A program made the translations under genes and the position numbers. Of a stretch of DNA of 64,000 bases, positions 1 through 64,000 are shown in pieces. The DNA is from an uncultured Methanomicrobiales archaeon (GTDB lineage Archaea > Halobacteriota > Methanomicrobia > Methanomicrobiales > Methanospirillaceae). Location of the stretch: assembly GCA_903832665.1 (NCBI GenBank), contig CAILCG010000018.1, positions 62,001 to 126,000 on the forward strand, written 5' to 3'. The notes below the pieces were generated by a model. The model was given only the letters and a program-made list of their open reading frames with translations. It did not search any database and was not told where the DNA came from. Numbering within the stretch: the stretch's first letter is position 1; each line of letters starts with the position of its first letter.

Positions 1-265
1 TATCGGGAAAGTCTATGATCTCGAGACCGAAGGAATACTTTCCAGCCGTAATGGCACGACCCGGCATGCAATCCCGTTTCCCAGGATTGGTGACCAGAGT
101 ATTGCATTCCGGGAAACCAGGATCGCAAATCCCATGGACATTGCGGTCTACACGGTAATTTTTTCCAGGAAGAACGTGTTTGAGACCATTACGATGGGAG
201 GCACAACAACCGATTATGAAATGTTAAAAGAGGTTGTTCGTAAAGCCGCAGACAAGATCCTGTGA
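1..265 (+). CDS. C-terminal fragment of an unknown protein (5' end outside window)
   Basis: The open frame runs from position 2 to a TGA at 263-265 and gives 87 residues whose N-terminus lies before the window. No family is recognised. The fragment alternates polar and hydrophobic residues like a beta-rich domain, contains the segment GGTTTDYEM and ends in a basic amphipathic helix (EVVRKAADKIL). No membrane segment or cysteine is present in this part. Codon use matches the neighbouring genes, so it is probably a real gene end. A Cache or other extracellular sensor domain is possible but not supported by a clear motif. Confidence 0.55.
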   Translation, partial: IGKVYDLETEGILSSRNGTTRHAIPFPRIGDQSIAFRETRIANPMDIAVYTVIFSRKNVFETITMGGTTTDYEMLKEVVRKAADKIL

Positions 266-382
266 TTGCTTTTTCGGTTTTTTGGAAAACTACGATTATT
301 TGGCAGATTGATGAGCGAAAGGTTCTCCTCATCGGCTCCCCCGCAACAATCCGGACTCGCTTTTTTTTAAGTACCGCATCCT

Positions 383-877
383 ATTGAGCTGTGCGAGGTT
401 GTTTCTCTGGTCTTTACCTGCCGGCAGTGTGGAACGTGCTGCATGTACCTTGGCGATTATATTGTGATCGAACAGCAGCTCGGCCCTTTTACCTTTGCTG
501 CTGAATCAGTCTCGACCGGAACACCGTTCATTGCCGAGATCGATGAGGACAAACGGCACCTGTTTATTGATCATTCCTTTCCCGATCAGCACCCGGCTGC
601 ATGCCGGTTTCTCCGGCCCGATGGAGAACTCTGCCGCTGTACCATTCACCGCGACAGCCCGGCCCAGTGCAAGTTTTACCGTTGTGTAATTATGCGGGTG
701 CTGGATCATCGGGGCGCAGTGATAGGTACGGTGCGGGGGACGCTGGGGTTGCATACCGAGGATCCGGCCCTCCGGGCTGTAAGGGATGAGATGGACCAGA
801 AACGGCCGAAATCTGACGCGGAAGCCGAACGGTGGATTGCAGCATTCTTACAAGAAAAAGGCTACCGGGTGGAGTGA
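383..877 (+). CDS. YkgJ-type cysteine-cluster (zinc/iron-chelating) protein
   Basis: Members of this family hold a metal, probably Zn or an Fe-S centre, through conserved cysteines; the physiological role is mostly unknown. The first ATG (443) falls just after an in-frame CxxCGxCC motif encoded at 419-442, which is the hallmark N-terminal motif of the family, so translation must start upstream. The rest of the cysteine set follows: a CRFL...GELCRC segment and then a CKFYRC segment. An in-frame stop at 368-370 bounds the 5' side, and no ATG, GTG or TTG lies between it and 443. ATT at 383 is used here only as a placeholder, with CTG 389 or 407 as alternatives. The start may be non-canonical or the upstream sequence may contain an error. 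Confidence 0.7.
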   Translation: MELCEVVSLVFTCRQCGTCCMYLGDYIVIEQQLGPFTFAAESVSTGTPFIAEIDEDKRHLFIDHSFPDQHPAACRFLRPDGELCRCTIHRDSPAQCKFYRCVIMRVLDHRGAVIGTVRGTLGLHTEDPALRAVRDEMDQKRPKSDAEAERWIAAFLQEKGYRVE

Positions 878-915
878 CTGCCCGATGGAAACCACCTGAT
901 ACAACAAAAAGATAA

Positions 916-1551
916 TTATCTGCCCTGGGCAGTTGTCGTGGTATTCCGAACAGACGGAGTTTCGTTTATTGAGGTGACGGGAGTATCTGCCGGCCCCAGA
1001 TAGATGCCGGAACCGAGCCACCAGGTGGGATCGACACTCATTGCATACCCGAGTTTTTTCTCGATAGAATTGTTATGGACCGGGTTGACGTAATAATAGG
1101 TTGAAAAACCCGTACCATTGATGGCCGCCTGGCGAAGATCCTGGATAAACAGGTTGCCTTCTGCATCGGTTTCGTTAATGCGGCTGACCCCAATCTTCTC
1201 CGGGTTTACCGGATGAGCGATCGTTGTGCCATTGATATCGTACGCATAAATGTAGAGTACGCCCCGGAAGAACGATCCATTCTTGCGGGAGAATTCTGCA
1301 AGGGCTTTTTCCTTTCCATTCTGTTTTGCATAGGCAACGGCTTCTTTTACAAAAGCGACCATCTCTTCCTTCGTCGCCACGGGAGATGCCGCGGTAGTCG
1401 CAACCGGGGAGAACGTTTTTCCCGGGGTTGCGACGGCAGGAGCAGGTGCCTGCCCTGGTGCCGGTGCCGGGAACTGGGTGCAACCAGCGCTTATCAGGAG
1501 GGCCCAAATAAGGATACCCGATAGAGCAATGGTACGCAGATTAAACGTCAT
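916..1551 (-). CDS. Cache-domain lipoprotein (extracellular sensor)
   Basis: A 211-residue exported protein. Residues 1-24 form a lipoprotein signal ending in the lipobox LISAGC, so the mature protein should be anchored through Cys24 on the outer face. A Pro/Ala/Thr-rich linker follows to about residue 60. Residues ~62-190 form a single Cache domain, with a leading helix (VAFVKEAVAYAKQNGKEKAL), the strand LYIYAYDINGTTIAHP, an FIQDL segment and the terminal WWLGSGIYLG signature. Cache domains bind small ligands for signal transducers; here no transducer domain is attached, so the protein may be a binding component or partner of a separate sensor. The next gene is a larger paralogue on the other strand. 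Confidence 0.85.
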   Translation of the reverse strand: MTFNLRTIALSGILIWALLISAGCTQFPAPAPGQAPAPAVATPGKTFSPVATTAASPVATKEEMVAFVKEAVAYAKQNGKEKALAEFSRKNGSFFRGVLYIYAYDINGTTIAHPVNPEKIGVSRINETDAEGNLFIQDLRQAAINGTGFSTYYYVNPVHNNSIEKKLGYAMSVDPTWWLGSGIYLGPADTPVTSINETPSVRNTTTTAQGR

Positions 1552-1693
1552 ATAACCACGTTAGATACCGATCGAGATAAACCCCACCGGGTATCCCATT
1601 ATGGAGATGCCGGCCGATTCCGGTTATTCCACAACCTTTTTTTAAAAAATAATGTGCCAGCATTTAATACGTGAACAATCGTAAATCCCGGTT

Positions 1694-3114
1694 ATGAAGA
1701 TGCGTTACCTGCTCCCGATCCTACTCTTAGTGATGGGCATTATCATTACGGCGGGATGCAGCCAGTCCCAGGGACAAAAAAATTCCGGCCAGGAACCCCA
1801 GGTAACCAGCTCTCCCACCCAGAAAATACCGGCAATCGGTACTACTCCTCCAGATTTGACAATTCTTGTAAACCGCGCAGCAGCGTATGCCCGCGAGAAC
1901 AGGAGAGAGAAGGCAATAGCTGCTTTCAATGATCCAAAAGGAGCGTTCGTCCATGACGAAGTATATGTGTTTGCCGGGGCATACGATGGCACCGCGCTGG
2001 CCGAGCCATTTCATCCGGAACTTGTTGGTACCAACATAAAAAACATGACCGACAATTTTGGGGTCCCCTTCGTTCGGAACCTGGAGGAGACGGGGCAGTA
2101 TGGTACGGGATTTGTAAGTTACGATTATCCCAACCCCATGAGCAACAACCATGTAGAGCCCAAACTCTCGGTAGTTTCCGATGTCGACGGGACCTATTAT
2201 GTGGGCGCCGGCACCTATGCAGGATCCGGTATTGTGTACCCCTCCGCCGCGATCGGCCCGGCAACCCGGGCGTACACGGTTGCCGATCTCCCTGCATTTG
2301 TGAAAAAAACCGTGGCGTATGCCCGGGCAAACGGCAGGGAGAAAGCGTTAGCAGAATTCGGGGATCCCGCCGGCCAGTTTTCTGACGGAGAACTCACGAT
2401 AATGGCATTGGATTACAATGGCACAGTGATTGCAAATTCCCTCTCACCGGAGACGGCAAAGAACCACTTAACCTGATCAACTACCATGACCCGGATGCGG
2501 TCCCTACGGTACGGGAGATGCGGGACCTTGCCCGTAAAGGCGGGGGATACTCCTACACGGTTGCGGCGATAAAGAAGGACGGGAAGACCTATTACGCCCC
2601 CAAGCTCGATTACACCGAACCGGTGGATGATTCATACTGGATCTTCTCCGGAATCATCATCCCGGGCTATGAGCAGCTCCGCGAGGGGAACACTACCGGC
2701 ATCACGGTACGAAACTATACCCGCACGGATATGTTCGATCTTGTCGGCAGTGCGGTCACGTACGAACAGGCAACCGGAAATGAGAGGACCCTGGCAGAGA
2801 TCAATAACCCGAACGGGCAGTTTGTACACCGCGACCTCTTTATCTGGGCGGAGAACTTCGACGGGACGCTCTTGGCAGACCCGTTCTGGAAGGACGGTAT
2901 CGGGAAGAACTGGATCAACTTCACCGACCCGTATGGTTCAAAGACCACTGTTGTCGGCATCAACGCGATCCGCAATGGCACCGGCTTCTCCCACGCAATG
3001 TTCCCGGACACTTCGGCAAACCACACAGCATCGGTCCCGAAACTGGTGTACATGAAGCCGGTGAATGACACCTGGTGGATCGGCAGCGGGATTTATGGCG
3101 TCCAGGTCGCGTGA
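1694..3114 (+). pseudogene. Triple Cache-domain lipoprotein, interrupted by one frameshift
   Basis: Two open frames form one gene. The first (1694-2476) has a lipoprotein signal with lipobox ITAGC (Cys22), a complete Cache domain (residues ~55-175) and the start of a second (from about residue 195). The second frame (to 3114) completes domain 2 and adds a third ending in WWIGSGIYG. Just before the first frame ends, the other frame reads GKEPLNLINYHDPDAV, the segment expected after SPETA, so the break lies at about 2450-2458 and is a single-base indel. The repaired product would be about 470 residues. A TATA-like element (catttaatac) precedes the gene. It could be a recent inactivation or an assembly error; without the break it would be a secreted ligand-binding lipoprotein. 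Confidence 0.8.
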
Positions 3115-3244
3115 ACGCTCATATCATCCTTTTCTTTTTTTAGGGGAAGCCGTATTTTACTGAACCGTATGTGTCGACGGCCTTTCGGTCCGTTGTTGAC
3201 ATTTTTTAATTTTTCAAAAGCCGGGGCCGGTATTTAAGATCCAA

Positions 3245-3544
3245 TTGTTTCCGGGTCAGGGTAGTAAGGGATACTTGGACTTCCCACCAACTATTTTTTC
3301 AGGAGAAGATATCCCCACACGGTCACGTAACGATAAGGCAACCCTTCCTGACAGGTCATTGAAATTTGTGTATACTGAAGTGAAGAGATTCCGTAACGGG
3401 GAACAGGAAGCATTTTACTCCCAATATTATCCCATAAAAGAGAATCCGTTTCGATCTGCCGTACTAGTTTCCGAGAAGAATCCAAATCCGACACGTTATC
3501 GAGAGCCAGAACTGTTCGCAAAAACATTAGGAGAAAGAGAGTAA
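3245..3544 (+). CDS. Doubtful small hypothetical protein (TTG start)
   Basis: A 99-codon frame starting at a TTG in the gap between the Cache gene and tRNA-Asp. It has no recognisable domain, signal peptide or membrane segment; the product would be polar and charged. A TATA-like stretch (tatttaaga, about 3231-3239) lies directly upstream, but base composition is lower in GC than nearby genes and no clear ribosome binding site is seen. The opposite strand is also open here but runs into the tRNA and is surely spurious. The remainder of the gap (3115-3244 and 3545-3563) shows only T-rich, terminator-like sequence after the Cache gene. Confidence 0.25.
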   Translation: MFPGQGSKGYLDFPPTIFSGEDIPTRSRNDKATLPDRSLKFVYTEVKRFRNGEQEAFYSQYYPIKENPFRSAVLVSEKNPNPTRYREPELFAKTLGERE

Positions 3545-3563
3545 AATAAGAAAATTGTAGTGA

Positions 3564-3636
3564 CGCCCAGGTCGGAATTCGAATCCGAGTCGATTGCGTG
3601 ACAGGCAATCATGATAGGCCACTACACTACCTGGGC
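3564..3636 (-). tRNA. tRNA-Asp(GTC)
   Basis: Read on the minus strand the sequence folds into a full cloverleaf. The acceptor stem is GCCCAGG/CCTGGGC with discriminator G, the T-loop is TTCGAAT, and the seven-base anticodon loop CTGTCAC carries anticodon GTC. No intron is present and CCA is not encoded. It lies 19 bases downstream of tRNA-Tyr on the same strand, so the two are probably co-transcribed. Confidence 0.95.
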
Positions 3637-3655
3637 ACTTTTACTTACAGTTTAG

Positions 3656-3761
3656 TCCCGCCTCCCAGATTCGAACCGGGGACATCGCGGTAGCCGCACA
3701 GTTACCTCATACGGTAAACCAATCTACAGCCGCGCACTCTACCGAGCTGAGTTAAGGCGGG
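3656..3761 (-). tRNA. tRNA-Tyr(GTA) with a 32-nt canonical intron
   Basis: The mature tRNA has acceptor stem CCCGCCT/AGGCGGG with discriminator A, including the C1-G72 pair typical of archaeal tRNA-Tyr. The anticodon stem is CGCGG/CCGCG and the loop CTGTAG-A gives anticodon GTA. Between positions 37 and 38 there are 32 extra bases (3692-3723), the standard archaeal intron site cut by the splicing endonuclease at a bulge-helix-bulge. Total length is 106 bases, 74 after splicing. CCA is not encoded. Confidence 0.95.
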
Positions 3762-3792
3762 GCACTGCGCTACTAATGTTGGGAGAGTTTAG

Positions 3793-3799
3793 TATTAAA
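3793..3799 (-). promoter_or_regulatory. Box A (TATA) of the tRNA-Tyr/tRNA-Asp transcript
   Basis: On the minus strand TTTAATA lies 32-38 bases upstream of the 5' end of tRNA-Tyr, the spacing expected for TBP binding with a start close to the mature 5' end. It is divergent from the leuA-type promoter. Confidence 0.5.
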
Positions 3800-3863
3800 C
3801 ATATCGCTATTCGATGTTGAATTTCGCCGAAATGGCGTGTTTTTTCCTATGTCTGAAGATTTC

Positions 3864-3871
3864 TTTAAATA
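3864..3871 (+). promoter_or_regulatory. Box A (TATA) of the isopropylmalate synthase gene
   Basis: TTTAAATA sits about 25-30 bases before a likely transcription start near 3893-3897. This places the transcript start inside the upstream part of the longest open frame and argues that translation begins at TTG 3913 rather than ATG 3814. Confidence 0.55.
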
Positions 3872-3912
3872 ATTCGCATACGAATAAAGTTGTATGGCTA
3901 CTCGCAAGGATA

Positions 3913-5430
3913 TTGCGGGGGATCGTCATCTTCTCCGATAGCTCGGCGAAGAAAGACGTGACCGTATTCGACACAACGCTCCGGGACGGAGAACAGACCC
4001 CCGGGATTGCGTTCACTTTTGAACAAAAACTCCAGATCGCACGTCAGCTCTCTGATATCGGTGTGCATGCGATTGAAGCAGGGTTCCCTGCATCTTCGAA
4101 AGCCGAGAAAGAGACGGTGTCCGCTATAAAGAAGCTCGATCTCGAGACCACCATCTGCGGACTCGCCCGTTCCGTTAAAGCAGACGTTGGCGCCTGCCTT
4201 GACTGCGATGTCGACATGGTGCATGTGTTTATCCCGACATCGGATATCCAGCGGGAGAACACCATCAACAAGAGCCGGGAAGAAGTGCTCGCGATAACCA
4301 GCGAGATCATCGGCTATATCCGGGAGCATACCGACAAGTGCATGTTCTCGGCCATGGATGCAACGAGGACCGACTGGGACTATCTTATCGAAGTCTTCCG
4401 GACCGCTGCTGATGCCGGTGCAACCATCATCAATGTACCGGACACGGTGGGCGTCATATCACCATCCGGTATGAAGACGCTGATCGGCCGGATACACCGG
4501 GACGTGAACTGCCCTATCGATGTGCACTGCCACAATGATTTCGGCCTTGCCGTGGCAAATACCATCGCGGCCGTGGAAGCAGGGGCATCGCAGGTCCAGG
4601 TCACCGTAAATGGCCTTGGCGAGCGTGCAGGCAATGCTGACCTGGCCCAGACCACGATGATCCTTGAGGCAATCTACCGGATCAATACCGGGATCAAAAA
4701 GGAACGCCTTGTTGAGACATCGCGACTCGTATCCCGGTTCAGTGGCATTGCCATCCCACCAACCCAGCCCATTGTGGGCGAGAATGTCTTCTCCCACGAA
4801 AGCGGCATACACTCGCATGGCGTTATGAAAAATGCCGCCACCTTCGAACCGGGCATCATGACACCGGAGATGGTCGGGCACCGGCGCCGGCTGACCCTGG
4901 GAAAACACGTAGGCAGGCACGCAGTAAACCAGATGCTCTCCGAGGTCCACATCGTCCCCGGCGAGACGCAGCTTGATGCAATTGTTGAGAAGGTCAAAGC
5001 GATCGCCAACAAGGGCAAGCGGGTGACTGATGCAGATCTCTATGAGATCGCGCAGACCGTGATGGAGATCGAACTGAGCCACAAGATGCTCGACCTGATG
5101 GATATCGCCATTATGACCGGCAACCACATGATCCCCACCGCAAGCGTAAAGGCGATGGTGAACGGAAAAGAGCATATCTTCTCCGCGGTCGGTAATGGAC
5201 CGGTCGATGCAGCCTTAAAGGCGATCTTTGGGATAGTACCGGCCCGGGTCCAGTTAAAAGAGTTCAACATCGAAGCGATTGCCGGGGGGTCGGATGCGAT
5301 GTGTCACGTCACCATTGCCGTAGAAGACGAACAGGGAAAGATCTACGATGCAAGCGGGAGCGGGGACGACATCGTGCTCTCATCCGTCGAAGCGCTCGTC
5401 AATGCGATCAACCTGACCAGCCGTAAATAA
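3913..5430 (+). CDS. leuA: 2-isopropylmalate synthase family enzyme (LeuA type)
   Basis: Enzymes of this family condense acetyl-CoA with a 2-oxoacid; LeuA uses 2-oxoisovalerate for leucine synthesis. With the TTG start the protein has 505 residues, the normal LeuA length. The N-terminal HMGL-like barrel shows FDTTLRDGEQTPG (residues ~19-31), the metal-binding HCHNDFGLA (~204) and a GENVFSHESGIHSHG segment (~290). The C-terminal third matches the LeuA allosteric dimer domain and ends in an SGDDIV region. Paralogous citramalate synthase (CimA) or homocitrate synthase (AksA) cannot be fully excluded, but EAGFPASS and the SDIQ segment look LeuA-like. A longer frame back to 3814 exists but contains the promoter. 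Confidence 0.85.
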   Translation: MRGIVIFSDSSAKKDVTVFDTTLRDGEQTPGIAFTFEQKLQIARQLSDIGVHAIEAGFPASSKAEKETVSAIKKLDLETTICGLARSVKADVGACLDCDVDMVHVFIPTSDIQRENTINKSREEVLAITSEIIGYIREHTDKCMFSAMDATRTDWDYLIEVFRTAADAGATIINVPDTVGVISPSGMKTLIGRIHRDVNCPIDVHCHNDFGLAVANTIAAVEAGASQVQVTVNGLGERAGNADLAQTTMILEAIYRINTGIKKERLVETSRLVSRFSGIAIPPTQPIVGENVFSHESGIHSHGVMKNAATFEPGIMTPEMVGHRRRLTLGKHVGRHAVNQMLSEVHIVPGETQLDAIVEKVKAIANKGKRVTDADLYEIAQTVMEIELSHKMLDLMDIAIMTGNHMIPTASVKAMVNGKEHIFSAVGNGPVDAALKAIFGIVPARVQLKEFNIEAIAGGSDAMCHVTIAVEDEQGKIYDASGSGDDIVLSSVEALVNAINLTSRK

Positions 5431-5434
5431 TCCC

Positions 5435-6058
5435 TTACTCATTTTTAAGAGACGCGTACCGGATCTCTTTGAGCGCATTCATCGCTTTTTCATACCCGTA
5501 AAAATCAGCACGGACAGAGAGCCGGTCGATGATCTCATCCGTTGAAACGAGATATCGCTTTCTTACCTGGCCGTCACGACCGGCAGTGTCGAGAAAATTG
5601 TCGATCCTGTCGCAAATCTTGACCAGCGTAGCTTCGGGCGGGGCATCAAGAATACGGCCGATGCTGTCAGAGAGCCGGGCGGATTTTGAGGGAAGAGTAT
5701 TCTTTTTTGTGAGGGCATCAACGATAGCGGCAATCTCCCGTTGTTCATCCTCCGGCAGGGGCAGGGCCGAAATAAATGAATCGGTCAGCGAGATCCACTC
5801 CGGTGTGCAGTCCTCGTACACGTCATGGAGCCAGGCAGAAACGATGGCAACATGCGAGCCCCCAAACATACTCACATGTCCCGCCACCCGGGCCGGGTGG
5901 ACAATGTACGGGGTTCTCCGGTCCTTCCGGTACTGTCCCTTATGGGCACCGGAAGCATGGTCCGCAGCCGACTTGATCGAGGAAAAACACCGGACTGTAG
6001 AGACCGTATCCATACATGCAGTTTCGTGCCCGTATACAAAAAACCTACCGGATAACAT
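5435..6058 (-). CDS. HD-domain phosphohydrolase (SpoT/YfbR-like fold)
   Basis: A cytoplasmic metal-dependent phosphohydrolase of the HD superfamily. Visible motifs are the leading His in VHPARVAGH (~54-61), the HD pair in AWLHDVYED (~78-79) and the distal Asp in VKICDRIDN (~150). The arrangement with SMFGGSHVAIVSAWLHD resembles the hydrolase domain of RelA/SpoT proteins, but no synthetase domain is present, so it may be a small-alarmone or nucleotide hydrolase; the substrate is inferred only by fold. Translation may start at Met1 or at Met16 (MDTVST), nearer where the domain begins. It converges on the isopropylmalate synthase gene with a 4-base gap. Confidence 0.75.
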   Translation of the reverse strand: MLSGRFFVYGHETACMDTVSTVRCFSSIKSAADHASGAHKGQYRKDRRTPYIVHPARVAGHVSMFGGSHVAIVSAWLHDVYEDCTPEWISLTDSFISALPLPEDEQREIAAIVDALTKKNTLPSKSARLSDSIGRILDAPPEATLVKICDRIDNFLDTAGRDGQVRKRYLVSTDEIIDRLSVRADFYGYEKAMNALKEIRYASLKNE

Positions 6059-6085
6059 TCAGATTAAAAAAATAAAAAAAGGTAG

Positions 6086-6448
6086 TTATGCAGCGGATGG
6101 TGCAGTCTTGCCTTCGAGTGCTTCCTTGATCTGGGCCTGCATCTGCTCGAACTTGCCCGCGAGCATCTTTTCCTGTTTTTCCAGGGATTTGATACGGAGT
6201 TCAAGAGACTCTGTCTTTTCGTTAAGTTTTGCACTCACGTCACTCTTCTTCTTCTGCATCATGACCGTGCCCACACTCATGTACATGACGGTATCCTCAG
6301 CAGCATCGCTTATCTCTTCCTGTGCACGCTTTGCCTCACGGACGGCCATCTCGTATTGGGCCTTCTGCTGGAGGATGTTCTGGAGCTGTTGCTGGATCTG
6401 CTGGAGCATGCCCAGCTGGTTCTGTACTTTTGGTGACATATTGTTCAT
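6086..6448 (-). CDS. pfdB: Prefoldin beta subunit
   Basis: A subunit of the hexameric prefoldin chaperone (alpha2beta4), which captures unfolded proteins and passes them to the thermosome. The 120-residue protein is almost wholly coiled coil, with N- and C-terminal helices (LGMLQQIQQQLQNILQQKAQ and SLELRIKSLEKQEKML) separated by the central hairpin (TVMYMSVGTVMMQK). It closes the minus-strand superoperon that starts with rpl15e; the gene for the alpha subunit lies in the other superoperon near 54 kb. Confidence 0.95.
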   Translation of the reverse strand: MNNMSPKVQNQLGMLQQIQQQLQNILQQKAQYEMAVREAKRAQEEISDAAEDTVMYMSVGTVMMQKKKSDVSAKLNEKTESLELRIKSLEKQEKMLAGKFEQMQAQIKEALEGKTAPSAA

Positions 6449-6610
6449 GATCGTTCTCCCTTTACATTTCTGCCCGTTAAAGGTATTTTAGGATTGCGCC
6501 GGGAAATGGCGAAATCCCGGCTCACCGGCCGCTGGTGCCAAACACCATATGGCAAAAGAATCTCGCGGTAATCACGCCCCCGGGGGAGTACCAGGTCAAG
6601 GATGAAAGGA

Positions 6611-6874
6611 TTATTGCAAAACGATCTGCTGCATCTCCTCCGCAATGTTAACGAGACGCAATGCCATGTTGAGGGCCGCCCGGAGAGCGGGGAGATCATC
6701 AGCTTCAATGGTGAGCAGGAGTATATTGTCGCCATCCAGCCGGCAGGTTGTACGTGAACGCGGGTTCACTTCTTCGGAGAGTTCCGGAGAAAGGGCTGCA
6801 CAGATGGAAACAGCATGATCGGTAGAGAAACGAAAGATCGCTTCATGGTGCGGCATAGAGAAATCCCTCTGCAC
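6611..6874 (-). CDS. pcc1: KEOPS complex subunit Pcc1
   Basis: Small dimerisation subunit of the KEOPS complex that makes N6-threonylcarbamoyladenosine at tRNA position 37. The 87-residue protein has the Pcc1 pattern of an N-terminal strand (EAIFRFST), a helix with AVSICAALSPEL, a central strand after the SR.R segment (CRLDGDNILLLTIEA) and a C-terminal helix (LRAALNMALRLVNIAEEM). Pcc1 is commonly encoded between rpoP and prefoldin beta in archaea, exactly as here. Met7 is an alternative start. Confidence 0.9.
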   Translation of the reverse strand: MQRDFSMPHHEAIFRFSTDHAVSICAALSPELSEEVNPRSRTTCRLDGDNILLLTIEADDLPALRAALNMALRLVNIAEEMQQIVLQ

Positions 6875-6934
6875 AGTAGGACGAAAAAGAAGATAAAGTA
6901 TTTTGGTTCAGGCAGATGCCTGAATGTGCTCCGG

Positions 6935-7069
6935 TTACCGGGCTTTCATCTCTTTGATGGCGGCGCCGCGTTCCTTGAACAGGATACGGTGTCCACAGTA
7001 AGGACACCGTACATTGAAGTCGATCTCAACTTTCTGCTTGCACCGTGCACATTTGTATGAACTTGCCAT
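6935..7069 (-). CDS. rpoP: DNA-directed RNA polymerase subunit P (Rpb12/Rpo12)
   Basis: A 44-residue zinc-ribbon subunit of archaeal RNA polymerase. The translation reads [12 protein letters not shown], followed by [16 protein letters not shown], giving the two CxxC knuckles that bind zinc, and a basic C-terminus. It follows rpl37ae by six bases on the same strand, the conserved archaeal order. Confidence 0.95.
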
Positions 7070-7075
7070 ATTAGA

Positions 7076-7375
7076 TCAGTTTGCAACCTTTTTTTCTGCT
7101 ACGACCCTGTCAATTGCACGCTTGGCAACTTTCATAGCCGGTGTCTGCGGCACGTATGACCCGCCTGCAAACTTGAACCCGCATTTGCGGCATTCCCAGA
7201 TACCGGTTCCTTTGCGCTGAACCGCCACCATATCACATTTTGGACAGGTGTGAAGTGCTCTTGAAACAGCTTCAATATCTGCTACTCGCTTCCGTACAAA
7301 TCTACCGTACCGGCAGCCAAAACGTCCGGCACTTCTTGTCACTTTTCCTTTTGCTTTATGTGTGGAGCTTGCCAT
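7076..7375 (-). CDS. rpl37ae: 50S ribosomal protein L37Ae
   Basis: Zinc-ribbon protein of the large subunit, 99 residues. The N-terminus is basic (HKAKGKVTRSAGRFGCRYGR) and the zinc finger is formed by CPKC (about residues 44-47) and CRKC (~62-65), followed by the conserved FAGGSYVPQTP segment. Gene order sbds - rpl37ae - rpoP is kept, but the exosome genes that lie between sbds and rpl37ae in many archaea are absent; only 43 bases separate the two genes. Confidence 0.97.
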   Translation of the reverse strand: MASSTHKAKGKVTRSAGRFGCRYGRFVRKRVADIEAVSRALHTCPKCDMVAVQRKGTGIWECRKCGFKFAGGSYVPQTPAMKVAKRAIDRVVAEKKVAN

Positions 7376-7418
7376 AATGAATATTCCCCGATCTGTCTTG
7401 TTGTATTTGTCGTCTGAA

Positions 7419-8123
7419 TTAATATACCTGATTGAGGATCTTTACCTGACCCTCGCCTTTGGAGACTTTATTGATGAGATCATAGAAGTCAACCTGGATG
7501 CCAGCCGGGATGCGAACGACACACACCCACGAACCATCTTTCTGCCATTCATCCTTCTCCATGGTGCAGCCGGCGGCGATATCGCCATACGCCTTTGCGG
7601 CATAATCAGCAGGTATACGGATAGCAAGCCTGAGTTCCTCGAACCGGATCGGCAGGATCGGGCGCAGGGCTTTTACCGTCTCTTTGACCTGTTCGTCAAG
7701 ATGCTTGAAGGGATCGATATTCACGCGAGCCTCTTCCATTGCCATCTCAATCCGGTGCGGGGGATGCGGGTGCCCGGTCTGCGGGTTGACGGCATGGCGT
7801 GCGATGAAGTGGACCACCTGGCGGCGCTTGTCCTCGATCATGCGTTTGCGCTGCTCGGAGGTGAGATGGATTTCTCCCTTATCGATGATACGGCGCGCGA
7901 TCGTCTCGAAGTCCGTGGTATGGAAGACTTTTAAGAGTGCTTCATCGGGTGCCCGGGTTGCCTTGGAGGTATTGCTGAACACATTGAGGGCTGCAACGAC
8001 ATCTTCAATGTCGACGACCTGTCCCTGCCTCACCAGCGCAGCCCTATCGGGATCAACGAGAATTTCGAAGCGCTCCCCGAAACTTTCGAGGCGCGCAACG
8101 GTGGATCTTTCGAGCGGTATCAT
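7419..8123 (-). CDS. Ribosome assembly factor SBDS
   Basis: Archaeal orthologue of the Shwachman-Bodian-Diamond protein, which matures the large subunit and helps release the anti-association factor aIF6. At 234 residues it has the three-domain length of archaeal SBDS: an N-terminal FYSH domain (residues ~1-90, with FEILVDPDRAALVRQG and VFSNTSKATRA), a central helical domain (HLTSEQRKRMIEDKRRQVVHFIARHAVNPQT) and a C-terminal ferredoxin-like domain (LPIRFEELRLAIRIPA onwards). It stands directly downstream of psmA with a 13-base gap. Confidence 0.96.
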   Translation of the reverse strand: MIPLERSTVARLESFGERFEILVDPDRAALVRQGQVVDIEDVVAALNVFSNTSKATRAPDEALLKVFHTTDFETIARRIIDKGEIHLTSEQRKRMIEDKRRQVVHFIARHAVNPQTGHPHPPHRIEMAMEEARVNIDPFKHLDEQVKETVKALRPILPIRFEELRLAIRIPADYAAKAYGDIAAGCTMEKDEWQKDGSWVCVVRIPAGIQVDFYDLINKVSKGEGQVKILNQVY

Positions 8124-8136
8124 GTCAGGTCAGGAA

Positions 8137-8859
8137 TCACTGCTTGAACTGTGCTACGTACACAGCAACTTCTTCCCGGGTCATCTTCTTGAAGAGGGGG
8201 ATTTCGCGACCGGTGACCCCGATCTCGACCGTGTCCATGTCAAACTTGCCTTCAGTTGCCGAGTGGAGTGCCTTGAGACCGAGAAGGATTGCATCCTTGA
8301 CCTCGATTTCAGGTTTGTATTCCTCTTCAAAGACCTTCATGGCAGCCGGACGGCCGATCCCGATACCCGTTGCCTTGTATTCAAGGAGGGTGCCGGAGGG
8401 GTCGGTCTCGAAGAGACGGCAGTCACCGTCACTGACACCTGCAATGAGCAGGGCAGTACCGTACGGGCGAATGCCGCCGTACTGGGTGAGGGTCTGCATG
8501 TGGTCGCAGAGTTTCTTGGAGAGCGCTTCGACTTCAATCGGTTCATCATAGGAGACGCGGTTGATCTGGCATTCGACCCGTGCACGGTCCACCAGGGCGC
8601 GTGCATCCCCGACAAGACCGGAAGAAGCAACCCCGATGTGCTCATCAATCTTGAAGATCTTCTCGATCGACGATGCTTCAAGAAGCTTGGAGCTCACCCG
8701 CTTGTCAACAATCAGGACAACGCCGTCCTTTGCCTTGATACCTACCGCGGTAGTTCCCCGCTTGACTGCTTCTCGGGCATACTCCACCTGGTAGAGCCTG
8801 CCATCCGGGGAAAAAACGGTGATCGCCCGGTCATATCCTGTCTGATATTGTGGTTGCAT
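8137..8859 (-). CDS. psmA: 20S proteasome alpha subunit
   Basis: Outer-ring, non-catalytic subunit of the archaeal 20S proteasome, controlling the entry gate and docking of PAN-type ATPases. The 240-residue protein has the N-terminal gate/alpha signature ([20 protein letters not shown], residues ~9-28) and the [15 protein letters not shown] strand at the start of the Ntn fold, without a catalytic N-terminal Thr. Its start codon lies inside the last 29 bases of rnp2, so the two are translationally coupled. The beta subunit is not in this window. Confidence 0.97.
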
Positions 8860-9418
8860 TCAAATCCTCCAGATCATCTTTTGTTAAGAACAATCGGTTT
8901 GTATTTTTAAATCCCTTTTCAATCACATCAACCTTCTGACTGTTACATTGCAGAACAACGAAGGTTTTTTTCGCAAACGTGCATTCCTGCTGGACAGGTT
9001 CGGTTCCCGAACCAGCGCCGGTTGCCGGCACTTCCGGCTGGAGCACGGCATCAGGCCCTGGGACCGATTTTGTTTTGGGAAGCTTCTTTGGCCTGAATCG
9101 CGAGCGCAGGCTCTCCATAGTACCGGAGGCGGCGATGATACGCAGGCAGATTCGGAGATCGCGGCACGCGGTTACGGTAGACAGGGCAATCGAGAGCTCC
9201 CGTTCGGTTCCCCGCCGGCACCGGACGATCACATGCCCATGTTCAAGCGCAACAACGGCTGGAGTGATGATGGCCGCCGTTGCATCGCCCCAGAGGGTGG
9301 TGGTTGCATCCAAGATCGCGTAATAGAGCTCTTTCTGTTCGAGCAGGGTTCCCGCCGGTTCGATCCTCACTAGGATGTACCGGCGCTTCTCGCGAAGGGT
9401 GGGCGGGCGGACGCTCAT
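8831..9418 (-). CDS. rnp2: RNase P protein component 2 (Pop5/Rnp2) with a long C-terminal extension
   Basis: Protein subunit of archaeal RNase P, which trims tRNA 5' leaders together with the catalytic RNA. The Pop5 domain covers residues ~1-115, with [18 protein letters not shown] at the N-terminus and the [23 protein letters not shown] region in the middle. Beyond it lies a Pro/Ala/Gly-rich linker and a further ~50 residues ([19 protein letters not shown] onwards), so at 195 residues it is longer than the ~120 usual for Pop5. The extension overlaps the start of psmA by 29 bases. The start overlaps the end of rnp3 by four bases, pairing the two subunits that bind each other. Confidence 0.9.
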
Positions 9419-10059
9419 GCGATCACCTGCACGGAAGGTTGCAGGGGGGTAAGAATTGTCCCGACCCCGGCCAGGGCACGTTCGACATCCGGCACATCCA
9501 TGCCGATCAGGCTGCAGAGCCCGGCAATATCCCGGACATTCCGCAGGTCGAGAAGGGAACGGGCATGAGTGGACAGGGTGACCGGGAACTCAAAACGCTG
9601 TTCCAGCACCAGGATATCCATATACCGGTGGATGGCGCGCTGTCGTACAACACTCCGTGCGTGAATAATGAGCGAGAGATCAATATCCACCGCTACCCGG
9701 TTATCAGCAGCCATCTTCGCCGCCACATGGTCGAACGCAAGTTTGTCCGCCAACTGGATACCGCGCAGGATATGCACCCCCTTGATACCGATCACGGCCC
9801 GGTTGAAGTTGTTATTCGATGCATTGACCGAGATGACCCTGCCGAAATCCTTTGCCCGTTTTACGGTAGAGATGACATCCTTGACCGGGAGATCCCGGAT
9901 CATCAGACCTGAGCGCACCTCAACTCCCGCGTAGGTGCCTGACGGGGTATCGGCAGCGACAATACTGTCAAATCCAAGCGCAGCGGCCTCCAGTGCCAGC
10001 CTGCGGACCGATGCATCTCCAAGGGGGTACGGATATACAGCGGCATCGGTGATCTTCAT
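9415..10059 (-). CDS. rnp3: RNase P protein component 3 (Rpp30/Rnp3)
   Basis: The TIM-barrel-like RNase P subunit that partners Pop5. The 214-residue form starts at ATG 10059 (MKITDAAVYPYP) and ends in TLQPS-type sequence; a longer upstream frame would run into rpl15e and is rejected. Family features include the strands FDSIVAAD, DLPVKDVISTVKR and VISVNASNNNFNRAVIG, and the AVDIDLSLIIHAR segment. It lies between rpl15e (32-base gap) and rnp2, the standard order. Confidence 0.93.
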   Translation of the reverse strand: MKITDAAVYPYPLGDASVRRLALEAAALGFDSIVAADTPSGTYAGVEVRSGLMIRDLPVKDVISTVKRAKDFGRVISVNASNNNFNRAVIGIKGVHILRGIQLADKLAFDHVAAKMAADNRVAVDIDLSLIIHARSVVRQRAIHRYMDILVLEQRFEFPVTLSTHARSLLDLRNVRDIAGLCSLIGMDVPDVERALAGVGTILTPLQPSVQVIA

Positions 10060-10091
10060 GAAGATACCTTTCCCGTAAAAAGAGGATAAGA

Positions 10092-10682
10092 TTATTTGCC
10101 CTGGTTCGCGTGGGAACGGATGCTCGGGCGGGTCTTCTCGGTTCCGATACCCTTCTCTCTCATACCGCGACCCTTGCGTCCTGCTGAGGTCTTTCCGCGT
10201 TCTGCACGACCGCGGTGGGTGGCGTTGGCCATCCATGCAAGGTTCTTGTCGGCACGGATCGAGGGGTGGTGCCCGTCAACCATGATGACTTCGTAGTATT
10301 TGAGCTTCCCGTCCTGTCCTACCCAGTAGGAGTTCAGCACTTCCATGTTGGGGAATTTCTTGGACGCGCGCTCTTCTGCAATACGCTGGATGCTCTTGCC
10401 CATCGTCTTGCTGTTCTTGCCCATTGCGGCGGTACGGCGTGCACGGACGTATCTCGATACCCGGCGGCCACCGCGGCGGACCTGGACACGGGCAACTGCG
10501 ATACCCTGCTTGGCCTTGTAGCCGAGGGTGCGGGCGCGGTCGATACGGGTCGGGCGCTCTACGCGGACAACGCTGCCTTCACGGCGCCATTCCTGCATGC
10601 GGTTCCAGAGGAGTTCCTTGACTCCACTCTTTGCGGGTACTTTCCATGCCTCCCTTACGAAGGCGTACATCGATTTTACCAT
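10092..10682 (-). CDS. rpl15e: 50S ribosomal protein L15e
   Basis: Large-subunit protein, 196 residues from the conventional MVKSMYAF start (three codons inside the longest frame). It is very basic and shows the family's N-terminal helix ([11 protein letters not shown]), the [16 protein letters not shown] segment, the [20 protein letters not shown] strand region and the [11 protein letters not shown] tail. It is the first gene of the minus-strand superoperon down to pfdB. Confidence 0.97.
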
Positions 10683-10897
10683 GGTAATCACCTAAGGTTC
10701 GGCTCATTGCTGAGCTACATTCCTTTTCATCGGGACGGATCCCGTATGCCTGTATAGATAGGGTGGACGGATATTAAAGAACTGTGGCATCCGGGCCATC
10801 TGTTGTATTACGGTCATTACACAGTGGATCGGTTCAACAAAAAAATATGTTCAAGAAATTTTTTCGATTTTAGAATTCGTTGTATTTCAAACTCCAT

Positions 10898-11239
10898 AAT
10901 GAAAAGAGGGGAGGGTCCCCTCATTTGCTCAGAGGTGACCCCCTCATCCAAAAAAAGAGGAGAGGGTGCCTACCTCCCCTTCATTTGAAAATATTTTGAG
11001 CCGACCCTCCCCTCTTCGGTAAAGAGGGGACCCTACCCCCCCATTTTCTCCACAAATATAACCATGGTTTCGCATGGAATAACGCCGGAGAGCATTTTTT
11101 CGGTTGATCTGCTAGAGAGGGGAGGTGCCTGACCACCCCTTCTCCTAAAAATATTTTGACCCCTACCCTCCCCTCCCAGCATAAAGGGGGACCCTGCCCC
11201 CTATCCTGCGCAAGACAGGGTCCTACTTCCTCCAGTTGC
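10898..11239. repeat. G-rich/C-rich hairpin repeat array (intergenic)
   Basis: The 557-base gap between rpl15e and the RelE toxin gene holds no credible gene. From about 10898 it is a patchwork of short alternating G-rich and C-rich blocks that can pair locally, for example CCCCTCTT...AAAGAGGGG around 11009-11029, separated by A/T-rich spacers including two copies of aaaatattttgA. The last block (about 11183-11239, with GGGGGACC, CCTGCGCAAGACAGG) is clearly related to one at about 63011-63060. It looks like a degenerate interspersed repeat rather than a CRISPR, because there are no equal spacers. Confidence 0.6.
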
Positions 11240-11248
11240 CCGGCCCTG

Positions 11249-11515
11249 TTACTTCCCGAACCGTTTGTAGCGCTTATGCGCTTCCTCGATTGTCATCACT
11301 TCGAGAATGTTGACAATGCCCCCGGGCAGAACATCGAAGAACTCAGTATAGGCATGTGCGATATGCATCCGGCAGTGACCGTTCTGCAATAACTCCACAT
11401 CCGGAGCGGTATAGGGATCTTCAAGTTTCAGCAGATGCTGCTTGATTATCCTGCGATCCTTCTCCGGTAGACCGTTAACGTACTGCAGCGCCCGCTTGTC
11501 GATGTTTACTCTCAC
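11249..11515 (-). CDS. RelE/ParE-type toxin
   Basis: An 88-residue mRNA-interferase-like toxin. It has the RelE fold pattern: an N-terminal strand and helices (VNIDKRALQYVNGLPEKDRR), a central CRMHIAHAYTEFFDV strand pair in place of the usual RVGDYRVIY, and a C-terminal IEEAHKRYKRF helix carrying the basic and aromatic residues expected near the active site. The gene overlaps its antitoxin gene by 41 bases, typical of TA operons. A second, wrecked copy of a closely related toxin lies at about 18.8-19.1 kb. Confidence 0.8.
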   Translation of the reverse strand: MRVNIDKRALQYVNGLPEKDRRIIKQHLLKLEDPYTAPDVELLQNGHCRMHIAHAYTEFFDVLPGGIVNILEVMTIEEAHKRYKRFGK

Positions 11516-11750
11516 GGTGCATCTCTTTTTTCAGGCTTGCGTATTCGGGATCGCTGTCGAGCGGGACGAAATCTCCTTCCTCCGCAATCTTGTCCAGGTG
11601 TGCAATGAAGTCATGACGCTTCCGCTCCTGCAACACCCGGCCGATCACATCCCCGTACCGTTCCCCGGGTTCCCTGATGGACATCAGGGCTTGTTTGGTA
11701 TCTGTCGAAACGAGTGCTTTCTCGGTAAGAGGTTCGGAGTTCTTTGCCAT
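11475..11750 (-). CDS. Antitoxin of the RelE-type pair (DUF7557-like)
   Basis: A 91-residue acidic protein upstream of the toxin. The start at ATG 11750 (MAKNSEPL) has an AAGGAG ribosome binding site nine bases away; a longer frame to 11801 is less likely. The segment ERYGDVIGRVLQERKRHDFIAHLDKI resembles archaeal DUF7557-type antitoxins, with a ribbon-helix-helix-like N-terminal part and a C-terminal acidic and then basic tail expected to wrap the toxin. It probably represses its own operon, as such antitoxins usually do. Confidence 0.7.
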   Translation of the reverse strand: MAKNSEPLTEKALVSTDTKQALMSIREPGERYGDVIGRVLQERKRHDFIAHLDKIAEEGDFVPLDSDPEYASLKKEMHRESKHRQAGAAVR

Positions 11751-12039
11751 GGTCATATTCTCCTTATTGGTCTGAATGTACCTTTTGTCCATTTCAGGCA
11801 ATTAACCTGTGCTTCACGCCATGATTCGGTCACTCAGTCAATTGGAACAAATATTTTGGCAGCAGGCATGATGGAAGCGGGTGCTGGTCCGGGAGAATTA
11901 AAAAAAAGATAACAAGCACCTGAACGCCGCGGGGGCGCCCCTTCGAGTGCGATGGTCACAATCATTAGCGGGGCATGGCTGTATCAGCCCCCATCCAGAA
12001 TACCGGGAAAATAATCTGATGAAAAAAAAGAAGCAGATC

Positions 12040-12507
12040 CTATTTCCCCTTCTTCTTCTCAATCACCCGGATATCCTCAATCCGGGTAACCGGATACTGC
12101 CCGTTCTCATCCTTTTCCGCTGATTTCACCATGTCCCAGATGGTGAGCAGTGCAATGGAAACCCCGGTCAGCGCCTCCATCTCAACACCGGTCTTTCCGG
12201 CACACTTCACCCATACGCTGGCCTCAATGAACCCTTCCCCGTCCAAGAAATCAACAGAGATCGCACTGATGGGTATTGCGTGGCACATCGGGATCAGGTT
12301 CGGGGTGTTCTTCACCGATAGTGTCGCCGCTACACGGGCAGTAGCGAGCACATTGCCTTTGACAACCGTTCCTTCGCGAATTGCGGTCAGGGTGGCCGGC
12401 CGCAGGTAAATCCTGCCGGCCGCCACGGCTTCCCGCACAACGTCGCCCTTGCCGCTGATATCCACCATCTGTGCCTTATCGTTCTGAATATGGGTAAACT
12501 CGACCAT
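12040..12507 (-). CDS. moaC: Cyclic pyranopterin monophosphate synthase MoaC
   Basis: Second enzyme of molybdopterin synthesis; converts the GTP-derived 3',8-cyclo intermediate to cyclic pyranopterin monophosphate. The 155-residue protein starts at ATG 12507 (MVEFTHIQNDKAQMVDIS). The family signatures are present: NLIPMCHAIPIS in the middle, GKTGVEMEALTGV and the C-terminal DMVKSAEKDENGQYP loop with catalytic Lys/Asp residues. It follows the NAD(P)HX repair gene by four bases. In methanogens the cofactor serves formylmethanofuran and formate dehydrogenases. Confidence 0.97.
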   Translation of the reverse strand: MVEFTHIQNDKAQMVDISGKGDVVREAVAAGRIYLRPATLTAIREGTVVKGNVLATARVAATLSVKNTPNLIPMCHAIPISAISVDFLDGEGFIEASVWVKCAGKTGVEMEALTGVSIALLTIWDMVKSAEKDENGQYPVTRIEDIRVIEKKKGK

Positions 12508-12511
12508 GTGC

Positions 12512-13921
12512 TCACTCTGCCTGCGTCTCATTCCTGAATAATTCTGCCGGGATCCGGTCCACGAGATCCGAGGCCAGCATCCCGCCCCCGCGTTCCGCTG
12601 CCACCCACTCTCCTGCCCTGCCATTCACGTACGCAGCAATACAGGCGGCATCGAACGCGGGCAGGTGAACGAGGAGAGCGCTGGCGATACCCGCGAGCAC
12701 ATCCCCAGTGCCACCGACCGTCATCGCGGGATTCCCGGTCCGGTTGAACCGTACCCGGGTTCCATCCGTAATTATATCGATATGACCCTTGAGCAGCACC
12801 GTGCCCCGGATTCCTGCATCGCGGGCTATCGTGGCACGCCCGATCGTATCGGCAGGCAGGGACTTTCCGGTGATACGGGTAAATTCCCCAGCATGCGGAG
12901 TATAGATCGTTGCTTCCTGCGCAGCGGGTAACGGGAGCCGGAGTGCTTCCGCATCGAAGACCGCACGCTTGCAGTGCGGGGCAACTGTCGTTACCACTGC
13001 ATGGCTCTCAGTCCCGAGCCCATTCCCGCAGACAACCACATCCGCTCGCTCTGCAAGAGCGATCAGGCGCTCGATATGCTCCTCGCCAATCTTCCCGCCT
13101 TCGAGCCGCTCGAAAATAAGGTCCGGGATCGGTTCAAAGACCGGTGATGCAATCCTGACAATGTCGGCGCCCGCCCGCAATGCACCTAAGCCTGCAAGAT
13201 AGGGGGCGCCCTGGTAGGGACCGCCCCCAATCACCAGCACTTCGCCCCCGACCCCCTTGTGCGCTTTATTCTGGCGTGGCTGAATGAGGGAGAGATCCCC
13301 GGGCCCGACACAGCATTCCGCTTCGAGAGGAATACCGATATCGACCACCGTTGAACCTTCCACTTTCGCCCGGTGGAATGCGCAGATTCGATCCGCCCGC
13401 ATCCCCGGCGTCGGGACATCAGCGGCAATGATCTTTGCCTGCGAGGCATTGGCCATCCTCACGCAGGTCTTCAGTGGCTCCCGGAGATCCCCGGATGCGC
13501 CGATCCCCAGCAAAGCATCGATGATAATATCGGCTTCGGAAAAACGAATTTTCAATGATTCAAGCTCATTCTGGCAGGAGAACGGGTACAATCCTACACG
13601 ACAGCGTTTCAGCGCGGCAAGCTGGTGCCCGCAGGCAGAACTCCGGGTGCCGGAATCGAGATACAAAACATCGGTGTCCATCCCGTACTGGAGGTGCCGG
13701 GCGGCCACCATCCCATCCCCGCCATTGTTGCCCCTGCCGCAGAGCACAAGCACCCGTGCCGGAGAGGTTGCACGGACCATCTCCGCAAGCGCCCATCCGG
13801 CGCTCTCCATCAGCTGGAGTTCCGTCACCCCGAGCGCAATGGCGTTCCTGCCCACCGCACGCATCCGGGCCGGGCTGATGATGCCCGCCTCCGGATACCC
13901 ATCGAACGTAAACGGCTTCAT
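12512..13921 (-). CDS. nnr: Bifunctional NAD(P)H-hydrate epimerase / ADP-dependent dehydratase
   Basis: Repairs damaged NAD(P)H hydrates. The N-terminal half (to about residue 210) is the YjeF_N epimerase domain with ELQLMESAGWALAE and the nucleotide-binding VLCGRGNNGGDGMVAARHL. The C-terminal half is the ribokinase-like dehydratase with GGGPYQGAPYLAG, VVCGNGLG, YTPHAGEFTRITG and the catalytic GGTGDVLAGI near the end. The length fits the fused archaeal/bacterial enzyme. The start is taken at ATG 13921; ATG 13936 five codons upstream is an alternative. It is co-directional with moaC. Confidence 0.94.
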   Translation of the reverse strand: MKPFTFDGYPEAGIISPARMRAVGRNAIALGVTELQLMESAGWALAEMVRATSPARVLVLCGRGNNGGDGMVAARHLQYGMDTDVLYLDSGTRSSACGHQLAALKRCRVGLYPFSCQNELESLKIRFSEADIIIDALLGIGASGDLREPLKTCVRMANASQAKIIAADVPTPGMRADRICAFHRAKVEGSTVVDIGIPLEAECCVGPGDLSLIQPRQNKAHKGVGGEVLVIGGGPYQGAPYLAGLGALRAGADIVRIASPVFEPIPDLIFERLEGGKIGEEHIERLIALAERADVVVCGNGLGTESHAVVTTVAPHCKRAVFDAEALRLPLPAAQEATIYTPHAGEFTRITGKSLPADTIGRATIARDAGIRGTVLLKGHIDIITDGTRVRFNRTGNPAMTVGGTGDVLAGIASALLVHLPAFDAACIAAYVNGRAGEWVAAERGGGMLASDLVDRIPAELFRNETQAE

Positions 13922-13978
13922 ATACCCGGCACCCATTTCCCGTACAATTCATGTGTAGGTAGTCCCTAATAATATGCA

Positions 13979-15379
13979 ATGGGTTTTTGCGATGATGTGA
14001 AAGCAGCCGCAGAGCAGATCGCGGATGCGCCCGGGATTACCATCATCTCGCACATCGACGCGGACGGTATCTCGTGCGAGGCGATCCTCTCGCAGGCGAT
14101 CTCCCGACAGGGAATTGCGGTAAAATCGGTCTTTGTCCGGCAACTCGAGCCGCTGACCATGCCACAGGTGCCTTCGGACAGTACGCTCAAGGTTTTTTCC
14201 GATTTCGGGGCAGGCCAGCAGAACCTCTTCATGGAACGCGGTTTTTCCGAAAAAGAGGTCCTCATCGTGGACCACCACGTGAGCCAGCCCTGCGAGCGGC
14301 AGTACACGCAGGTGAACTGCCTGCCGTATGGCCATGACCGGATGAGCGCTGCCGGCGTCTCGTACCTGATCGCAAAAGAGCTGGACCCGGCCAATATCGA
14401 TCTCGCCAAGCTCGCTATTGTGGGAAATGTGGGTGACATGATGGCCCGAGAGAAGTGCGGGCTGGTGGGACTGGCCCGCGATATCATTGTCGAAGACGGG
14501 GTGAAGCACCGCAATGTCGAGGTGCGCAAACGTGACCTCAACTGTTATGGAACCGCCACGCGCCCGGTGCACCTCTCGCTTGCCTACAACGACGATCCGT
14601 TCATTGTCGGGATCAGCAACAATCCCGAGGGGGCCCGCCAGTTCCTCAAAAAACTCGGCATCCGGCAGCAGACCGAGAGCGGCCGCTGGTATGTCTGGGA
14701 GGAGATCTCGCAGGAGGAGAAGCGCATCATCATCTCGGCACTGGCCGAGCAGTTGATCGCAAACGGCGACAAAGTCGACCGCCTCTTTGCCGAGACGTAT
14801 GGCTTCCCCGATGAGACCCCCCGCACACCGTTGCGCAATGCCCAGGAGTATGCGACCATGCTCAATGCCTGCGGGCGCTGGTCCAAGCCGCAGATCGGTG
14901 GGGCCATCTTGCGCGGGGATCGGGGGAATGCGTACCGGGAAGCCGAGCATATGCTCAAGAACCACCGGGCCATCATCAGGAACCTGCTCGAGTTCATCAT
15001 CGATACCGGTGTTAAGGAACTGGATAACCTCCAGTATCTCCACGTAGGCGGGCGCTACCCGGACACGATTGTAGGTATCGGTGCCGGCATGGCACTCTCG
15101 AAACTCAACGCCTTAAAACCGATCCTTATCATGTGCGAGGTGCCCGAGGATACCAACCTTACCAAGGTATCGATGCGGACCACTGAGCGCGTGGTGGAAC
15201 GAGGGGTCGATCTCCAGGAGGCGCTCAACTGCGCTTCTGCGGAGTATGGCGGCGGGGGCGGGGGCCACAAGATCGCGGCGGGCGCGTATATCCCGAAAAC
15301 AGCAGAAGAGGAGTTTGTTATTCGTGTCAACAGAATACTCGGAGAACAGTTCGCTGCGGCGGGTTCAGGTAATTGCTGA
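13979..15379 (+). CDS. DHH-family phosphoesterase (archaeal RecJ/GAN-like nuclease)
   Basis: A 466-residue single-strand nuclease-like protein of the archaeal RecJ family; GAN members act with the replicative CMG helicase, others in RNA decay. The DHH domain holds ISHIDADGISCEA (residues ~20-32), a VFSDFG segment, the diagnostic VDHHVS motif (~97) and VGNVGDMMARE. The C-terminal DHHA1 domain ends with the Gly-rich GGGGGGHKIAAGA substrate motif (~424). It heads an operon with PUA, NAC and TrmI genes, which favours a role in RNA or information processing. Confidence 0.9.
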   Translation: MGFCDDVKAAAEQIADAPGITIISHIDADGISCEAILSQAISRQGIAVKSVFVRQLEPLTMPQVPSDSTLKVFSDFGAGQQNLFMERGFSEKEVLIVDHHVSQPCERQYTQVNCLPYGHDRMSAAGVSYLIAKELDPANIDLAKLAIVGNVGDMMAREKCGLVGLARDIIVEDGVKHRNVEVRKRDLNCYGTATRPVHLSLAYNDDPFIVGISNNPEGARQFLKKLGIRQQTESGRWYVWEEISQEEKRIIISALAEQLIANGDKVDRLFAETYGFPDETPRTPLRNAQEYATMLNACGRWSKPQIGGAILRGDRGNAYREAEHMLKNHRAIIRNLLEFIIDTGVKELDNLQYLHVGGRYPDTIVGIGAGMALSKLNALKPILIMCEVPEDTNLTKVSMRTTERVVERGVDLQEALNCASAEYGGGGGGHKIAAGAYIPKTAEEEFVIRVNRILGEQFAAAGSGNC

Positions 15380-15878
15380 TCTCCAGTTCGGCGGACTTGC
15401 GGGCACGGGACTCTTTCCCGAAGGCTGCGCATTCATCTACTCTACCACCGGGCGTATCCGGCAGATCGGGTTTGAAGATGTGCGCCTTGCAACCGTCCGG
15501 GCATCGGATGGCAGGCTGACGCTTGGTATCGAGGGGGCAAAACGCCTCCAGGCCTGCCTGCCCGCCCCGGCATACCGGGTCATCATCAAGGATGATGTCG
15601 CAGAGTTTGTGGCAAAGGGCAAGAATGCGTTTGCAAAACATGTGGTCGGAGCCGACCCGGCAATCCGCGCGGGCGATGACGTGATGGTCGTTGCGAGCGA
15701 AGATCGCCTGATTGCCTGCGGCGCTGCAGTTGTTTCAGGCACAGAGATGCTTGCATTTAATTATGGAGTAGCCGTAAGAGTACGGCAGGGTAGTGAGAAA
15801 GATGCTTCCGGGAAATATCAATCCACGCCAGATGAAGGCGATGATGAAGAAGCTCGGCATGAATGTCGAGCCGATTGA
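15324..15878 (+). CDS. PUA-domain RNA-binding protein
   Basis: A 184-residue protein starting at GTG 15324 with a GAGGAG ribosome binding site about ten bases upstream. It overlaps the end of the nuclease gene by 56 bases. The N-terminal half has the pre-PUA-like motif ADLQFGGLAGTGLFPEG and the C-terminal half a PUA domain (FAKHVVGADPAIRAGDDVMVV followed by LIACGAAVVSG). PUA domains bind structured RNA, commonly tRNA or rRNA, and no catalytic domain is attached. The last 77 bases overlap the NAC gene, so translation of the whole operon is probably coupled. Confidence 0.85.
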   Translation: MSTEYSENSSLRRVQVIADLQFGGLAGTGLFPEGCAFIYSTTGRIRQIGFEDVRLATVRASDGRLTLGIEGAKRLQACLPAPAYRVIIKDDVAEFVAKGKNAFAKHVVGADPAIRAGDDVMVVASEDRLIACGAAVVSGTEMLAFNYGVAVRVRQGSEKDASGKYQSTPDEGDDEEARHECRAD

Positions 15879-16143
15879 AGACGTGCAGAGTATTGTCATC
15901 AAGACACCAAAAGGGAACTATGTCTTTGACTCGGCAGAGGTCCAGGCAATGACCATGCAGGGCTCAACAACGTACCAGATTACCGGTGATATCCGGTTCG
16001 AACCTGCAACGGTCGAGATCCCCAAAGAGGATATCACGATGGTTGCGGCATCTGCAAAGGTACCTGAAGAGAAGGCAAAGGAAGCTCTTGTGGCGACCAA
16101 GGGCGATATCGCTGAAGCGATCATGCGCCTCTCCAGCTCATGA
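15802..16143 (+). CDS. nac: Nascent polypeptide-associated complex protein (NAC)
   Basis: Homodimeric archaeal alpha-NAC, which binds nascent chains at the ribosome exit tunnel. From ATG 15802 the protein is 113 residues; GTG 15793 is an alternative start. The NAC domain spans residues ~20-65 (VQSIVIKTPKGNYVF and the following MTMQGSTTYQI), and a C-terminal UBA domain (EEKAKEALVATKGDIAEAIMRL) closes the protein. Its stop overlaps the ATG of the trmI gene by four bases. Confidence 0.96.
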   Translation: MLPGNINPRQMKAMMKKLGMNVEPIEDVQSIVIKTPKGNYVFDSAEVQAMTMQGSTTYQITGDIRFEPATVEIPKEDITMVAASAKVPEEKAKEALVATKGDIAEAIMRLSSS

Positions 16144-16865
16144 TCGAGCCGGGCGATCGTGTTCTGCTCGCAGGCGAGGGCAGGGAATTCTGGGTCAAGG
16201 CAGGGCCGGGGAAACTCGGCACCGACAAGGGCCAGATCGAGCTCGAGTCCATGGTCGGGAAATCCGGTGGCGATATCATCACCACCCACAGCGGTGCGGA
16301 GTTTACGATCCGCATACCGCGTCCCACAGATTTTTTTACGTACGGCAAGCGGTCAGGCGCACCGATGCTCCCGAAGGATATCGGGCTCGTCATTGCGTAC
16401 ACCGGTATGAACCATAACGATGACGTGCTCGATGCCGGTACCGGCAGCGGGATTGCTGCGATCTTCTTTGGAGGCGTAGCAAAGACCGTCAGGACCTATG
16501 AGGTCCGCCCGGAATTCTCCACGCTCGCGATGAAGAACATCACGGAGTCAAAACTCACCAATGTCGAAGCGGTGGCCGCTGACTTCCTTGCTGCGGAAGG
16601 GAGTTATGATGTGGTGCATCTCGATCTCCAGATCCAGCCCGAGCATGTGAGACATGCATTTACATTGCTACGCTCTGGCGGGTATCTCGCGTGCTACACG
16701 CCGTTCATAGAACAAATGTCAATTGTGGTCGATGAGGCTACTCCGCTCTTCCGCGAAGTGCATACCCATGAACTGATCGAACGGGAGATGACCCGGTCCA
16801 AGAGAGGGACCCGACCGTCTACTTCGGTGAGTCACTCGGGGTATGTGACGATTGCGAGGAAATAA
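16140..16865 (+). CDS. trmI: tRNA (adenine-N1) methyltransferase, TrmI family
   Basis: Makes m1A in tRNA (positions 57/58 in archaea) using S-adenosylmethionine. The 241-residue protein has an N-terminal beta domain and then a Rossmann fold with the SAM motif LDAGTGSGIAAIFFGG (~99-114), the acidic end of strand 2 (YEVRPE) and a YDVVHLDLQ motif. The C-terminus has the conserved ELIEREM...RP.TSVSHSGY signature. A second copy of the last 99 bases lies downstream at 17635-17733, beyond the MazEF module, with 12 mostly silent differences, indicating that the 3' end was replaced or duplicated by an insertion. Confidence 0.94.
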   Translation: MIEPGDRVLLAGEGREFWVKAGPGKLGTDKGQIELESMVGKSGGDIITTHSGAEFTIRIPRPTDFFTYGKRSGAPMLPKDIGLVIAYTGMNHNDDVLDAGTGSGIAAIFFGGVAKTVRTYEVRPEFSTLAMKNITESKLTNVEAVAADFLAAEGSYDVVHLDLQIQPEHVRHAFTLLRSGGYLACYTPFIEQMSIVVDEATPLFREVHTHELIEREMTRSKRGTRPSTSVSHSGYVTIARK

Positions 16866-16942
16866 TTTTTTTTCAGGAAAGATTGTACGTGCCGGGCAGG
16901 CCCCGTCACGGGAAATATTCTTTAGGAATCTCCGGAGAAATT

Positions 16943-17293
16943 TTACTCCTCGTCGGAAGATAACAAATCTGAAACCAGGTCCCGGATCTCCTTCATCTTC
17001 TCTGGTCGAACGGTACCGATGGTGTTGCAGATGAGCTCTTTTTCCAGAGCATAGATACCGTCAGCCTGGACATAACTGGGATGATCGAGTGATCCGGAGA
17101 AAAGATCATCATTTGTCAGGCCGACTGCCATCATCTTTGGTTTCCGTGTAGTGATCTTCATCACGATCACGTCACGGGATATCGCGTTATACCGGGAATT
17201 GCTCACCACAAGTGCCGGGCGTACCTTGGACTGCGCCTGGTTGGAATAGGTGAAATCCACAAGCACGACCGAACCCTGTGCGGGCTCAGTCAT
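16943..17293 (-). CDS. MazF/PemK-type endoribonuclease toxin
   Basis: A 116-residue PemK-like toxin that cleaves mRNA. The N-terminal GSVVLVDFTYSN and KVRPALVVSNSRYN segments are the classical MazF strands, including the RPAL motif that carries the catalytic Arg; the conserved Thr/Ser expected in MKITTRK is present. The C-terminal helix region IGTVRPEKMKEIRDLVSDLL completes the fold. It overlaps the antitoxin gene by eight bases. The module sits between the true and the duplicated 3' end of trmI. Confidence 0.9.
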   Translation of the reverse strand: MTEPAQGSVVLVDFTYSNQAQSKVRPALVVSNSRYNAISRDVIVMKITTRKPKMMAVGLTNDDLFSGSLDHPSYVQADGIYALEKELICNTIGTVRPEKMKEIRDLVSDLLSSDEE

Positions 17294-17501
17294 GTGTCAG
17301 CCTTCTCTTCGTATGCTCTTTCCATGCATCATCCGGGTTTTCATAATCGACGTCGATCTTCGCTTTCCGGAAAATGATCTGGTCTTTATCCGATGAGATC
17401 GACAGGTAATCCCCGTCCTCAATGCCGAGCTGGGACCGGATCTTTTTCGGGAGGGTGACGAGTCCCTTAGATGAAACCTTGACAAGTGTCGTTTCAGACA
17501 T
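17286..17501 (-). CDS. AbrB/MazE-type antitoxin
   Basis: A 71-residue swapped-hairpin DNA-binding protein. The AbrB domain (residues ~5-45) shows VKVSSKGLVTLPKKIRSQLG followed by EDGDYLSISSDKD; the C-terminal 25 residues (YENPDDAWKEHTKRRL) form the tail expected to plug the MazF active site. First gene of the TA operon and probably autorepressing. Confidence 0.9.
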   Translation of the reverse strand: MSETTLVKVSSKGLVTLPKKIRSQLGIEDGDYLSISSDKDQIIFRKAKIDVDYENPDDAWKEHTKRRLTHD

Positions 17502-17634
17502 GTGCTCTCACAACTTATAATGTAAGATTCTTAGATTATGAGTGTTGCGGAAGAGATCGTATCGGGAATTAATTATACACCAGAAACAGCTTCAGGTTCT
17601 GCATTCTGGTGTACCAGCATCGGATGAGCAGCTC

Positions 17635-17733
17635 CATGAGCTGATCGAGCGGGAGATGACCCGGTCCAAGCGGGGGACCCGGCCGTTTACTTCGGTCAGT
17701 CACTCGGGATATGTGGTGCTTGCGAGGAAATGA
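17635..17733 (+). pseudogene. Detached second 3' end of trmI (32 codons plus stop)
   Basis: The 99 bases encode HELIEREMTRSKRGTRP and SVSHSGY, then ARK and a stop, matching the last 33 codons of trmI at 16767-16865. The copies differ at 12 positions, mostly at third codon positions; both therefore evolved under selection for protein sequence before one lost its upstream part. The sequence upstream (17542-17634) is open but has no other resemblance to trmI. The best explanation is a relic of the original gene end left behind when an element carrying its own 3' end inserted, or a recombination scar. Confidence 0.75.
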
Positions 17734-17922
17734 TCCTCTTTTTTTTAAAGAAAGTCAAAGTAATGGCCTCTAAACTTTGTTTTTTCGTGTCAACGTCTGA
17801 AAAGCACGCAAAGAGATTTTCTTTTCATTTAAATAAAGTATAATAAAACTTAGTTATTATACAAAAATTACAATAACCTGAAATATTTTTAATGTTTTAT
17901 CATTATAAGGTGTGAAATTTGA

Positions 17923-18054
17923 ATGATAGTGACTCAATCAATGTTTACTAATGGCGTTTTCGCTGCATTAGCCGTCATGGCAATAATCTACGCGTCTTAT
18001 CCACCCAAAAACAACAGAGAATATTGGGCAATGATAATCGGTGTAATAGTGTAG
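17923..18054 (+). CDS. Putative small single-span membrane protein
   Basis: A 43-codon gene. The start at ATG 17923 is supported by a GGTGTGA ribosome binding site seven bases upstream and a TATA-like aatgttttat about 30 bases upstream. Residues ~7-24 (MFTNGVFAALAVMAIIYA) form a hydrophobic segment, followed by a polar patch (SYPPKNNREYW) and a second short hydrophobic end. No family is recognised. It belongs to the AT-rich island and could be a small effector or a remnant of a larger gene. Confidence 0.4.
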   Translation: MIVTQSMFTNGVFAALAVMAIIYASYPPKNNREYWAMIIGVIV

Positions 18055-18214
18055 GCGCCATATTCATGATTTTTACCGGTACTTTACCTGTAACTTAGCA
18101 TATTTTTTAATAACACATTGCCAACTGGGATTAAAATAAAAATCGAATTGGCTCGATTAATTACCACAAATACACTATTGGCTAGAATTAATTGAGTATA
18201 ACTTTTTTTTTCAA

Positions 18215-18685
18215 TTAAGATAGTCTTTTAAAACTAAACCAATATTTTAGACCCGCAATCGAATCAGACTTGAAAATATTTGTCGCGTTATATGTAATAT
18301 TCTGATAATAATAATTATTAACTGTAGTAATATTTTGCGATAAATTAATCAAATTTGTATTGGTCGAAGTATTTGGTGAAATCTGCATTGTGACTCCAAA
18401 AAGAATAGTTAAGACAATCGCTAGAATAAATAAAGCAATAAAAAATGTATACATCAAACGTTCTTGTTCAATTTTTGCTTGCCAATAAAGTTGTTCCAAC
18501 ACTCGATTTTTAGTTTCTTGATTTAATATATGGTTAGATTGTACTTGTAATTCGGAAAATCTTAACTTAATTTGTGAGACATTTGACCATGAACTGCAAA
18601 ATATACCAGATATATAACCACTAACAATACCAAAGACCGCCCCCGCTACAAAAAGAGCAATTTCATTGGGAAGAAGGATAGCCAT
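18215..18685 (-). CDS. Hypothetical two-span membrane protein of the AT-rich island
   Basis: A 156-residue protein with AT-rich codon use. Transmembrane segments are predicted at about residues 8-30 (LFVAGAVFGIVSGYISGIF) and 78-100 (MYTFFIALFILAIVLTILFGV); between them is a helical, Gln/Glu-rich stretch (SELQVQSNHILNQETK...QAKIEQERL). The C-terminal part is rich in Asn, Thr and Tyr and contains several N-glycosylation sequons (NLS, NIT, NAT), suggesting an exposed extracellular tail. No homologous family is recognised. Its position beside toxin-antitoxin genes makes a defence or mobile-element role possible but unproven. Confidence 0.6.
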   Translation of the reverse strand: MAILLPNEIALFVAGAVFGIVSGYISGIFCSSWSNVSQIKLRFSELQVQSNHILNQETKNRVLEQLYWQAKIEQERLMYTFFIALFILAIVLTILFGVTMQISPNTSTNTNLINLSQNITTVNNYYYQNITYNATNIFKSDSIAGLKYWFSFKRLS

Positions 18686-18773
18686 TCTTTTAAAAATAAT
18701 ATGAGAAAGGTAATACGTCTTTGGTTAGAGTTCTGCTGTGACTTATTCTATATGAGCCTAGGCAAAACAGAAC

Positions 18774-19083
18774 TTATTTTAAAAAAATGGTCCGATCACA
18801 ACCGCCCGTATTTTTTTGCGCCTGCTCAATGGGAAGAATCTCATGCACCCTAACAATCCTGCTCCCCCCTCAACGGAATAGAACGCGGTATAAGTACGGG
18901 CAATATGAAGCCGGTATATCTCTCTACCGCCCCGTAAGGCCAGTCTCTCCGTATCCCCGCCACTCCAGGGAAAAGAATTCTCACCAAGACCCTGGAGAGC
19001 GTTTCAGATAATGCGCCGGGATTTTTCCAGACGGGACCGATGAACACATTGGCTGTATTCCGGACCTTCACTTCGAAGGTCAA
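18774..19083 (-). pseudogene. Degraded RelE-type toxin gene (several frameshifts)
   Basis: The first frame starts at ATG 19083, overlapping the antitoxin stop as in an intact TA operon, and reads MTFEVKVRNTANVFIG. Toxin-like sequence then jumps between frames: a second frame gives RGGREIYRLHIARTYTAFYSVE, and a third gives RIVRVHEILPIEQAQK. These parts correspond one by one to the intact toxin at 11249-11515 (CRMHIAHAYTEFFDV, VNILEVMTIEEAHKRY). At least two indels are therefore needed to restore the frame, so the toxin is inactive unless the sequence is wrong. The antitoxin next to it remains open. Confidence 0.7.
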
Positions 19084-19280
19084 TCCTCAATCTCCGATAG
19101 TAAGACGTACTCCGAATCCGGGATGCTCTCCCACAGATTTACATCTTCCTCAAGCCGGGCTTTCTTGACCCGTTCGATCATATCCTCAAGGAGATCGTCA
19201 TAGGTCTGGCCTGCCCCCTTCATCGCGCCGAGTTCTTTCCAGATTTTCTCGGATACCGGCAACCGCTTTACTGCTGGCAT
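19080..19280 (-). CDS. Orphaned antitoxin (DUF7557-like)
   Basis: A 66-residue protein starting at ATG 19280 (MPAVKRLPVSEKIWKELGAM); a longer frame to 19316 would include the TATA-like ttttaagta, so the shorter start is preferred and may be nearly leaderless. The N-terminal segment VSEKIWKELGAMKGAGQTYDDLLEDMI is the typical ribbon-helix-helix-like part of DUF7557/VapB-type archaeal antitoxins, followed by an acidic tail. Its four-base overlap with the toxin reading frame shows the original operon, although the toxin gene itself is ruined. Confidence 0.7.
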   Translation of the reverse strand: MPAVKRLPVSEKIWKELGAMKGAGQTYDDLLEDMIERVKKARLEEDVNLWESIPDSEYVLLSEIED

Positions 19281-19466
19281 GATCACGCTGTAAATATCGT
19301 AAGTACTTAAAACCATTACAACCCGTGCATGATAACAGACCGGATAATCCGGTTACTGACTGGGGTTTAGCCAAGATTTCCTGCAACATGTTGTACCAGC
19401 ATCAATCGCTTACCCACCCTGCAATGGACAAACAACCATTTAACCCACCACTCCCGACATTGATCC

Positions 19467-20324
19467 ATGCCTACGGGCGAACACGTCCACATCATCAGCG
19501 CCGGGGACAAGATCCACATCGCGTACCCCGCCAGCTTCCGCACCCTCCCCACCATCACCCGGACATACGTCCTTGCGGACAGCACAGTTTACGAACTCTC
19601 ATCCAATCCTGAAATAGAAAAGGAACGCCAGGCAGTCCGAAACGCAGTAACATCAGTAAAGGAGATCTCCGCATCACTCACCATCCCGTTCTCCCGCGAG
19701 ACGGTCTATCCGCCCACCTATCCATCTGTCCGCGACACGCTCACGAAAATTCACTGCGAATTCCCCGCAGCGCGGTACACGTTCGATCTCTCAGGCGGGT
19801 CCAAACCTCTCTGCATGGCACTCCTCTCGCTCGCACCCTGGCTTGGCGGAGAGGTATATTCCACGTTTGATGAAAAGACGCCCCGTAGCGTCCCGCTACC
19901 GGAACGGTCGGTACGGAGCATGATGGAAAATCCCAATTACCCGGCGATTCTCGCCCTGCTGCTCCGCACCACCCGGAAGGATGGGGTGACTGGAGTACAC
20001 GAATGGTGGTCGCGGGACTCTATCTATAAGCAGCTCTGGCCGTACTATGTTCCGTCCCGCACGAAGAAAGCAAAACCGGGGGATCCCCCAAAGCCGGTCG
20101 TACAGTATAAGAAGGGCCGGAAGCCGGCTGCCGAGCTGACGCATGGGACCCTGTCGACATTTATCTGGACACTGGAAGAAGCCGGGCTCGTTCACGAACG
20201 GGTATCGGAAGAGACGAGACGGGAAAAATTTTACCGGATTACGGAAAGTGGTGAGATCGCGTTCCGGTTTTTTGCGAATCCGACAACCAGTACGCTTGTC
20301 CGTACGAGTCTCCAGAAAACCTGA
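19467..20324 (+). CDS. CARF-like ligand-sensing winged-helix regulator (DUF6293-like)
   Basis: A 285-residue protein with two parts. Residues ~1-145 resemble a Rossmann-like CARF domain: HVHIISAGDKIHIA, then a region of helices, and the ligand-loop motif FDLSGGSKPLCMALLSLA (~109-126), corresponding to the D-[LI]-[ST]-GG-[TS]-K-P motif of CARF proteins that bind cyclic oligoadenylates. Residues ~160-285 look like a winged-helix domain (AILALLLRT, STFIWTLEEAGLVHERV, YRITESGEIAFRFF). Similar stand-alone proteins are annotated in haloarchaea and methanogens, sometimes as CRISPR-associated. No cas genes lie in this window. A large palindrome lies 75 bases downstream. Confidence 0.7.
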   Translation: MPTGEHVHIISAGDKIHIAYPASFRTLPTITRTYVLADSTVYELSSNPEIEKERQAVRNAVTSVKEISASLTIPFSRETVYPPTYPSVRDTLTKIHCEFPAARYTFDLSGGSKPLCMALLSLAPWLGGEVYSTFDEKTPRSVPLPERSVRSMMENPNYPAILALLLRTTRKDGVTGVHEWWSRDSIYKQLWPYYVPSRTKKAKPGDPPKPVVQYKKGRKPAAELTHGTLSTFIWTLEEAGLVHERVSEETRREKFYRITESGEIAFRFFANPTTSTLVRTSLQKT

Positions 20325-20880
20325 TTTCTCGAATTTTTTTTTTCATCAGAGTCTGCTTGAAATTTTTCAATCACGTACGGAGGGTGTTAGTAAACATGCC
20401 AACAGTTGGATAATTATCCAACTGTTGGATAATTATCTAACAACAAATCTTTTTCTCCGGCGTGAGGGTCCGGGCTCGCACAGCAAGGTCTGGTTGAAAA
20501 ATTTCAGGCAGGAGGCAAGGGGTCGATTGAAAAAAAATTTCCGGAGATCGATGGGAAATTTTTTTCGCTCAGGCAGATCCGGAATTTTTTGAAAAAAGGT
20601 TGGCCGGATTTGATCTAAAATGGGTTCATGATCGTACTCATTGGGTTGTTCGAGCTTGGCAGTACTAAGGTGGCTTCCCGCATCAGACCTCACCTAGTCA
20701 CTGTGGGGAAATGAAAGTTCAACAGATTTTGCATTAAAATCGCCTCAGGCGCGCTCCGTCAGGGGCAGCGGTATTCATCGCATTTTGCTGGAATGGAGGA
20801 TTAACCCAACACAGAATTTGCAGGATTAAAATCGATGAAACCAAAAGAAGGAATACCGGAAGATACCGGTAGTAATCCGG
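20325..20880. other. Gene-free interval with palindrome and T/A-rich low-complexity DNA
   Basis: No credible gene. It begins with a T-run downstream of the CARF-like gene (ttttttttt around 20335), a likely terminator, then holds the palindrome cluster at 20399-20441. From 20450 to 20600 there are several copies of gaaaaattt(c)-type runs mixed with GC-rich blocks, vaguely like the composition of the 1.02-kb element elsewhere in the window but without an alignable match seen by eye. Confidence 0.5.
20399..20441. promoter_or_regulatory. Perfect 30-bp palindrome plus overlapping second palindrome
   Basis: Positions 20399-20428 read identically on both strands; the core is TTGGATAATTATCCAA flanked by CCAACAG and CTGTTGG. 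A second copy of GTTGGATAATTATC starts 19 bases later and forms a near-palindrome ending in TAAC at 20441 with one mismatch. Two adjacent dyads with 19-bp spacing look like a tandem operator for a dimeric regulator. A hairpin in RNA is also possible, but no T-run follows directly, so a terminator is less likely. Confidence 0.6.
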
Positions 20881-21654
20881 TCAATCCTTCTTATACAGCG
20901 CCGCACTCCGCTCAATCTTCTTCTTTACCGTATCCCAGCTCTTCGTGATGAGGAAACTCTCCTCAATGTAACCGATAACTTTCTCAAATTTCTTCATCGG
21001 AAACGCCATGGTAATGACATCGAGCGGTACGCAGGGGCGGGCTGAGGGATCGAACATCCCCAGTACTACTTTGGGGTCTTCTTTCTGCTGTTCGAGCCAC
21101 GGGTAATAAATGATCGAACTGCACCCGGCCCCCATGGGGCAGATGACGCCATTGGGATCCCCCTGGTCGAAATTTGCGAGCGTGAAGAGCCCGCTCATAA
21201 CTTCAGGCCGGGCAAAGAAGATCACGCCATCAGGCATGTCCACTTCAGTCAGCTGGTCCCAGCGGGTGAGGACGAGATCCTTTCCCTGCGAAGAGAAGAA
21301 CGGGATCTTCTTCTCCCAGGCATCAACAATCTCGGGCGTCTGTTTGTACCGCTCTCCTTCCACACCGCCAGGTTTCCCGCATGAGAGGAAATACCGGAAA
21401 TCCGGTGGCCGCTGGTTGAAATAGCCGGTATACATAAGTCCCCCCCGGCAGGTAACGGACCGGGCATCCATGGTGATGGGGGTCCCGTTCCTGGCCCGCC
21501 CCATCTGGCAGATAAGGCAGCGCCAGCCTTCCGGCGGGGGAACTTTCTTGGCGGTGCAGGATTCATTCCTGAATTCAAAGGTGATCGGCAGTTCCGTGCC
21601 GGGAAAATAGTTCTGCCACAGGGTTATGAAGCGATCGCGAAGCTCAGCATCCAT
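20881..21654 (-). CDS. DUF169 domain-containing protein
   Basis: A 257-residue soluble protein of the DUF169 family, common in methanogens and anaerobes and of unknown function. Characteristic features are many conserved cysteines (CTAKKVPPPEGWRCLICQ, SVTCRGG, CPMGAGCSSII) and a C-terminal region with FEKVIGYIEESFL. The pattern MGAGCSS and the N-terminal Cys set suggest binding of a metal or cofactor, but this is inference. No operon partner is adjacent; the downstream side is the palindrome region. Confidence 0.8.
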   Translation of the reverse strand: MDAELRDRFITLWQNYFPGTELPITFEFRNESCTAKKVPPPEGWRCLICQMGRARNGTPITMDARSVTCRGGLMYTGYFNQRPPDFRYFLSCGKPGGVEGERYKQTPEIVDAWEKKIPFFSSQGKDLVLTRWDQLTEVDMPDGVIFFARPEVMSGLFTLANFDQGDPNGVICPMGAGCSSIIYYPWLEQQKEDPKVVLGMFDPSARPCVPLDVITMAFPMKKFEKVIGYIEESFLITKSWDTVKKKIERSAALYKKD

Positions 21655-21778
21655 ATAGGGAAATGTTTCTTTTTTGGATTTAAGGTGATCCCGGAGTGAG
21701 GGGCAGAAGCTGCAAGGGGCAGTGACTCACGGGCCAACCCTCAGGGTAACGCAAACACCAAAAGGGTATCGAAAAAAA

Positions 21779-23212
21779 TTACGGTGTCCTGATTGCGTGG
21801 TTGTTCTTATCGCCACGCCCGATTCCCTTGTACACAAACCCTTCGTGGATATAGATATCCGGGTCGATCAGGTTCCGGCCATCGACAATGACCGGGTGCT
21901 CTTTTGCGGAAAGTTGTTTCACTTCAACGGGTTTGAGGGTCAGGTACTGGTGATGGCCGGCAAATATCACAATCGCGTCGGCATTCTCAATTGCCTCCTC
22001 AACAAAGGGGACCATCGCAACACCGGGGTACTCCGCAACATAGGGATCGTGCACGGAAACAACCGCTCCTTCATGAATGAGGAGATCGCGGTAGGGTTCT
22101 GCCGGCGTGTTGCGCGTATCATCCGAATTGGAAAGGAACGCCCACCCGAGGAGCGCAACCTTCGCGCCTTTCAGGGGGATTCCTGCACGCTGGAGGGCAT
22201 CTTTCGTCAGCCGGAACATGTGGGTCGGCATGAAATCATTGATGTGCCGGGCAAGCACGTAGAGCGAGGGCTCGTTTGCCGGGTAATCGAGGGTTCCTTT
22301 GCCCAGCTGCTGGACCCCCCGTTCGAGGTGGTAGGTATCCTTGGTCAGGCAGTGCCCTCCCACACCGGCGCCGGGCCAGAGCATCGCACGGGTGATGCCT
22401 TCTCCCTTGAGGCTGTCGATCCCGGTCCGGACATCATAGACATTGATCCCCATTGCTTCGCAATAGAGCGCCAGTTCGTTTATTGCCGCAATCTGGAGAT
22501 CGCGGAACGTGTTCTCCGCAGTCTTGGTCACTTCGGCAGCCGTTGAGGACATGGGAATCACTTTTCCCAGGGTCAGGACAGGAGAATAGAGTTCGGTTGC
22601 TCTCCGCGTGCTGGCCTCATCAATCCCGCCGACAATCCGGTCATGCTCCCGGATATTCCGGAGCAATCGTCCAACCATCACCCGCTCAGGTGCATGGGCA
22701 AGAGCGAAATCCACTCCCGCTGTGAGCCCGGACTCTTTTTCAAGAAGTTCGCGGGCGATCCCGATCGTGGTTCCGGGGGTAACGGTGGATTCGAGCACCA
22801 CGAGCATACCGGGCTTCAGGTAATAGCCCACGTTCTTCACTCCCTCCATCAGGGCAGAGAAATCCGGCAGCAGGTCTTCCTTGTTCAAAAACGGAGTCTG
22901 GATCGAGAGCGTCACGGCATCGAGTTCTGCGATCTTTGAGAAGTCAGCAGTGCAGGCAAACTTCTGCGCGGCAGTCACCTTCTGCAGGAGCTCTTCAAGC
23001 CCCGGTTCCTCGCCTTTGAGCGGGCTCTCGCCCCGGTTGAGCATCGCGATCTTGTAACCGGATGAGGGCGAGTCGCGCTGGAACCCGTAGACCTTCTCAT
23101 ACTGCGGCACATCGGCAAAGAGAGCGGCCGCAGGGATACCCACGTATCCCATACCCAGCACACCAATCATTCTAATCGGCCCGATTTCTTTAAGAACAGC
23201 CTCAAGCGTCAT
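21779..23212 (-). CDS. UDP-sugar 6-dehydrogenase (WecC/WbpO type)
   Basis: Oxidises C6 of a UDP-N-acetylhexosamine to a uronic acid with two NAD. The 477-residue protein has the N-terminal Rossmann motif MIGVLGMGYVGIPAAALFAD (~14-33), the TVTPGTT loop, the central helical domain with AAEVTKTAENTFRDLQIAAINE and the catalytic Cys in GAGVGGHCLTKD (~285). The C-terminal domain (KVALLGWAFLSNSDDTRNTPA) completes the fold. It is the third gene of a minus-strand cluster with an aminotransferase and a Gfo/Idh oxidoreductase, a combination that makes diamino-uronic acid sugars for N-glycans or surface polysaccharides. Confidence 0.9.
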   Translation of the reverse strand: MTLEAVLKEIGPIRMIGVLGMGYVGIPAAALFADVPQYEKVYGFQRDSPSSGYKIAMLNRGESPLKGEEPGLEELLQKVTAAQKFACTADFSKIAELDAVTLSIQTPFLNKEDLLPDFSALMEGVKNVGYYLKPGMLVVLESTVTPGTTIGIARELLEKESGLTAGVDFALAHAPERVMVGRLLRNIREHDRIVGGIDEASTRRATELYSPVLTLGKVIPMSSTAAEVTKTAENTFRDLQIAAINELALYCEAMGINVYDVRTGIDSLKGEGITRAMLWPGAGVGGHCLTKDTYHLERGVQQLGKGTLDYPANEPSLYVLARHINDFMPTHMFRLTKDALQRAGIPLKGAKVALLGWAFLSNSDDTRNTPAEPYRDLLIHEGAVVSVHDPYVAEYPGVAMVPFVEEAIENADAIVIFAGHHQYLTLKPVEVKQLSAKEHPVIVDGRNLIDPDIYIHEGFVYKGIGRGDKNNHAIRTP

Positions 23213-23230
23213 CTGAAAAACTCCCTGGAC

Positions 23231-24142
23231 CTATTTTGCCAGCCCTGCCTGGATCTCTTCGCAGATACGCAGGTTGTGAATTGCCTGTGCCGGCGTGATG
23301 GGGAACGGGAGACCGTGTTCAACGCAGTCGATAAATGTCGAGAGCTCGCGTTTGAGCGGTTCGAGCTTGTTCACCATCACCTTCTCGATGATATTTTCCT
23401 GCACGTACCGCTCTGCCTCAAAGGTGTACTGTCCGGGCTTGCGGTAGATGGTGACTTCCTGCGACATGAAGTCACCTTCGATGGTAAACTCCTCTTCTTC
23501 CACATAGATCATGCGGATCTTCTTGGACGATTTCCGGCTCGCCGAGAGGGCGACCGGCACATCTCCGCAGCGCATCAGTACGCTGCACACATCCGCATTA
23601 CCGGCACTGCTTATCTTCCCCGGAGAGGGAAAAAAGACATTGAGCAGGATATCGATATCATGGATCATCAGATCCTCGATCACCGTGCTCCCGGTTACCC
23701 GTGCCGATGCAGGGTTGTGCCGCTTCATCTCCACGTAGAGCGGTTTTTTCACGATCTTCCGGATCTCTTCGACAATGGGGTTGAACCGCTCAATATGGCC
23801 AACGCCAATGGTGATCCCTGCCGGGGCAGTCTTCATGAGCTGCGTTGCCTGCTCCGCGGTAGCGCAGATCGGCTTTTCGATAAGCACGGATTTGCCGGCG
23901 GAAAAAACCTGCCTGACCACCGCATTATGGAACTGCGTGGGGACGCAGACGCTCACCGCATCAGAATGTGCGAGCAGTTCTTCCACAGAACTATACACGG
24001 TTGCCCCGTGTTTTTCCCCGATCTCCCGGGCGCCGGCACTATTCAGGTCGAAAACTCCCAGGTTATGTACCCGCTTGAGTTCAGAGTAGACCCGAACATG
24101 GTTCTTCCCCATCGCCCCGACGCCTATCACACCGATATCCAT
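23231..24142 (-). CDS. Gfo/Idh/MocA-family sugar oxidoreductase (WbpB/WlbA-like)
   Basis: A 303-residue NAD-dependent oxidoreductase. The Rossmann motif is IGVIGVGAMGKNHVRVYSEL (residues ~3-22) and the family EKPICAT motif lies at about residue 95, followed by the substrate-domain signature VGHIERFNPIV. In related pathways (P. aeruginosa WbpB, Bordetella WlbA, methanogen Agl proteins) it oxidises C3 of a UDP-GlcNAcA to a 3-keto sugar before transamination. It is one base from the aminotransferase gene and 18 bases from the dehydrogenase gene, consistent with one operon. Confidence 0.88.
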   Translation of the reverse strand: MDIGVIGVGAMGKNHVRVYSELKRVHNLGVFDLNSAGAREIGEKHGATVYSSVEELLAHSDAVSVCVPTQFHNAVVRQVFSAGKSVLIEKPICATAEQATQLMKTAPAGITIGVGHIERFNPIVEEIRKIVKKPLYVEMKRHNPASARVTGSTVIEDLMIHDIDILLNVFFPSPGKISSAGNADVCSVLMRCGDVPVALSASRKSSKKIRMIYVEEEEFTIEGDFMSQEVTIYRKPGQYTFEAERYVQENIIEKVMVNKLEPLKRELSTFIDCVEHGLPFPITPAQAIHNLRICEEIQAGLAK

Positions 24143-25237
24143 TCACTTCACCCGGTTGATGGTATCGCAGATAAAGGCAAGCTCTTTCTGGTCGAGCAGG
24201 GGGTGCACCGGCAGGCTCAGCACGGACGACGAGAGCTGGGTCGAGACCGGGCAGGGGTCAGGATAATTTGTCAGCCCGAACAATGGCTGGCGGTGGATAG
24301 GAATGGGATAATGCACCGCCGACCCGATCCCTTTTGATTTTAAGTAATCGATGAAGGCATCGCGCTTCATCGGAAATTCCCCGGTAAGCCGGATCACGTA
24401 CTGGTGGTAAACGTGATGCATGCCGGGCGCGACATACGGGGTGATGAGACCTTGTACGGACAGGTTCGCATTGTAGAACTCTGCATTTTTCCGGCGCCGC
24501 ATGTTGAACTTCTCCAGCTTCTTCAACTGGACGATCCCGAGCGCTGCGGCCATATCGGTCATGCGATAGTTGTAACCGAGCCGGGTATGGACGTATTTCT
24601 CACTCTGGCCATGATTGATGATCAGGCGCAGGCGCTCAGCGTACGCCTTCTCGCTGGTGGTGACCATTCCTCCTTCGCCCGTGATCATGTTCTTCGTGGC
24701 ATAGAAGGAAAAACAGCCGAAATGCCCGAAACTTCCGACTTTGCTGCCATTGTACAGGGCACCATGTGCCTGGGCCGCATCCTCAATTAACTTAAGATTG
24801 TGCAGCTCGCACACCTTCTGCACACCCTCCACATCGAACGGCTGACCATAGAGGTGCACACCAATAACGGCCCGGGTTCTCGGGGTCACCCGCTCTTCGA
24901 GTTGCGCGGTATCGATATTGAACGTCTGTTCATTTACATCGCAGAAGATCGGTTTGGCCCCGCACATCAGGACCGCCGATGCGGTGGCAATGAACGAGAA
25001 GGACGGGACAATGACCTCGTCGCCATGCCCGATGTCCGCTGAAAGGAGAGCCGCGTGAAGGGCAGCAGTCCCGTTGTTCATTGCGACCGCATGGGTGGTG
25101 CCGCAATAGTCGGCAAACTTTGTCTCCAGTTCCAGCACTTTTGCACCGGCAGCGAGCATTCCGGACTCAAGAACCTCCGTTACTGCCGTTATCTCTTCCT
25201 GACCGATTGCCGGCCGCGCAATGGGTATGTTGACCAC
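24143..25237 (-). CDS. DegT/DnrJ/EryC1-family PLP aminotransferase (WbpE-like)
   Basis: A 364-residue PLP-dependent sugar aminotransferase, GTG start. Visible are the N-terminal MVNIPIARPAIGQEEI, the cofactor region NNGTAALHAAL (~55-65), HLYGQPFDV, EDAAQAHGA (Asp/Gln contacts to PLP) and the Schiff-base Lys in SFYATKNMITGEGGMV (~186). It is first in the cluster and would convert the 3-keto sugar from the neighbouring oxidoreductase to a 3-amino sugar. The acetyltransferase that normally follows (WbpD type) is not in the cluster. Confidence 0.92.
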   Translation of the reverse strand: MVNIPIARPAIGQEEITAVTEVLESGMLAAGAKVLELETKFADYCGTTHAVAMNNGTAALHAALLSADIGHGDEVIVPSFSFIATASAVLMCGAKPIFCDVNEQTFNIDTAQLEERVTPRTRAVIGVHLYGQPFDVEGVQKVCELHNLKLIEDAAQAHGALYNGSKVGSFGHFGCFSFYATKNMITGEGGMVTTSEKAYAERLRLIINHGQSEKYVHTRLGYNYRMTDMAAALGIVQLKKLEKFNMRRRKNAEFYNANLSVQGLITPYVAPGMHHVYHQYVIRLTGEFPMKRDAFIDYLKSKGIGSAVHYPIPIHRQPLFGLTNYPDPCPVSTQLSSSVLSLPVHPLLDQKELAFICDTINRVK

Positions 25238-25257
25238 ACGTCACTCTCGCAAATGAT

Positions 25258-25348
25258 GGATAATCCGGATCAAAATTGCGTACGCATCCAATAATATCAT
25301 TCCTGTCTTCCGGTCACTGGGATCCACGTTACGATAATCCGGATTAAA
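25258..25348. promoter_or_regulatory. Two copies of GATAATCCGGATYAAA in the divergent promoter region
   Basis: The motif occurs at about 25259-25274 and 25333-25348, 74 bases apart, between the divergently transcribed aminotransferase and pyrB genes. The core ATCCGGAT is itself palindromic, so a protein dimer could bind each copy. No regulator is identified. Confidence 0.35.
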
Positions 25349-25444
25349 CCCGACAATGGTCCCTTTATGTCCCTGCTCTCTAACTGAAGAATAGCTAATT
25401 AGGAAAGGACGATCAAATAATCGTTAAGAACGAACCGTGGAGGA

Positions 25445-26347
25445 GTGGCAACGCGACATATCATTTCGATTAAGGATTTTGACAGAAGTGAAATTGACCG
25501 CCTGCTGGATCATGCGCAGCAGATCGACAGCAAAAAATACGACAGGAATGCCCTGAACGGTAAGATCCTTGCTGTCCTCTTCTTTGAACCCAGCACCCGG
25601 ACACGTATGTCCTTTGAATCCGCCGTTGCCCGCCTGGATGGCACTTCCGTTTCTGTGGGCAGTGTCGATGCCTGTTCCATGGCAAAAGGCGAGACGCTTG
25701 CCGACACGATCCGGGTGGTGAGCGGGTACGCGGATGCAATTGTCATCCGGCATCCCCGGGAAGGTGCTGCGCGCCTTGCTGCAGAGTTTGCTACGGTACC
25801 GGTGATCAATGCCGGGGATGGTGCGGGCCAGCACCCATCCCAGACCCTTCTCGATCTCTATACCATCCGCCAGTCCATGCCCATCGATAACATTGATGTT
25901 GCACTCGTCGGGGATCTCCGGTACGGGCGCACGGCCCATTCGCTCGCATCTGCACTCTCACTCTACAATGCCCGGCTGCATACCCTCTCCCCCACGGGGC
26001 TCGAACTTCCCGACACGCTCGCCACGGAGCTTGCCGATAAGGGCATGAAGATCGTAAACCATGAGACCATCGAAGAGATGATTGGCTTGGTTGATGTGCT
26101 CTATGTGACTCGCCTGCAGCGGGAAAGGTTCCCCGATTCCGCATCCTACTTTAACGTTGCCTCAAGTTACCGCATCACTCCGGAATTGTTGACGGAAGCC
26201 AAAGAGAACCTCATCGTGCTCCACCCCCTCCCGCGTGTCGATGAGATTGACCCGCGTGTCGATGAATCACCGCATGCCCGGTACTTTGAACAGTCAAAGA
26301 ACGGAGTCCCGGTCAGGATGGCGATGCTGATGGATGTGATGCAATGA
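25445..26347 (+). CDS. pyrB: Aspartate carbamoyltransferase catalytic subunit
   Basis: Catalyses the committed step of pyrimidine synthesis, carbamoyl phosphate plus aspartate. The 300-residue protein begins at GTG 25445 and shows the carbamoyl-phosphate motif FFEPSTRTRMSFE (~46-58), a second phosphate contact in HPREGAA, HPSQTLLDLYTI (~134), and the aspartate loop VTRLQRERF and HPLPRVDEI near the C-terminus. Its stop overlaps the ATG of pyrI by four bases, so the catalytic and regulatory chains are made together as usual in archaea. Confidence 0.97.
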   Translation: MATRHIISIKDFDRSEIDRLLDHAQQIDSKKYDRNALNGKILAVLFFEPSTRTRMSFESAVARLDGTSVSVGSVDACSMAKGETLADTIRVVSGYADAIVIRHPREGAARLAAEFATVPVINAGDGAGQHPSQTLLDLYTIRQSMPIDNIDVALVGDLRYGRTAHSLASALSLYNARLHTLSPTGLELPDTLATELADKGMKIVNHETIEEMIGLVDVLYVTRLQRERFPDSASYFNVASSYRITPELLTEAKENLIVLHPLPRVDEIDPRVDESPHARYFEQSKNGVPVRMAMLMDVMQ

Positions 26348-26817
26348 CCCAGACCGAGACCGGTGAGAATGAAGGTCTCCTTGTCCGGAGGATCCGGAAC
26401 GGGACCGTGATCGATCACATCGAAGGCGGCGAAGCCCTCAATGTCGTAAAGATCCTTGGGATCACCGGAACAACCCAGGAGGCGCTCTCGATCGCTACCA
26501 ATGTCCCCAGCCGGGATATGGGACGAAAGGACATCGTGAAGCTCACCAACCGGGAGCTCTCAAAAGAGGAAGTCGACCGGATAGCCCTCATCTCACCCCA
26601 TGCATCGATCAATATCATCCGGAATTTCAAAGTCTGCGAGAAAAAAGGAGTCGAGATTCCTTCCCTTATCGAGGGACTGGTCCGCTGTCCCAACCCGGGA
26701 TGCATCTCAAATACCAATGAGCCGATCCAGAGCAAGTTCCGCGTGCTGCCCAAAGGACTTCACTGTTACTACTGTGACTGGGTAATTTCAAAAGATCTGA
26801 CCAGTTATATTCTCTGA
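26344..26817 (+). CDS. pyrI: Aspartate carbamoyltransferase regulatory subunit
   Basis: Binds the effectors CTP and ATP and joins catalytic trimers into the c6r6 holoenzyme. The 157-residue protein has the allosteric domain (GTVIDHIEGGEALNVVKILG, residues ~20-39) and a C-terminal zinc domain with two Cys pairs, CPNPGC and CYYC. The N-terminus has about ten extra polar residues compared with the compact form. Confidence 0.97.
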   Translation: MTQTETGENEGLLVRRIRNGTVIDHIEGGEALNVVKILGITGTTQEALSIATNVPSRDMGRKDIVKLTNRELSKEEVDRIALISPHASINIIRNFKVCEKKGVEIPSLIEGLVRCPNPGCISNTNEPIQSKFRVLPKGLHCYYCDWVISKDLTSYIL

Positions 26818-27027
26818 ATGACGGGCGATTTTCCCCTTTTTTCCGTTTAAAAAATCCCATTGCTGGTTGGTCTAAAAATCATCAGGATTATAGTATCAAA
26901 AATTATCACAAAAAAAAAGTGAAACTGATCCCTGGAATTGTGTCATAACTTGAGCGATGCTCAAAAAAGGGTAACTCTGGTATTATCCGTACAACGAAAA
27001 AAGACGATGGCCCGGCACCCGGGGCGC

Positions 27028-27486
27028 TCAATGCATCAGGTGTCCATGAACATCGATCTCGCCGCGGAAAATCCGTGTGCTCGAGATCCAGTGACCATCT
27101 TCCGCAAGCACGCAGCTGATCTGATGAATATCAACTTTCTTTCTCCCGTTCTCCCTGCGCAGCTTATTGATCTCCACCGCAACCGGGAGTGTCTCTTCAG
27201 ACACAATGATTGCATCGAAATCTGCGTCAAGTGCTGAACCGAAACGGTCCTGGAGAGGCTCTACCATAAAAGGGGTTGGAAAATTCTGGTCCCTTATGTA
27301 CTGCTCAAGTTCCGATTTGCGAACCTCAAAGGGGCGGGTGGGGTGGGTCTTCCGGCTGGCGAAATGATCCGTAGTAAGGCCGATCACCACATGACCATGG
27401 TGACCGGCAATCTCAAACGACCGGTTTAAGAGGACTTTATGCCCATCGTGAAGGGGATCGAATGTGCCCCCGACCATAACCTTCAT
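27028..27486 (-). CDS. coaD: Phosphopantetheine adenylyltransferase (archaeal type)
   Basis: Transfers AMP to 4'-phosphopantetheine in coenzyme A synthesis. The 152-residue protein belongs to the nucleotidyltransferase superfamily, with GGTFDPLHDGHKVLL (residues ~6-20, including the T/HxGH motif) and the C-terminal ISSTRI motif (~133) that contacts the phosphates of ATP. The archaeal form differs from bacterial CoaD but keeps both motifs. It is transcribed divergently from the carbonic-anhydrase-like gene with a 30-base gap, so their promoters must overlap. Confidence 0.95.
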   Translation of the reverse strand: MKVMVGGTFDPLHDGHKVLLNRSFEIAGHHGHVVIGLTTDHFASRKTHPTRPFEVRKSELEQYIRDQNFPTPFMVEPLQDRFGSALDADFDAIIVSEETLPVAVEINKLRRENGRKKVDIHQISCVLAEDGHWISSTRIFRGEIDVHGHLMH

Positions 27487-27516
27487 GCTCTTTGATTCTT
27501 AATTTCTTATGTTATT

Positions 27517-28014
27517 ATGCGTATGGATGGAAAGGTCTCCGGCGTCCCGCTCTTTGCAGCGGGCAACGCAACGATCATCGGCGATGTCACGATCGGAAAA
27601 CAGGTGGGCATCTGGTTCGGTGCGGTCATCCGTGCGGACAAGGATCGGATCGTGATCGGGGACCGGTCCAATATCCAGGACAACTGCGTGGTTCACACGA
27701 GCAAAGGACATCCCGTCATTCTGGGAACCAATGTATCAGTAGGTCATGGCGCGATCCTGCATGGCTGTACGATTGGAAACCGCGTTCTTATCGGGATGGG
27801 ATCGATTGTCCTGAACGGGGCAACCATCGGAGAGGGATCTGTCATTGGCGCGGGAGCAGTAGTTACTGAAGGAAAAGTGATTCCCCCGGGATCTGTAGTC
27901 GTGGGCGTTCCGGGCAAGATAGTCAAAGAGGCAGATGCTGCCCAGCAGGAACAGATACTCAAAAATGCTGCATCCTATATCGAGCTGGCCGGGGAGTACG
28001 CCCACCATGAGTGA
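27517..28014 (+). CDS. Gamma-carbonic-anhydrase-like hexapeptide-repeat protein
   Basis: A 165-residue left-handed beta-helix protein. The hexapeptide repeats run from about residue 17 to 130 (ATIIGDVTIGKQVGIWFGAV, VIGDRSNIQDNCVVH, GHGAIL, GNRVLIGMGSIV, VIGAGAVV), ending in PPGSVVVGVPGKIV. The metal ligands of gamma carbonic anhydrase are represented by His in CVVHTSKGH and by VGHGAILHGC. CO2 hydration is inferred; a related YrdA/PaaY-type function is possible. The gene overlaps the HdrA-like gene by eight bases. Confidence 0.88.
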   Translation: MRMDGKVSGVPLFAAGNATIIGDVTIGKQVGIWFGAVIRADKDRIVIGDRSNIQDNCVVHTSKGHPVILGTNVSVGHGAILHGCTIGNRVLIGMGSIVLNGATIGEGSVIGAGAVVTEGKVIPPGSVVVGVPGKIVKEADAAQQEQILKNAASYIELAGEYAHHE

Positions 28015-29287
28015 TGTGGTTGTCATAGGGGGAGGTATTGCCGGCATCCAGGCAGCGCTCGATATCGCGGGACATGGCATTCATGTGCACCTGGTGGAAC
28101 GCGAACCGAGCATCGGCGGCCATATGGCCCAGCTCGACAAAACATTTCCCACCAACGACTGCTCGATGTGCATCCTCTCCCCCAAGATGGTGGATGTAGC
28201 CCGCCACCCGCTCATCACGGTCCATACCTGTGCAGAAGTAGAAACAATTGCCGGTGAAGTGGGAAACTTTACGATTACGGTCAGGGAGCATCCGCGATAC
28301 ATTGATCCGGTCCTCTGTACCGGCTGCGGGGACTGCATAGAGATCTGTCCGGTTGAGGTGTATAACCGGTTCGATGCAGGTGTCGGGGTGAGGAAGGCAA
28401 TCTACAAGCCCCATGCCCAGGCGGTCCCGAATATCATGGTCAAGGATGCAGATCATTGCATTGAATGCGGGCTCTGCTATGACTCCTGTGGTCCGGGTGC
28501 GATCCTGCAGAAAGATGAGGAGAAGATGGTCACGATCAATGCAGCAAGTATCGTCATCACGACCGGCTATACGGTCTTTGATGCCCGGAACAAAGAGCAG
28601 TTCGGCCACCTCATCCTGCCCGACGTGATCACCAGTCTCGAACTGGAACGGATGATCAATGCCAGTGGTCCCACCGGAGGGAAGATCAAACGCTTGAGCA
28701 ACGGGGAAATCCCAAAGAGCATGGTATTTATCCAGTGTGTTGGTTCGCGTGACGTCTCCATCGACCGGCCGTACTGTTCCTGCATCTGCTGCATGCAGGC
28801 GATGAAGAACGCAATGCTGATCAAGGAAAAAAATCCTTCAATCGAGATCACCCTATGCTATATGGATATCCGGGCCTATGGAAAAGGCTACGAGGAGTAT
28901 TATGAACGGGCAAAGGCACTGGGGATCCGGTTCCTGCGGGGCATGCCTGCAGAAATTCTTGCCGACCGTAACGGTCTGATTCTCCGGGTGGAAAACTCCG
29001 AAACCTCAGAGGTCTCGAAACTCCACCCGGATCTCGTGATCCTCTCGATTGGGATCGGTCCTTCTGACAATGCAGCTGGGATCGCTGCAAGATGCGGTAT
29101 TCCTCTCGAAACAACCGGTTTCTTCAAATCCGTTCATGATGCCGTAGACACGGTTGCCACCCTGCGCCCCGGCATCTATGTTGCCGGTACGGCAACGGCA
29201 CCCCGGGACATCCCGGATAGTGTTGCATCCGGCGGATCTGCCGCAATGCGGGCATATATCGATGCGGTAAGGACACGATCCGCGTGA
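28007..29287 (+). CDS. HdrA-like FAD/iron-sulfur protein
   Basis: A 426-residue flavoprotein related to HdrA, the electron-bifurcating subunit of heterodisulfide reductase. From ATG 28007 the protein begins with the FAD-binding VVIGGGIAGIQAALDIAG and the EREPSIGGHMAQLDKTFPTNDCS segment. Two [4Fe-4S] ferredoxin motifs follow, CTGCGDCIEICP (~103) and CIECGLCYDSC (~147), then the HdrA-specific QCVGSRD...YCSCICC cysteine cluster (~243-263). It is shorter than full HdrA (about 650 residues) and no hdrB, hdrC or mvhD lies next to it, so it is probably an accessory electron-transfer paralogue. It overlaps genes on both sides. Confidence 0.88.
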   Translation: MSDVVVIGGGIAGIQAALDIAGHGIHVHLVEREPSIGGHMAQLDKTFPTNDCSMCILSPKMVDVARHPLITVHTCAEVETIAGEVGNFTITVREHPRYIDPVLCTGCGDCIEICPVEVYNRFDAGVGVRKAIYKPHAQAVPNIMVKDADHCIECGLCYDSCGPGAILQKDEEKMVTINAASIVITTGYTVFDARNKEQFGHLILPDVITSLELERMINASGPTGGKIKRLSNGEIPKSMVFIQCVGSRDVSIDRPYCSCICCMQAMKNAMLIKEKNPSIEITLCYMDIRAYGKGYEEYYERAKALGIRFLRGMPAEILADRNGLILRVENSETSEVSKLHPDLVILSIGIGPSDNAAGIAARCGIPLETTGFFKSVHDAVDTVATLRPGIYVAGTATAPRDIPDSVASGGSAAMRAYIDAVRTRSA

Positions 29288-30327
29288 ATGAGACTGCCAC
29301 CCTCTGGTGGGATACCCGCAACCAGAGCATCCATTATATCGAGCAGACACTCCTGCCCAATGAGTATGCTATCATCGAATGCCGCAGTATCGAACGGCTG
29401 GCAACGGCAATCCGGCGGCTCGAGATCCGGGGTGCTCCTGCACTGGGAGTTGCCGGCGCCTACGGGGTTGCGCTTGCAGCGGTACTGGCTGACAAAAACG
29501 ATATGCCATCATTTATGGCCTCGGTCCAGCGGGATGCCGGTATCCTCCGGTCGACCCGACCGACCGCCATCAATCTTGCATGGGGTATTGACCGGGTCAT
29601 TGCATCAATGCAACCCGCACAGGGCTGCCGGGATGCCTGCTCCCGGGCAGTTGCTGAAGCACTGGAGATCGCCCGCGAGGATACCGCGTGCTGCCATGCA
29701 ATCGGTAAAAACGGCGCCGCACTCCTCCCGGATACCTGCACCATCCTCACGCATTGCAATGCGGGTGCTCTTGCCTGCTCTTCCTGGGGCACGGCACTGG
29801 GTGTGATCCGTTCCGCAGTGGAAAATGGAAAAAACGTAAAAGTAATCTCGTGCGAGACACGCCCGCTCCTGCAGGGAGCCCGGCTCACCACCTGGGAACT
29901 GGTACGGGACGGGATTGATGTTACTACGATCACGGATTCTACTGCCGCATATCTCATGCAGAAGGGTGCAATTGACGCTGTAGTTGTCGGGGCCGATCGC
30001 ATCACCCGCGATGCCGTATTTAATAAGATTGGCACCTACATGCATGCCGTCTGCGCACACCATCACAAGATCCCGTTTTATGTAGCCGCACCCTACTCAA
30101 CATTCGATGCGAAAAACTCTGCGTCCGATGTGATTGTTGAGGAGCGGAATCGCGATGAGGTGACCGTTATGGGCAGTCGCACGTACGTGCCTGAGGGAGC
30201 GCACGTGAAGAATTATGCTTTTGACGCTACTCCCATGGAACTGGTCACCGCCATCATAACGGAAACTGAAGTACTGCGTCCTCCTGTCGATATACCTAAA
30301 CTCTTATCGCATCGCAGCACCACATAA
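29284..30327 (+). CDS. mtnA: S-methyl-5-thioribose-1-phosphate isomerase
   Basis: Isomerises methylthioribose 1-phosphate to the ribulose form, or acts on the 5-deoxyribose 1-phosphate equivalent in methanogens. GTG start, 347 residues, member of the eIF2B-like fold. Visible are the RGAPALGVAGAYG motif (~49-61), the Cys-containing ILTHCNAGALA (~155) and the VGADRITRDAVFNKIGTY segment (~236) holding the catalytic Asp. The ribose-1,5-bisphosphate isomerase of archaea is a relative, but the RSTRPTAINL segment favours MtnA. It overlaps the HdrA-like gene by four bases. Confidence 0.92.
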   Translation: MNETATLWWDTRNQSIHYIEQTLLPNEYAIIECRSIERLATAIRRLEIRGAPALGVAGAYGVALAAVLADKNDMPSFMASVQRDAGILRSTRPTAINLAWGIDRVIASMQPAQGCRDACSRAVAEALEIAREDTACCHAIGKNGAALLPDTCTILTHCNAGALACSSWGTALGVIRSAVENGKNVKVISCETRPLLQGARLTTWELVRDGIDVTTITDSTAAYLMQKGAIDAVVVGADRITRDAVFNKIGTYMHAVCAHHHKIPFYVAAPYSTFDAKNSASDVIVEERNRDEVTVMGSRTYVPEGAHVKNYAFDATPMELVTAIITETEVLRPPVDIPKLLSHRSTT

Positions 30328-30352
30328 TTCTAAAAAAAAGGCTCCTGTTCCC

Positions 30353-31054
30353 ATGGATTTTGATTTCACTCCTTACAATCAGTTGATGTTTATCATCGGC
30401 GAACTCACGGTACTGGTCATCATCGGAGCCCTGCTCATCGCATTCGTTCTTGCGCTGATCTCACTCTACTCAATAAAGAAGGGACACCTGTATTTTCCTC
30501 AGCTCATAAAGGCAGGACTTGTTTTTTTTGAGGGGCTGATGAAGGCATTCTTCCAGCTTCTCGGGCTTGAAGACCGGGAGATGCTCGCGTTCCTGATCAA
30601 GATTCACAACACCATGAACACAACCGAGTTCTCACGAATCCCGGTTACCTCGCGGGCAATATTCATGCCACAGTGCCTGCGTTCATCCCGCTGTCCAGCC
30701 CACCTCACCCCGGAAGGACTCAAATGCTGCACCTGCGGACAATGTTCGGTCGGAGAAGCAAATAGTATCCTGGAAAAAATGGGCTACCGGATCTTCATTG
30801 TCCCCGGTTCGTCATTCATCAAGCGCATGGTAAAAAAATACCGCCCGAAAGCGATCATCGGGGTCGGATGCCTTTCAGAAGTCAAGGAAGGTATCGATAT
30901 GGCCGACAAGATGGGACTCCTCGTCATGGGAGTCGTTACCCTGAAAGAAGGATGTGTTGAGACGATCGTAAACTGGCCGGATGTGTACGAAGTGGCAGTT
31001 CTCGGTCTGGACCCGGCATCAATCCCCGAGGACCATCATATTCTTTCCAGTTAG
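30353..31054 (+). CDS. DUF116 domain-containing membrane protein
   Basis: A 233-residue protein. Residues ~12-45 include a hydrophobic segment (LTVLVIIGALLIAFVLALISLYS) and probably anchor the protein; a second shorter hydrophobic helix follows (~57-75). The soluble part shows a Cys-rich region (MPQCLRSSRCPAHLTPEGLKCCTCGQC) compatible with an iron-sulfur cluster, and VGCLSEVKEGI. DUF116 proteins are common in methanogens and clostridia; no reaction is established. The gene ends 36 bases inside the convergent bactofilin-like gene. Confidence 0.82.
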   Translation: MDFDFTPYNQLMFIIGELTVLVIIGALLIAFVLALISLYSIKKGHLYFPQLIKAGLVFFEGLMKAFFQLLGLEDREMLAFLIKIHNTMNTTEFSRIPVTSRAIFMPQCLRSSRCPAHLTPEGLKCCTCGQCSVGEANSILEKMGYRIFIVPGSSFIKRMVKKYRPKAIIGVGCLSEVKEGIDMADKMGLLVMGVVTLKEGCVETIVNWPDVYEVAVLGLDPASIPEDHHILSS

Positions 31055-31432
31055 TTTCCCGCTTTTTATCTTTCCGTGGACAATGATCGTGTCCTCACTG
31101 GTCACATCACCGACGTGAACGCCGGTCCGCAGCAGCACTTTGCCACCGGCTATAACGGAATGAACGGTTGCATGATCGAGGATGGTGACATCCCCATGCG
31201 CAACAATCGGACCTTTGATCCGGCACTGGCTGCCAATGATTGCACTCCAGCAGCTGACGTCAAGGGCAACGCTGGATCTCGGACCCAGTTCAAGACTGCC
31301 GGTGACCGTAAGCCGCCCCCAGAAATGGGTATGGGCAGGGACGATGAAGTCCCCGTCAATCTTGACGTTTCCTTCAAAGTACGTCTCTTTTTGTGCAAAG
31401 AATGTATTACCACTCTGGAAAAGTGTTGGCAT
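31019..31432 (-). CDS. Bactofilin-like / polymer-forming beta-helix protein
   Basis: A 137-residue protein predicted to be almost entirely beta, with short repeats such as FEGNVKIDGDFIVPAHTHFWG, VTGSLELG, IKGPIVAHGDVTI and VHVGDVTSEDTIIVHGKIKSG, as in bactofilins and other polymer-forming proteins. It has no signal peptide or membrane segment. Function in this organism is unknown; a cell-shape or surface-assembly role would be inference. It overlaps the DUF116 gene by 36 bases tail to tail. Confidence 0.7.
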   Translation of the reverse strand: MPTLFQSGNTFFAQKETYFEGNVKIDGDFIVPAHTHFWGRLTVTGSLELGPRSSVALDVSCWSAIIGSQCRIKGPIVAHGDVTILDHATVHSVIAGGKVLLRTGVHVGDVTSEDTIIVHGKIKSGKLTGKNMMVLGD

Positions 31433-31521
31433 TGCTCCTCAAGGTAAATGAGGTATGATCAGGGGATAAACTTGTTGCTCGGGAAAATCTGCCCTCATCA
31501 AACCTTCAGGTTCGGACAGGT

Positions 31522-32361
31522 TTAAAGAAAGAGTGCCGACAGGGCAAATACCATGATAGCGGCGAACATTCCCGCCTTAATGAGAGAGGTTGATCGGGTT
31601 TTCCGGATATTTTCAGGGGTTTCGCAGGGCAGGGTCCTGACTGCCGCTACGAGAATGAAGATATCGACAATGGCGATTCCGGCAAGATACCAGAGCCCCC
31701 ACCAGAGAACAGGAACAATACTTGCGATTGCAGCAAGCAGGGCAAACGCCAGTGCGATCCGGGTAGTCCGACGGATACCAATCCGGATGGGGAGGGTATC
31801 GGCACCTCCCGCAGCATCGCCCTCCACATCCTCGGCATCTTTCAGGATCTCCCGGACCATGGTAGCAAGGAAGGTGATGGCTGCAAGCGGAATCATCAGT
31901 ACGAGGAAATCCCAGCCGGCAAACGCTCCGCCGAAGAGAAAGATACTCGCAGCAAGATAGGCAACGGCTGCATTCCCGACAACCGGCATACTTTTTAGTT
32001 TCGCGGCGTACATGACGAGAACCAGTGAATTTATCACAACAATGAGCAGGCAGAGCGGAGGGGCAAAAAGGGCAGCAAGAATCCCCGCAAGAAACAGGGT
32101 TACTGCAAAATACCACGCAGCACCAGGAGTTACGCTGCCGGAAGGAATCGGGCGTTCAGGGCGGTTGATCCGGTCAATATCCGCATCGTAATAATCATTG
32201 ATCACATTGCCGGCAGCAGTGATCAGGGTCACAATTACGAGCAGGAGAATCGTGGAGGGGATCACGGTTCCGGTGGCGATAAGGTACGCAATAATTGCAG
32301 TTACGCCGGATACCGCCGCGTTTGCCGGGCGGGTAATGGTAAAAAAACCAGAAGCACGCAT
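31522..32361 (-). CDS. UbiA-family prenyltransferase, probable digeranylgeranylglyceryl phosphate synthase
   Basis: Adds the second geranylgeranyl chain to GGGP in archaeal ether-lipid synthesis. The 279-residue integral membrane protein has eight or nine hydrophobic helices and the first Asp-rich motif NVINDYYDADIDRINRPERPIPSG (~53-76), with a second near the VREILKDAEDVEGDAAGG segment (~168-185), both for Mg-diphosphate binding. The start MRASGFFTITRPANA is typical. Other UbiA members cannot be excluded, but this sequence type is the usual archaeal DGGGP synthase. Confidence 0.88.
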   Translation of the reverse strand: MRASGFFTITRPANAAVSGVTAIIAYLIATGTVIPSTILLLVIVTLITAAGNVINDYYDADIDRINRPERPIPSGSVTPGAAWYFAVTLFLAGILAALFAPPLCLLIVVINSLVLVMYAAKLKSMPVVGNAAVAYLAASIFLFGGAFAGWDFLVLMIPLAAITFLATMVREILKDAEDVEGDAAGGADTLPIRIGIRRTTRIALAFALLAAIASIVPVLWWGLWYLAGIAIVDIFILVAAVRTLPCETPENIRKTRSTSLIKAGMFAAIMVFALSALFL

Positions 32362-32419
32362 TACGATACCAGATATCTCGTCGTTGGGATGATAAAATGC
32401 ACGAAAATATTATGATAAA

Positions 32420-32494
32420 CGGGCGAGGGGGGATTTGAACCCCCGGCATTCAGCTTAGGAGGCTGACGCTATGTCCGGGCTAAGCCACTCGCCC
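32420..32494 (-). tRNA. tRNA-Arg(CCT)
   Basis: On the minus strand the acceptor stem is GGGCGAG/CTCGCCC with discriminator G, the anticodon stem is TCAGC/GCTGA, and the loop CTCCTAA gives anticodon CCT. The T-loop is TTCAAAT within GGGGG...CCCCC. No intron and no encoded CCA. It is divergent from trm1, which makes a modification of tRNA. Confidence 0.93.
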
Positions 32495-32518
32495 TGCCCA
32501 TACCAATTGAGGGAGGAA

Positions 32519-32527
32519 TATGTATAA
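32519..32527 (+). promoter_or_regulatory. Box A (TATA) of the trm1 gene
   Basis: ATATGTATAA lies about 32 bases before ATG 32556, so transcription should begin near 32550. This supports the internal start for trm1 and a nearly leaderless mRNA. Confidence 0.5.
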
Positions 32528-32555
32528 GGTTTGCGCGCTGCAACAATTCTCCGCA

Positions 32556-33677
32556 ATGGATCTAATCGAGGCAACGGAAGGGAAAACTCATTTTTACATC
32601 CCGGTTCAGGACAATACGACACAGTTTCCTCCCGGGTCTGCCCCGATCTTTTTCAACAAACGCATGGAACTGAACCGCGATGTTACCGTTCTGCTCCTCT
32701 CGATCCTCAAACCATCCGAGTATCTCGATGCCATGGGGGCAACCGGCATACGCGGAATGCGGGTGTTGAATGAATGCGGTATCCCGGTGACAATCAATGA
32801 CCGGGAAGCCGAAGCGATCGAACTGATCACGTACAACACAGACCGGGCAAACCTGCAAGTCGAGATTGTGCAGCGGGATGCCAATGCCCTGCTCTCGGAA
32901 CGGGCCTTCGATGCCGTGGATCTCGATCCATTCGGAACTCCTGCACTCGTGATTGATGCTGCGATAAAGGGTACGCGCAGGTTTCTCTCTGTCACGGCCA
33001 CCGATACCGCACCGCTCTGTGGTGCGCACCTGAAGGCAGGAATTCGGAGATATTTTGCCCGGCCGATGAATACTGAATACCACAGTGAAGTGGGTCTCCG
33101 GATCCTGCTCGGGTTTGTTGTCCGCGAGACACTCAAGTACGACCGGGGGATTGAGCCAACCTTCTGTTACGCCCGCGAGCATTTCGTGCGGCTCCACCTC
33201 CGGTTACTCCGCGGGGCCGGGTCGGCAGACAATACCCTTAAACAGATTGGCTTTATCCTCCAGTGCCCCAAATGCCCGTACCGCGAGGAACACCAGGGAA
33301 TGGTTCCTCCCACGGTCACCTGCCCTCACTGCCATGAACCGCTCAGTTATATCGGACCCCTGTGGCTGGGCAGCATCCAAAACCATGATACCCTTCTCCA
33401 GATGCAGGAGCAGTTGAAAATCATGGAACTCGGCACAAAAAAAGACATTGAGAAACTTATCAGCACGTGCCTCGAGGAACTGCCGACCTCATCATTCTAC
33501 GATTACCACCATATCGCAAAAATACTGAGAGTCTCGCCACCGGATATTACCATTGTTCTCGACCGGATCCGGGCTGAAGGATATGCAGCAACACGAACCC
33601 ATTTTTGCGGGTATGGGATCAAGACGGAAGCACCGCTTGCCATCATAAAGGCGGCTATTCACCCGGCATTTCAGTAA
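32556..33677 (+). CDS. trm1: tRNA (guanine-26,N2-N2) dimethyltransferase
   Basis: Makes m2,2G at position 26 of tRNA. From ATG 32556 the protein has 373 residues; the longer frame to 32520 covers the promoter. The N-terminal part includes EATEGKTHFYIP and VFFNKRMELNRD-type sequence, followed by the SAM site LDAMGATGIRGMRVLNE, the conserved LDPFGTP motif and CGAHLKAG. The C-terminal region has a zinc site with two Cys pairs (CPKC and CPHC, about 25 residues apart) and a final domain with the FYDYHHIAKILR helix. Confidence 0.94.
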   Translation: MDLIEATEGKTHFYIPVQDNTTQFPPGSAPIFFNKRMELNRDVTVLLLSILKPSEYLDAMGATGIRGMRVLNECGIPVTINDREAEAIELITYNTDRANLQVEIVQRDANALLSERAFDAVDLDPFGTPALVIDAAIKGTRRFLSVTATDTAPLCGAHLKAGIRRYFARPMNTEYHSEVGLRILLGFVVRETLKYDRGIEPTFCYAREHFVRLHLRLLRGAGSADNTLKQIGFILQCPKCPYREEHQGMVPPTVTCPHCHEPLSYIGPLWLGSIQNHDTLLQMQEQLKIMELGTKKDIEKLISTCLEELPTSSFYDYHHIAKILRVSPPDITIVLDRIRAEGYAATRTHFCGYGIKTEAPLAIIKAAIHPAFQ

Positions 33678-33694
33678 AAGACCGGATATTTAAT

Positions 33695-34724
33695 AAAAAA
33701 ACGCACGAAGTCAAAGACTTCGCACCCAAGCAATGAAAATTTTGCAACCGGAAAAAGAATTCCGGTTTTGTATTTTATCATCAGTGGTTTTTAAAAAATT
33801 TCATGGCAAATCCCGGCAGAAAAACTTCCTTTCCTCACCGGTTATGATTGAATACTGCGGGAAAATCCCCGGCTCATAACCAATCGTTCAGAAAAATTTC
33901 CGGAAACTGTGGACAAAGAATCCGTTATAAAAAAAATCTGAAAAATTTTTTCCGGCCGGTTCATGCGATCTTCTGTCAGGAATACAGCCGTTTCCCCTCG
34001 CGGTCGATCCCGACCAAGCGAGTCCGTTGAGGTGTCGTCTCAACTCCGGCAGGGTGGGCTTGCTGGGGATAGGATCTTGTGATGAGGGCGGATGGTTCCA
34101 TTCCCATGGTTGCGATGAACGGCCGCCGTCCCGGAAGGCGCCTCCAGGCGGATCAGATTTCCGGAAAATCTGCCGGTTGAAATCGATCCGTCACAGGTCC
34201 TGATCCAGGACTCCTGAATCCTGCCTATGGCAGTGACCCAAACGATCTAAACCTCACCACCCTCCCTTTTCGGCCCTCATAACGCTGTTGTTAGTTGCCT
34301 CTCCACTTCCCACCGGAGAACGCCCCTTAATTCCGGCCTTAATTCCGCGTTTTTCCGCATAGTTGCCTCCCGTATTGGAAAAATCGGGTAAACGGAGCCC
34401 CCTGCGGGCCCGGATTACTCCCCTGCAAAAAGCGGTAACTCTCCGACGGAGCGGCATTCTTCAGGGAGACATTGTGAGGGTTACCTCCTTGACCCCTTCG
34501 AGAGACTCTTACTTCCACCCATCCCCAGTGTAATCGTAGTTTTTTTTAGTCACTGGCGGTGGAAAAAGGAGTGTAAAAAATTTTAAGCACAAAAGAGCGA
34601 TCAACGGCTTCATTAAAATTTCCTACCCGGGCAAAATTAATTACGGAAGATTATTAAAAAAAATCCCGTACGGCCCGTAACAAAATTTTTCGAAACGGTA
34701 AAAAATTTCCGTACGAATCCCGAG
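33695..34724. repeat. Copy 1 of a ~1.02-kb non-coding repeated element
   Basis: The 1.2-kb gap between trm1 and a histidine kinase gene is filled by this unit. Over its whole length it aligns with the reverse complement of 61722-62740, roughly 80 percent identical by eye, with nearly equal length (1030 and 1019 bases). No frame is open through both copies; the longest one here (67 codons, 34254-34457, minus) is stopped early in copy 2. Shared features are A/T-rich ends, a hairpin with 10 paired bases around GATCCC (33997-34022), the tandem CCTTAATTCCGG block and the gene-like but frame-shifted middle. It may be a structured RNA locus or a non-autonomous mobile element. Confidence 0.8.
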
Positions 34725-34841
34725 AAAAAAAACGCAGGAGTCAAAGACTTCGCACCCAAGCAATGAAAATTTTGCAACCGGAAAAAGAATTCCGGTTTTG
34801 TATTTTACCATCAGTAATTTTTAAAAATTTTCATGACAAAT
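34725..34841. repeat. Truncated tandem second unit (117-bp direct repeat of the element's start)
   Basis: Positions 34725-34841 repeat 33695-33811 exactly 1030 bases later, with an uninterrupted identical run of 67 bases beginning at tcaaagacttcgcaccc. It is therefore the beginning of a second unit arranged head to tail and cut off after 117 bases, just before the histidine kinase stop codon region. Confidence 0.85.
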
Positions 34842-34887
34842 ACAAAAAAATGTTTTTCATGTTGGGGTAGGAATCCCAAATTCACCG

Positions 34888-35934
34888 TTATTGCGGAATT
34901 TGTTTAACAATCCTGAATGAACCTGCAGGTACGGTGATCTCAAATCGCACACCCTTACCCGGCGTGCCGGTTTCGGTGATAGTAAAACCGGATATCGCGA
35001 GGATCTCACGAACAAAGAACATACCAAACCCGATTTTTTTCCCGTTAACCCGTTGAAATAGTATTGGTTTGAGGGGGGGTGAGATGCCGCATCCATTATC
35101 TTCGTACACGATAATTGCATTTTCATTATCCGGTCTCCACCCCAGCGAGATCCGGGAAACGGTCATTCCGTGGCGGATTGAATTGTCGATCAACTGGGGG
35201 AAGATTTTCATAAGCTGCGGATCGCAGAAGAGTTCCAGCTCCCTGCAGGAAGGAGAGATGGTGATCTGAACACCGGCCGCATCAAAAGTTGTGAGGGCTC
35301 CCTGAAAAATCCGGTAAAGATTGATCCATCCCGGCGGATGTGTCGCGACATCCTTATACAGCGAAGTGAACGTGATAATTTTGTGTATTTTTTCGGTCGA
35401 ACCCAGAAGAATCCGTACAATACCCGGAGATTCGATCGTGCTCTTATCCTGCTCGATCAACGAGAGATAGCCATTTAATACCGTGAGCTGGTTGTTGATA
35501 TCGTGGCGGACAATGCTATTAAAGAGGTGAATACTGGTGATCGCCTGCCGGATAATTTTTTCCCCGTATTCCCCCGTACTGCTCTTCCCGATAATGCCCA
35601 TCGTGCCATCGGAACCTCCAAAATGCGAAGGCGAGATGAGTGCGGCCGTATGGATCATCCCATCCTTCCCGACCATGCGGAAATACGCGGGCTGATTTTT
35701 ATCCTGTATAGCGGGTCCAGCCATGGTACCGACACGGGAGTCATCCACAGGTGAGGCAAAGGTGGACAGGGGTCTGCCAACCATCTCCTCCGGGAGAAAA
35801 CCCAGGATCGCCGTGCTGCGGGAACTGACATAGGTAATTACTTCCCGGCTATCGAGCATAAAGAGGACATAATTAAGAGAATCTGCGAGATCATTACGCG
35901 AATTCTCATCGGAAGGGTCTGTCATGGGAATCAT
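34888..35934 (-). CDS. PAS-domain sensor histidine kinase
   Basis: A 348-residue cytoplasmic sensor. Residues ~18-130 form a PAS domain (LNYVLFMLDSREVITYVSSR, LGFLPEEMVGRPLSTF). The phosphoacceptor region is SIVRHDINNQLTVLNGYLSL, with the conserved His at about residue 143. The ATPase domain follows, with the N box QLIDNSIRHGM, G1 YEDNGCGIS and a G2-like GFGMFFVREIL. No transmembrane segment or receiver is attached, so it likely senses an intracellular signal and signals to a separate response regulator not seen here. Confidence 0.9.
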   Translation of the reverse strand: MIPMTDPSDENSRNDLADSLNYVLFMLDSREVITYVSSRSTAILGFLPEEMVGRPLSTFASPVDDSRVGTMAGPAIQDKNQPAYFRMVGKDGMIHTAALISPSHFGGSDGTMGIIGKSSTGEYGEKIIRQAITSIHLFNSIVRHDINNQLTVLNGYLSLIEQDKSTIESPGIVRILLGSTEKIHKIITFTSLYKDVATHPPGWINLYRIFQGALTTFDAAGVQITISPSCRELELFCDPQLMKIFPQLIDNSIRHGMTVSRISLGWRPDNENAIIVYEDNGCGISPPLKPILFQRVNGKKIGFGMFFVREILAISGFTITETGTPGKGVRFEITVPAGSFRIVKQIPQ

Positions 35935-36089
35935 CCATCAGGGGGAAGGTATTACAAAGAGCGGGAACGATTTCCCCGTTCCTCTGGAAAATATACCGCA
36001 AATCTCGTGAAAGAGAAGGATTGCGGGTAAATTATATTTTTCCAAATGATCTGAATAAAAAACGAGAAATGTGACCGGATTTCGCCGGG

Positions 36090-37202
36090 TTAATGCTCAA
36101 CAATGATCGTGAGGAGATCGCTGTCTACCAGGGTATGGGAAAGTCCAACCCGCTGCCCGGGGTGTTTGACTGATTTTCCCCAAACCCTTGAATACCGGAA
36201 CTTCTGGACAAATTCACGGTGAAGTTTGTTACAGACATCTTCTATTGTGCTTCCACTCCTGACAATGAGGGGTTCTTCAAGATCTGCATCTCCACCATGC
36301 GGTTTAAGATAAACCCGGATGAACCCGAGACTGTCATAGATCCCATCCTTGGTCTCTTCCAGATGATAACCGGCATGGGCCGAAATCATGAGTGGCGGGC
36401 TGCCGAAGCGTTTGGCTATGTCGTGTTCAATCTCCAGGTACCGTTCCTTGTCCACGAGATCCACTTTGTTCACAGCAATGAATGCCGGAATGTACACGCG
36501 GTTGCCCTGCACAGCATCAATGAGGTCATCCTGGGTAGCGTTCCCGCGAATCAGGATATCTGCATTCATCATCTTGCTTTCTGCAAGAATGGACCGCACT
36601 TCTTCGATATCGAGATCAAGGGTACCGACCGCGTTGAGCCGGATGCCGCCATGGGAGGATTTCTTGATAGTGATGTCCGGTTTGGGGACATTGATACGGA
36701 TTCCCGCATCGTAGAGTTCCTTGATAAGTACATCAAAATGCCGCTCGTTGAAAACGTCGACAAGAATGATGATGATGTCTGCCCCGCGGACAACGGCAAT
36801 AACTTCCTTGCCGCGTCCCTTTCCCATGGCAGCCCCGGCAATAAGACCGGGAATATCGAGCAGCTGAATCTTTGCCCCTTTATGCTCCAGCGCACCCGGA
36901 ACTACCGTGAGCGTGGTAAATGCGTACGCTGCAACGGCACTTTCGGTTCCGGTGAGTTTGTTTAAGAGCGTACTCTTACCAGTAGAAGGGAATCCCACAA
37001 GGACGGCTGTCGCATCCCCGGACTTTTTGACATTGTAGCCTTCGCCGCCCCCACCGGCTTTCATCGCGCGGTTGACCGCTTCGTCCCTCAGGCGGGCAAT
37101 CTTGGCCTTGACCCGTCCGATATGCTTGGAAGTAGCCTTGTTATACGGGGTTTTTACGAGCTCATCCTCGAGCTCTTTTATTTGTTCCTCAAGACTACTC
37201 AT
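36090..37202 (-). CDS. DRG/Rbg-family GTPase with TGS domain
   Basis: A 370-residue translational GTPase of the Obg-related DRG family, linked to ribosome-associated stress control in archaea and eukaryotes. An N-terminal helical segment precedes the GTP-binding domain with G1 VGFPSTGKSTLLNKLTG (~68-84), the switch I TTLTVVPGAL, G3 LLDIPGLIAGAA, and G4 VNKVD. An HTH-like insert (NERHFDVLIKELYDAG) is typical of DRG proteins. The C-terminal TGS domain includes VRSGSTIEDVCNKLHREF and ends in TIIVEH. Confidence 0.95.
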   Translation of the reverse strand: MSSLEEQIKELEDELVKTPYNKATSKHIGRVKAKIARLRDEAVNRAMKAGGGGEGYNVKKSGDATAVLVGFPSTGKSTLLNKLTGTESAVAAYAFTTLTVVPGALEHKGAKIQLLDIPGLIAGAAMGKGRGKEVIAVVRGADIIIILVDVFNERHFDVLIKELYDAGIRINVPKPDITIKKSSHGGIRLNAVGTLDLDIEEVRSILAESKMMNADILIRGNATQDDLIDAVQGNRVYIPAFIAVNKVDLVDKERYLEIEHDIAKRFGSPPLMISAHAGYHLEETKDGIYDSLGFIRVYLKPHGGDADLEEPLIVRSGSTIEDVCNKLHREFVQKFRYSRVWGKSVKHPGQRVGLSHTLVDSDLLTIIVEH

Positions 37203-37452
37203 TCCTATATCAATCGCCGTATGTCAAAGATATAGTTGTTTGTAGGACAACGATGCGGTTTGACAGGTCCTCACCAGATACTTGCGGGATTCGTCCGGAA
37301 TAGTAAGATTTCTTTCAAAACAGATCGGATGACGAATTCCTTTCATAATCGGACCTGTTTCGCCGGTTATGAAAGACTAATATGAGAATCGGTGAGACAA
37401 CGGACGTAATAAACTATAAGTAAAAATATCGCCCAAGTTATTGAGCAATTGT

Positions 37453-37527
37453 GCTGCTATAGTGTAGTCCGGCCAATCATGCGAGCCTCTCACGCTCGCG
37501 ACTGGGGTTCGAATCCCCATAGCAGCA
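37453..37527 (+). tRNA. tRNA-Glu(CTC)
   Basis: Cloverleaf with acceptor GCTGCTA/TAGCAGC and discriminator A, anticodon stem CGAGC/GCTCG, loop CTCTCAC with anticodon CTC, and T-arm GGGGTTCGAATCCCC. No intron; CCA is not encoded. The preceding 250 bases (37203-37452) carry only promoter-like A/T-rich DNA. Confidence 0.95.
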
Positions 37528-37592
37528 TCCGGTTTTCGTTGATTCAAAAAATCCTGGGAACTTCAGGTTACTAAAAAAAAAAGAGACCATAT

Positions 37593-37985
37593 ATGACTGA
37601 CAGTGCAGAATTTGATCTAATCAGGCGAAAGCACCACTATCGGTGCTCCATATGCCGGCAGCCTGAGAAAGTTACCGGCACCCTTTTGCCGGTGAAAGGA
37701 AAGGCACCAGAGGGAGATGCGGTTTATCCTTACCCAGTCTGCCCGGATCACCATGCAAGATACATGCAGGGGTTCTTTACCGGTATTGAATTGAAAAAGA
37801 TCGGTATTTCTGTCGAGGAGTACCGGATCATCTTAGCAGAAATTACTGCCGACCGGGAAGATGGAGACGGCTTGTCCGCGGCAGAAAAAGGCTCCCTTGC
37901 CAAGGAAGAGACCATAAAGAAGATACAGAAAGCACAGAAGATGAAGATACCAAAAGTGCACTCAGATTATAAGAAGGATATCTGA
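37593..37985 (+). CDS. Small HNH-like zinc-binding protein
   Basis: A 130-residue protein with an N-terminal zinc site: CSICRQPEK (~18-26) and, after a proline-rich loop, CPDHHARYMQGF (~50-61). The pattern CxxC...CxxHH resembles the metal part of HNH endonuclease-like proteins, but the catalytic His-Asn-His of an active nuclease is not clearly complete. The C-terminal half is highly charged and probably helical (EETIKKIQKAQKMKIPK). The activity is unknown; nucleic-acid binding is an inference from the basic tail. Confidence 0.6.
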   Translation: MTDSAEFDLIRRKHHYRCSICRQPEKVTGTLLPVKGKAPEGDAVYPYPVCPDHHARYMQGFFTGIELKKIGISVEEYRIILAEITADREDGDGLSAAEKGSLAKEETIKKIQKAQKMKIPKVHSDYKKDI

Positions 37986-38064
37986 TTTGCCCATCCTTTT
38001 TAACCTGGCTTTCCCAGCAATACGGGGAATTTGGCAGGCCGGTAATTTTTTTAAAACCCCGGGT

Positions 38065-38253
38065 TCACATTGCCCGCCATCGCTTCACGACGATGTCACT
38101 GCCTTTCTTCTTGATTTCCACCTTGATCTTTCCTTCCTTGTAATTCACTTCAAAGATACCGAACTTTTTTGCATCCACAAGACGCTCGAGTTTTTGCAGA
38201 TCCGTCCTCATCATTCGCTTAAAATCGTCCCCTTCGTAAATTATTTTGACCAT
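38065..38253 (-). CDS. Small basic hypothetical protein
   Basis: A 62-residue protein with a mixed alpha/beta pattern (MVKIIYEGDDFKRMMRTDLQ, then a Lys-rich strand pair VNYKEGKIKVEIKKKG). No family is recognised. It is convergent with the zinc-binding protein gene and has typical codon use. Its small size, high charge and regular strand pattern suggest a compact nucleic-acid-associated or regulatory fold. Confidence 0.5.
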   Translation of the reverse strand: MVKIIYEGDDFKRMMRTDLQKLERLVDAKKFGIFEVNYKEGKIKVEIKKKGSDIVVKRWRAM

Positions 38254-38422
38254 TTTGTCCTACCTCCCAATGATTCTCAATGGTTCAACATACGTATCAA
38301 TCTTCTGTGACTCAATCTTCTGACCGAATCTCATCCCCTGGAAACCAATTGTCCCGATAATTCAGCCTTTTTATGAGGAAACATTAAATATCGTATCCCA
38401 GCATATGCCTATACGAGGAGTT

Positions 38423-38818
38423 ATGAGCAGGGAGAAGATCAAAGTCCCCGGAAAGGTATACGAAGAATTGGTTGTCCTTCAGAAAGAGATCCATTTTACC
38501 CAGGATCACGAAGACACCATCAAGAAAGCTGAAGATCGCGGATACATGAACGCAGCGAACTGGATCCGCCAGAATGAGCGGGCGTACAAGATCGGATTTG
38601 CCTGGGGTTTCGAATCGGATGGCAGTGAAGCTCCCCAGGGCACCCTCAGGGATATCCCGGAACGCGAAGCACCCGCCCCGAGGCGCACAATCTCCCGGCC
38701 CGCAACCATGCAACCCCGCTCCGGTGGCAAAAGTTCCGGCGGTAAAAAATCGTCAGGCTCGGGCAACTCCGGCGGAATTATTGCAGGAATCAAAAACTGG
38801 CTGGATAAATATTTTTAA
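38423..38818 (+). CDS. Hypothetical protein with Gly/Ser-rich linker and C-terminal helix
   Basis: The start at ATG 38423 gives 131 residues (MSREKIKVPG...); six extra residues exist upstream. The N-terminal ~70 residues are helical and charged (YEELVVLQKEIHFTQDHEDTI, NAANWIRQNERAYKIGFAWG), the middle (about 80-112) is a flexible Pro/Gly/Ser stretch (RSGGKSSGGKKSSGSGNSGG), and the last 15 residues form an amphipathic helix IIAGIKNWLDKYF. No family is recognised. The architecture is like a protein with a tethered C-terminal targeting or interaction helix. Confidence 0.55.
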   Translation: MSREKIKVPGKVYEELVVLQKEIHFTQDHEDTIKKAEDRGYMNAANWIRQNERAYKIGFAWGFESDGSEAPQGTLRDIPEREAPAPRRTISRPATMQPRSGGKSSGGKKSSGSGNSGGIIAGIKNWLDKYF

Positions 38819-39018
38819 ATTATCCTTTTTTAATACCGCGAATTGCCGGTATCAGGTTATCCCGGTAATGATAAGCCGTATGAATATCGCCGTCATTACA
38901 TAGGGTATACGAAATTTTAGTGTTTGCAAAAGCGAACCAAGAATTGTGATAACGGAATAATTCAGAGCACGCATGTTTATCCAAGGTCAACATAATAATT
39001 GATGAGGAACACGATACC

Positions 39019-39366
39019 ATGGCTCGGGAATTATCAGAACGGGATATTGAGATATTAAAAAAACTTGCACCGGAATGTGGAGATCTCACCTGCTCAGGAT
39101 CCGGGCATATGTTCCACTCGATTCTCCCGCCGGTCTCTAACCATTTTGCCGAAGACAGCACAGATTTTATCCAGCGGATCTCGCGTCTGACCGATGAGGA
39201 ACTGACCTACCTGACCGATCTGATCCAGAAAGGTGAAGAGGGGATGGGTTGCCTGCCGGTCGAGGATGTTGAAGCGTTTGTACACCTTGTGCATGACCGG
39301 CTTTCCGAAGAGATCGCCCGGAAAGTTATCTCGGCCTATGAGTCCGGCTACGAATGCGATCATTGA
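39019..39366 (+). CDS. Hypothetical protein with conserved-looking Cys residues
   Basis: A 115-residue soluble, acidic and mostly helical protein (ELSERDIEILKKLAPECGDL, DSTDFIQRISRLTDEELTYL, VHLVHDRLSEEIARKVISAYESG). Cysteines occur at ECGDLTCSGSGH and in the C-terminal CDH, which could hold a metal but is not a recognised motif. It directly precedes the HEAT-repeat protein gene (21 bases), so the two may be co-expressed. Confidence 0.5.
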   Translation: MARELSERDIEILKKLAPECGDLTCSGSGHMFHSILPPVSNHFAEDSTDFIQRISRLTDEELTYLTDLIQKGEEGMGCLPVEDVEAFVHLVHDRLSEEIARKVISAYESGYECDH

Positions 39367-39387
39367 CCGGCTGATACCCATCCAATT

Positions 39388-39858
39388 ATGAAAGACATTA
39401 CCTCCCTCGTCACTGATCTCCACGCCCCCACGATAAAAAAACGCCAGGCGGCCGCAGTGGAACTGGGAAAATCCGGCAATCTTCAGGCTATCGGGCCACT
39501 GGCTGCTGCTCTTACGGACCCCCATCCTGACGTTCGTGGTGCGATTGTACAGGCTCTCGGCAGGCTTGGCGATTCAGATGCTGTCCCGGCCCTCATAAAA
39601 GCACTCGGGGATACGGAACCGAATATCCGCTGTGCAGCCATTGCAGCGCTCGGAAAGATCAAAGACCGTGCGGCAGTCGATCCTCTTATGAATTGCGTGA
39701 AGGATAAGGATATTACCGTCAGAACGGGTGCCGCTGAAGTGCTCGGAAAACTGGGTGACAGACGAGCGGTTATTCCGCTTACCTCACTCCTTGAAGACCC
39801 CTTTGAAGAGGTTCGTAATTCAGCCCGGGCTGCAATCGTCAGGCTTACAAAAAAATAA
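39388..39858 (+). CDS. HEAT-repeat (PBS lyase-type) protein
   Basis: A 156-residue protein built from about five 31-residue HEAT-like repeats of the PBS-lyase type, each with an A(A/V)xALGKxG(D/S)xxAVxPL pattern, for example VRGAIVQALGRLGDSDAV, IRCAAIAALGKIKDRAAV and VRTGAAEVLGKLGDRRAV. Such short repeats form curved interaction surfaces. No catalytic motif is seen. In methanogens proteins of this kind are often next to signalling or metalloprotein genes; here the neighbour is the uncharacterised 115-residue protein. Confidence 0.85.
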   Translation: MKDITSLVTDLHAPTIKKRQAAAVELGKSGNLQAIGPLAAALTDPHPDVRGAIVQALGRLGDSDAVPALIKALGDTEPNIRCAAIAALGKIKDRAAVDPLMNCVKDKDITVRTGAAEVLGKLGDRRAVIPLTSLLEDPFEEVRNSARAAIVRLTKK

Positions 39859-40001
39859 TCTCCTGCGTCCGTCACCTGATCAAAACAGGTGCAGGAAAAA
39901 ACGAACCCGAAGTCTACTGTTTCATTAGCGCAGGTCCGTTAATCCGATATGAGAATATTTATTCACATCCGCACAAATCACTGGTTTAAGAGGGAAATTC
40001 A

Positions 40002-40910
40002 TTGGATGAGATCATTGCGGCAGAGAACCTGAGGAAAACATATGATAATCTGACCGCTGTCGATGGCATCTCCTTTGTGGTCAGGAAAGGTGAGGTCTTT
40101 GGTTTCCTGGGCCCGAACGGGGCAGGCAAGACCACGACGATGAAGATGATCGCCTGTGTCTCGCCAAGGACATCCGGCGTGCTTCGCGTGTTTGGACAGG
40201 ATCCAGCGCAGCAACCGGCAGAGATTAAGCATCGTCTCGGAGTTGTTCCGCAGGAGACCAATCTCGACCCGGACTTCACCAGTTTTGGAAATCTTGTTAC
40301 TTATTCAGGCTATTTCGACATCCCGGCACATACCGCGGAGAAGAAGGCCGATGAATTGCTCGAGTTTGTCCAGCTGCAGGAGAAACGTAATGTTGAGGTG
40401 GAGAAACTATCCGGCGGAATGAAACGGCGGCTGATTCTCGCCCGGGCACTGGTGAACAGCCCCGATCTTCTCATCCTGGATGAACCTACCATAGGTCTCG
40501 ATCCCCAGGCCCGTCATCTGATCTGGGAAAAACTTAAAACCCTCCAGGCGCAGGGAAATACCATTGTCCTGACAACGCATTACCTTGATGAAGCGGCCCG
40601 GCTCTGCGACCGGCTCGTGATTATGGATCACGGCAAAATACTTGTCGAGGGATCGCCATCAGACCTGGTAAAGCAGCACGTTGGCGAGGAAATTGTGGAA
40701 GTGGAGAAGAGTGCTGAAGTGCTTGCCTGCCTTACAGAACGCAGTATCCCGCACGAAATGACCGGTGATACGGTCCAGATTGCGACGGATTCATCGCGGG
40801 AGATCGTAAAGATCCTGCTCGAATCCTGCCAGCCAAAAAAGATGCTCACCCGCCCGGCAACACTTGAAGATGTATTTTTAAAACTGACCGGGAGGACCCT
40901 GCGGGAATAA
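40002..40910 (+). CDS. ABC exporter ATPase subunit (drug-resistance/DrrA type)
   Basis: A 302-residue ABC ATPase starting at TTG 40002. Walker A GPNGAGKTTTMKM lies at about residues 35-47, the Q loop PQETN near 78, the signature LSGGMKRRL at ~129, Walker B LLILDEPTIGLDPQ at ~148, and the switch His in TTHYLDEA at ~184. A C-terminal part follows with ATLEDVFLKLTGR, typical of the DrrA-like subfamily that works with an ABC-2 permease. The permease gene starts four bases after the stop. The exported substrate is unknown; a second, PadR-controlled exporter of this type lies at 54.6-56.3 kb. Confidence 0.93.
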   Translation: MDEIIAAENLRKTYDNLTAVDGISFVVRKGEVFGFLGPNGAGKTTTMKMIACVSPRTSGVLRVFGQDPAQQPAEIKHRLGVVPQETNLDPDFTSFGNLVTYSGYFDIPAHTAEKKADELLEFVQLQEKRNVEVEKLSGGMKRRLILARALVNSPDLLILDEPTIGLDPQARHLIWEKLKTLQAQGNTIVLTTHYLDEAARLCDRLVIMDHGKILVEGSPSDLVKQHVGEEIVEVEKSAEVLACLTERSIPHEMTGDTVQIATDSSREIVKILLESCQPKKMLTRPATLEDVFLKLTGRTLRE

Positions 40911-40914
40911 CATC

Positions 40915-41700
40915 ATGCTGCATCTTTTTTCCGTACCCACGATCTCCAGAAGGGCCGGACGGGTCTGGTACCGCAATCTCGTGGTATTTTTCCGGACCTG
41001 GAAAGTGAACTTCTTCCCCCCGTTCATCGATGCCCTGCTCTATCTTTTTGCCATCGGTATGGGAATCGGCACCTATATCAAAGAAGTAGACGACGTCCCG
41101 TATATCAATTTCATTGCTCCCGCAATACTTGCGATATCCGTCATGAATTCAGCATTCTTTGAATGCACGTACGGTTCCTATGTCCGGATGTATTACCAGA
41201 AAAGTTTTGATGCCATGATTGCCACACCCCTCTCAATCGAAGATGTGATAGCGGGTGAATTACTCTGGGGAGCAACCCGCAGCGTGATGTACGTAGCGAT
41301 CATGCTCCCGGTTCTCGTGGCATTCGGGGTAATCTCACTTCCCTTGTCGCTGCTGGCCCTCCCGCTTGCATTCCTTGGCGGGCTGATGTTTGCCGGAATC
41401 GGTATGTGCATTACGGCAATAACGCCCAGCATTGACTCGCTGAACTATCCGATGTTTCTCTTCATTACACCGATGATGTTCTTCTCGGGCACTTTCTTTC
41501 CCCTTGCCCTGCTGCCCGCCGCATTCCAGTATATCGCCGTTGCCGTCTTACCCCTTACACACATCGTTGCCATTATGCGGATGTTCACCCTGCCCGCCCT
41601 CTCGTGGACGATACTGCTCCATATCGCATGGATCGCAGCAGTGACGATGATTTTTTGCGTGATGTCGATCAACCTGATGAAAAAACGGCTTATTGTATAG
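40915..41700 (+). CDS. ABC-2 type exporter permease
   Basis: A 261-residue membrane protein with six hydrophobic segments, beginning after a cytoplasmic N-terminus (ISRRAGRVWYRNLVVFFRTW). Visible are the N-terminal helix LLYLFAIGMGIGTYI, the NSAFFECTYGSYVRMYYQKSF loop and the C-terminal half with MFLFITPMMFFSGTFFPLALLP and HIVAIMRMF. This is the membrane partner of the preceding ATPase. Confidence 0.93.
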   Translation: MLHLFSVPTISRRAGRVWYRNLVVFFRTWKVNFFPPFIDALLYLFAIGMGIGTYIKEVDDVPYINFIAPAILAISVMNSAFFECTYGSYVRMYYQKSFDAMIATPLSIEDVIAGELLWGATRSVMYVAIMLPVLVAFGVISLPLSLLALPLAFLGGLMFAGIGMCITAITPSIDSLNYPMFLFITPMMFFSGTFFPLALLPAAFQYIAVAVLPLTHIVAIMRMFTLPALSWTILLHIAWIAAVTMIFCVMSINLMKKRLIV

Positions 41701-41784
41701 AATATCGGGGAAAAAATGAAGTTCCGGACGATGGTTCTGAAAAACGGATACATGGATACCTGATGATATCACGAGAAACCTGAA

Positions 41785-41955
41785 ATGATACGCTGGGGGC
41801 AGTTGTTTCTTCTGTATTTTTTGTCAACTGCCGGTCTCATCATGTCAATCTTCCTTTTGGGGGACGCGACCCTGTTCTATGAAGGTATGACCATCGTTGG
41901 GGTGATCCTCATTACCAATATCATCGTAGTTGCACTGCAGATGCATCACGGATAA
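41785..41955 (+). CDS. Putative two-span small membrane protein
   Basis: A 56-codon frame with ATG at 41785 and TAA at 41953-41955. It is hydrophobic throughout, with one segment at residues ~6-25 (QLFLLYFLSTAGLIMSIFLL) and another at ~34-51 (TIVGVILITNIIVVAL), joined by a short acidic loop. It follows the ABC permease gene by 84 bases. No family is recognised and no strong ribosome binding site is seen; it could be an accessory to the exporter. Confidence 0.45.
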   Translation: MIRWGQLFLLYFLSTAGLIMSIFLLGDATLFYEGMTIVGVILITNIIVVALQMHHG

Positions 41956-41977
41956 AAAAAGGGACGTTAAAAAAAAT

Positions 41978-42532
41978 TTACAAGACAGGAATGATGCGCA
42001 GGACGTACAGCACTTCATCTTCAATTATCTCTTCTTTTACAACCCCGGTCGCAAACCCGTAGCCCAAGAAAAGCTCGTTCACTTCCATGAGCCCGGTAAG
42101 TGATGAGATCAACAGGAGAATTCTCCCCCGGGGTGCCAGCACCCTTCCTACGTCAGCAGCAAACAGTTCAATCACTACCCTGCCCGATTCGCCCCCATCC
42201 AGGGCATACTCCAGCCAGTCATCGATCCGCTCTTCCGGCTGCGTGGGCAGGTATGGCGGATTAAACAGGATCAGGTCAAATGGACCCCGGATCCCGGCAA
42301 AGAGATTGCCCCTCACCACGTCCACCCCGGATGCCCGTGCGCACAGTACAGCATGGGGATTGATATCCGTTGCTGTGACTTCCGTAACCCGAGCAAGCTC
42401 GCGGGAGATGAGCCCGGAACCGGTCCCGATTTCCAGTACCCGGTCGCCCGGCTTTACCTCCATCATGGCGACATCCAGCAGGAGGTACGTATCAGCTTCC
42501 GGTTGGTACACCTGGGAGAGATCATGGGGCAT
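41978..42532 (-). CDS. Protein N5-glutamine methyltransferase, HemK2/Mtq2 type
   Basis: A 184-residue SAM-dependent methyltransferase. It starts with HDLSQVYQPEADTYLLLDVA, has the SAM motif VLEIGTGSGLISREL (~31-45), TDINPHAV, and the diagnostic NPPYLP (~93-98) that binds the glutamine amide. The compact form without an extra N-terminal domain is the archaeal/eukaryal Mtq2 type, which in partnership with Trm112 methylates the release factor GGQ motif. It lies convergently to the small membrane protein gene. Confidence 0.92.
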   Translation of the reverse strand: MPHDLSQVYQPEADTYLLLDVAMMEVKPGDRVLEIGTGSGLISRELARVTEVTATDINPHAVLCARASGVDVVRGNLFAGIRGPFDLILFNPPYLPTQPEERIDDWLEYALDGGESGRVVIELFAADVGRVLAPRGRILLLISSLTGLMEVNELFLGYGFATGVVKEEIIEDEVLYVLRIIPVL

Positions 42533-42615
42533 GCGATAGTACTCGTACTATGATAGGTTCTCATCGTTGAAATGTTATAAGATCCCGTACACGGTATCGG
42601 AGGCGTGCTAAAAGA

Positions 42616-42819
42616 TCAACGATCGGGGCGCAAATTCTCCATGCTATGGGATAGAAACGGGGCTTCAGCCAATTTCATCCCAAGGGCCACTATCATTCTT
42701 TTTGAGTTGTAAAGGGTCCCGGAAACCAGAATATTTTCAAGTGCAGGACATGGCCGGGTGACATTGCGTGAAGGCACCATCACGGTAACGTACTTGCCCA
42801 TTCCCTTTATCGGGTTCAT
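42616..42819 (-). CDS. Possible small protein downstream of the Cache histidine kinase
   Basis: A 67-codon frame whose ATG overlaps the TGA of the kinase gene by four bases, a sign of translational coupling. The product (MNPIKGMGKYVTVMVPSRNV...) is moderately basic with no recognised motif, signal peptide or strong membrane segment. It could be a real partner gene or a chance frame; codon use is neutral. Confidence 0.4.
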   Translation of the reverse strand: MNPIKGMGKYVTVMVPSRNVTRPCPALENILVSGTLYNSKRMIVALGMKLAEAPFLSHSMENLRPDR

Positions 42820-44939
42820 CCGGTTTTCACTTCAGTATCGGAACCGGAAAACCGGTACGCCCCCTTTGGTACAACCATCTCGAAGCGGGCTCCTTTGCCA
42901 GCCACCCCGGTCTCTGTGATTGTTATCCCGGTGATCGAGAGGATCTCACGGGCAAGGAACAATCCCATCCCATTCTTGCCTTCAAATCTCCGCTCGAAAA
43001 TTTTTTCCTTCATTGCTTCGGTAATTCCCCTGCCGTTATCTTCAAAGATCAGCGTAAGTCCTGTCGTCGTCTCGCGGTACGTTAGTGAAAACTCCGTTGC
43101 AGTGCCCCCATGCTGGTGAACGTTCTCGGCTAAGGTAAAGAAGACCTGCTCAAGGAGCCGGTCTGCATAAATTTCAAGTTTCCCGGTCTGGATTTTATGT
43201 TCCAGATTCAGGTTTTCGAGATGCGAGATTCCGATCAGAAATACCTGGGACACTTCCAGCCATAATGGTGATTTTATCCCGAGATCCTGGTAATTCCGGG
43301 CAAACTGGAGCGATGACGATATCGACTGGATAATTTTTTCCTGTTTTAACCGGAATTTTTTCGTCTGCTCATCAGCAGGCTCCATTTTTTCCAGTTCCAG
43401 ATATCCCGAAAGAGAGAATATAGCATTCTGAATATCGGTGAAGGTAACGGAATTCAGGAGATTAAGTTTCTTGCGCGCCTGATCCAGGGCCTTCTGGCTC
43501 ATGCTGAGGGTATCGTAATTTTGTTTTAGTTCCTCGGCGGTTGCGGCGATTTCTTCATACGCAGCAGTGAGCTCCCCGCTCTTACGGAACAGTTCCTCAT
43601 CAGCCCGTTTCCTGTCAGTGATGTCCTTGAGGATCCCCTCGATGCCTATCGGGTTTCCGTGAGAATCGGTACAGGTGTGGCAGCTCGCGAGAACGGTCAA
43701 GATTGTTCCATCTGCTTTTTTGAGCCGGGTCTCAAAATTGGAGATCGATCCCGTTCCGTCAAATGCCTGCCGGAATCGGAGATCATCCTTGGGATCTGCA
43801 AAGAACGATGAGATTTTCCTGTTCAGCATCTCATCTGATGAGGAGTATCCCATTAACCGTACACCCGCGGGATTGATCATTGACAGATTTTCCCCGGCAT
43901 CACTGCGATAGAAAATATCCTGCATATTTTCAAGAATCGAACGGTAATTCCGTTCACTTTCCCGCAACGCAGCTTCTGCAATCTTCCGGTTCTCTTCTTC
44001 CCTGACAATTCCCCATGCCCTCATGGTATAGTATGTGAAAAAGAAGAGGGAAATGACCAGGATTCCACAGATGATCAGGAGATTATTGCGGAACCCATGA
44101 AGGGTGCTGATAATTTCATCCTCCGGCGTAGCAACGATAATTGACCAGTGGGTATCACCGATTGCCGCGGGATAATATACTGCCTGGTAAGTTACCAGAG
44201 TTCCCGTGGCATCGCTGAGTGTGTAAACTGAACTTCCCTGAACGCCCTGAGCCACCCTTGAAATAAATGAAAGGGCTGTCGGAGAGGTATTGTAGACCAT
44301 GAAGACCGAATGGTCAATAAGGCGGGAATCCGGGGAGTACAAGATGGTCCCATCCTGGTTAATCGTCCAGGCTGATCCGGTAGCGATGATCCGGATGGGT
44401 TCAAGGTTTTTCCGGGCCAATTCTCCAAAAGGTACCAGCACGGTAAGACTGCCATCATAGGTACCATTGCGAAAGATCGGCATCGCAAATGCAACGGTCC
44501 GGAATCCCTGAACTGAGGTGAATACATCGCTGATAACCCCCTGGTGATTGCTCATCGATTTGCGGACATGAGGCTGGGAAGAGATGTTTGCACCGGTGGT
44601 ATTTTCAAAAGGAAATGTGTAAAGGATGATTCCATCCCGGTTAACCCGGGTGATGGAGGCGATATCCTGTGAATGATGAGAGAAAAATTCCCGCATCATC
44701 GCCGGCCCTTCCTTATCCATCGCGATGATGTGATCATTTCCCGCAAGGAAAGACAGGGTGCTGTTGTAGGTTGAAAAAAACCGCTCTATTCCCTGTGCAG
44801 CCTGTTGGGCGTGAACCATCTGTTCGGTATTTACCTGGTCGATAGTCTTTGACTCCACTTCCGTATACACAGAAAACAGCAATAACCCACAAACAAGGAG
44901 TAAGACAAGAAACACTACAAGTTCTCTAAAATATCTCAT
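42816..44939 (-). CDS. Membrane sensor histidine kinase: dCache-PAS-HisKA-like-ATPase
   Basis: A 707-residue sensor. A first membrane helix (LVVFLVLLLVCGLLLFSVYT, residues ~8-27) and a second (LLIICGILVISLFFFTYYT, ~288-306) enclose an extracellular double-Cache domain. Cytoplasmic PAS domain follows (SILENMQDIFYRSDAGENL...), then a coiled coil and the phosphotransfer region. There the sequence NSVTFTDIQNAIFSLSGYLELEK aligns with the usual RHDINNQLTVLNGYLSL of the other kinase in this window, but the acceptor His is Thr. The ATPase domain has AENVHQHGG and FEDNGRGI. It may be a kinase that uses another residue, or a non-phosphorylated sensor. Confidence 0.9.
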   Translation of the reverse strand: MRYFRELVVFLVLLLVCGLLLFSVYTEVESKTIDQVNTEQMVHAQQAAQGIERFFSTYNSTLSFLAGNDHIIAMDKEGPAMMREFFSHHSQDIASITRVNRDGIILYTFPFENTTGANISSQPHVRKSMSNHQGVISDVFTSVQGFRTVAFAMPIFRNGTYDGSLTVLVPFGELARKNLEPIRIIATGSAWTINQDGTILYSPDSRLIDHSVFMVYNTSPTALSFISRVAQGVQGSSVYTLSDATGTLVTYQAVYYPAAIGDTHWSIIVATPEDEIISTLHGFRNNLLIICGILVISLFFFTYYTMRAWGIVREEENRKIAEAALRESERNYRSILENMQDIFYRSDAGENLSMINPAGVRLMGYSSSDEMLNRKISSFFADPKDDLRFRQAFDGTGSISNFETRLKKADGTILTVLASCHTCTDSHGNPIGIEGILKDITDRKRADEELFRKSGELTAAYEEIAATAEELKQNYDTLSMSQKALDQARKKLNLLNSVTFTDIQNAIFSLSGYLELEKMEPADEQTKKFRLKQEKIIQSISSSLQFARNYQDLGIKSPLWLEVSQVFLIGISHLENLNLEHKIQTGKLEIYADRLLEQVFFTLAENVHQHGGTATEFSLTYRETTTGLTLIFEDNGRGITEAMKEKIFERRFEGKNGMGLFLAREILSITGITITETGVAGKGARFEMVVPKGAYRFSGSDTEVKTG

Positions 44940-45413
44940 CGACGGGTCCTTTCAGAGTAAATTATTATCAAACCTGAACCACGAACGTATTTAGCAGTTT
45001 TCAATTTTGGAATCAGTCCCGAACGATCCCTCTTACCTGAATCAGGTTCGACTATTCTGAATAACATAAAAAAATAAAAAAAGTTCATGTCCATATCCGG
45101 CCGCACACGCCCACTTGTGCCGGATATGCAAAAGATAGCAAAAAAACATCTATCCATCTCCTTTTGTTCGAAAATTTTCGCAGTGTGTATCCCGCAAAAA
45201 AAGAGTTATCCTGGGTGAATTCACGCCGAAAATTCATTTTTTATGGGAAACATTACTCCAGGGATTTGGAAAAAAACTGCAAAAACATGAGGAAAAGCAA
45301 TAATAAAATCGCAATTGTTGTATAAACTCACCGGTAGTTTAAATGAAAAATGTCATGAATTTATCCTCAAAAAGACCCACCTATATGGGGAGCCGTTACC
45401 AGACGGAAGAAAG
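44940..45413. other. Gap with thiC promoter region
   Basis: A 474-base gap between divergent genes. It shows no credible gene and mostly A/T-rich stretches (ataaaaaaataaaaaaag around 45067). Two TATA-like elements, ttgtataaac (45318-45327) and gtttaaatg (45337-45345), precede thiC. No THI-box sequence of a TPP riboswitch was found. Confidence 0.5.
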
Positions 45414-46643
45414 ATGCGTACACAGGCTGAACAGGCAACTGATGGAAAGATCACGGCACAAATGCGGGATGTGGCCCGGACGGAAGGGGTAAACCCTGAA
45501 GCCCTCCGCAAAAATATTGCCGAGGGGAGTGCAGTAATTATGCTGCGAGGGAAGCGGTATACCGGCATAGGAAAAGGCCTGTCAACCAAAGTCAATGTGA
45601 ACCTTGGTTCTTCATCTACGAAGGTTTCCGTGGATGACGAGATACAAAAAGCCATAATCGCTGAAACATTCGGGGCTGATACCATCAGTGACCTGTCAAT
45701 GGGTGGGGATATCAACGCCATCAGAAAAGAGATCTTTTCCCACGCCACGCTTCCCATCACTACCGTTCCCGTCTACCAGGCAGTTGTCGAGAATGGTTTT
45801 AAGAAGATGACCGCTGACGACATCATGGCCACGTTCAGGATCCAGATGAACCAGGGCATCAGCTCGGTCGTCATCCATGGCGTCAGCCGCGAGATGCTTA
45901 CCGAACTTCGCCGGAAAAAACGGCTCCTTGGCATGGTCTCAAAAGGCGGCTCCATCACCAGTGCATTCATGCTCATGAACCAGTGCGAGAACCCGTTTAT
46001 CGAGCATTTTGACGAAGTGCTCTCCCTCTGCAAAAAGCATGATATCGTACTCTCACTGGGAAATACTGCCCGGAGTGGGTGCATCCATGATCGCAGGGAT
46101 CGCATGCAGCTTGCCGAGATACGGCAGAATATCCAGCTCGCAGACCGTGCCCGTTCTGCCGGTGTGCAGGTCATCATCGAAGGGGCCGGGGGTCATATCC
46201 GGAGCGATCGTATCGCCCCAATGGTGAAGTATTACAAAAAACAGTCCGCATATCCGCTCTTTGTTGCCGGACCCCTGCCCACCGATGTTGCTGTAGGGTA
46301 CGATCATATTGCCGGCGCTGCCGGGGCCAGTATTGCGAGCGCTGCCGGTGCAGATTACCTCTGCTACATCACCCCGGCCGAGCATCTCGGGCTTCCCGGC
46401 CCGGCTGCGGTAAAAGAGGGCCTGATTGCATTCAGGATCGCTGCACACATCGGGGATACCGTAAAATATGGACGGGAGGCGGAAGACACCAAGATTGCCC
46501 GGCTGCGGGCAGCGCTCGATCGCGAAGGGCAGATCCGCTGCTCCATGGATCCGGACCGGGCCCGGGAACTCTCTGATGGGGAGGAGGAGTGCACGATGTG
46601 TGGCGAGTTCTGTGCTATCAAGATCATGCGGGAATTTTCCTGA
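45414..46643 (+). CDS. thiC: Phosphomethylpyrimidine synthase ThiC
   Basis: Radical SAM-type enzyme that converts AIR to the thiamine pyrimidine HMP-P. From ATG 45414 (MRTQAEQATDGK) the protein has 409 residues, typical of archaeal ThiC; the frame continues upstream into the promoter. Signatures are NVNLGSSS near the N-terminus, DLSMGGDI, a VIIEGAGGHI motif, the PLFVAGPLPTDVAVGYDHI segment and the C-terminal CTMCGEFCAIK cluster that binds the [4Fe-4S] centre. The C-terminal Cys spacing is slightly shorter than in many bacterial ThiC proteins. Confidence 0.95.
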   Translation: MRTQAEQATDGKITAQMRDVARTEGVNPEALRKNIAEGSAVIMLRGKRYTGIGKGLSTKVNVNLGSSSTKVSVDDEIQKAIIAETFGADTISDLSMGGDINAIRKEIFSHATLPITTVPVYQAVVENGFKKMTADDIMATFRIQMNQGISSVVIHGVSREMLTELRRKKRLLGMVSKGGSITSAFMLMNQCENPFIEHFDEVLSLCKKHDIVLSLGNTARSGCIHDRRDRMQLAEIRQNIQLADRARSAGVQVIIEGAGGHIRSDRIAPMVKYYKKQSAYPLFVAGPLPTDVAVGYDHIAGAAGASIASAAGADYLCYITPAEHLGLPGPAAVKEGLIAFRIAAHIGDTVKYGREAEDTKIARLRAALDREGQIRCSMDPDRARELSDGEEECTMCGEFCAIKIMREFS

Positions 46644-46656
46644 ACACACCCGAGCA

Positions 46657-47711
46657 TTACTCTGTTATTGCATCGTGGAAGATCCCACGATCCCTTTCCT
46701 CACAATACCGTGCATAATTCCGGCGCACGCTGGCAGGAGACGTATTCGCATAACAGTACGCACAGAGATGCATGCAGGTCGAATACTGCCCGATATCCTT
46801 GGAAACAATACACCGGCAGGTGTTCCGCTGCCCCGGGTCCCTGATGCGGAGTGACGGATCTATAACTGTGCCGGTACCGGCAAGTTCCTGCTGGACGGGG
46901 GGAGAGAGAAATTCCCTCAGCGCGTCATCATCGCCGAATTCCTTTGCCAGCAGGTCATAACTGACACACTGCCCCCTCCCAATGCCGTAACGCAAGAGAT
47001 CCCTCTTTTCCGCACAGGCACTGAGAGCAAGTCCCCACTGCCTGTTGAGCACGGCAAGCCCGGTGCAGAACCCGGCAACTTCCCCATCCGTGAATTCCCG
47101 GGCACCGGCACCCCCCCTGCCCGGAGGTTACGCTGCACTTTGGCATATTTTTCAACATCCACAAAACTAAAGACCAGGCGTTCCGTAAAGGGGGCGATCT
47201 GATCGCCGATGTACCTGACCTTCTCCAGCAGATCCTCGACCGTAATCCTGTCAGACAGGACAAGCGGATCAAAACGCCAGACAACCCGCCCTTTGCCGAT
47301 ACGGCGGGATAACCGGATGAACGTTTCGATGCGTTCGTCTACCGGGGGCACATTCGGTTCAAGCGACTCGGCGTCGTAATCGTTCAAGGTAAAAAGAAAG
47401 TAATACCGGTACCCCTTCCGGTCAAGGGTCTCAAGATGGGGGAGAAAAGGAGCAGGGTTCTTTGACCAGAATGCAAAAACCCGGGTCTTTGCAAAGGAGA
47501 CGTAGACCGGGTTTCCTCCAAACGGGCTCTTCCATTTGACATACCCTGCCCGGAGCCGTTCCATAAACCAGTCGCCATAGAATGCGGGGATATCGGTCGA
47601 ACGGCTGGCAGAGACGATCAGTGGTGCTATCGCATCCACAATAATGTCAGCACCATGGCGAGCCGGATCAGGTATTGTGAGGGGAATAGGATCCCAGCTT
47701 TTCCACTTCAT
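46657..47711 (-). pseudogene. DUF1848 protein gene with a frameshift in a G tract
   Basis: Two frames form one gene. The N-terminal part (start ATG 47711, MKWKSWDPIPL) has SASRSTDIPAFYGDWFMERLR, the GNPVYVSFAKTRVFAFWSKNP motif and VVWRFDPLVLSD. The C-terminal part has LALSACAEKRDLL and the iron-sulfur motif CMHLCAYCYAN. They would join at NLRAGG...GAREFTDGE around 47118-47126, where a run of seven G residues (C residues on the plus strand) needs one more G to keep the frame. The repaired protein would have about 350 residues. DUF1848 proteins are thought to be radical SAM-like or Fe-S proteins. A homopolymer error in assembly is quite possible. Confidence 0.8.
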
Positions 47712-47765
47712 CTCAGATCACGCTGGTACTTCCGGCGGGATAACAATTACGAAAAAAACAGCCCG

Positions 47766-48530
47766 CTATGGCATATTGCTGATAGTAGCAAAATCTTCGA
47801 GGTATAATGCCTCAGGACGGCTCTTTAAGATCTCTTCGGGCAGGGCAGCAATCACGCGCTCAACCCAGGCTGGATCGAGAAGACCGGCAGATCCCTTCAG
47901 GCAGTTCCGGACCGTCTTTCTCCGGTGCATGAACAACCCCCGGACAACATCGGCATAGCGCTTCCGGTCTTCGATAAAGAAGATGGGATCGCGGGGGAAG
48001 ATCTTCACGACCGTGGAGTGAACCTGCGGGCGCGGAGAGAAGCACTGCGGGGGGAGTTCAAAACACCGCTGGACAGCGGCGTACGTCTGGACCATGATCG
48101 AGAGCCGGCCACAGTCCTTGGTACCGGCAGGGGCTACCATGCGGTCTGCAAACTCGCTCTGGTACATCAGCACTGCAACGCGGAACCCGTTTTCGAGCAG
48201 GCGGAACGTGATCTTGGAACTGACAGAATAGGGGAGGTTGGAGACCGACATCTCAAACGGCGGGAGTTCAACCCGGGTTGCATCACCGTGCTGCACGGTG
48301 AGCTGGCCGTTCTCAATCTCATCAAAAAAACTGTCGGCAAGTTGCTCGCAGAGCATGCCATCGAGCTCAATGGCATGGACAATCGCTCCGCGATCCAGCA
48401 GAGCACGGGTGAGTGCCCCGTTGCCCGGGCCCACTTCCAGCACTTGTTTATCCTTAACGTCCTCAAGGTCGGCGATCCGTTTGACCGCGTTGGGATCAAT
48501 GAGGAAGTGCTGGTCGTGATGTGCTTTCAT
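47766..48530 (-). CDS. ksgA: 16S rRNA dimethyladenosine transferase (KsgA/Dim1)
   Basis: Dimethylates two adjacent adenosines in helix 45 of 16S rRNA during small-subunit maturation. The 254-residue protein has HHDQHFLIDPNAVKRI at the N-terminus, the SAM motif VLEVGPGNGALTRALLDRG (~30-48), HAIELDGML, and the catalytic NLPYSVSSKI (~97). The C-terminal domain includes CFSPRPQVHSTVVKI. The start overlaps the DUF655 gene end by four bases. Confidence 0.97.
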   Translation of the reverse strand: MKAHHDQHFLIDPNAVKRIADLEDVKDKQVLEVGPGNGALTRALLDRGAIVHAIELDGMLCEQLADSFFDEIENGQLTVQHGDATRVELPPFEMSVSNLPYSVSSKITFRLLENGFRVAVLMYQSEFADRMVAPAGTKDCGRLSIMVQTYAAVQRCFELPPQCFSPRPQVHSTVVKIFPRDPIFFIEDRKRYADVVRGLFMHRRKTVRNCLKGSAGLLDPAWVERVIAALPEEILKSRPEALYLEDFATISNMP

Positions 48531-49090
48531 CGGGTGGTAAAGACGTGATATTTGGTATCCTTGACCTCGAGTTCTTCAATGATCCTTCCCTGGATCATCT
48601 TCTCGGGGTGGGGTATCGATTTTATGCGGGCCGAAATGTCTGCCAGGCTGGCAAACGGTTTCTTGTTGCGCTCTTCTAAAATCTCCCACATCAGTTTCTT
48701 CCCGATTCCCGGGAGAAGGTGCAGCATATGAAGGCGGGGAGTGATCGAGATCGCCTTGTTGAAGAAAGCAACAAAATCTGCTTCCCGCTCCTTGATGACT
48801 TCTTCAATGACAAACGGGAGTTCACCACGGGCAGTCGGCGTGAGATCTTCATACCCGATCCTGCGTTTCACCCGTTCGATCTTATCCCGTTCTGCATCAC
48901 CGATATACACCCGGTCATGCAGCTGGATAGATAACGAAGGTTTTGGCACAAGTTCGAGAAGTTTGAACTGTTCTACACCCATTGCCTGGATGACCGGCTC
49001 CCGCTTAAACTGGGGGCGGGGGTCGTCAGCATGGCCCTTTATGAGCACATCCAGTACGATCGCGTTGATCTCTTTTTTCTCCGCCTTCAT
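48527..49090 (-). CDS. DUF655 family protein (helix-hairpin-helix)
   Basis: A 187-residue archaeal protein conserved next to ksgA. The N-terminal half is a small beta-rich RNA-binding-like domain (VQDVRI-type pattern ending VGDAERDKIERVKRRIGYEDL), and the C-terminal half contains a helix-hairpin-helix motif (LHLLPGIGKKLMWEILEERNKKPF, ~121-144). A nucleic-acid role in ribosome or transcription is inferred from context between rpb4 and ksgA; the function is not known. Confidence 0.9.
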   Translation of the reverse strand: MKAEKKEINAIVLDVLIKGHADDPRPQFKREPVIQAMGVEQFKLLELVPKPSLSIQLHDRVYIGDAERDKIERVKRRIGYEDLTPTARGELPFVIEEVIKEREADFVAFFNKAISITPRLHMLHLLPGIGKKLMWEILEERNKKPFASLADISARIKSIPHPEKMIQGRIIEELEVKDTKYHVFTTR

Positions 49091-49101
49091 GGAATCACAC
49101 C

Positions 49102-49452
49102 TCAGAAGTGTGTCATCACCAGTTCGACGATAGTGTCGACTTCTTCTGGAGAAAGCGTGAACCGCTCTTTTGCGTAGATCGCCCTGACTTCATCGCGGGT
49201 CTTTGGCATGATATTGGCAATACGGTACGCAATCTCCGGTTTCATCTTTTCCAGTTTAAGGAGTTCAGTTACGAGCGCATGGGATTTTTCCGGTGTGGTC
49301 TTTGACAGCTGATTCGCGTGTTCAACGCAGCGCCGGAACTCATACGACATCTCCTTTTCGGCTGCAATCCGTTCGGATTCTACCGCTAAAAGGACTCCCC
49401 GCATCTTGGGTAGGGTAACCTTCTCTTCGCTAATGATACCTTTGACTTTCAT
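49102..49452 (-). CDS. rpoF: RNA polymerase subunit Rpb4 (RpoF)
   Basis: Forms with RpoE the stalk of archaeal RNA polymerase. The 116-residue start at ATG 49452 has a GGAG ribosome binding site eight bases upstream; a TTG four codons earlier would add residues MEIG. Features are KVKGIISEEKVTLPKMRGVL and the helical HRDC-like region (RRCVEHANQLSKTTPEKSHA, LVTELLKLEKMKPEIAYRI, TLSPEEVDTIVELV). The order rpl21e - rpb4 - DUF655 - ksgA is a conserved archaeal cluster. Confidence 0.93.
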   Translation of the reverse strand: MKVKGIISEEKVTLPKMRGVLLAVESERIAAEKEMSYEFRRCVEHANQLSKTTPEKSHALVTELLKLEKMKPEIAYRIANIMPKTRDEVRAIYAKERFTLSPEEVDTIVELVMTHF

Positions 49453-49473
49453 GCCAATCTCCAAAGATTGAGT

Positions 49474-49764
49474 TTACTTTTGTGCTTTTAGATGTTGTGG
49501 TCTGGAGATGACGATCTTGTCGGCGTCACCATCGCGGATGGTGAGCAGCCATGCGCGACCGCGCTGACCAATAACCGTTCCGGTCTTTCCGTGGAACCTG
49601 CGGTGGGGCATCCCTTTCTGGATGCTCGGCTCGCAGACGACGTGTACCCTGTCACCAATCTCGAAATGCTGGATGACGGAGGTTACCGGCGGCAGGCCGC
49701 GCTTTCTCAGATCTTTCTTGAACTTATACCGGGTTTTCTTTCGTGGACCATTGTGATGTGCCAT
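49474..49764 (-). CDS. rpl21e: 50S ribosomal protein L21e
   Basis: Large-subunit protein of 96 residues, strongly basic at the N-terminus (HHNGPRKKTRYKFKKDLRKR). The central strand segment GDRVHVVCEPSIQKGMPHRRFHGKTG is the SH3-like core, followed by VIGQRGRAWLLTIRDGDADK. It lies just after pus10 with a one-base gap. Confidence 0.97.
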   Translation of the reverse strand: MAHHNGPRKKTRYKFKKDLRKRGLPPVTSVIQHFEIGDRVHVVCEPSIQKGMPHRRFHGKTGTVIGQRGRAWLLTIRDGDADKIVISRPQHLKAQK

Positions 49765-49765
49765 G

Positions 49766-50998
49766 TTAATCTCCCTCCTTCATTCCTTCTACCTGTGTTA
49801 CGTCGAGGCTGGTAACGCGGGCCGTTTTTTTCAGGATCTCGGCAAGACTCGGACGGGTTCTGCCTGAGTCCCCGCTCACGAGCTCTTTAATGTAGAGGCC
49901 GGCTTCGCCCAGGACTTCGACAACAAATTTGCCATCCTGTTCCCCTACATGCTCGATCGCGAGGACTGTTCGCTCCCGGATTTTATCTGCTCTCCGGTGA
50001 GCAACCCGTTCGGGCGTGCGCTGTTGTATTGTGACGCCTTCCAGGGTTTTTACGGCTTTTGCGAACTCATCCGCTGATAATGCGCCGTCAACCTCGACCA
50101 GGATCCTGTATTTTTTATGCGCTTTGTTGGATTTAAGGGTTTCCACCTCAGCCCGGTCAGTCCAGCGTTTCAGTTCAACCGATACACGCCCATCCGCCGA
50201 CCGGTTGATCTCGGCTTCAAGCTCCTTGAGATCAAGGGTGCGCCGTTTCGGCTCAACCACTTCGAGAATGAACGGGCGCCCGGTGCCCACCATCCGGGCG
50301 TCAATATCCTCTCTCCCGGCCCCGTGCAGAACAGCGTTCGTTGCGTCAAAAGCGGCTATTACGGGTCTTCCGATCAGTTCCTCTACGGAATCGAGATACT
50401 GAGCTCCCGTGAAGTTGCATTTCTCGCACCCCTTGCCCCGGCATTCCCGGCAATCCCAATGCGTCTGCGGGATACCCCGCTCGAACTTCTGGTACCGGCC
50501 ATAGAAGAAGACCGAGTTTACCAGTACTTCAGTATTGCCGGTTGAGGGATCGAGGATGATCACAATCTGGGGGTTCTTGAAATCCACGACTTTGCCGATG
50601 CGGGCAGAGACAGCTTTCCCCACTTCCCGGTTTACTTCAGATTTAAACGGTTCCGGATCCGTAAGCGATAGATCGCTCCAGACCATCTCCTCATTCTCGG
50701 CAATCAGTGGCGGTACGCGGCACCCGACGAGGAAATTCTCAAACTCCAAACCCGCAGTTGCTGCAACTACGCGATCCGCCCAGACAGGCACATCGGTAAA
50801 AAAATTCCCGCATACCCAGCAGGTTCCCTTGAACTGCTTATAGGGGACATTTGCCACAAGCGCTTTTGCGATCCGCAATCCCCTTCCGCGTTCATCATTG
50901 CTCAGGCCATGCGATCGTTTGCCAAAGAACCGTCCGAGGCAATGATCGCAGCAGTCCCCATATTCGAGGATCTTATCCATCTGTTCGTTTACGCCCAT
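49766..50998 (-). CDS. pus10: tRNA pseudouridine synthase Pus10
   Basis: Makes pseudouridine 54 and 55 in archaeal tRNAs. The 410-residue protein has an N-terminal THUMP-related region with zinc-binding CDHCLGRF and CWVCGNFF, a central Cys-rich CRECRGKGCEKCNFTG segment and a catalytic domain with the family Asp in HGAGREDIDARMVGTGRP (~252). The C-terminal part ends in TRPSLAEILKKTARV. The start overlaps trmY by 10 bases, so the enzyme that makes pseudouridine 54 and the one that methylates it are encoded together. Confidence 0.96.
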   Translation of the reverse strand: MGVNEQMDKILEYGDCCDHCLGRFFGKRSHGLSNDERGRGLRIAKALVANVPYKQFKGTCWVCGNFFTDVPVWADRVVAATAGLEFENFLVGCRVPPLIAENEEMVWSDLSLTDPEPFKSEVNREVGKAVSARIGKVVDFKNPQIVIILDPSTGNTEVLVNSVFFYGRYQKFERGIPQTHWDCRECRGKGCEKCNFTGAQYLDSVEELIGRPVIAAFDATNAVLHGAGREDIDARMVGTGRPFILEVVEPKRRTLDLKELEAEINRSADGRVSVELKRWTDRAEVETLKSNKAHKKYRILVEVDGALSADEFAKAVKTLEGVTIQQRTPERVAHRRADKIRERTVLAIEHVGEQDGKFVVEVLGEAGLYIKELVSGDSGRTRPSLAEILKKTARVTSLDVTQVEGMKEGD

Positions 50999-51567
50999 TG
51001 GCTCTTTCTCCTGTCCAGTTCATTCTGCAGCACAGTGATCGTATGATCGGCATGCAGGCAGTTCGGCCCTACAGAATACCGCGGGCAGTCCTTTACCAGA
51101 ACCTCTTCGGCTTCGGTAAAATTCAGGTGATCGGAGAGCAGGAACACATCGGGAAGGGCACCCGCCTTCCGGATATCTGAGCCCTGCTCATCCAGCACAG
51201 CAAAGGTGTGCTCGGTCAGGAGCCGTTCCAGGCCTCCTTTGCGCACCCATATGCCGTCTGCCGCTTCGCGGAATTCATTGCCGCAGACGGTATCCAGCGC
51301 CTTTTTTATCAGGGCACCGGCACTCCGCTCATCCGGGGATAACGAACGAATCGTTTCTCCGGAGAACTTCACGGTCTTGGGTCCGGCGGGTGCACCGCAG
51401 AGCACGAGATAACACTCCACATCCCGGCGGAGGTCGTGCGAGAGGAAGAACGATGCATTCACGCACCGGCAGATCACATCCATGCGTCCGCCACTACCCG
51501 GCAGGTCATTGAGTGAATACCCGCCATCAGTCCGGGCGATATGCCCGACAATCGCAAACACCGTCAT
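50989..51567 (-). CDS. trmY: tRNA (pseudouridine-54,N1) methyltransferase TrmY
   Basis: SPOUT-fold methyltransferase that converts pseudouridine 54, made by Pus10, to N1-methylpseudouridine. From ATG 51567 it has 192 residues; a GTG four codons upstream is an alternative. Family features are FAIVGHIARTDGGYSLNDLPGSGGRMD at the N-terminus, VLCGAPAGPKTVKFSGE in the middle and SVGPNCLHADHTI in the C-terminal knot. It overlaps pus10 by 10 bases and srp54 lies just upstream. Confidence 0.95.
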   Translation of the reverse strand: MTVFAIVGHIARTDGGYSLNDLPGSGGRMDVICRCVNASFFLSHDLRRDVECYLVLCGAPAGPKTVKFSGETIRSLSPDERSAGALIKKALDTVCGNEFREAADGIWVRKGGLERLLTEHTFAVLDEQGSDIRKAGALPDVFLLSDHLNFTEAEEVLVKDCPRYSVGPNCLHADHTITVLQNELDRRKSQWA

Positions 51568-51575
51568 GGCGTGTG

Positions 51576-52904
51576 TCACTGTTGTCCCGAGAATCGTTTC
51601 ATCAGGCGCTGCATACTGAACTTCCCGCCGCTTGCCGCCCCGCGCAGTCCTTTCAAGGTCCGCTGCATGGTCTTGAAGTACTTGAGCAGTTCACGGACCT
51701 CATCCTGCGTCGCGCCTGCCCCATGGGCAATCCGCGACATGCGGGAACTGTTGATGAGCGTAGGTTCATCGAGTTCCCCGGGGGTCATTGAGTCCATGAT
51801 GATCCGGTAGCGCACCATCTTGGTGCTGGTGACATCATACACTCCTTCGGGCAGTTCCATGCTGCCCATGGGAAGCATGCCCATAATCTGCTTTAACGGC
51901 CCCATCTTGTTGAGGGCCTCGAGCTGCTTGTACATGTCGCGGAGGGTGAACTTGCCCTTCATCATCGCGTTCATGTCAACATCTTCGGCATTGAGTGCCT
52001 CGGTGGCCTTATCGTAGAGGGCCTTTAGGTCACCCATGCCGAGCAGCCGGGAGATGAACCCGTCCGCGTCAAACCGTTCGAGATCCTCAATCGTCTCACC
52101 GGCTCCGATGAACGCAATCCCGCTCTTGGTCTCGGCCACTGCTGACATGGCACCACCACCCTTTGCGGTACCGTCCATCTTCGTGATGATGACCCCGTCG
52201 ATCCCGATCGCTTCATGGAACCGGCGTGCCTGCTCACTGGCCTGCTGGCCGAGGGCTGCATCGATAACCAGCCAGCGGTGCGTTGCCTTGGTGAGGATAT
52301 TGAGATCAATGATCTCCTGGATCAGGTCCGGCTCAAGCGCATGCCGGCCCTGGGTATCGACAATGATCAGTTCCTGTTCCTTGAGTGCCGCGAGCCCTTC
52401 CCGGGTGATCTTGACCGCATCCTTTTCCGCAGGATTACCATAGCAGGGTACGTGGATCCTGGTACAGAGCGTTGAGAGCTGCTCATAGGCGCCCGGCCGG
52501 AACGTATCGGCACAGATCACGGCGACTTTCATTCCTTTTTTCTGGAAGTAACGGGCAAGTTTTGCCGTCGTGGTGGTCTTACCACTTCCCTGCAGGCCCG
52601 CCATAAGGATGGTCTGGGGTTCAAGCCTGACCTCGGTCGAGGCATAGACGAGCCGGACGAGTTCCTGGTACACTATCCGGAGCACATGTTCCCGCACATT
52701 GGTACCCTTGGGCAGCTGCTCATCCAGGGATCGGGTGCGAATCGACTTGCTCAGCTCCATGACGAGCTTCACATTCACATCGGACGAGATGAGTGCACGC
52801 TGGAGGTCCTTTACCAGCTCATCGACGGCAGCCCGGTCGACTACCGTCTTTCCGGCCAGTTTCTTTAACGCATCTTTCAGCGAAGAGGAGAGATTATCGA
52901 GCAT
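51576..52904 (-). CDS. srp54: Signal recognition particle protein SRP54
   Basis: GTPase subunit of SRP that binds signal sequences and 7S RNA. The 442-residue protein has the N domain ([18 protein letters not shown]), the G domain with G1 [18 protein letters not shown] (~104-121), DTQGRH and [10 protein letters not shown] motifs, and a C-terminal methionine-rich M domain ([43 protein letters not shown]). The start overlaps the ftsY stop by one base, so receptor and particle are produced together. Confidence 0.97.
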
Positions 52905-53950
52905 CAGTCAGCACCATCCAGCAGTTCATCAACAACTCCTGCGGGATCGAAGGGGATGATGTCATCATACCCTTGTCCAACGCCAAGGAACATGAGGGGT
53001 TTTCCGATCGTGTGGGCGATCGAGATCGCAGCGCCTCCACGGGAGTCCATATCGGCCTTGGTAAGCACAATTGCATCGGCGCCAACGGTCCGGTCGAATT
53101 CGGCAGCCCGTATCACGGCATCATTACCCGCCACGGCTTCATCAACATAGATCACCAGGTCCGGTTTCATCACGCGTTTGATCTTATCGAGCTGGTTCAT
53201 CAGGTTGGACTTATTATGGAACCGCCCGGCCGTGTCGGCCAGAACGACATCGATTTTGTGCGAGATCGCATACTGCACCGTGTCAAAGAGCACCGCAGAA
53301 GGGTCTGCTCCTTCCTTGTGCTGGATGACCTTGATCCCGATCCGCCCGGCATGCACCGCGATCTGTTCGATCGCTCCGGCGCGGTAAGTGTCCCCGGCAC
53401 CAATCACAACAGTAAATCCCTGCTTGTGAAGGTACGAGCCGATCTTTGCCACGCTCGTGGTCTTACCGGTCCCGTTCACCCCGGTGAACAGGATCTTGAC
53501 CGGGTGCGGATGACTGGCAATGTATTCGTTGAGATCGAACCCCTTGCCAAGCACATCGAGCAGTGCCAGTTTCAGGGCATTGACAACCATCGCATCGACC
53601 GATTCGCCGATCTTCCGGTGTTTCCCGACCAGGTTTTTCCGGACATTGACAATGATCGCATCCGTGACGGGCAGGGCCACGTCACTTTCCAGCAGCGTCA
53701 TCTCGAGTTCAGAAAGTGCATCGGCGATATTTTTTTCCGATACAATCAGTTCCCGTTCGAGAACAAGCACCTTGACTTTGTCAACAAAACTCGGTGCAGC
53801 ATTTTTTACCGGCTCTGCGGGATGGGCGGCCGGGGCAGAAGCAGCAGGTGCAACGACAGGCTCAGCGGCAGGGGGCGCAACCGCAGCTCCTATGCTGCTG
53901 CTTAAGCGGTTTCTCGCGGCCTGCAGCCGTTCCCTGAGCCCCCCGAACAT
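52904..53950 (-). CDS. ftsY: SRP receptor FtsY
   Basis: Membrane-associated GTPase that receives SRP54-ribosome complexes. From ATG 53950 ([16 protein letters not shown]) the protein has 348 residues; the longest frame extends further back over a region not conserved in the family. After an Ala/Pro-rich acidic N-terminal region come the N domain and the G domain with G1 [15 protein letters not shown] (~198), DTAGRFHNK and the [12 protein letters not shown] segment. It shares its final base with srp54. Confidence 0.96.
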
Positions 53951-53960
53951 AGAGACTCCG

Positions 53961-54413
53961 TTATTCCTCTTCCGGGGCGCCGGCCATAGACTGCTGGTAC
54001 CCGTACTCAAGGCGTTTATTGATCTCGTTCATCTGGGCACGCAGCTTGTCAAGGGTTTCGGAGACCTTCTTCTGTGAGGCTTCCATCTCCATGATCCGGC
54101 CTTTTAAGAATTCCACGGCATCTTTATTGGTGCGCTCGATGACCACTTCCGCACCGATGGCGACAAGCACCTTTTCGGGCTCGAGCACCTTTGCCCGAAC
54201 GCTTGCCCCGCCACCAATCTGGAGAAGAACGGTGTTGTCATCGGCGACGACCATCGCTTCGAGTGCTTCAATGGCGGCTGATGCCTCCTGCCGGGCATTT
54301 TCCAGGAGGTTTAACTGCTCGATAAAGATCTCGGCCTGCTGGCCGTAGTCCTTAAGGTATTGCTGGAGCATCATCAGTTCGCGCTGGTCTGCCTGTTGCG
54401 TATTAGTTGCCAA
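53961..54413 (-). CDS. pfdA: Prefoldin alpha subunit
   Basis: Alpha subunit of the prefoldin chaperone. The 150-residue protein has two long coiled-coil helices (LMMLQQYLKDYGQQAEIFIEQ and MEMEASQKKVSETLDKLRAQMNEINKRLE) joined by a double hairpin that includes VLLQIGGGASVRAKV. It starts the minus-strand operon ending in ksgA. In many archaea the ribosomal protein LX gene precedes it; none is present in the 206 bases upstream here. Confidence 0.94.
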   Translation of the reverse strand: MATNTQQADQRELMMLQQYLKDYGQQAEIFIEQLNLLENARQEASAAIEALEAMVVADDNTVLLQIGGGASVRAKVLEPEKVLVAIGAEVVIERTNKDAVEFLKGRIMEMEASQKKVSETLDKLRAQMNEINKRLEYGYQQSMAGAPEEE

Positions 54414-54619
54414 AATCTGCCACTCCTTGTATTGTCTGATTTTAAATAATCCTGACTCCTGATATGTTTGTCCTCCGGTATCATAAATACATCATGGTGA
54501 GACACTGGAGAAATGAACCGTGTCTTTCCGCGGGATCTTTTCTAAGAACATATCTCAGGTACGGGTAAACGCTGGATAATAATGGAAAAAAATGGGAATC
54601 TGATTTCTGATTTCTGTAT

Positions 54620-55326
54620 CTATACCGCGATCTTCCTGAACAGGTATGCCCCGATCACCGTCATCGCAACCGTGAAACCCCCGATGACCGCAAAGCTGAT
54701 AACCGGATTGATCTGCGAGACTCCGGTGAGCCCGTACCGGATTCCTTCCACCCAGGAAGCGAACTGATGGGAAAGAGTGCTCCCGACAGACCGAAGATCG
54801 GGAAGATGACGAAGTTCATGATGAGCTGGAATCCATTCATGTCTTCCATTGACGATGCGATGGCAATGCCAAACGCGGTGAATCCGATCCCGATCAGGAC
54901 CATGAACCCGATTGCGATAAGGAACCCGGGTATTGACTGGATCGAGAGACCGATCAGGATTGAAAGGATCAGGATCATCAGGCCCTGCACTACGGCAGTT
55001 GTTGCACCACCTGCTGTCTGGCCGAGCATGATCTCCAGCCGGCTGACCGGAGCCACGAGCGTCTCTTTCAGGAATCCGAACTGTTTGTCCCAGATGATCT
55101 GGATACCCGAGAAGACGGACGTGAACAGGACACTCATTGCCACCATTCCCGGTATGAGGAAGACGATGTAATTCCCGCCAAGTCCCGGAAGACTGACAAC
55201 GGAATTTAACCCAAAGCCCAGGAAGAGCAGGAAGAATAGCGGCATCGCGATACTCCCGATGATCCTGCTCTTTGATCGGATGAACCGCTTCATACTGCGG
55301 AGCCAGATCGTGTAGATGATATCCAT
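54620..55326 (-). pseudogene. ABC-2 exporter permease, frameshifted near its C-terminus
   Basis: The main frame covers residues 1-~190 of a DrrB-type permease (MDIIYTIWLRSMKRFIRSKS, FLLFLGFGLNSVV, FLETLVAPVSRLEIMLG-type loop). The expected last part appears in the other frame as SWVEGIRYGLTGVSQINPV, FAVIGGFTVAMTVIGAYLF and RKIAV before a stop at 54620-54622. The break is a single-base indel at about 54757-54765 (around GCTTCCTGGG), after the LSGALFPISSL segment. Without repair the protein loses its last helix and ends in unrelated sequence. The partner ATPase is intact, so a sequencing error is possible. Confidence 0.8.
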
Positions 55327-55327
55327 A

Positions 55328-56317
55328 TCAGTGCCTCCGCATCATTTTCATCTGCTGTCGCAGGATATCGGCCGTACCCGCTTCCTGTTCGCGGATCGAT
55401 TTTCCCGTGAAGGAGAGGAAGACATCCTCAAGGGTCGGCTTGTGGATCGAGATCGAGCTGATCGGGATCTGCCGGGCGACAAGGAGCGTGACGATCGTGC
55501 TGAGGTGCTGCTCCGCATTCCGCAGGCTGATGACCACTTCACCCTCGTGGGTATCCACCCGGTTGATCCAGGGTTCTTTGAGGGTTTCGACAATCGCTGC
55601 GGTATCCGTTGACTTGATGGTTACGACATCCCCGCCGATCCCATCCTTGAGGTTTGACGGGGTGTCGAGCGCAATGATCTTTCCGTGATCGATGATGGCA
55701 ACCCTGTTGCAGAGCCGGTCGGCCTCCTCCATGTAGTGCGTGGTGAGGATGATCGTGATCCCCTTCTCCTTGCTCAGGGTTGCGATATACTGCCAGAGGT
55801 GGTTGCGGGTCTGGGGGTCGAGGCCCAGCGTGGGCTCGTCAAGGAACTGAACTGCGGGGTGATGGAGCAGCCCCCGGGCAATCTCAAGACGTCGCCGCAT
55901 CCCACCCGAGAATGTCTTGACGATATCGTCTTTCCGGTCAGCGAGTTCGACAAGGGCAAGGAGCTCGCCAATCCGCTGGTTGCGAACATCCGTGGGGAGG
56001 CGGTAAAGCCGGCCATGGAAGTCCATGTTCTCCCAAGCGGTGAGCTCCTCGTCAAGGCTCTGGTACTGGAAGACGATCCCGATTAACCTCCTCACGCCAT
56101 CCTCGTCCTTTTCAACATCGATCCCATTGACTGTGGCATTACCCTCGCTCGGCTTGAGCATCGTGGCAAGCATGGAGAGGGTGGTGGTCTTGCCGGCCCC
56201 GTTGGGGCCCAGGAGACCGAAGATCTCCCCCTGCCCGATCTCAAAGGAGATGTGATCCACGGCAACGAGATCGCCGAATCGCCGGGTTAAGTTTTCTACG
56301 TGAATTGCAATGGTCAT
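55328..56317 (-). CDS. ABC exporter ATPase (DrrA-like), PadR-linked
   Basis: From ATG 56317 (MTIAIHVENLTRRFG) the protein has 329 residues. Walker A GPNGAGKTTTLSM lies at ~36-48, signature TFSGGMRRRLEIARG near 130, Walker B VQFLDEPTLGLDPQ and the switch TTHYMEEADRLC follow. The C-terminal extension with PTLEDVFLSFTGKSIRE is typical of drug/lipid exporters of the DrrA type. It is one base from the frameshifted permease gene and three bases from padR, making the operon padR - ATPase - permease. Confidence 0.94.
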   Translation of the reverse strand: MTIAIHVENLTRRFGDLVAVDHISFEIGQGEIFGLLGPNGAGKTTTLSMLATMLKPSEGNATVNGIDVEKDEDGVRRLIGIVFQYQSLDEELTAWENMDFHGRLYRLPTDVRNQRIGELLALVELADRKDDIVKTFSGGMRRRLEIARGLLHHPAVQFLDEPTLGLDPQTRNHLWQYIATLSKEKGITIILTTHYMEEADRLCNRVAIIDHGKIIALDTPSNLKDGIGGDVVTIKSTDTAAIVETLKEPWINRVDTHEGEVVISLRNAEQHLSTIVTLLVARQIPISSISIHKPTLEDVFLSFTGKSIREQEAGTADILRQQMKMMRRH

Positions 56318-56319
56318 AA

Positions 56320-56802
56320 TTATGTGATCCTCTGTAAGTCTTCGCGGCATTGTTCGAGTACGGTTATGACCTGTTTTTCTGTTCCCGGGGGCATTTCCTC
56401 AACGATTGCATGTATGTCGAAGAGGAGCCCTTTTACCGAATGTTTGCTCCCGCCCATAATGGCAATGATGAGGTTCTTGTACTGGTTCATCTTCCGGTGA
56501 TGTTCCTTGCCCATCTCCCGGATGGTTGCGAGCGTAGTGAGCCCTTTTTCCGTTACGGAAAACAGGATCTTCCCCCGGGTCTCCGTTGGTGCACCTTGAA
56601 TGAGCTCTTCTGTTTCGAGCTGTTTGAGCAGGGGATAGATGGTTCCTTTACTCGGAGCCCACGCCCCACCGGTCGTCTCTGCGATTTCCTTTAAGAGGTC
56701 GTAACCGGATTTCGGGCGCTCCTGCAGGGTGTGAAGGATATAGAGCGCCAGAAGGCTCCTTTCTTTTCCGTGATGCGGTGAAAATTTGAACAGGCTGGCC
56801 AT
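56320..56802 (-). CDS. PadR-family transcriptional repressor
   Basis: A 160-residue winged-helix regulator. The N-terminal wHTH includes LLALYILHTLQERPKSGYDL, WAPSKGTIYPLLKQLETEELI and the beta-wing SVTEKGLTTL; the C-terminal helices (NLIIAIMGGSKHSVKGLL, KQVITVLEQCREDL) form the dimer interface. It is encoded just upstream of an ABC exporter and most likely represses that operon until a substrate binds, as in other PadR-exporter systems. An inverted repeat lies 4-25 bases before its start. Confidence 0.92.
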   Translation of the reverse strand: MASLFKFSPHHGKERSLLALYILHTLQERPKSGYDLLKEIAETTGGAWAPSKGTIYPLLKQLETEELIQGAPTETRGKILFSVTEKGLTTLATIREMGKEHHRKMNQYKNLIIAIMGGSKHSVKGLLFDIHAIVEEMPPGTEKQVITVLEQCREDLQRIT

Positions 56803-56805
56803 AAC

Positions 56806-56827
56806 AATAGTCCGTTTTCGTACTATT
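56806..56827 (-). promoter_or_regulatory. Probable PadR operator (22-base inverted repeat)
   Basis: AATAGTCCG - TTTT - CGTACTATT matches at 8 of 9 arm positions and ends four bases before the padR start codon. Position and symmetry suit autorepression of the padR-exporter operon. Confidence 0.55.
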
Positions 56828-57064
56828 AATCAGATTGAAGGAGATTCAATAAAAGGTTTCGTACCGTGACAACGGGCATCGTTAAAAATCGGGTCCGTGA
56901 AAAACCGGGGACGGGGAATACCTGCCCAGACCCGGTGGGAAACGAGGATCTTCAAAAAACCATTTTTCGGATGAAATCAGGGTCTGGTTTTTCGCGAACA
57001 ACAATGCTCAGGAAAAATGGGATTGGGGGATGATGCGAGCCCTTTCTTCACTGGGAGTGACCCC

Positions 57065-57811
57065 TCACCTCTCCACTACAACTCTCGCATGCTCATCGAA
57101 CGGGTTCTTCCGCATCCCCAGGCTGAACAGGTACGGGTAGGTTCGGTGCATATATTCCATATACTTCAGCCATTCGGGCACCAGCCGGGAATACACCCGT
57201 TCCATGTCGCCTTTAAGATGAATGATGTCAGTCGGGGGCAGGTTGGTGAGATCCTCACGGGCAATCAACTCTTCGGAAAGATGCGTAACAGCAAGGATCA
57301 CTTCGGTAAATGACTCATGCTCAAAGACCATCGGGTTCTCGACAATCCGAAGAATGAAATCTTCCTGCTTTACCAGGAAATCCCGGAGGGCAACGAGGTC
57401 AATCTCTGCGGGATCGAGTTTGCAGTCCCAGGCTGCAAGGACTGGGACTACTGCCCGGAACTTCTCTGCGGTCCAGTCCGGTCCGATCGCTACGCTGGCC
57501 CGCAGCTCCCGGGTACGGAGATCTGCCTTTGCAAACCGGGCAAGCAGCGGCGTCCCGATCCATGAGAAGAAGATCCCAATCACCATGTTCAGCTTCTCCA
57601 TCCTCTGCTCCCGTTCCCGCGAACTGAGCATGCGGTCGATGATCAGGGTTACACAGATCACTTCGAGCGGGATGAAGGCAAGGTCAGCGAGCAGGTACGT
57701 AAACAGGTACCGGGAATCCTGGAAGACTATTAAATGGACCGTCATCAGGGACAGGGTCAGCGTGACCAGCAGAACGGCAATAAAGCCTTTCCATTGTGTA
57801 TCTTCCTTCAT
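57065..57811 (-). CDS. Two-span membrane protein of unknown function
   Basis: A 248-residue protein. Residues ~8-28 (FIAVLLVTLTLSLMTVHLIVF) and ~35-58 (LFTYLLADLAFIPLEVICVTLII) are membrane helices, followed by a long cytoplasmic part that is mostly helical and charged (REREQRMEKLNMVIGIFF and further helices to the end). No enzyme motif is recognised. Such proteins are common in methanogens but undescribed. It is separated from padR by 262 bases of A/T-rich DNA with no visible gene. Confidence 0.7.
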   Translation of the reverse strand: MKEDTQWKGFIAVLLVTLTLSLMTVHLIVFQDSRYLFTYLLADLAFIPLEVICVTLIIDRMLSSREREQRMEKLNMVIGIFFSWIGTPLLARFAKADLRTRELRASVAIGPDWTAEKFRAVVPVLAAWDCKLDPAEIDLVALRDFLVKQEDFILRIVENPMVFEHESFTEVILAVTHLSEELIAREDLTNLPPTDIIHLKGDMERVYSRLVPEWLKYMEYMHRTYPYLFSLGMRKNPFDEHARVVVER

Positions 57812-57941
57812 GCAGAGCTATCCTGCACGCCTATAAAATAAAAAAGCTCGTATGATAGACAAATGGCTCAATCACGAGGTATTCCGGGTAATCAAGTCCC
57901 GTGCTGGTGCTACTATGATACGTAATAAAAAAGATGAAGAG

Positions 57942-59186
57942 TTATCCGGCGATCGCGTACTGCGTAAGGCCGGGACCCGTTGCAGTAAAGTAATCCCGGG
58001 TGCCTACGGAATTCTCAAATTTTGTCGGCAGTGCAGTCCATTGGTTACCGTCAAGATTGTAAAGAACAATATTCTCCGGCTGGATCTGATTTCCGGTCAT
58101 CCACGCAACGGGCACCGTGAAGTAGATTAACTCCCGATCGATCCGGGTGAATTGTGCCGGGACCAGATCGAAATACTGGTATACCGTTCCCGGAGCAGGG
58201 GCGATCATTGTTCCAGGACCTGAGACGAATGTGCCCGCGACAATGATCCCGTTAAGCCCTCTCCCCATGAACATTGCCTTGTACACCGCGGAATTTCCCC
58301 CCACATTAACCGTCATCGTCTTGGTGGGAATTACGGTAAGCGACGGTGATGGGGTGATGAGAGGTAACGGTGCGAGAGTCGGAGCCGGAGGTGTTGAGGC
58401 AACCGGTGTGGTTATGGTATCGGAGATCAGGGTAACGGCAGTCTGCGCCAGTGCCCTGCCGTGAAGCGACGCACCGCTCTTCATGGTGATCGCCTTCTGG
58501 GCCAGGATATTACCTTCCGCGTGCGTGCCCGATCCCATCGTCACGCTGGTGGGACCGGCAACCTGCCAGAAGATATTCTCGGCCTTTGCACCGTTCTTCA
58601 ACTGCATTTGGGAACCGGAATTCATGGTAAGATCTCCCGCGACCTGGAAGATCCAGACCGCGTTTCCATCACCCTTTGCATCAAACGTAAGAACGGTTGA
58701 TGCCGGGATAAGCACACCGGTTGACCATTTGTAAATGCCCGTAGCGAGGGTACGGCCCCCAAGATTCCCGGCGTACAGCTCGGTTGCATCGGGTATTCCC
58801 TGTCCCGCTGCACTCGTATAGGCAGTCTCCATATTGCTGACCGCGGTGGTGAGGGCCGACGGGGTTGGGGATGCATAGTTGGCTGCATAGGCCTTCCCCA
58901 CCAGGAGCGAGGAGGTTGAAAACTGGTTGGAGCTGTCCTTGATGAGATCAAATCCTGTCATGGCAGTCCCGGCAATGGGACTCACACCAATATTGCCGAC
59001 AATCTTCGTAGTTCCGGTGGTCGTGATGCCTGATTTTGCCAGGATTACGAAGTTACCGGCAGACCCCAGGTCTACTGCGGATGCACCGTTCACGCCGGGA
59101 ATAATCGCGGCGGCCAGCAACACGATTAATGCTGCCGTAAAAACAAGGGAGAAGATTCTTCCCGCACATTCTGTTGTTTGTTTCAT
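57942..59186 (-). CDS. Secreted ice-binding-like protein (DUF3494) with PGF-pre-PGF domain
   Basis: From ATG 59186 (MKQTTECAGRIFSLVF) the protein has 414 residues with a signal peptide to about residue 33 (AAALIPGVNGA-type end). Residues ~35-250 are a DUF3494 ice-binding-like domain (VDLGSAGNFVILAKSGITT, GNIGVSPIAGTAMTGF, ASTVLTFDAKGDGNAVWIFQ, MGSGTHAEGNILAQKAITM). A Pro/Thr-rich linker (~255-285) follows, then a PGF-pre-PGF domain ending YFTATGPGLTQYAIAG. No C-terminal PGF-CTERM anchor is present, so attachment to the cell is unclear. Some DUF3494 proteins bind ice, others are adhesins; the function here is open. Confidence 0.85.
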   Translation of the reverse strand: MKQTTECAGRIFSLVFTAALIVLLAAAIIPGVNGASAVDLGSAGNFVILAKSGITTTGTTKIVGNIGVSPIAGTAMTGFDLIKDSSNQFSTSSLLVGKAYAANYASPTPSALTTAVSNMETAYTSAAGQGIPDATELYAGNLGGRTLATGIYKWSTGVLIPASTVLTFDAKGDGNAVWIFQVAGDLTMNSGSQMQLKNGAKAENIFWQVAGPTSVTMGSGTHAEGNILAQKAITMKSGASLHGRALAQTAVTLISDTITTPVASTPPAPTLAPLPLITPSPSLTVIPTKTMTVNVGGNSAVYKAMFMGRGLNGIIVAGTFVSGPGTMIAPAPGTVYQYFDLVPAQFTRIDRELIYFTVPVAWMTGNQIQPENIVLYNLDGNQWTALPTKFENSVGTRDYFTATGPGLTQYAIAG

Positions 59187-59422
59187 AGTACTCAACCTGA
59201 TGGTATCCCTCCTGCCGACATGGACGATAAACTTTCGGGTGAATGATATTTTTTGCAAAGATACCAGCGGGTGGCGGACGGAGAATCAGATCGGGAGCAT
59301 TTTCTGGAAAAATCCAGTAGATTCCTGCCGGGATCCCGGGGAAGTTATTGGGAGATAAAAATACACTGAAGTGCTTCATCTGACACAAAAAAATGAGCAC
59401 AAAAAATGAAAAAGCCCACACG

Positions 59423-60028
59423 TCACCGGGCAATTTTCAAGAGTGCCTTGGCAAGGACGGCCCCTTTGGTGTACGCGGACTTCAGGAGTACGGGCCGGGT
59501 TTTGAGATCCCGGATCGTATCCATATCGTCTATCAATAGATCGTCGGTGTAGTAAAAATCGAGGATCTCGAAAAAGGCCGTCACGGTCGTCTTCGCCCCA
59601 TCAAAAACGGTCGGGCAGTCCTTCATGCCGGCTATGGAAATGAAAAGTCCCTTGCGCTTTCCCCGCTTGTCCTCAGGAATGAGAGGGGCCTTGAGCACGT
59701 ACTTTGAGATGAAGAACGCCTGGAACAGGTCCATAAACGACTTGAGCCGGCCGGGGATTCCCATCGTCATGATGGGGGTGGCAACGATGATACCATCCGC
59801 CTCCTGGAATTTCTTATAGATCGGCTTGAGTTTTTCATCGAGTATGCATTTGGCAGGGTCTGTGCAGAACATCAGGTTTATCGATTCTTCGGGATTAAGA
59901 TCGGGGAATTCGATCTTCTCCACTTCAGCTCCGGCATCTTTCGCTCCCTTGAGTGCCTGTTCGAGTAGGAGAGCCGTGTTTCCCCCCGCAAGGGGACTAC
60001 CCAGGAGACCAATTATACGAATTACCAT
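59423..60028 (-). CDS. Flavodoxin-like NAD(P)H-dependent FMN reductase-family protein
   Basis: A 201-residue protein of the flavodoxin/iron-sulfur flavoprotein superfamily. The FMN phosphate loop is GSPLAGGNTALLLEQAL (~10-26), and the IIVATPIMTMGIPGRLKSFMDLFQAF segment (~78-103) holds the isoalloxazine loop. A CTDPAKC segment (~55) lies in the place where iron-sulfur flavoproteins carry their cluster cysteines, but the full four-Cys set is not present. It may act in electron transfer or oxidative-stress defence; substrate unknown. Confidence 0.83.
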   Translation of the reverse strand: MVIRIIGLLGSPLAGGNTALLLEQALKGAKDAGAEVEKIEFPDLNPEESINLMFCTDPAKCILDEKLKPIYKKFQEADGIIVATPIMTMGIPGRLKSFMDLFQAFFISKYVLKAPLIPEDKRGKRKGLFISIAGMKDCPTVFDGAKTTVTAFFEILDFYYTDDLLIDDMDTIRDLKTRPVLLKSAYTKGAVLAKALLKIAR

Positions 60029-60193
60029 ACCTCTGATTCAGAGATCTGTTCGATATACCTTTGGTTGGTACTAAAAAAACCGGATAAACTTTAGTCTTAT
60101 GAGAATAATGGTCCGGTCCTCATTCCGTTGGTACCTATCCTAAAACTTATTACCGATTCTGCGAGTTCACTACAAACAGGAGGAAATGAGAGT

Positions 60194-60766
60194 ATGAGAA
60201 AACTTATTGCATTCACCATTGTTTCCGTTGACGGGTACTTTGCCGGGCCAAACGGTGAGATCGACTGGTTCAAAGGCGAACACAGTGACGAAGAAAAGGA
60301 GTTCTCGGACGAGGTCTCGAAAAAGGCCGGCCTGCTGCTCTTCGGCCGCACCACCTACGAGATGATGAAGAGTTTCTGGCCCACACCAGATGGAATGAGG
60401 AGTGACCCCGTGATGGCGGAGGTGATGAACCGCATGCCAAAGATCGTCTTTTCCGAAACCATGAAGCCCGAGAAAGACGGCCCGGTCTGGAAAGATGTCC
60501 GGGTCCTGCACGATATCGATCCGGAAGAGATCGTCTCGTTAAAGAAGCATGGCGAAGGAGGTATCACGATCCTTGGAAGCGGCACTATCGTGCAGCAGAT
60601 GGAGAGACTCGGCCTCATTGATGAATACCAGCTGATGGTTGTACCGGTGATTCTTGGCACCGGCAAATATCTGTTCAAAGATGTGAAGAGGCTGAACCTG
60701 GAACTGATCGGGACGAAGGTTTTCCGGAACGGGAGAGTGCTTCTCACGTACCGGCCGAAAGCTTAG
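60194..60766 (+). CDS. Dihydrofolate reductase / RibD C-terminal domain family protein
   Basis: A 190-residue NADPH-dependent reductase-like protein. The start at ATG 60194 is fixed by an AGGAGG ribosome binding site about ten bases upstream. Features are RKLIAFTIVSVDGYFAGPNGEIDW at the N-terminus, LLLFGRTTYEMMKSFWP (~50-66), VLHDIDPEEIVSLKKHGEGG and ITILGSGTIVQQMERLGLIDEYQL. The family includes deaminase/reductases of riboflavin synthesis and many stand-alone reductases of unknown substrate. It lies upstream of the hydrolase gene on the same strand. Confidence 0.85.
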   Translation: MRKLIAFTIVSVDGYFAGPNGEIDWFKGEHSDEEKEFSDEVSKKAGLLLFGRTTYEMMKSFWPTPDGMRSDPVMAEVMNRMPKIVFSETMKPEKDGPVWKDVRVLHDIDPEEIVSLKKHGEGGITILGSGTIVQQMERLGLIDEYQLMVVPVILGTGKYLFKDVKRLNLELIGTKVFRNGRVLLTYRPKA

Positions 60767-60815
60767 GATAAAGGACACGGAGTATCTCCCGACAATTGGA
60801 TCTCAAAATGATACC

Positions 60816-61625
60816 ATGACGACGAACACTATGCGAACGGTAACCTCAGGGGACGGCACCCGGATCACGTACGAAAAACATGGCGCTGGGCCGGCGCTGA
60901 TCATTGTATTGGGAGCGCTCTGCGATCGGAACTTCGGTTCCACGCCGCAGCTCGTGAAATTGCTGGCAAACGATTTCTGCGTCTATAATTACGACCGTCG
61001 CGGCAAAGGCGACAGTGGCGACACACAGCCCTATGCGGTAGTACGCGAGATCGAAGATATCACCGCCCTTATTGAAGCGACAGGTGGCGAGGCATATGTG
61101 TATGGCCACTCATCCGGGGCGGCACTGGCGTTACGGGCAGCCGCAGAACCCGGCAGCAGGATCGCCCAACTTGCCCTTTACGAGCCGCCGTATAACGATG
61201 AACCGCAGGCAAAAGGGGCCTGGAAGGACTACATCGCCCGGTTGACCGAATTGCTGGCGGAAGGAAAGAAGGGAGAGGCGGTCGCCTTCTTCATGCAGTT
61301 TGCCGGTATGCCGGCCGGGCAGCTGGCGGAAATGCATCACTCCCCGTTCTGGGCGATGATGGAAGTGGTCGGCCATACCCTTGCCTATGACCACACCGCG
61401 ATACTTGGGGCGGAGGCCGCGATCCCACGGGACCTTGCTGCCAGGGTGACGATGCCGGCACTCGTGATGAGCGGGACCAACAGTTTCCCGTTCATGAAGG
61501 CAACCGCTGAAACGCTCAGCACCATCATTCCCCACGCCCGGCTCCGGATACTGGCGGGCCAGACGCATGAGGTCAGCCAGGAGGTTCTCGCGCCGGTGCT
61601 GCGGGAGTTCTTTCAAGACCGGTGA
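60816..61625 (+). CDS. Alpha/beta hydrolase
   Basis: A 269-residue alpha/beta hydrolase. The nucleophile elbow is GHSSGAALALRAA (Ser ~95), preceded by the NYDRRGKGDSGD motif; the catalytic His is in GQTHEVSQE near the C-terminus, and the acid is probably in the VMSGTNSFPFMKAT region. No lid or signal peptide is seen. The substrate is unknown; the family includes esterases and haloperoxidase-like enzymes. Downstream lies the inverted repeat element. Confidence 0.88.
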   Translation: MTTNTMRTVTSGDGTRITYEKHGAGPALIIVLGALCDRNFGSTPQLVKLLANDFCVYNYDRRGKGDSGDTQPYAVVREIEDITALIEATGGEAYVYGHSSGAALALRAAAEPGSRIAQLALYEPPYNDEPQAKGAWKDYIARLTELLAEGKKGEAVAFFMQFAGMPAGQLAEMHHSPFWAMMEVVGHTLAYDHTAILGAEAAIPRDLAARVTMPALVMSGTNSFPFMKATAETLSTIIPHARLRILAGQTHEVSQEVLAPVLREFFQDR

Positions 61626-61721
61626 ACCCCCTAAATTTTTTCCGCAGAAACATAAACCGTGGTGAGAAAAACCGGCCAAGTCCGGGCCATTTTTTTCGGA
61701 TTTTTTAAAGAGATGAAGGGC

Positions 61722-62740
61722 GCTTCGGGATATGTTGGGGAATTTATTGCCCTTTTGAAAAATTTGTTCCGGGCCGTACAGGATTTTTTAATCACCCGAA
61801 TTAATTTTACCCTGGGGGGAATTTTAAAATGAAACAATTGATCGCTCCCCGGGCCTGAATTTTTTACACTCCCGTTTCCACCACCAGTCACTAAAAAACT
61901 ACGATTATACCGGGGATGGGTGAAGTAAGAGTCTCTTGAAGGGGTCAAGGGGTCACCCTCATACTGTCACCCCGAAGAATGCCTCTCCGTCGGAGAGTTC
62001 CCGCTTTTTGCAGGGGGAGCAATCCGGGCCCGCTGGGGGCTCCGTTTACCCGTTTTTTCCAATCCGGGAGGCAACTAAGCGGAAAAACACGGAATTAAGG
62101 CCGGAATTAAGGGGCGTTCTCCGGCGGGAAATGGAGAGGCAACTAACAACAACGTTGTGAGGGCCGAAAAGGGAGGGAGGTGAGGTTTAGATCGTTGGGG
62201 TCACTTCAGGAGCCAGGATTCAGGAGTCCAGGATCAGGACCTGTGACGGATAGTCTTCATCCGGCAGATTTTCCGGAAATCTTATCCGCCGAGGGACGCC
62301 TTCCGGGGCGACAGTCGTTCAATGCAATCATGAGAATGGAACCATCCGCCCTCATCACAAGATTCTATCCATAACAAGCCCACTCTGCCGGTGTCGAGAC
62401 GACACCTCACCAGGGCTCGCCGGGTCGGGATCGACCGCGAGGGGAAAACGGCAGTACTCCGGATGGACGATCGCGTGAACACGCCGGGAAAATTTTTCAG
62501 ATTTTTTATAACGAATTTTTGTCCACGGTTTCCGGAAATTTTTCTGAACGATTGTTTCTGAGCCGGGGATCTTCGGCATTATTCAATCATAACCGGCCAG
62601 GGAAGGAAGTTTTTCTGCCGGGATTTGTCATGAAAATTTTTGAAGACCACTTACGATAAAATACAAAACCGTAATTCTTTTTCCGGTTGCAAAATTTTCA
62701 TTGCCCGGGTGGGAATTCTTTGACTTCATGCGGGTTTTTT
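61722..62740. repeat. Copy 2 (inverted) of the ~1.02-kb non-coding element
   Basis: Read on the minus strand this matches copy 1 (33695-34724) from end to end, with clear landmarks such as the run around ggggatgggtgaagtaagag, the CTCCGTCGGAGAG dyad (61983-61997), the hairpin GGTGTCG-AGA-CGACACC (62390-62406) and the loop arm around GGGTCGGGATCGACC (62416-62441). No frame is open across it in the same phase as copy 1. Copy 2 is not followed by a second truncated unit as copy 1 is. The gap from the hydrolase stop to 61721 is T-rich sequence without a gene. Confidence 0.8.
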
Positions 62741-62794
62741 AAGATTAAAACCGCACGAAAATTTTCCGTAATAGTCTGGCAGAAAAATTTCCTG

Positions 62795-63262
62795 AACCAA
62801 GCCTCCCCCCGGTCCTGTTTGAAGCCCGGGGACTGGCCGTGCTTCGCGTGATGGGACAGCCGGGACCCGGGGGTGGAGACCAGTCCTGGTAAGGATGGGG
62901 TAATTCCCCCTTCCCCACTATTCCGGATGAGAGGGGGTATCCGGCCCTGACCACCCCCACTCCAAAGTACGAGAGGGGGTAGGGTACCCGCCTACCCCCA
63001 CTCAAAAAAGTGAGAGGGGGACCTCCTGCTCCCCTGTCCCGCAAAAGACAGGGTACCTCCCCCCCCCCTTTGGAGGCAGGTACGGAAGCACGGCATCGCA
63101 TGGAGTCACATCGGAAGAGGGATTTTGCGTACGGTAAAATGGAGGGGGGTGGGGGCCTGTCCAGGCAAAGAGGGGCACCACCCCCTCCCCCTCTCCAAAA
63201 TATGAGTGAGGGATACAGGCCCATCCTACCCCCCGAGATCAAAGTGGGAGGGGTAGGTTCAA
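62795..63262. repeat. G-rich/C-rich repeat array, related to 10898-11239
   Basis: The interval holds blocks of runs of G and C (gagggggtagggtaccc, cctacccccactc, gtgagagggggacctc) that can fold into short hairpins, for example CCCTGTC-CCGCAAAA-GACAGGG at 63032-63053. The segment around 63011-63060 corresponds to that at 11183-11239 (shared words GGGGGACC, GACAGGGT, acttcctcc/acctcccc). No equal spacers are present, so it is not a CRISPR array. It is directly next to copy 2 of the 1.02-kb element, but copy 1 has no such neighbour. Confidence 0.6.
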
Positions 63263-63334
63263 GATTAATGAGTGCATAATGGGAGTGAAAATAATTTCAA
63301 AATATATTTAGTTGAGTAACCCAAGTCTAATCTT

Positions 63335-64000
63335 ATGACTGAATTTATTTCAGTATTGGCTGCAGATAGTAAAACTTTTACAAGGGGGCCATCGGTTAAA
63401 CCTTTCAAAGGGGTTATGGGCGTTTGTATTAGTGCCTCAAATCCCGATAAATTTTCTAGCGAATATTATGAAATCATTCAATCAATCTACAAACCAATAA
63501 TTGATTCAAAAAAGCGGAATGTGTTAAAATCATTTGATGTTAGTCAATATTATAATGAAGATCGTAACGCATTTTTATATTCTTTAGCCCAATTTGCGAA
63601 AAGAATCTCTGAAAGTGGAATAACAGCAAATTTTGTATTTACTACATTCAACACACAAAAATTTCCTCAAGGTGTGAAAATATATGGATATAAATCACCC
63701 GACGAATTTATTCCACCTCTTGTATTTCTCGATAAATTGTCATCATATTATTCATACATCGCCACGTGGAAACATCAAAATTTGCCCAACTAAAAAATTG
63801 CCAAGTATTTCTAGATAATTTCACGGAGAGAATACAAACGCTTGGGGAGAACTATGTGTTCATCATAATGTATGCATAATTCCAAATGGAGATTTATGCA
63901 ATGTATTCATTTCCACTGCAGATTTGCTAACTCGTTATATCGATGAATATCTCTCACAACACCGTCTTCATCTTGAAGAAGCATCTGTAATCAACGCATT
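63335..64000 (+). pseudogene. AT-rich unknown gene, frame-disrupted and running off the window
   Basis: The first frame (to 63793, 152 residues) starts MTEFISVLAADSKTF. After it, reading continues in another frame with TSKFAQLKNCQVFLDNF (around 63774-63824) and then in a third with HGENTNAWGEL and CNVFISTADLLTRYIDEYL to the window end. Two small indels near 63771-63775 and 63822-63826 would make one protein of at least 210 residues. Acidic residues at AADS, LDNF and STADLL sit where RNase H-fold (DUF3800-like) proteins keep theirs, but this is only a resemblance. Codon use is AT-rich, unlike the rest of the window. Confidence 0.55.

Follow-up and report, generated by a model that had tools for sequence, protein, structure and literature searches.

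The repeated element of about 1 kb that occurs twice in the window (the whole 64,000-nucleotide stretch of DNA analysed here) is probably a gene-deleted, non-autonomous copy of a mobile repeat unit that is specific to Methanoregula and had not been described before. Its membership, as a gene-deleted form, in a family built of a conserved non-coding block, M4r, and a small gene with a predicted Hjc-type fold is well supported, and so is the conclusion that copy 1 is an insertion. Movement of the element by a dedicated mechanism is likely, and chance duplication through host recombination is the main rival to this reading. The element is a mosaic and not one RNA.

Results

Copies of the element

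A BLAST search of the organism's own genome (2.88 Mb in 28 contigs) confirmed that the inverted pair of ~1-kb repeats seen in the initial annotation is real. Copy 1 (33695-34724) is the reverse complement of copy 2 (61722-62739), with 86% identity over query positions 1-1029 (E = 0), or 85.96% across the 1033 columns of their alignment. The end-to-end match had therefore been described correctly, whereas the identity of about 80% judged by eye was an underestimate. Two further near-full copies were located in the same genome by BLAST and nhmmer, namely copy 3 on contig C20 (81%) and copy 4 on contig C3 (79%), together with many shorter pieces of the element.

In an alignment of the four near-full copies, copy 4 carries an insertion of about 240 nt, frame-breaking single-base indels separate the copies from one another, and a 13-nt hairpin is lost in copy 3. 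No frame of at least 80 aa lies inside copy 1. Hence, the earlier observation that the copies share no long reading frame was right. A coding frame spanning the whole element was considered and rejected, as only a 13-codon tail is recognisable.

The search of related genomes with the core, which had been proposed as a check, did return sub-blocks, each with its own distribution, but no copy of the whole element. The sharp ends that had been attributed to the repeat hold only in part, since they coincide in part with the ends of a different repeat, M1, and the inserted block extends from about 33687 to 34842. The searches gave no match of plasmid or viral origin, and such an origin was rejected on that ground. 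The Rfam covariance models have no match at gathering score in the window, and the sole match at related loci is a DUF3800-X RNA (RF02984; L054:14586-14659) that adjoins another gene, of DUF3800 type, in a locus rich in M4r-gene units. That the element matches no described family holds for Pfam, NCBIfam, PHROGs, Rfam and the open literature searched, in which papers on Methanoregula repeats, archaeal CALINs and uvrA contain nothing about this element.

Mosaic composition

Read on the minus strand, copy 1 consists of an AT-rich leader, M4r, the palindromic repeat M3, and the 13 last codons of a gene followed by its 3' flank, with M1 at both ends (Table 1). Its two M1 copies are 91% alike. The M1-core-M1 layout is found in copies 1 and 4; with one M1 in copy 2 and no M1 in copy 3, a terminal M1 is dispensable. 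Elsewhere in the genome, M1 occurs as four tandem copies with a fifth nearby on contig C17, and as pairs on C3 and C7.

Table 1. Coordinates of the element, its parts and the related array loci. Positions are those of the window except in the last row.
Feature	Position	Strand	Basis or remark
Copy 1 as inserted (M1 - core - M1)	33687..34842	- (relic gene sense)	own-genome BLAST, nhmmer; empty sites in relatives
Copy 2, one M1 only	61722..62739	+	own-genome BLAST, nhmmer
M1a, 115-nt direct terminal repeat, dispersed in own genome	33695..33809	+	BLAST
M1b, second direct M1 copy, other end of copy 1	34726..34839	+	
M1 of copy 2	62625..62739	-	
M3, REP-like palindromic repeat (GGCCGCCGCCCCGGAGGGCGCCCCGCGGCGG type)	34080..34157	+	further copies in the window and in many genomes of the genus
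M3 palindrome of copy 2	62280..62357	-	
3' end and 3' flank of decayed Hjc-like gene	33887..34030	-	aligns with tails of L085, L086, L083, L007/L073
Last codons LVGIDREGKRLYS-stop of Hjc-like family (M2)	33976..34017	-	translation and alignment, 15 homologous tails
Relic Hjc-like codons of copy 2 (VGIDREGK)	62421..62460	+	
AT-rich leader upstream of M4r, common to own-genome copies	34425..34724	-	
M4r, non-coding block of ~200 nt, conserved, with a pair of 9-bp direct repeats	34240..34424	-	model R1, 115.6 bits, E 4e-34; alignment A1
M4r of copy 2	62004..62197	+	116.2 bits, E 3e-34
T2 array loci	L224 (own genome C24:62001-82000); also L216, L226, L230-L245		

The translated tail of copy 1 aligns with LVEIDREGKR(I/L).SGQ of the intact genes. 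A gene-family residue, one of three options raised in the initial annotation, is thus borne out by the decayed tail of a multi-copy gene. The GATCCC hairpin that had been noted in both copies is indeed kept, but it owes this to its position within the 13 relic codons and not to RNA structure. Read on its minus strand, copy 1 is collinear with M4r-gene units found elsewhere, with M4r first and the gene tail and 3' flank behind it; in comparison with those units, it lacks about 420 nt, among them the greater part of the gene, and M3 lies in the gap.

Other repeats were observed in the window. Solo M3 palindromes lie on the minus strand at 11925-11995 and 20734-20806. GC-rich, partly repeated runs of the type CCCTCCCCTC..GAGGGGACCC are present at 11001-11201 and about 62745-63260, and those beside copy 2 occupy a non-coding stretch of about 500 nt.

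Insertion at sites that are empty in relatives

Copy 1 is absent from the orthologous site in three close relatives (G007, G021 and G004), where the tRNA methyltransferase and histidine-kinase genes that flank it are joined by about 60-110 nt; in G007, the flanking tRNA methyltransferase is 91% identical. Given these empty sites, copy 1 is an insertion, and a non-autonomous mobile element, another of the options raised, was also a correct description. The empty sites together with the decayed tail of a multi-copy gene make both options right, and the two are the same thing. The junctions of the empty sites are too diverged for any target-site duplication to be read.

A second M4r element in the same genome, at C24:149 kb, is an insertion of about 1.07 kb relative to G021. 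Approximately 750 nt of it recur (81-82%) in elements that occupy other loci in G014 and G011, and it is bounded by direct copies of another repeat, T2, in a T2-M4r-T2 arrangement that parallels the M1-core-M1 of copy 1. No terminal inverted repeats were found, the ends of copies 1 and 4 being direct M1 repeats, and no transposase-type enzyme is encoded by the element.

A separate pair of 119-nt direct repeats (83%) in the window, at 16755-16873 and 17623-17741, in which the 3' end of a methyltransferase-like ORF is duplicated, encloses an insert of about 750 nt, of which 583 nt match (82%) the interval between two M4r copies in G007.

M4r and its association with a gene

A sequence-only model detected M4r in 34 of the 39 genomes of the genus and, among the other genomes searched, only in two of genus g11; as many as 22 copies are listed for a single genome. 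An Hjc-fold gene lies less than 1 kb from 31 of 125 M4r copies, in all cases on the same strand (24 M4r downstream and seven upstream of the gene), whereas about one such M4r would be expected by chance from an estimated ~10 genes per 2.5-Mb genome. The remaining 94 copies have no such gene within 1 kb, and the Hjc-fold gene may therefore be a passenger. The gene often has M4r on either side. Complete M4r-gene-M4r units, with direct repeats about 1.1 kb apart, are present in G021, G011 and G001, and neighbouring M4r copies less than 10 kb apart share the same orientation in 31 cases and are opposed in one. The position of M4r downstream of the gene had suggested a permuted or circular element, an idea that was dropped because the M4r-gene-M4r units have the same order as the window element.

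Each M4r contains two 9-bp GAGGYMAYA repeats, 68 positions apart, which match each other better within a copy than across copies (623 identities, against a mean of 539 and a maximum of 568 in 5000 shuffles). This pattern fits two sites that would be read by one putative binding partner, and common descent of both repeats within lineages could have contributed to their match.

According to the main rival, there is no dedicated mobility and a decayed tandem gene-M4r segment was spread by chance segmental duplication and by host homologous recombination at M1, M3 and M4r. Such a history would be in keeping with a mosaic of several independently dispersed repeats, with the frequency of decayed genes and tandem M4r copies, and with the absence of a transposase from the element. 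However, it accounts poorly for a unit length that is kept in four copies, for clean insertions at otherwise conserved gene borders, and for the strict co-orientation of M4r both with the gene and with other M4r copies. We consider it unlikely, and favour a gene-deleted copy of a mobile unit.

The partner gene and its predicted fold

Intact homologues of the relic tail in other Methanoregula encode proteins of approximately 120-140 aa with a core of about 120 aa. Of 36 genus genomes searched, 34 carry the family, with 1-11 copies apiece; it is missing from all 24 genomes that represent other families in the order. Pfam, NCBIfam and PHROGs contain no family for this protein, and a family-wide sequence search of the PDB gave no convincing match. 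An AlphaFold model built from 36 homologues (pLDDT 84.5, pTM 0.77) has archaeal Hjc proteins as its best fold matches in the PDB (Foldseek probability 1.00, E about 1e-3, TM about 0.5), and the gene product is thus predicted to be Hjc-like in fold (PD-(D/E)XK, Hjc type). Residues D36 (30/36), E86 and E108 are kept. The active-site E-x-K is mostly R-x-(M/R/K), with Arg at position 49 in 30 of the 36 proteins and Lys at position 51 in nine; as the canonical motif is mostly absent, catalytic activity of the protein is doubtful. PF01870, the Hjc family, has no match in the organism's own genome.

Copy 3 of the element sits about 64 nt behind an intact copy of the gene (C20:18622-18990). Decayed copies of the gene are common, as are tandem arrangements of M4r; at L104 (own genome C16:153001-156500), for example, a decayed Hjc-like gene is followed by three M4r blocks in tandem.

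The question of a structured RNA

The third option raised in the initial annotation was a large structured RNA locus, so that the copies would represent one large structured non-coding RNA gene. The length of the element, its block-wise conservation and a short GGGCC hairpin that recurs in M4r would suit such a gene. On the other hand, the 621-nt core folds only slightly better than shuffled sequence (z = -1.3 and -0.7 on the two strands), 27 sampled members of M4r have a mean z of about -0.6 on both strands, and the flanking parts consist of a gene relic and of dispersed repeats. The covarying base pairs that had been proposed as a check did not appear: RNAalifold predicted no pairs in the 46-sequence M4r alignment, and by mutual information the strongest covariation in M4r is identity of the direct repeats, not complementarity. 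A small sub-alignment had looked promising, and the larger alignments gave no support. As M4r folds no better than shuffled sequence, and with no Rfam match, a structured RNA is unsupported, and a multi-copy RNA gene is very improbable. The whole M4r alignment does fold better than its column-shuffled versions, and for this reason M4r may contain a small amount of structure.

T2 arrays beside uvrA

The T2 repeat that bounds the element at C24:149 kb otherwise occurs in the same genome as one chain of 17-18 co-oriented copies around C24:63-86 kb. These repeats are about 95-140 nt long and separate small gene cassettes. Within the genus, 25 of the 39 genomes contain T2, and three further genera of the family have it as well. 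Ten array loci contain 71 T2 sites, in a single orientation at every locus, and 65 intervals that hold small genes. The cassettes measure 0.5-1.4 kb and mostly carry a single gene or a toxin-antitoxin pair; interval genes checked with Pfam include ParE-like, MqsA-like, nucleotidyltransferase, PIN, HicA, GNAT, DJ-1/PfpI and 2'-5' RNA ligase genes, and a hydrolase is also among the array cassettes. Between genomes, 82 interval pairs are shared, 81 of them in the same orientation relative to T2, and their orders differ. The array adjoins uvrA, a gene named from its sequence, in G036, G020, G024 and G005. The T2 arrays are integron-like in layout.

No IntI is encoded in the organism's own genome: its three tyrosine recombinases fall far below the cut-off of TIGR02249, the nearest being the host XerA. 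XerA was rejected as an array integrase, as it adjoins the array only in this genome among the ten loci. The R'/R'' boxes of attC sites were found in none of 49 T2 segments, and the T2 hairpin is no better than in shuffled sequences; T2 was consequently rejected as a standard attC site. M1 was likewise rejected as an array site of the T2 kind, being dispersed and forming only some co-oriented pairs.

Intervals of the T2 arrays recurrently consist of M4r, either by itself or together with the gene. Several arrays lack the gene-M4r unit, so that it is only a candidate for a role as array machinery. Since no T2 occurs in the window, the window element is tied to the cassette array by shared parts, M4r and the gene, and not by T2.

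From these relationships, the window element might be read as an escaped cassette of the T2 arrays, moved by a site-specific recombinase with M1 in the part of T2. The recurrence of M4r and M4r-gene units in the arrays, the insertion of a T2-M4r-T2 element outside the array at C24:149 kb, and the M1-core-M1 layout of copies 1 and 4 all speak for this reading, yet the window is without T2, M1 does not resemble T2 and is dispersed rather than array-bound, and no recombinase was identified. We judge it distinctly improbable. A broader scheme can be offered tentatively, in which Methanoregulaceae would possess an integrase-less, integron-like platform at a conserved site by uvrA, where co-oriented T2 sites would gather and reshuffle small cassettes. 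The M4r and Hjc-fold unit would be a mobile cassette of this platform, and possibly a part of its recombination machinery by way of an Hjc-type protein that binds junctions, with the window element as a gene-deleted escapee.

Discussion

In the reading that we favour, a gene-deleted copy of a mobile repeat unit, the full unit would comprise M4r, a spacer, the small Hjc-fold gene and a second M4r, all in one orientation. The window copies have lost the gene body and retain its last codons and 3' flank behind one M4r, with M3 in the gap. This block has been amplified to four near-full copies in the genome and enters new intergenic places, copies 1 and 4 lying between two direct copies of M1. The element would move in the form of DNA, through recombination, and not as RNA. 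Spread and loss may be driven by gene-bearing units or by host homologous recombination between direct repeats, in which case M4r x M4r exchange would give a solo M4r and M1 x M1 exchange the M1-core-M1 arrangement. The Hjc-fold protein may bind M4r, possibly via the paired 9-bp repeats.

What had been an anonymous non-coding repeat can now be treated as a mobile unit that is open to testing and whose partner gene is identified. No such element has been described for the methane-producing Methanoregula in the libraries and papers searched, and a partner with a predicted Holliday-junction resolvase fold would be a type of helper new to mobile repeats. The M4r-gene unit also leads to an integron-like array without integrase or attC boxes that is common across an archaeal family. 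If the T2 array does recombine, it would represent a second route to integron-type gene stores.

In predicted fold and in size, the gene product resembles archaeal Hjc (2wiw, 2wcw, 1gef; PF01870). In contrast to Hjc, the present family is multi-copy and genus-restricted, and mostly does not keep the canonical E-x-K. The T2 arrays, for their part, recall integrons and CALINs, including archaeal ones (PMC9668308), in being chains of co-oriented sites whose small exchangeable cassettes are reshuffled between genomes. They differ from these in having no IntI (in the organism's own genome) and no attC boxes, and the window element lies outside such an array.

MITEs and solo-LTR-like elements offer another comparison. 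Whereas the present element has direct-repeat ends (M1 or T2), no terminal inverted repeats that we could see, and neither a reverse transcriptase nor a DDE transposase, it shares with them gene-less copies of about 0.7-1.1 kb, end repeats, clean empty sites and intact relatives that bear a gene. The REP/RAYT systems, or REPtrons (PMC2817692), differ in their components: their gene encodes an HUH Y1 transposase instead of a PD-(D/E)XK-like protein of Hjc fold, and REP is a palindrome of 20-40 nt, in contrast to the ~200-nt, co-oriented M4r with its direct repeats. Despite these differences, they are likewise organised around a small gene flanked by a non-coding repeat, with scattered gene-less copies and families that are limited to a genus.
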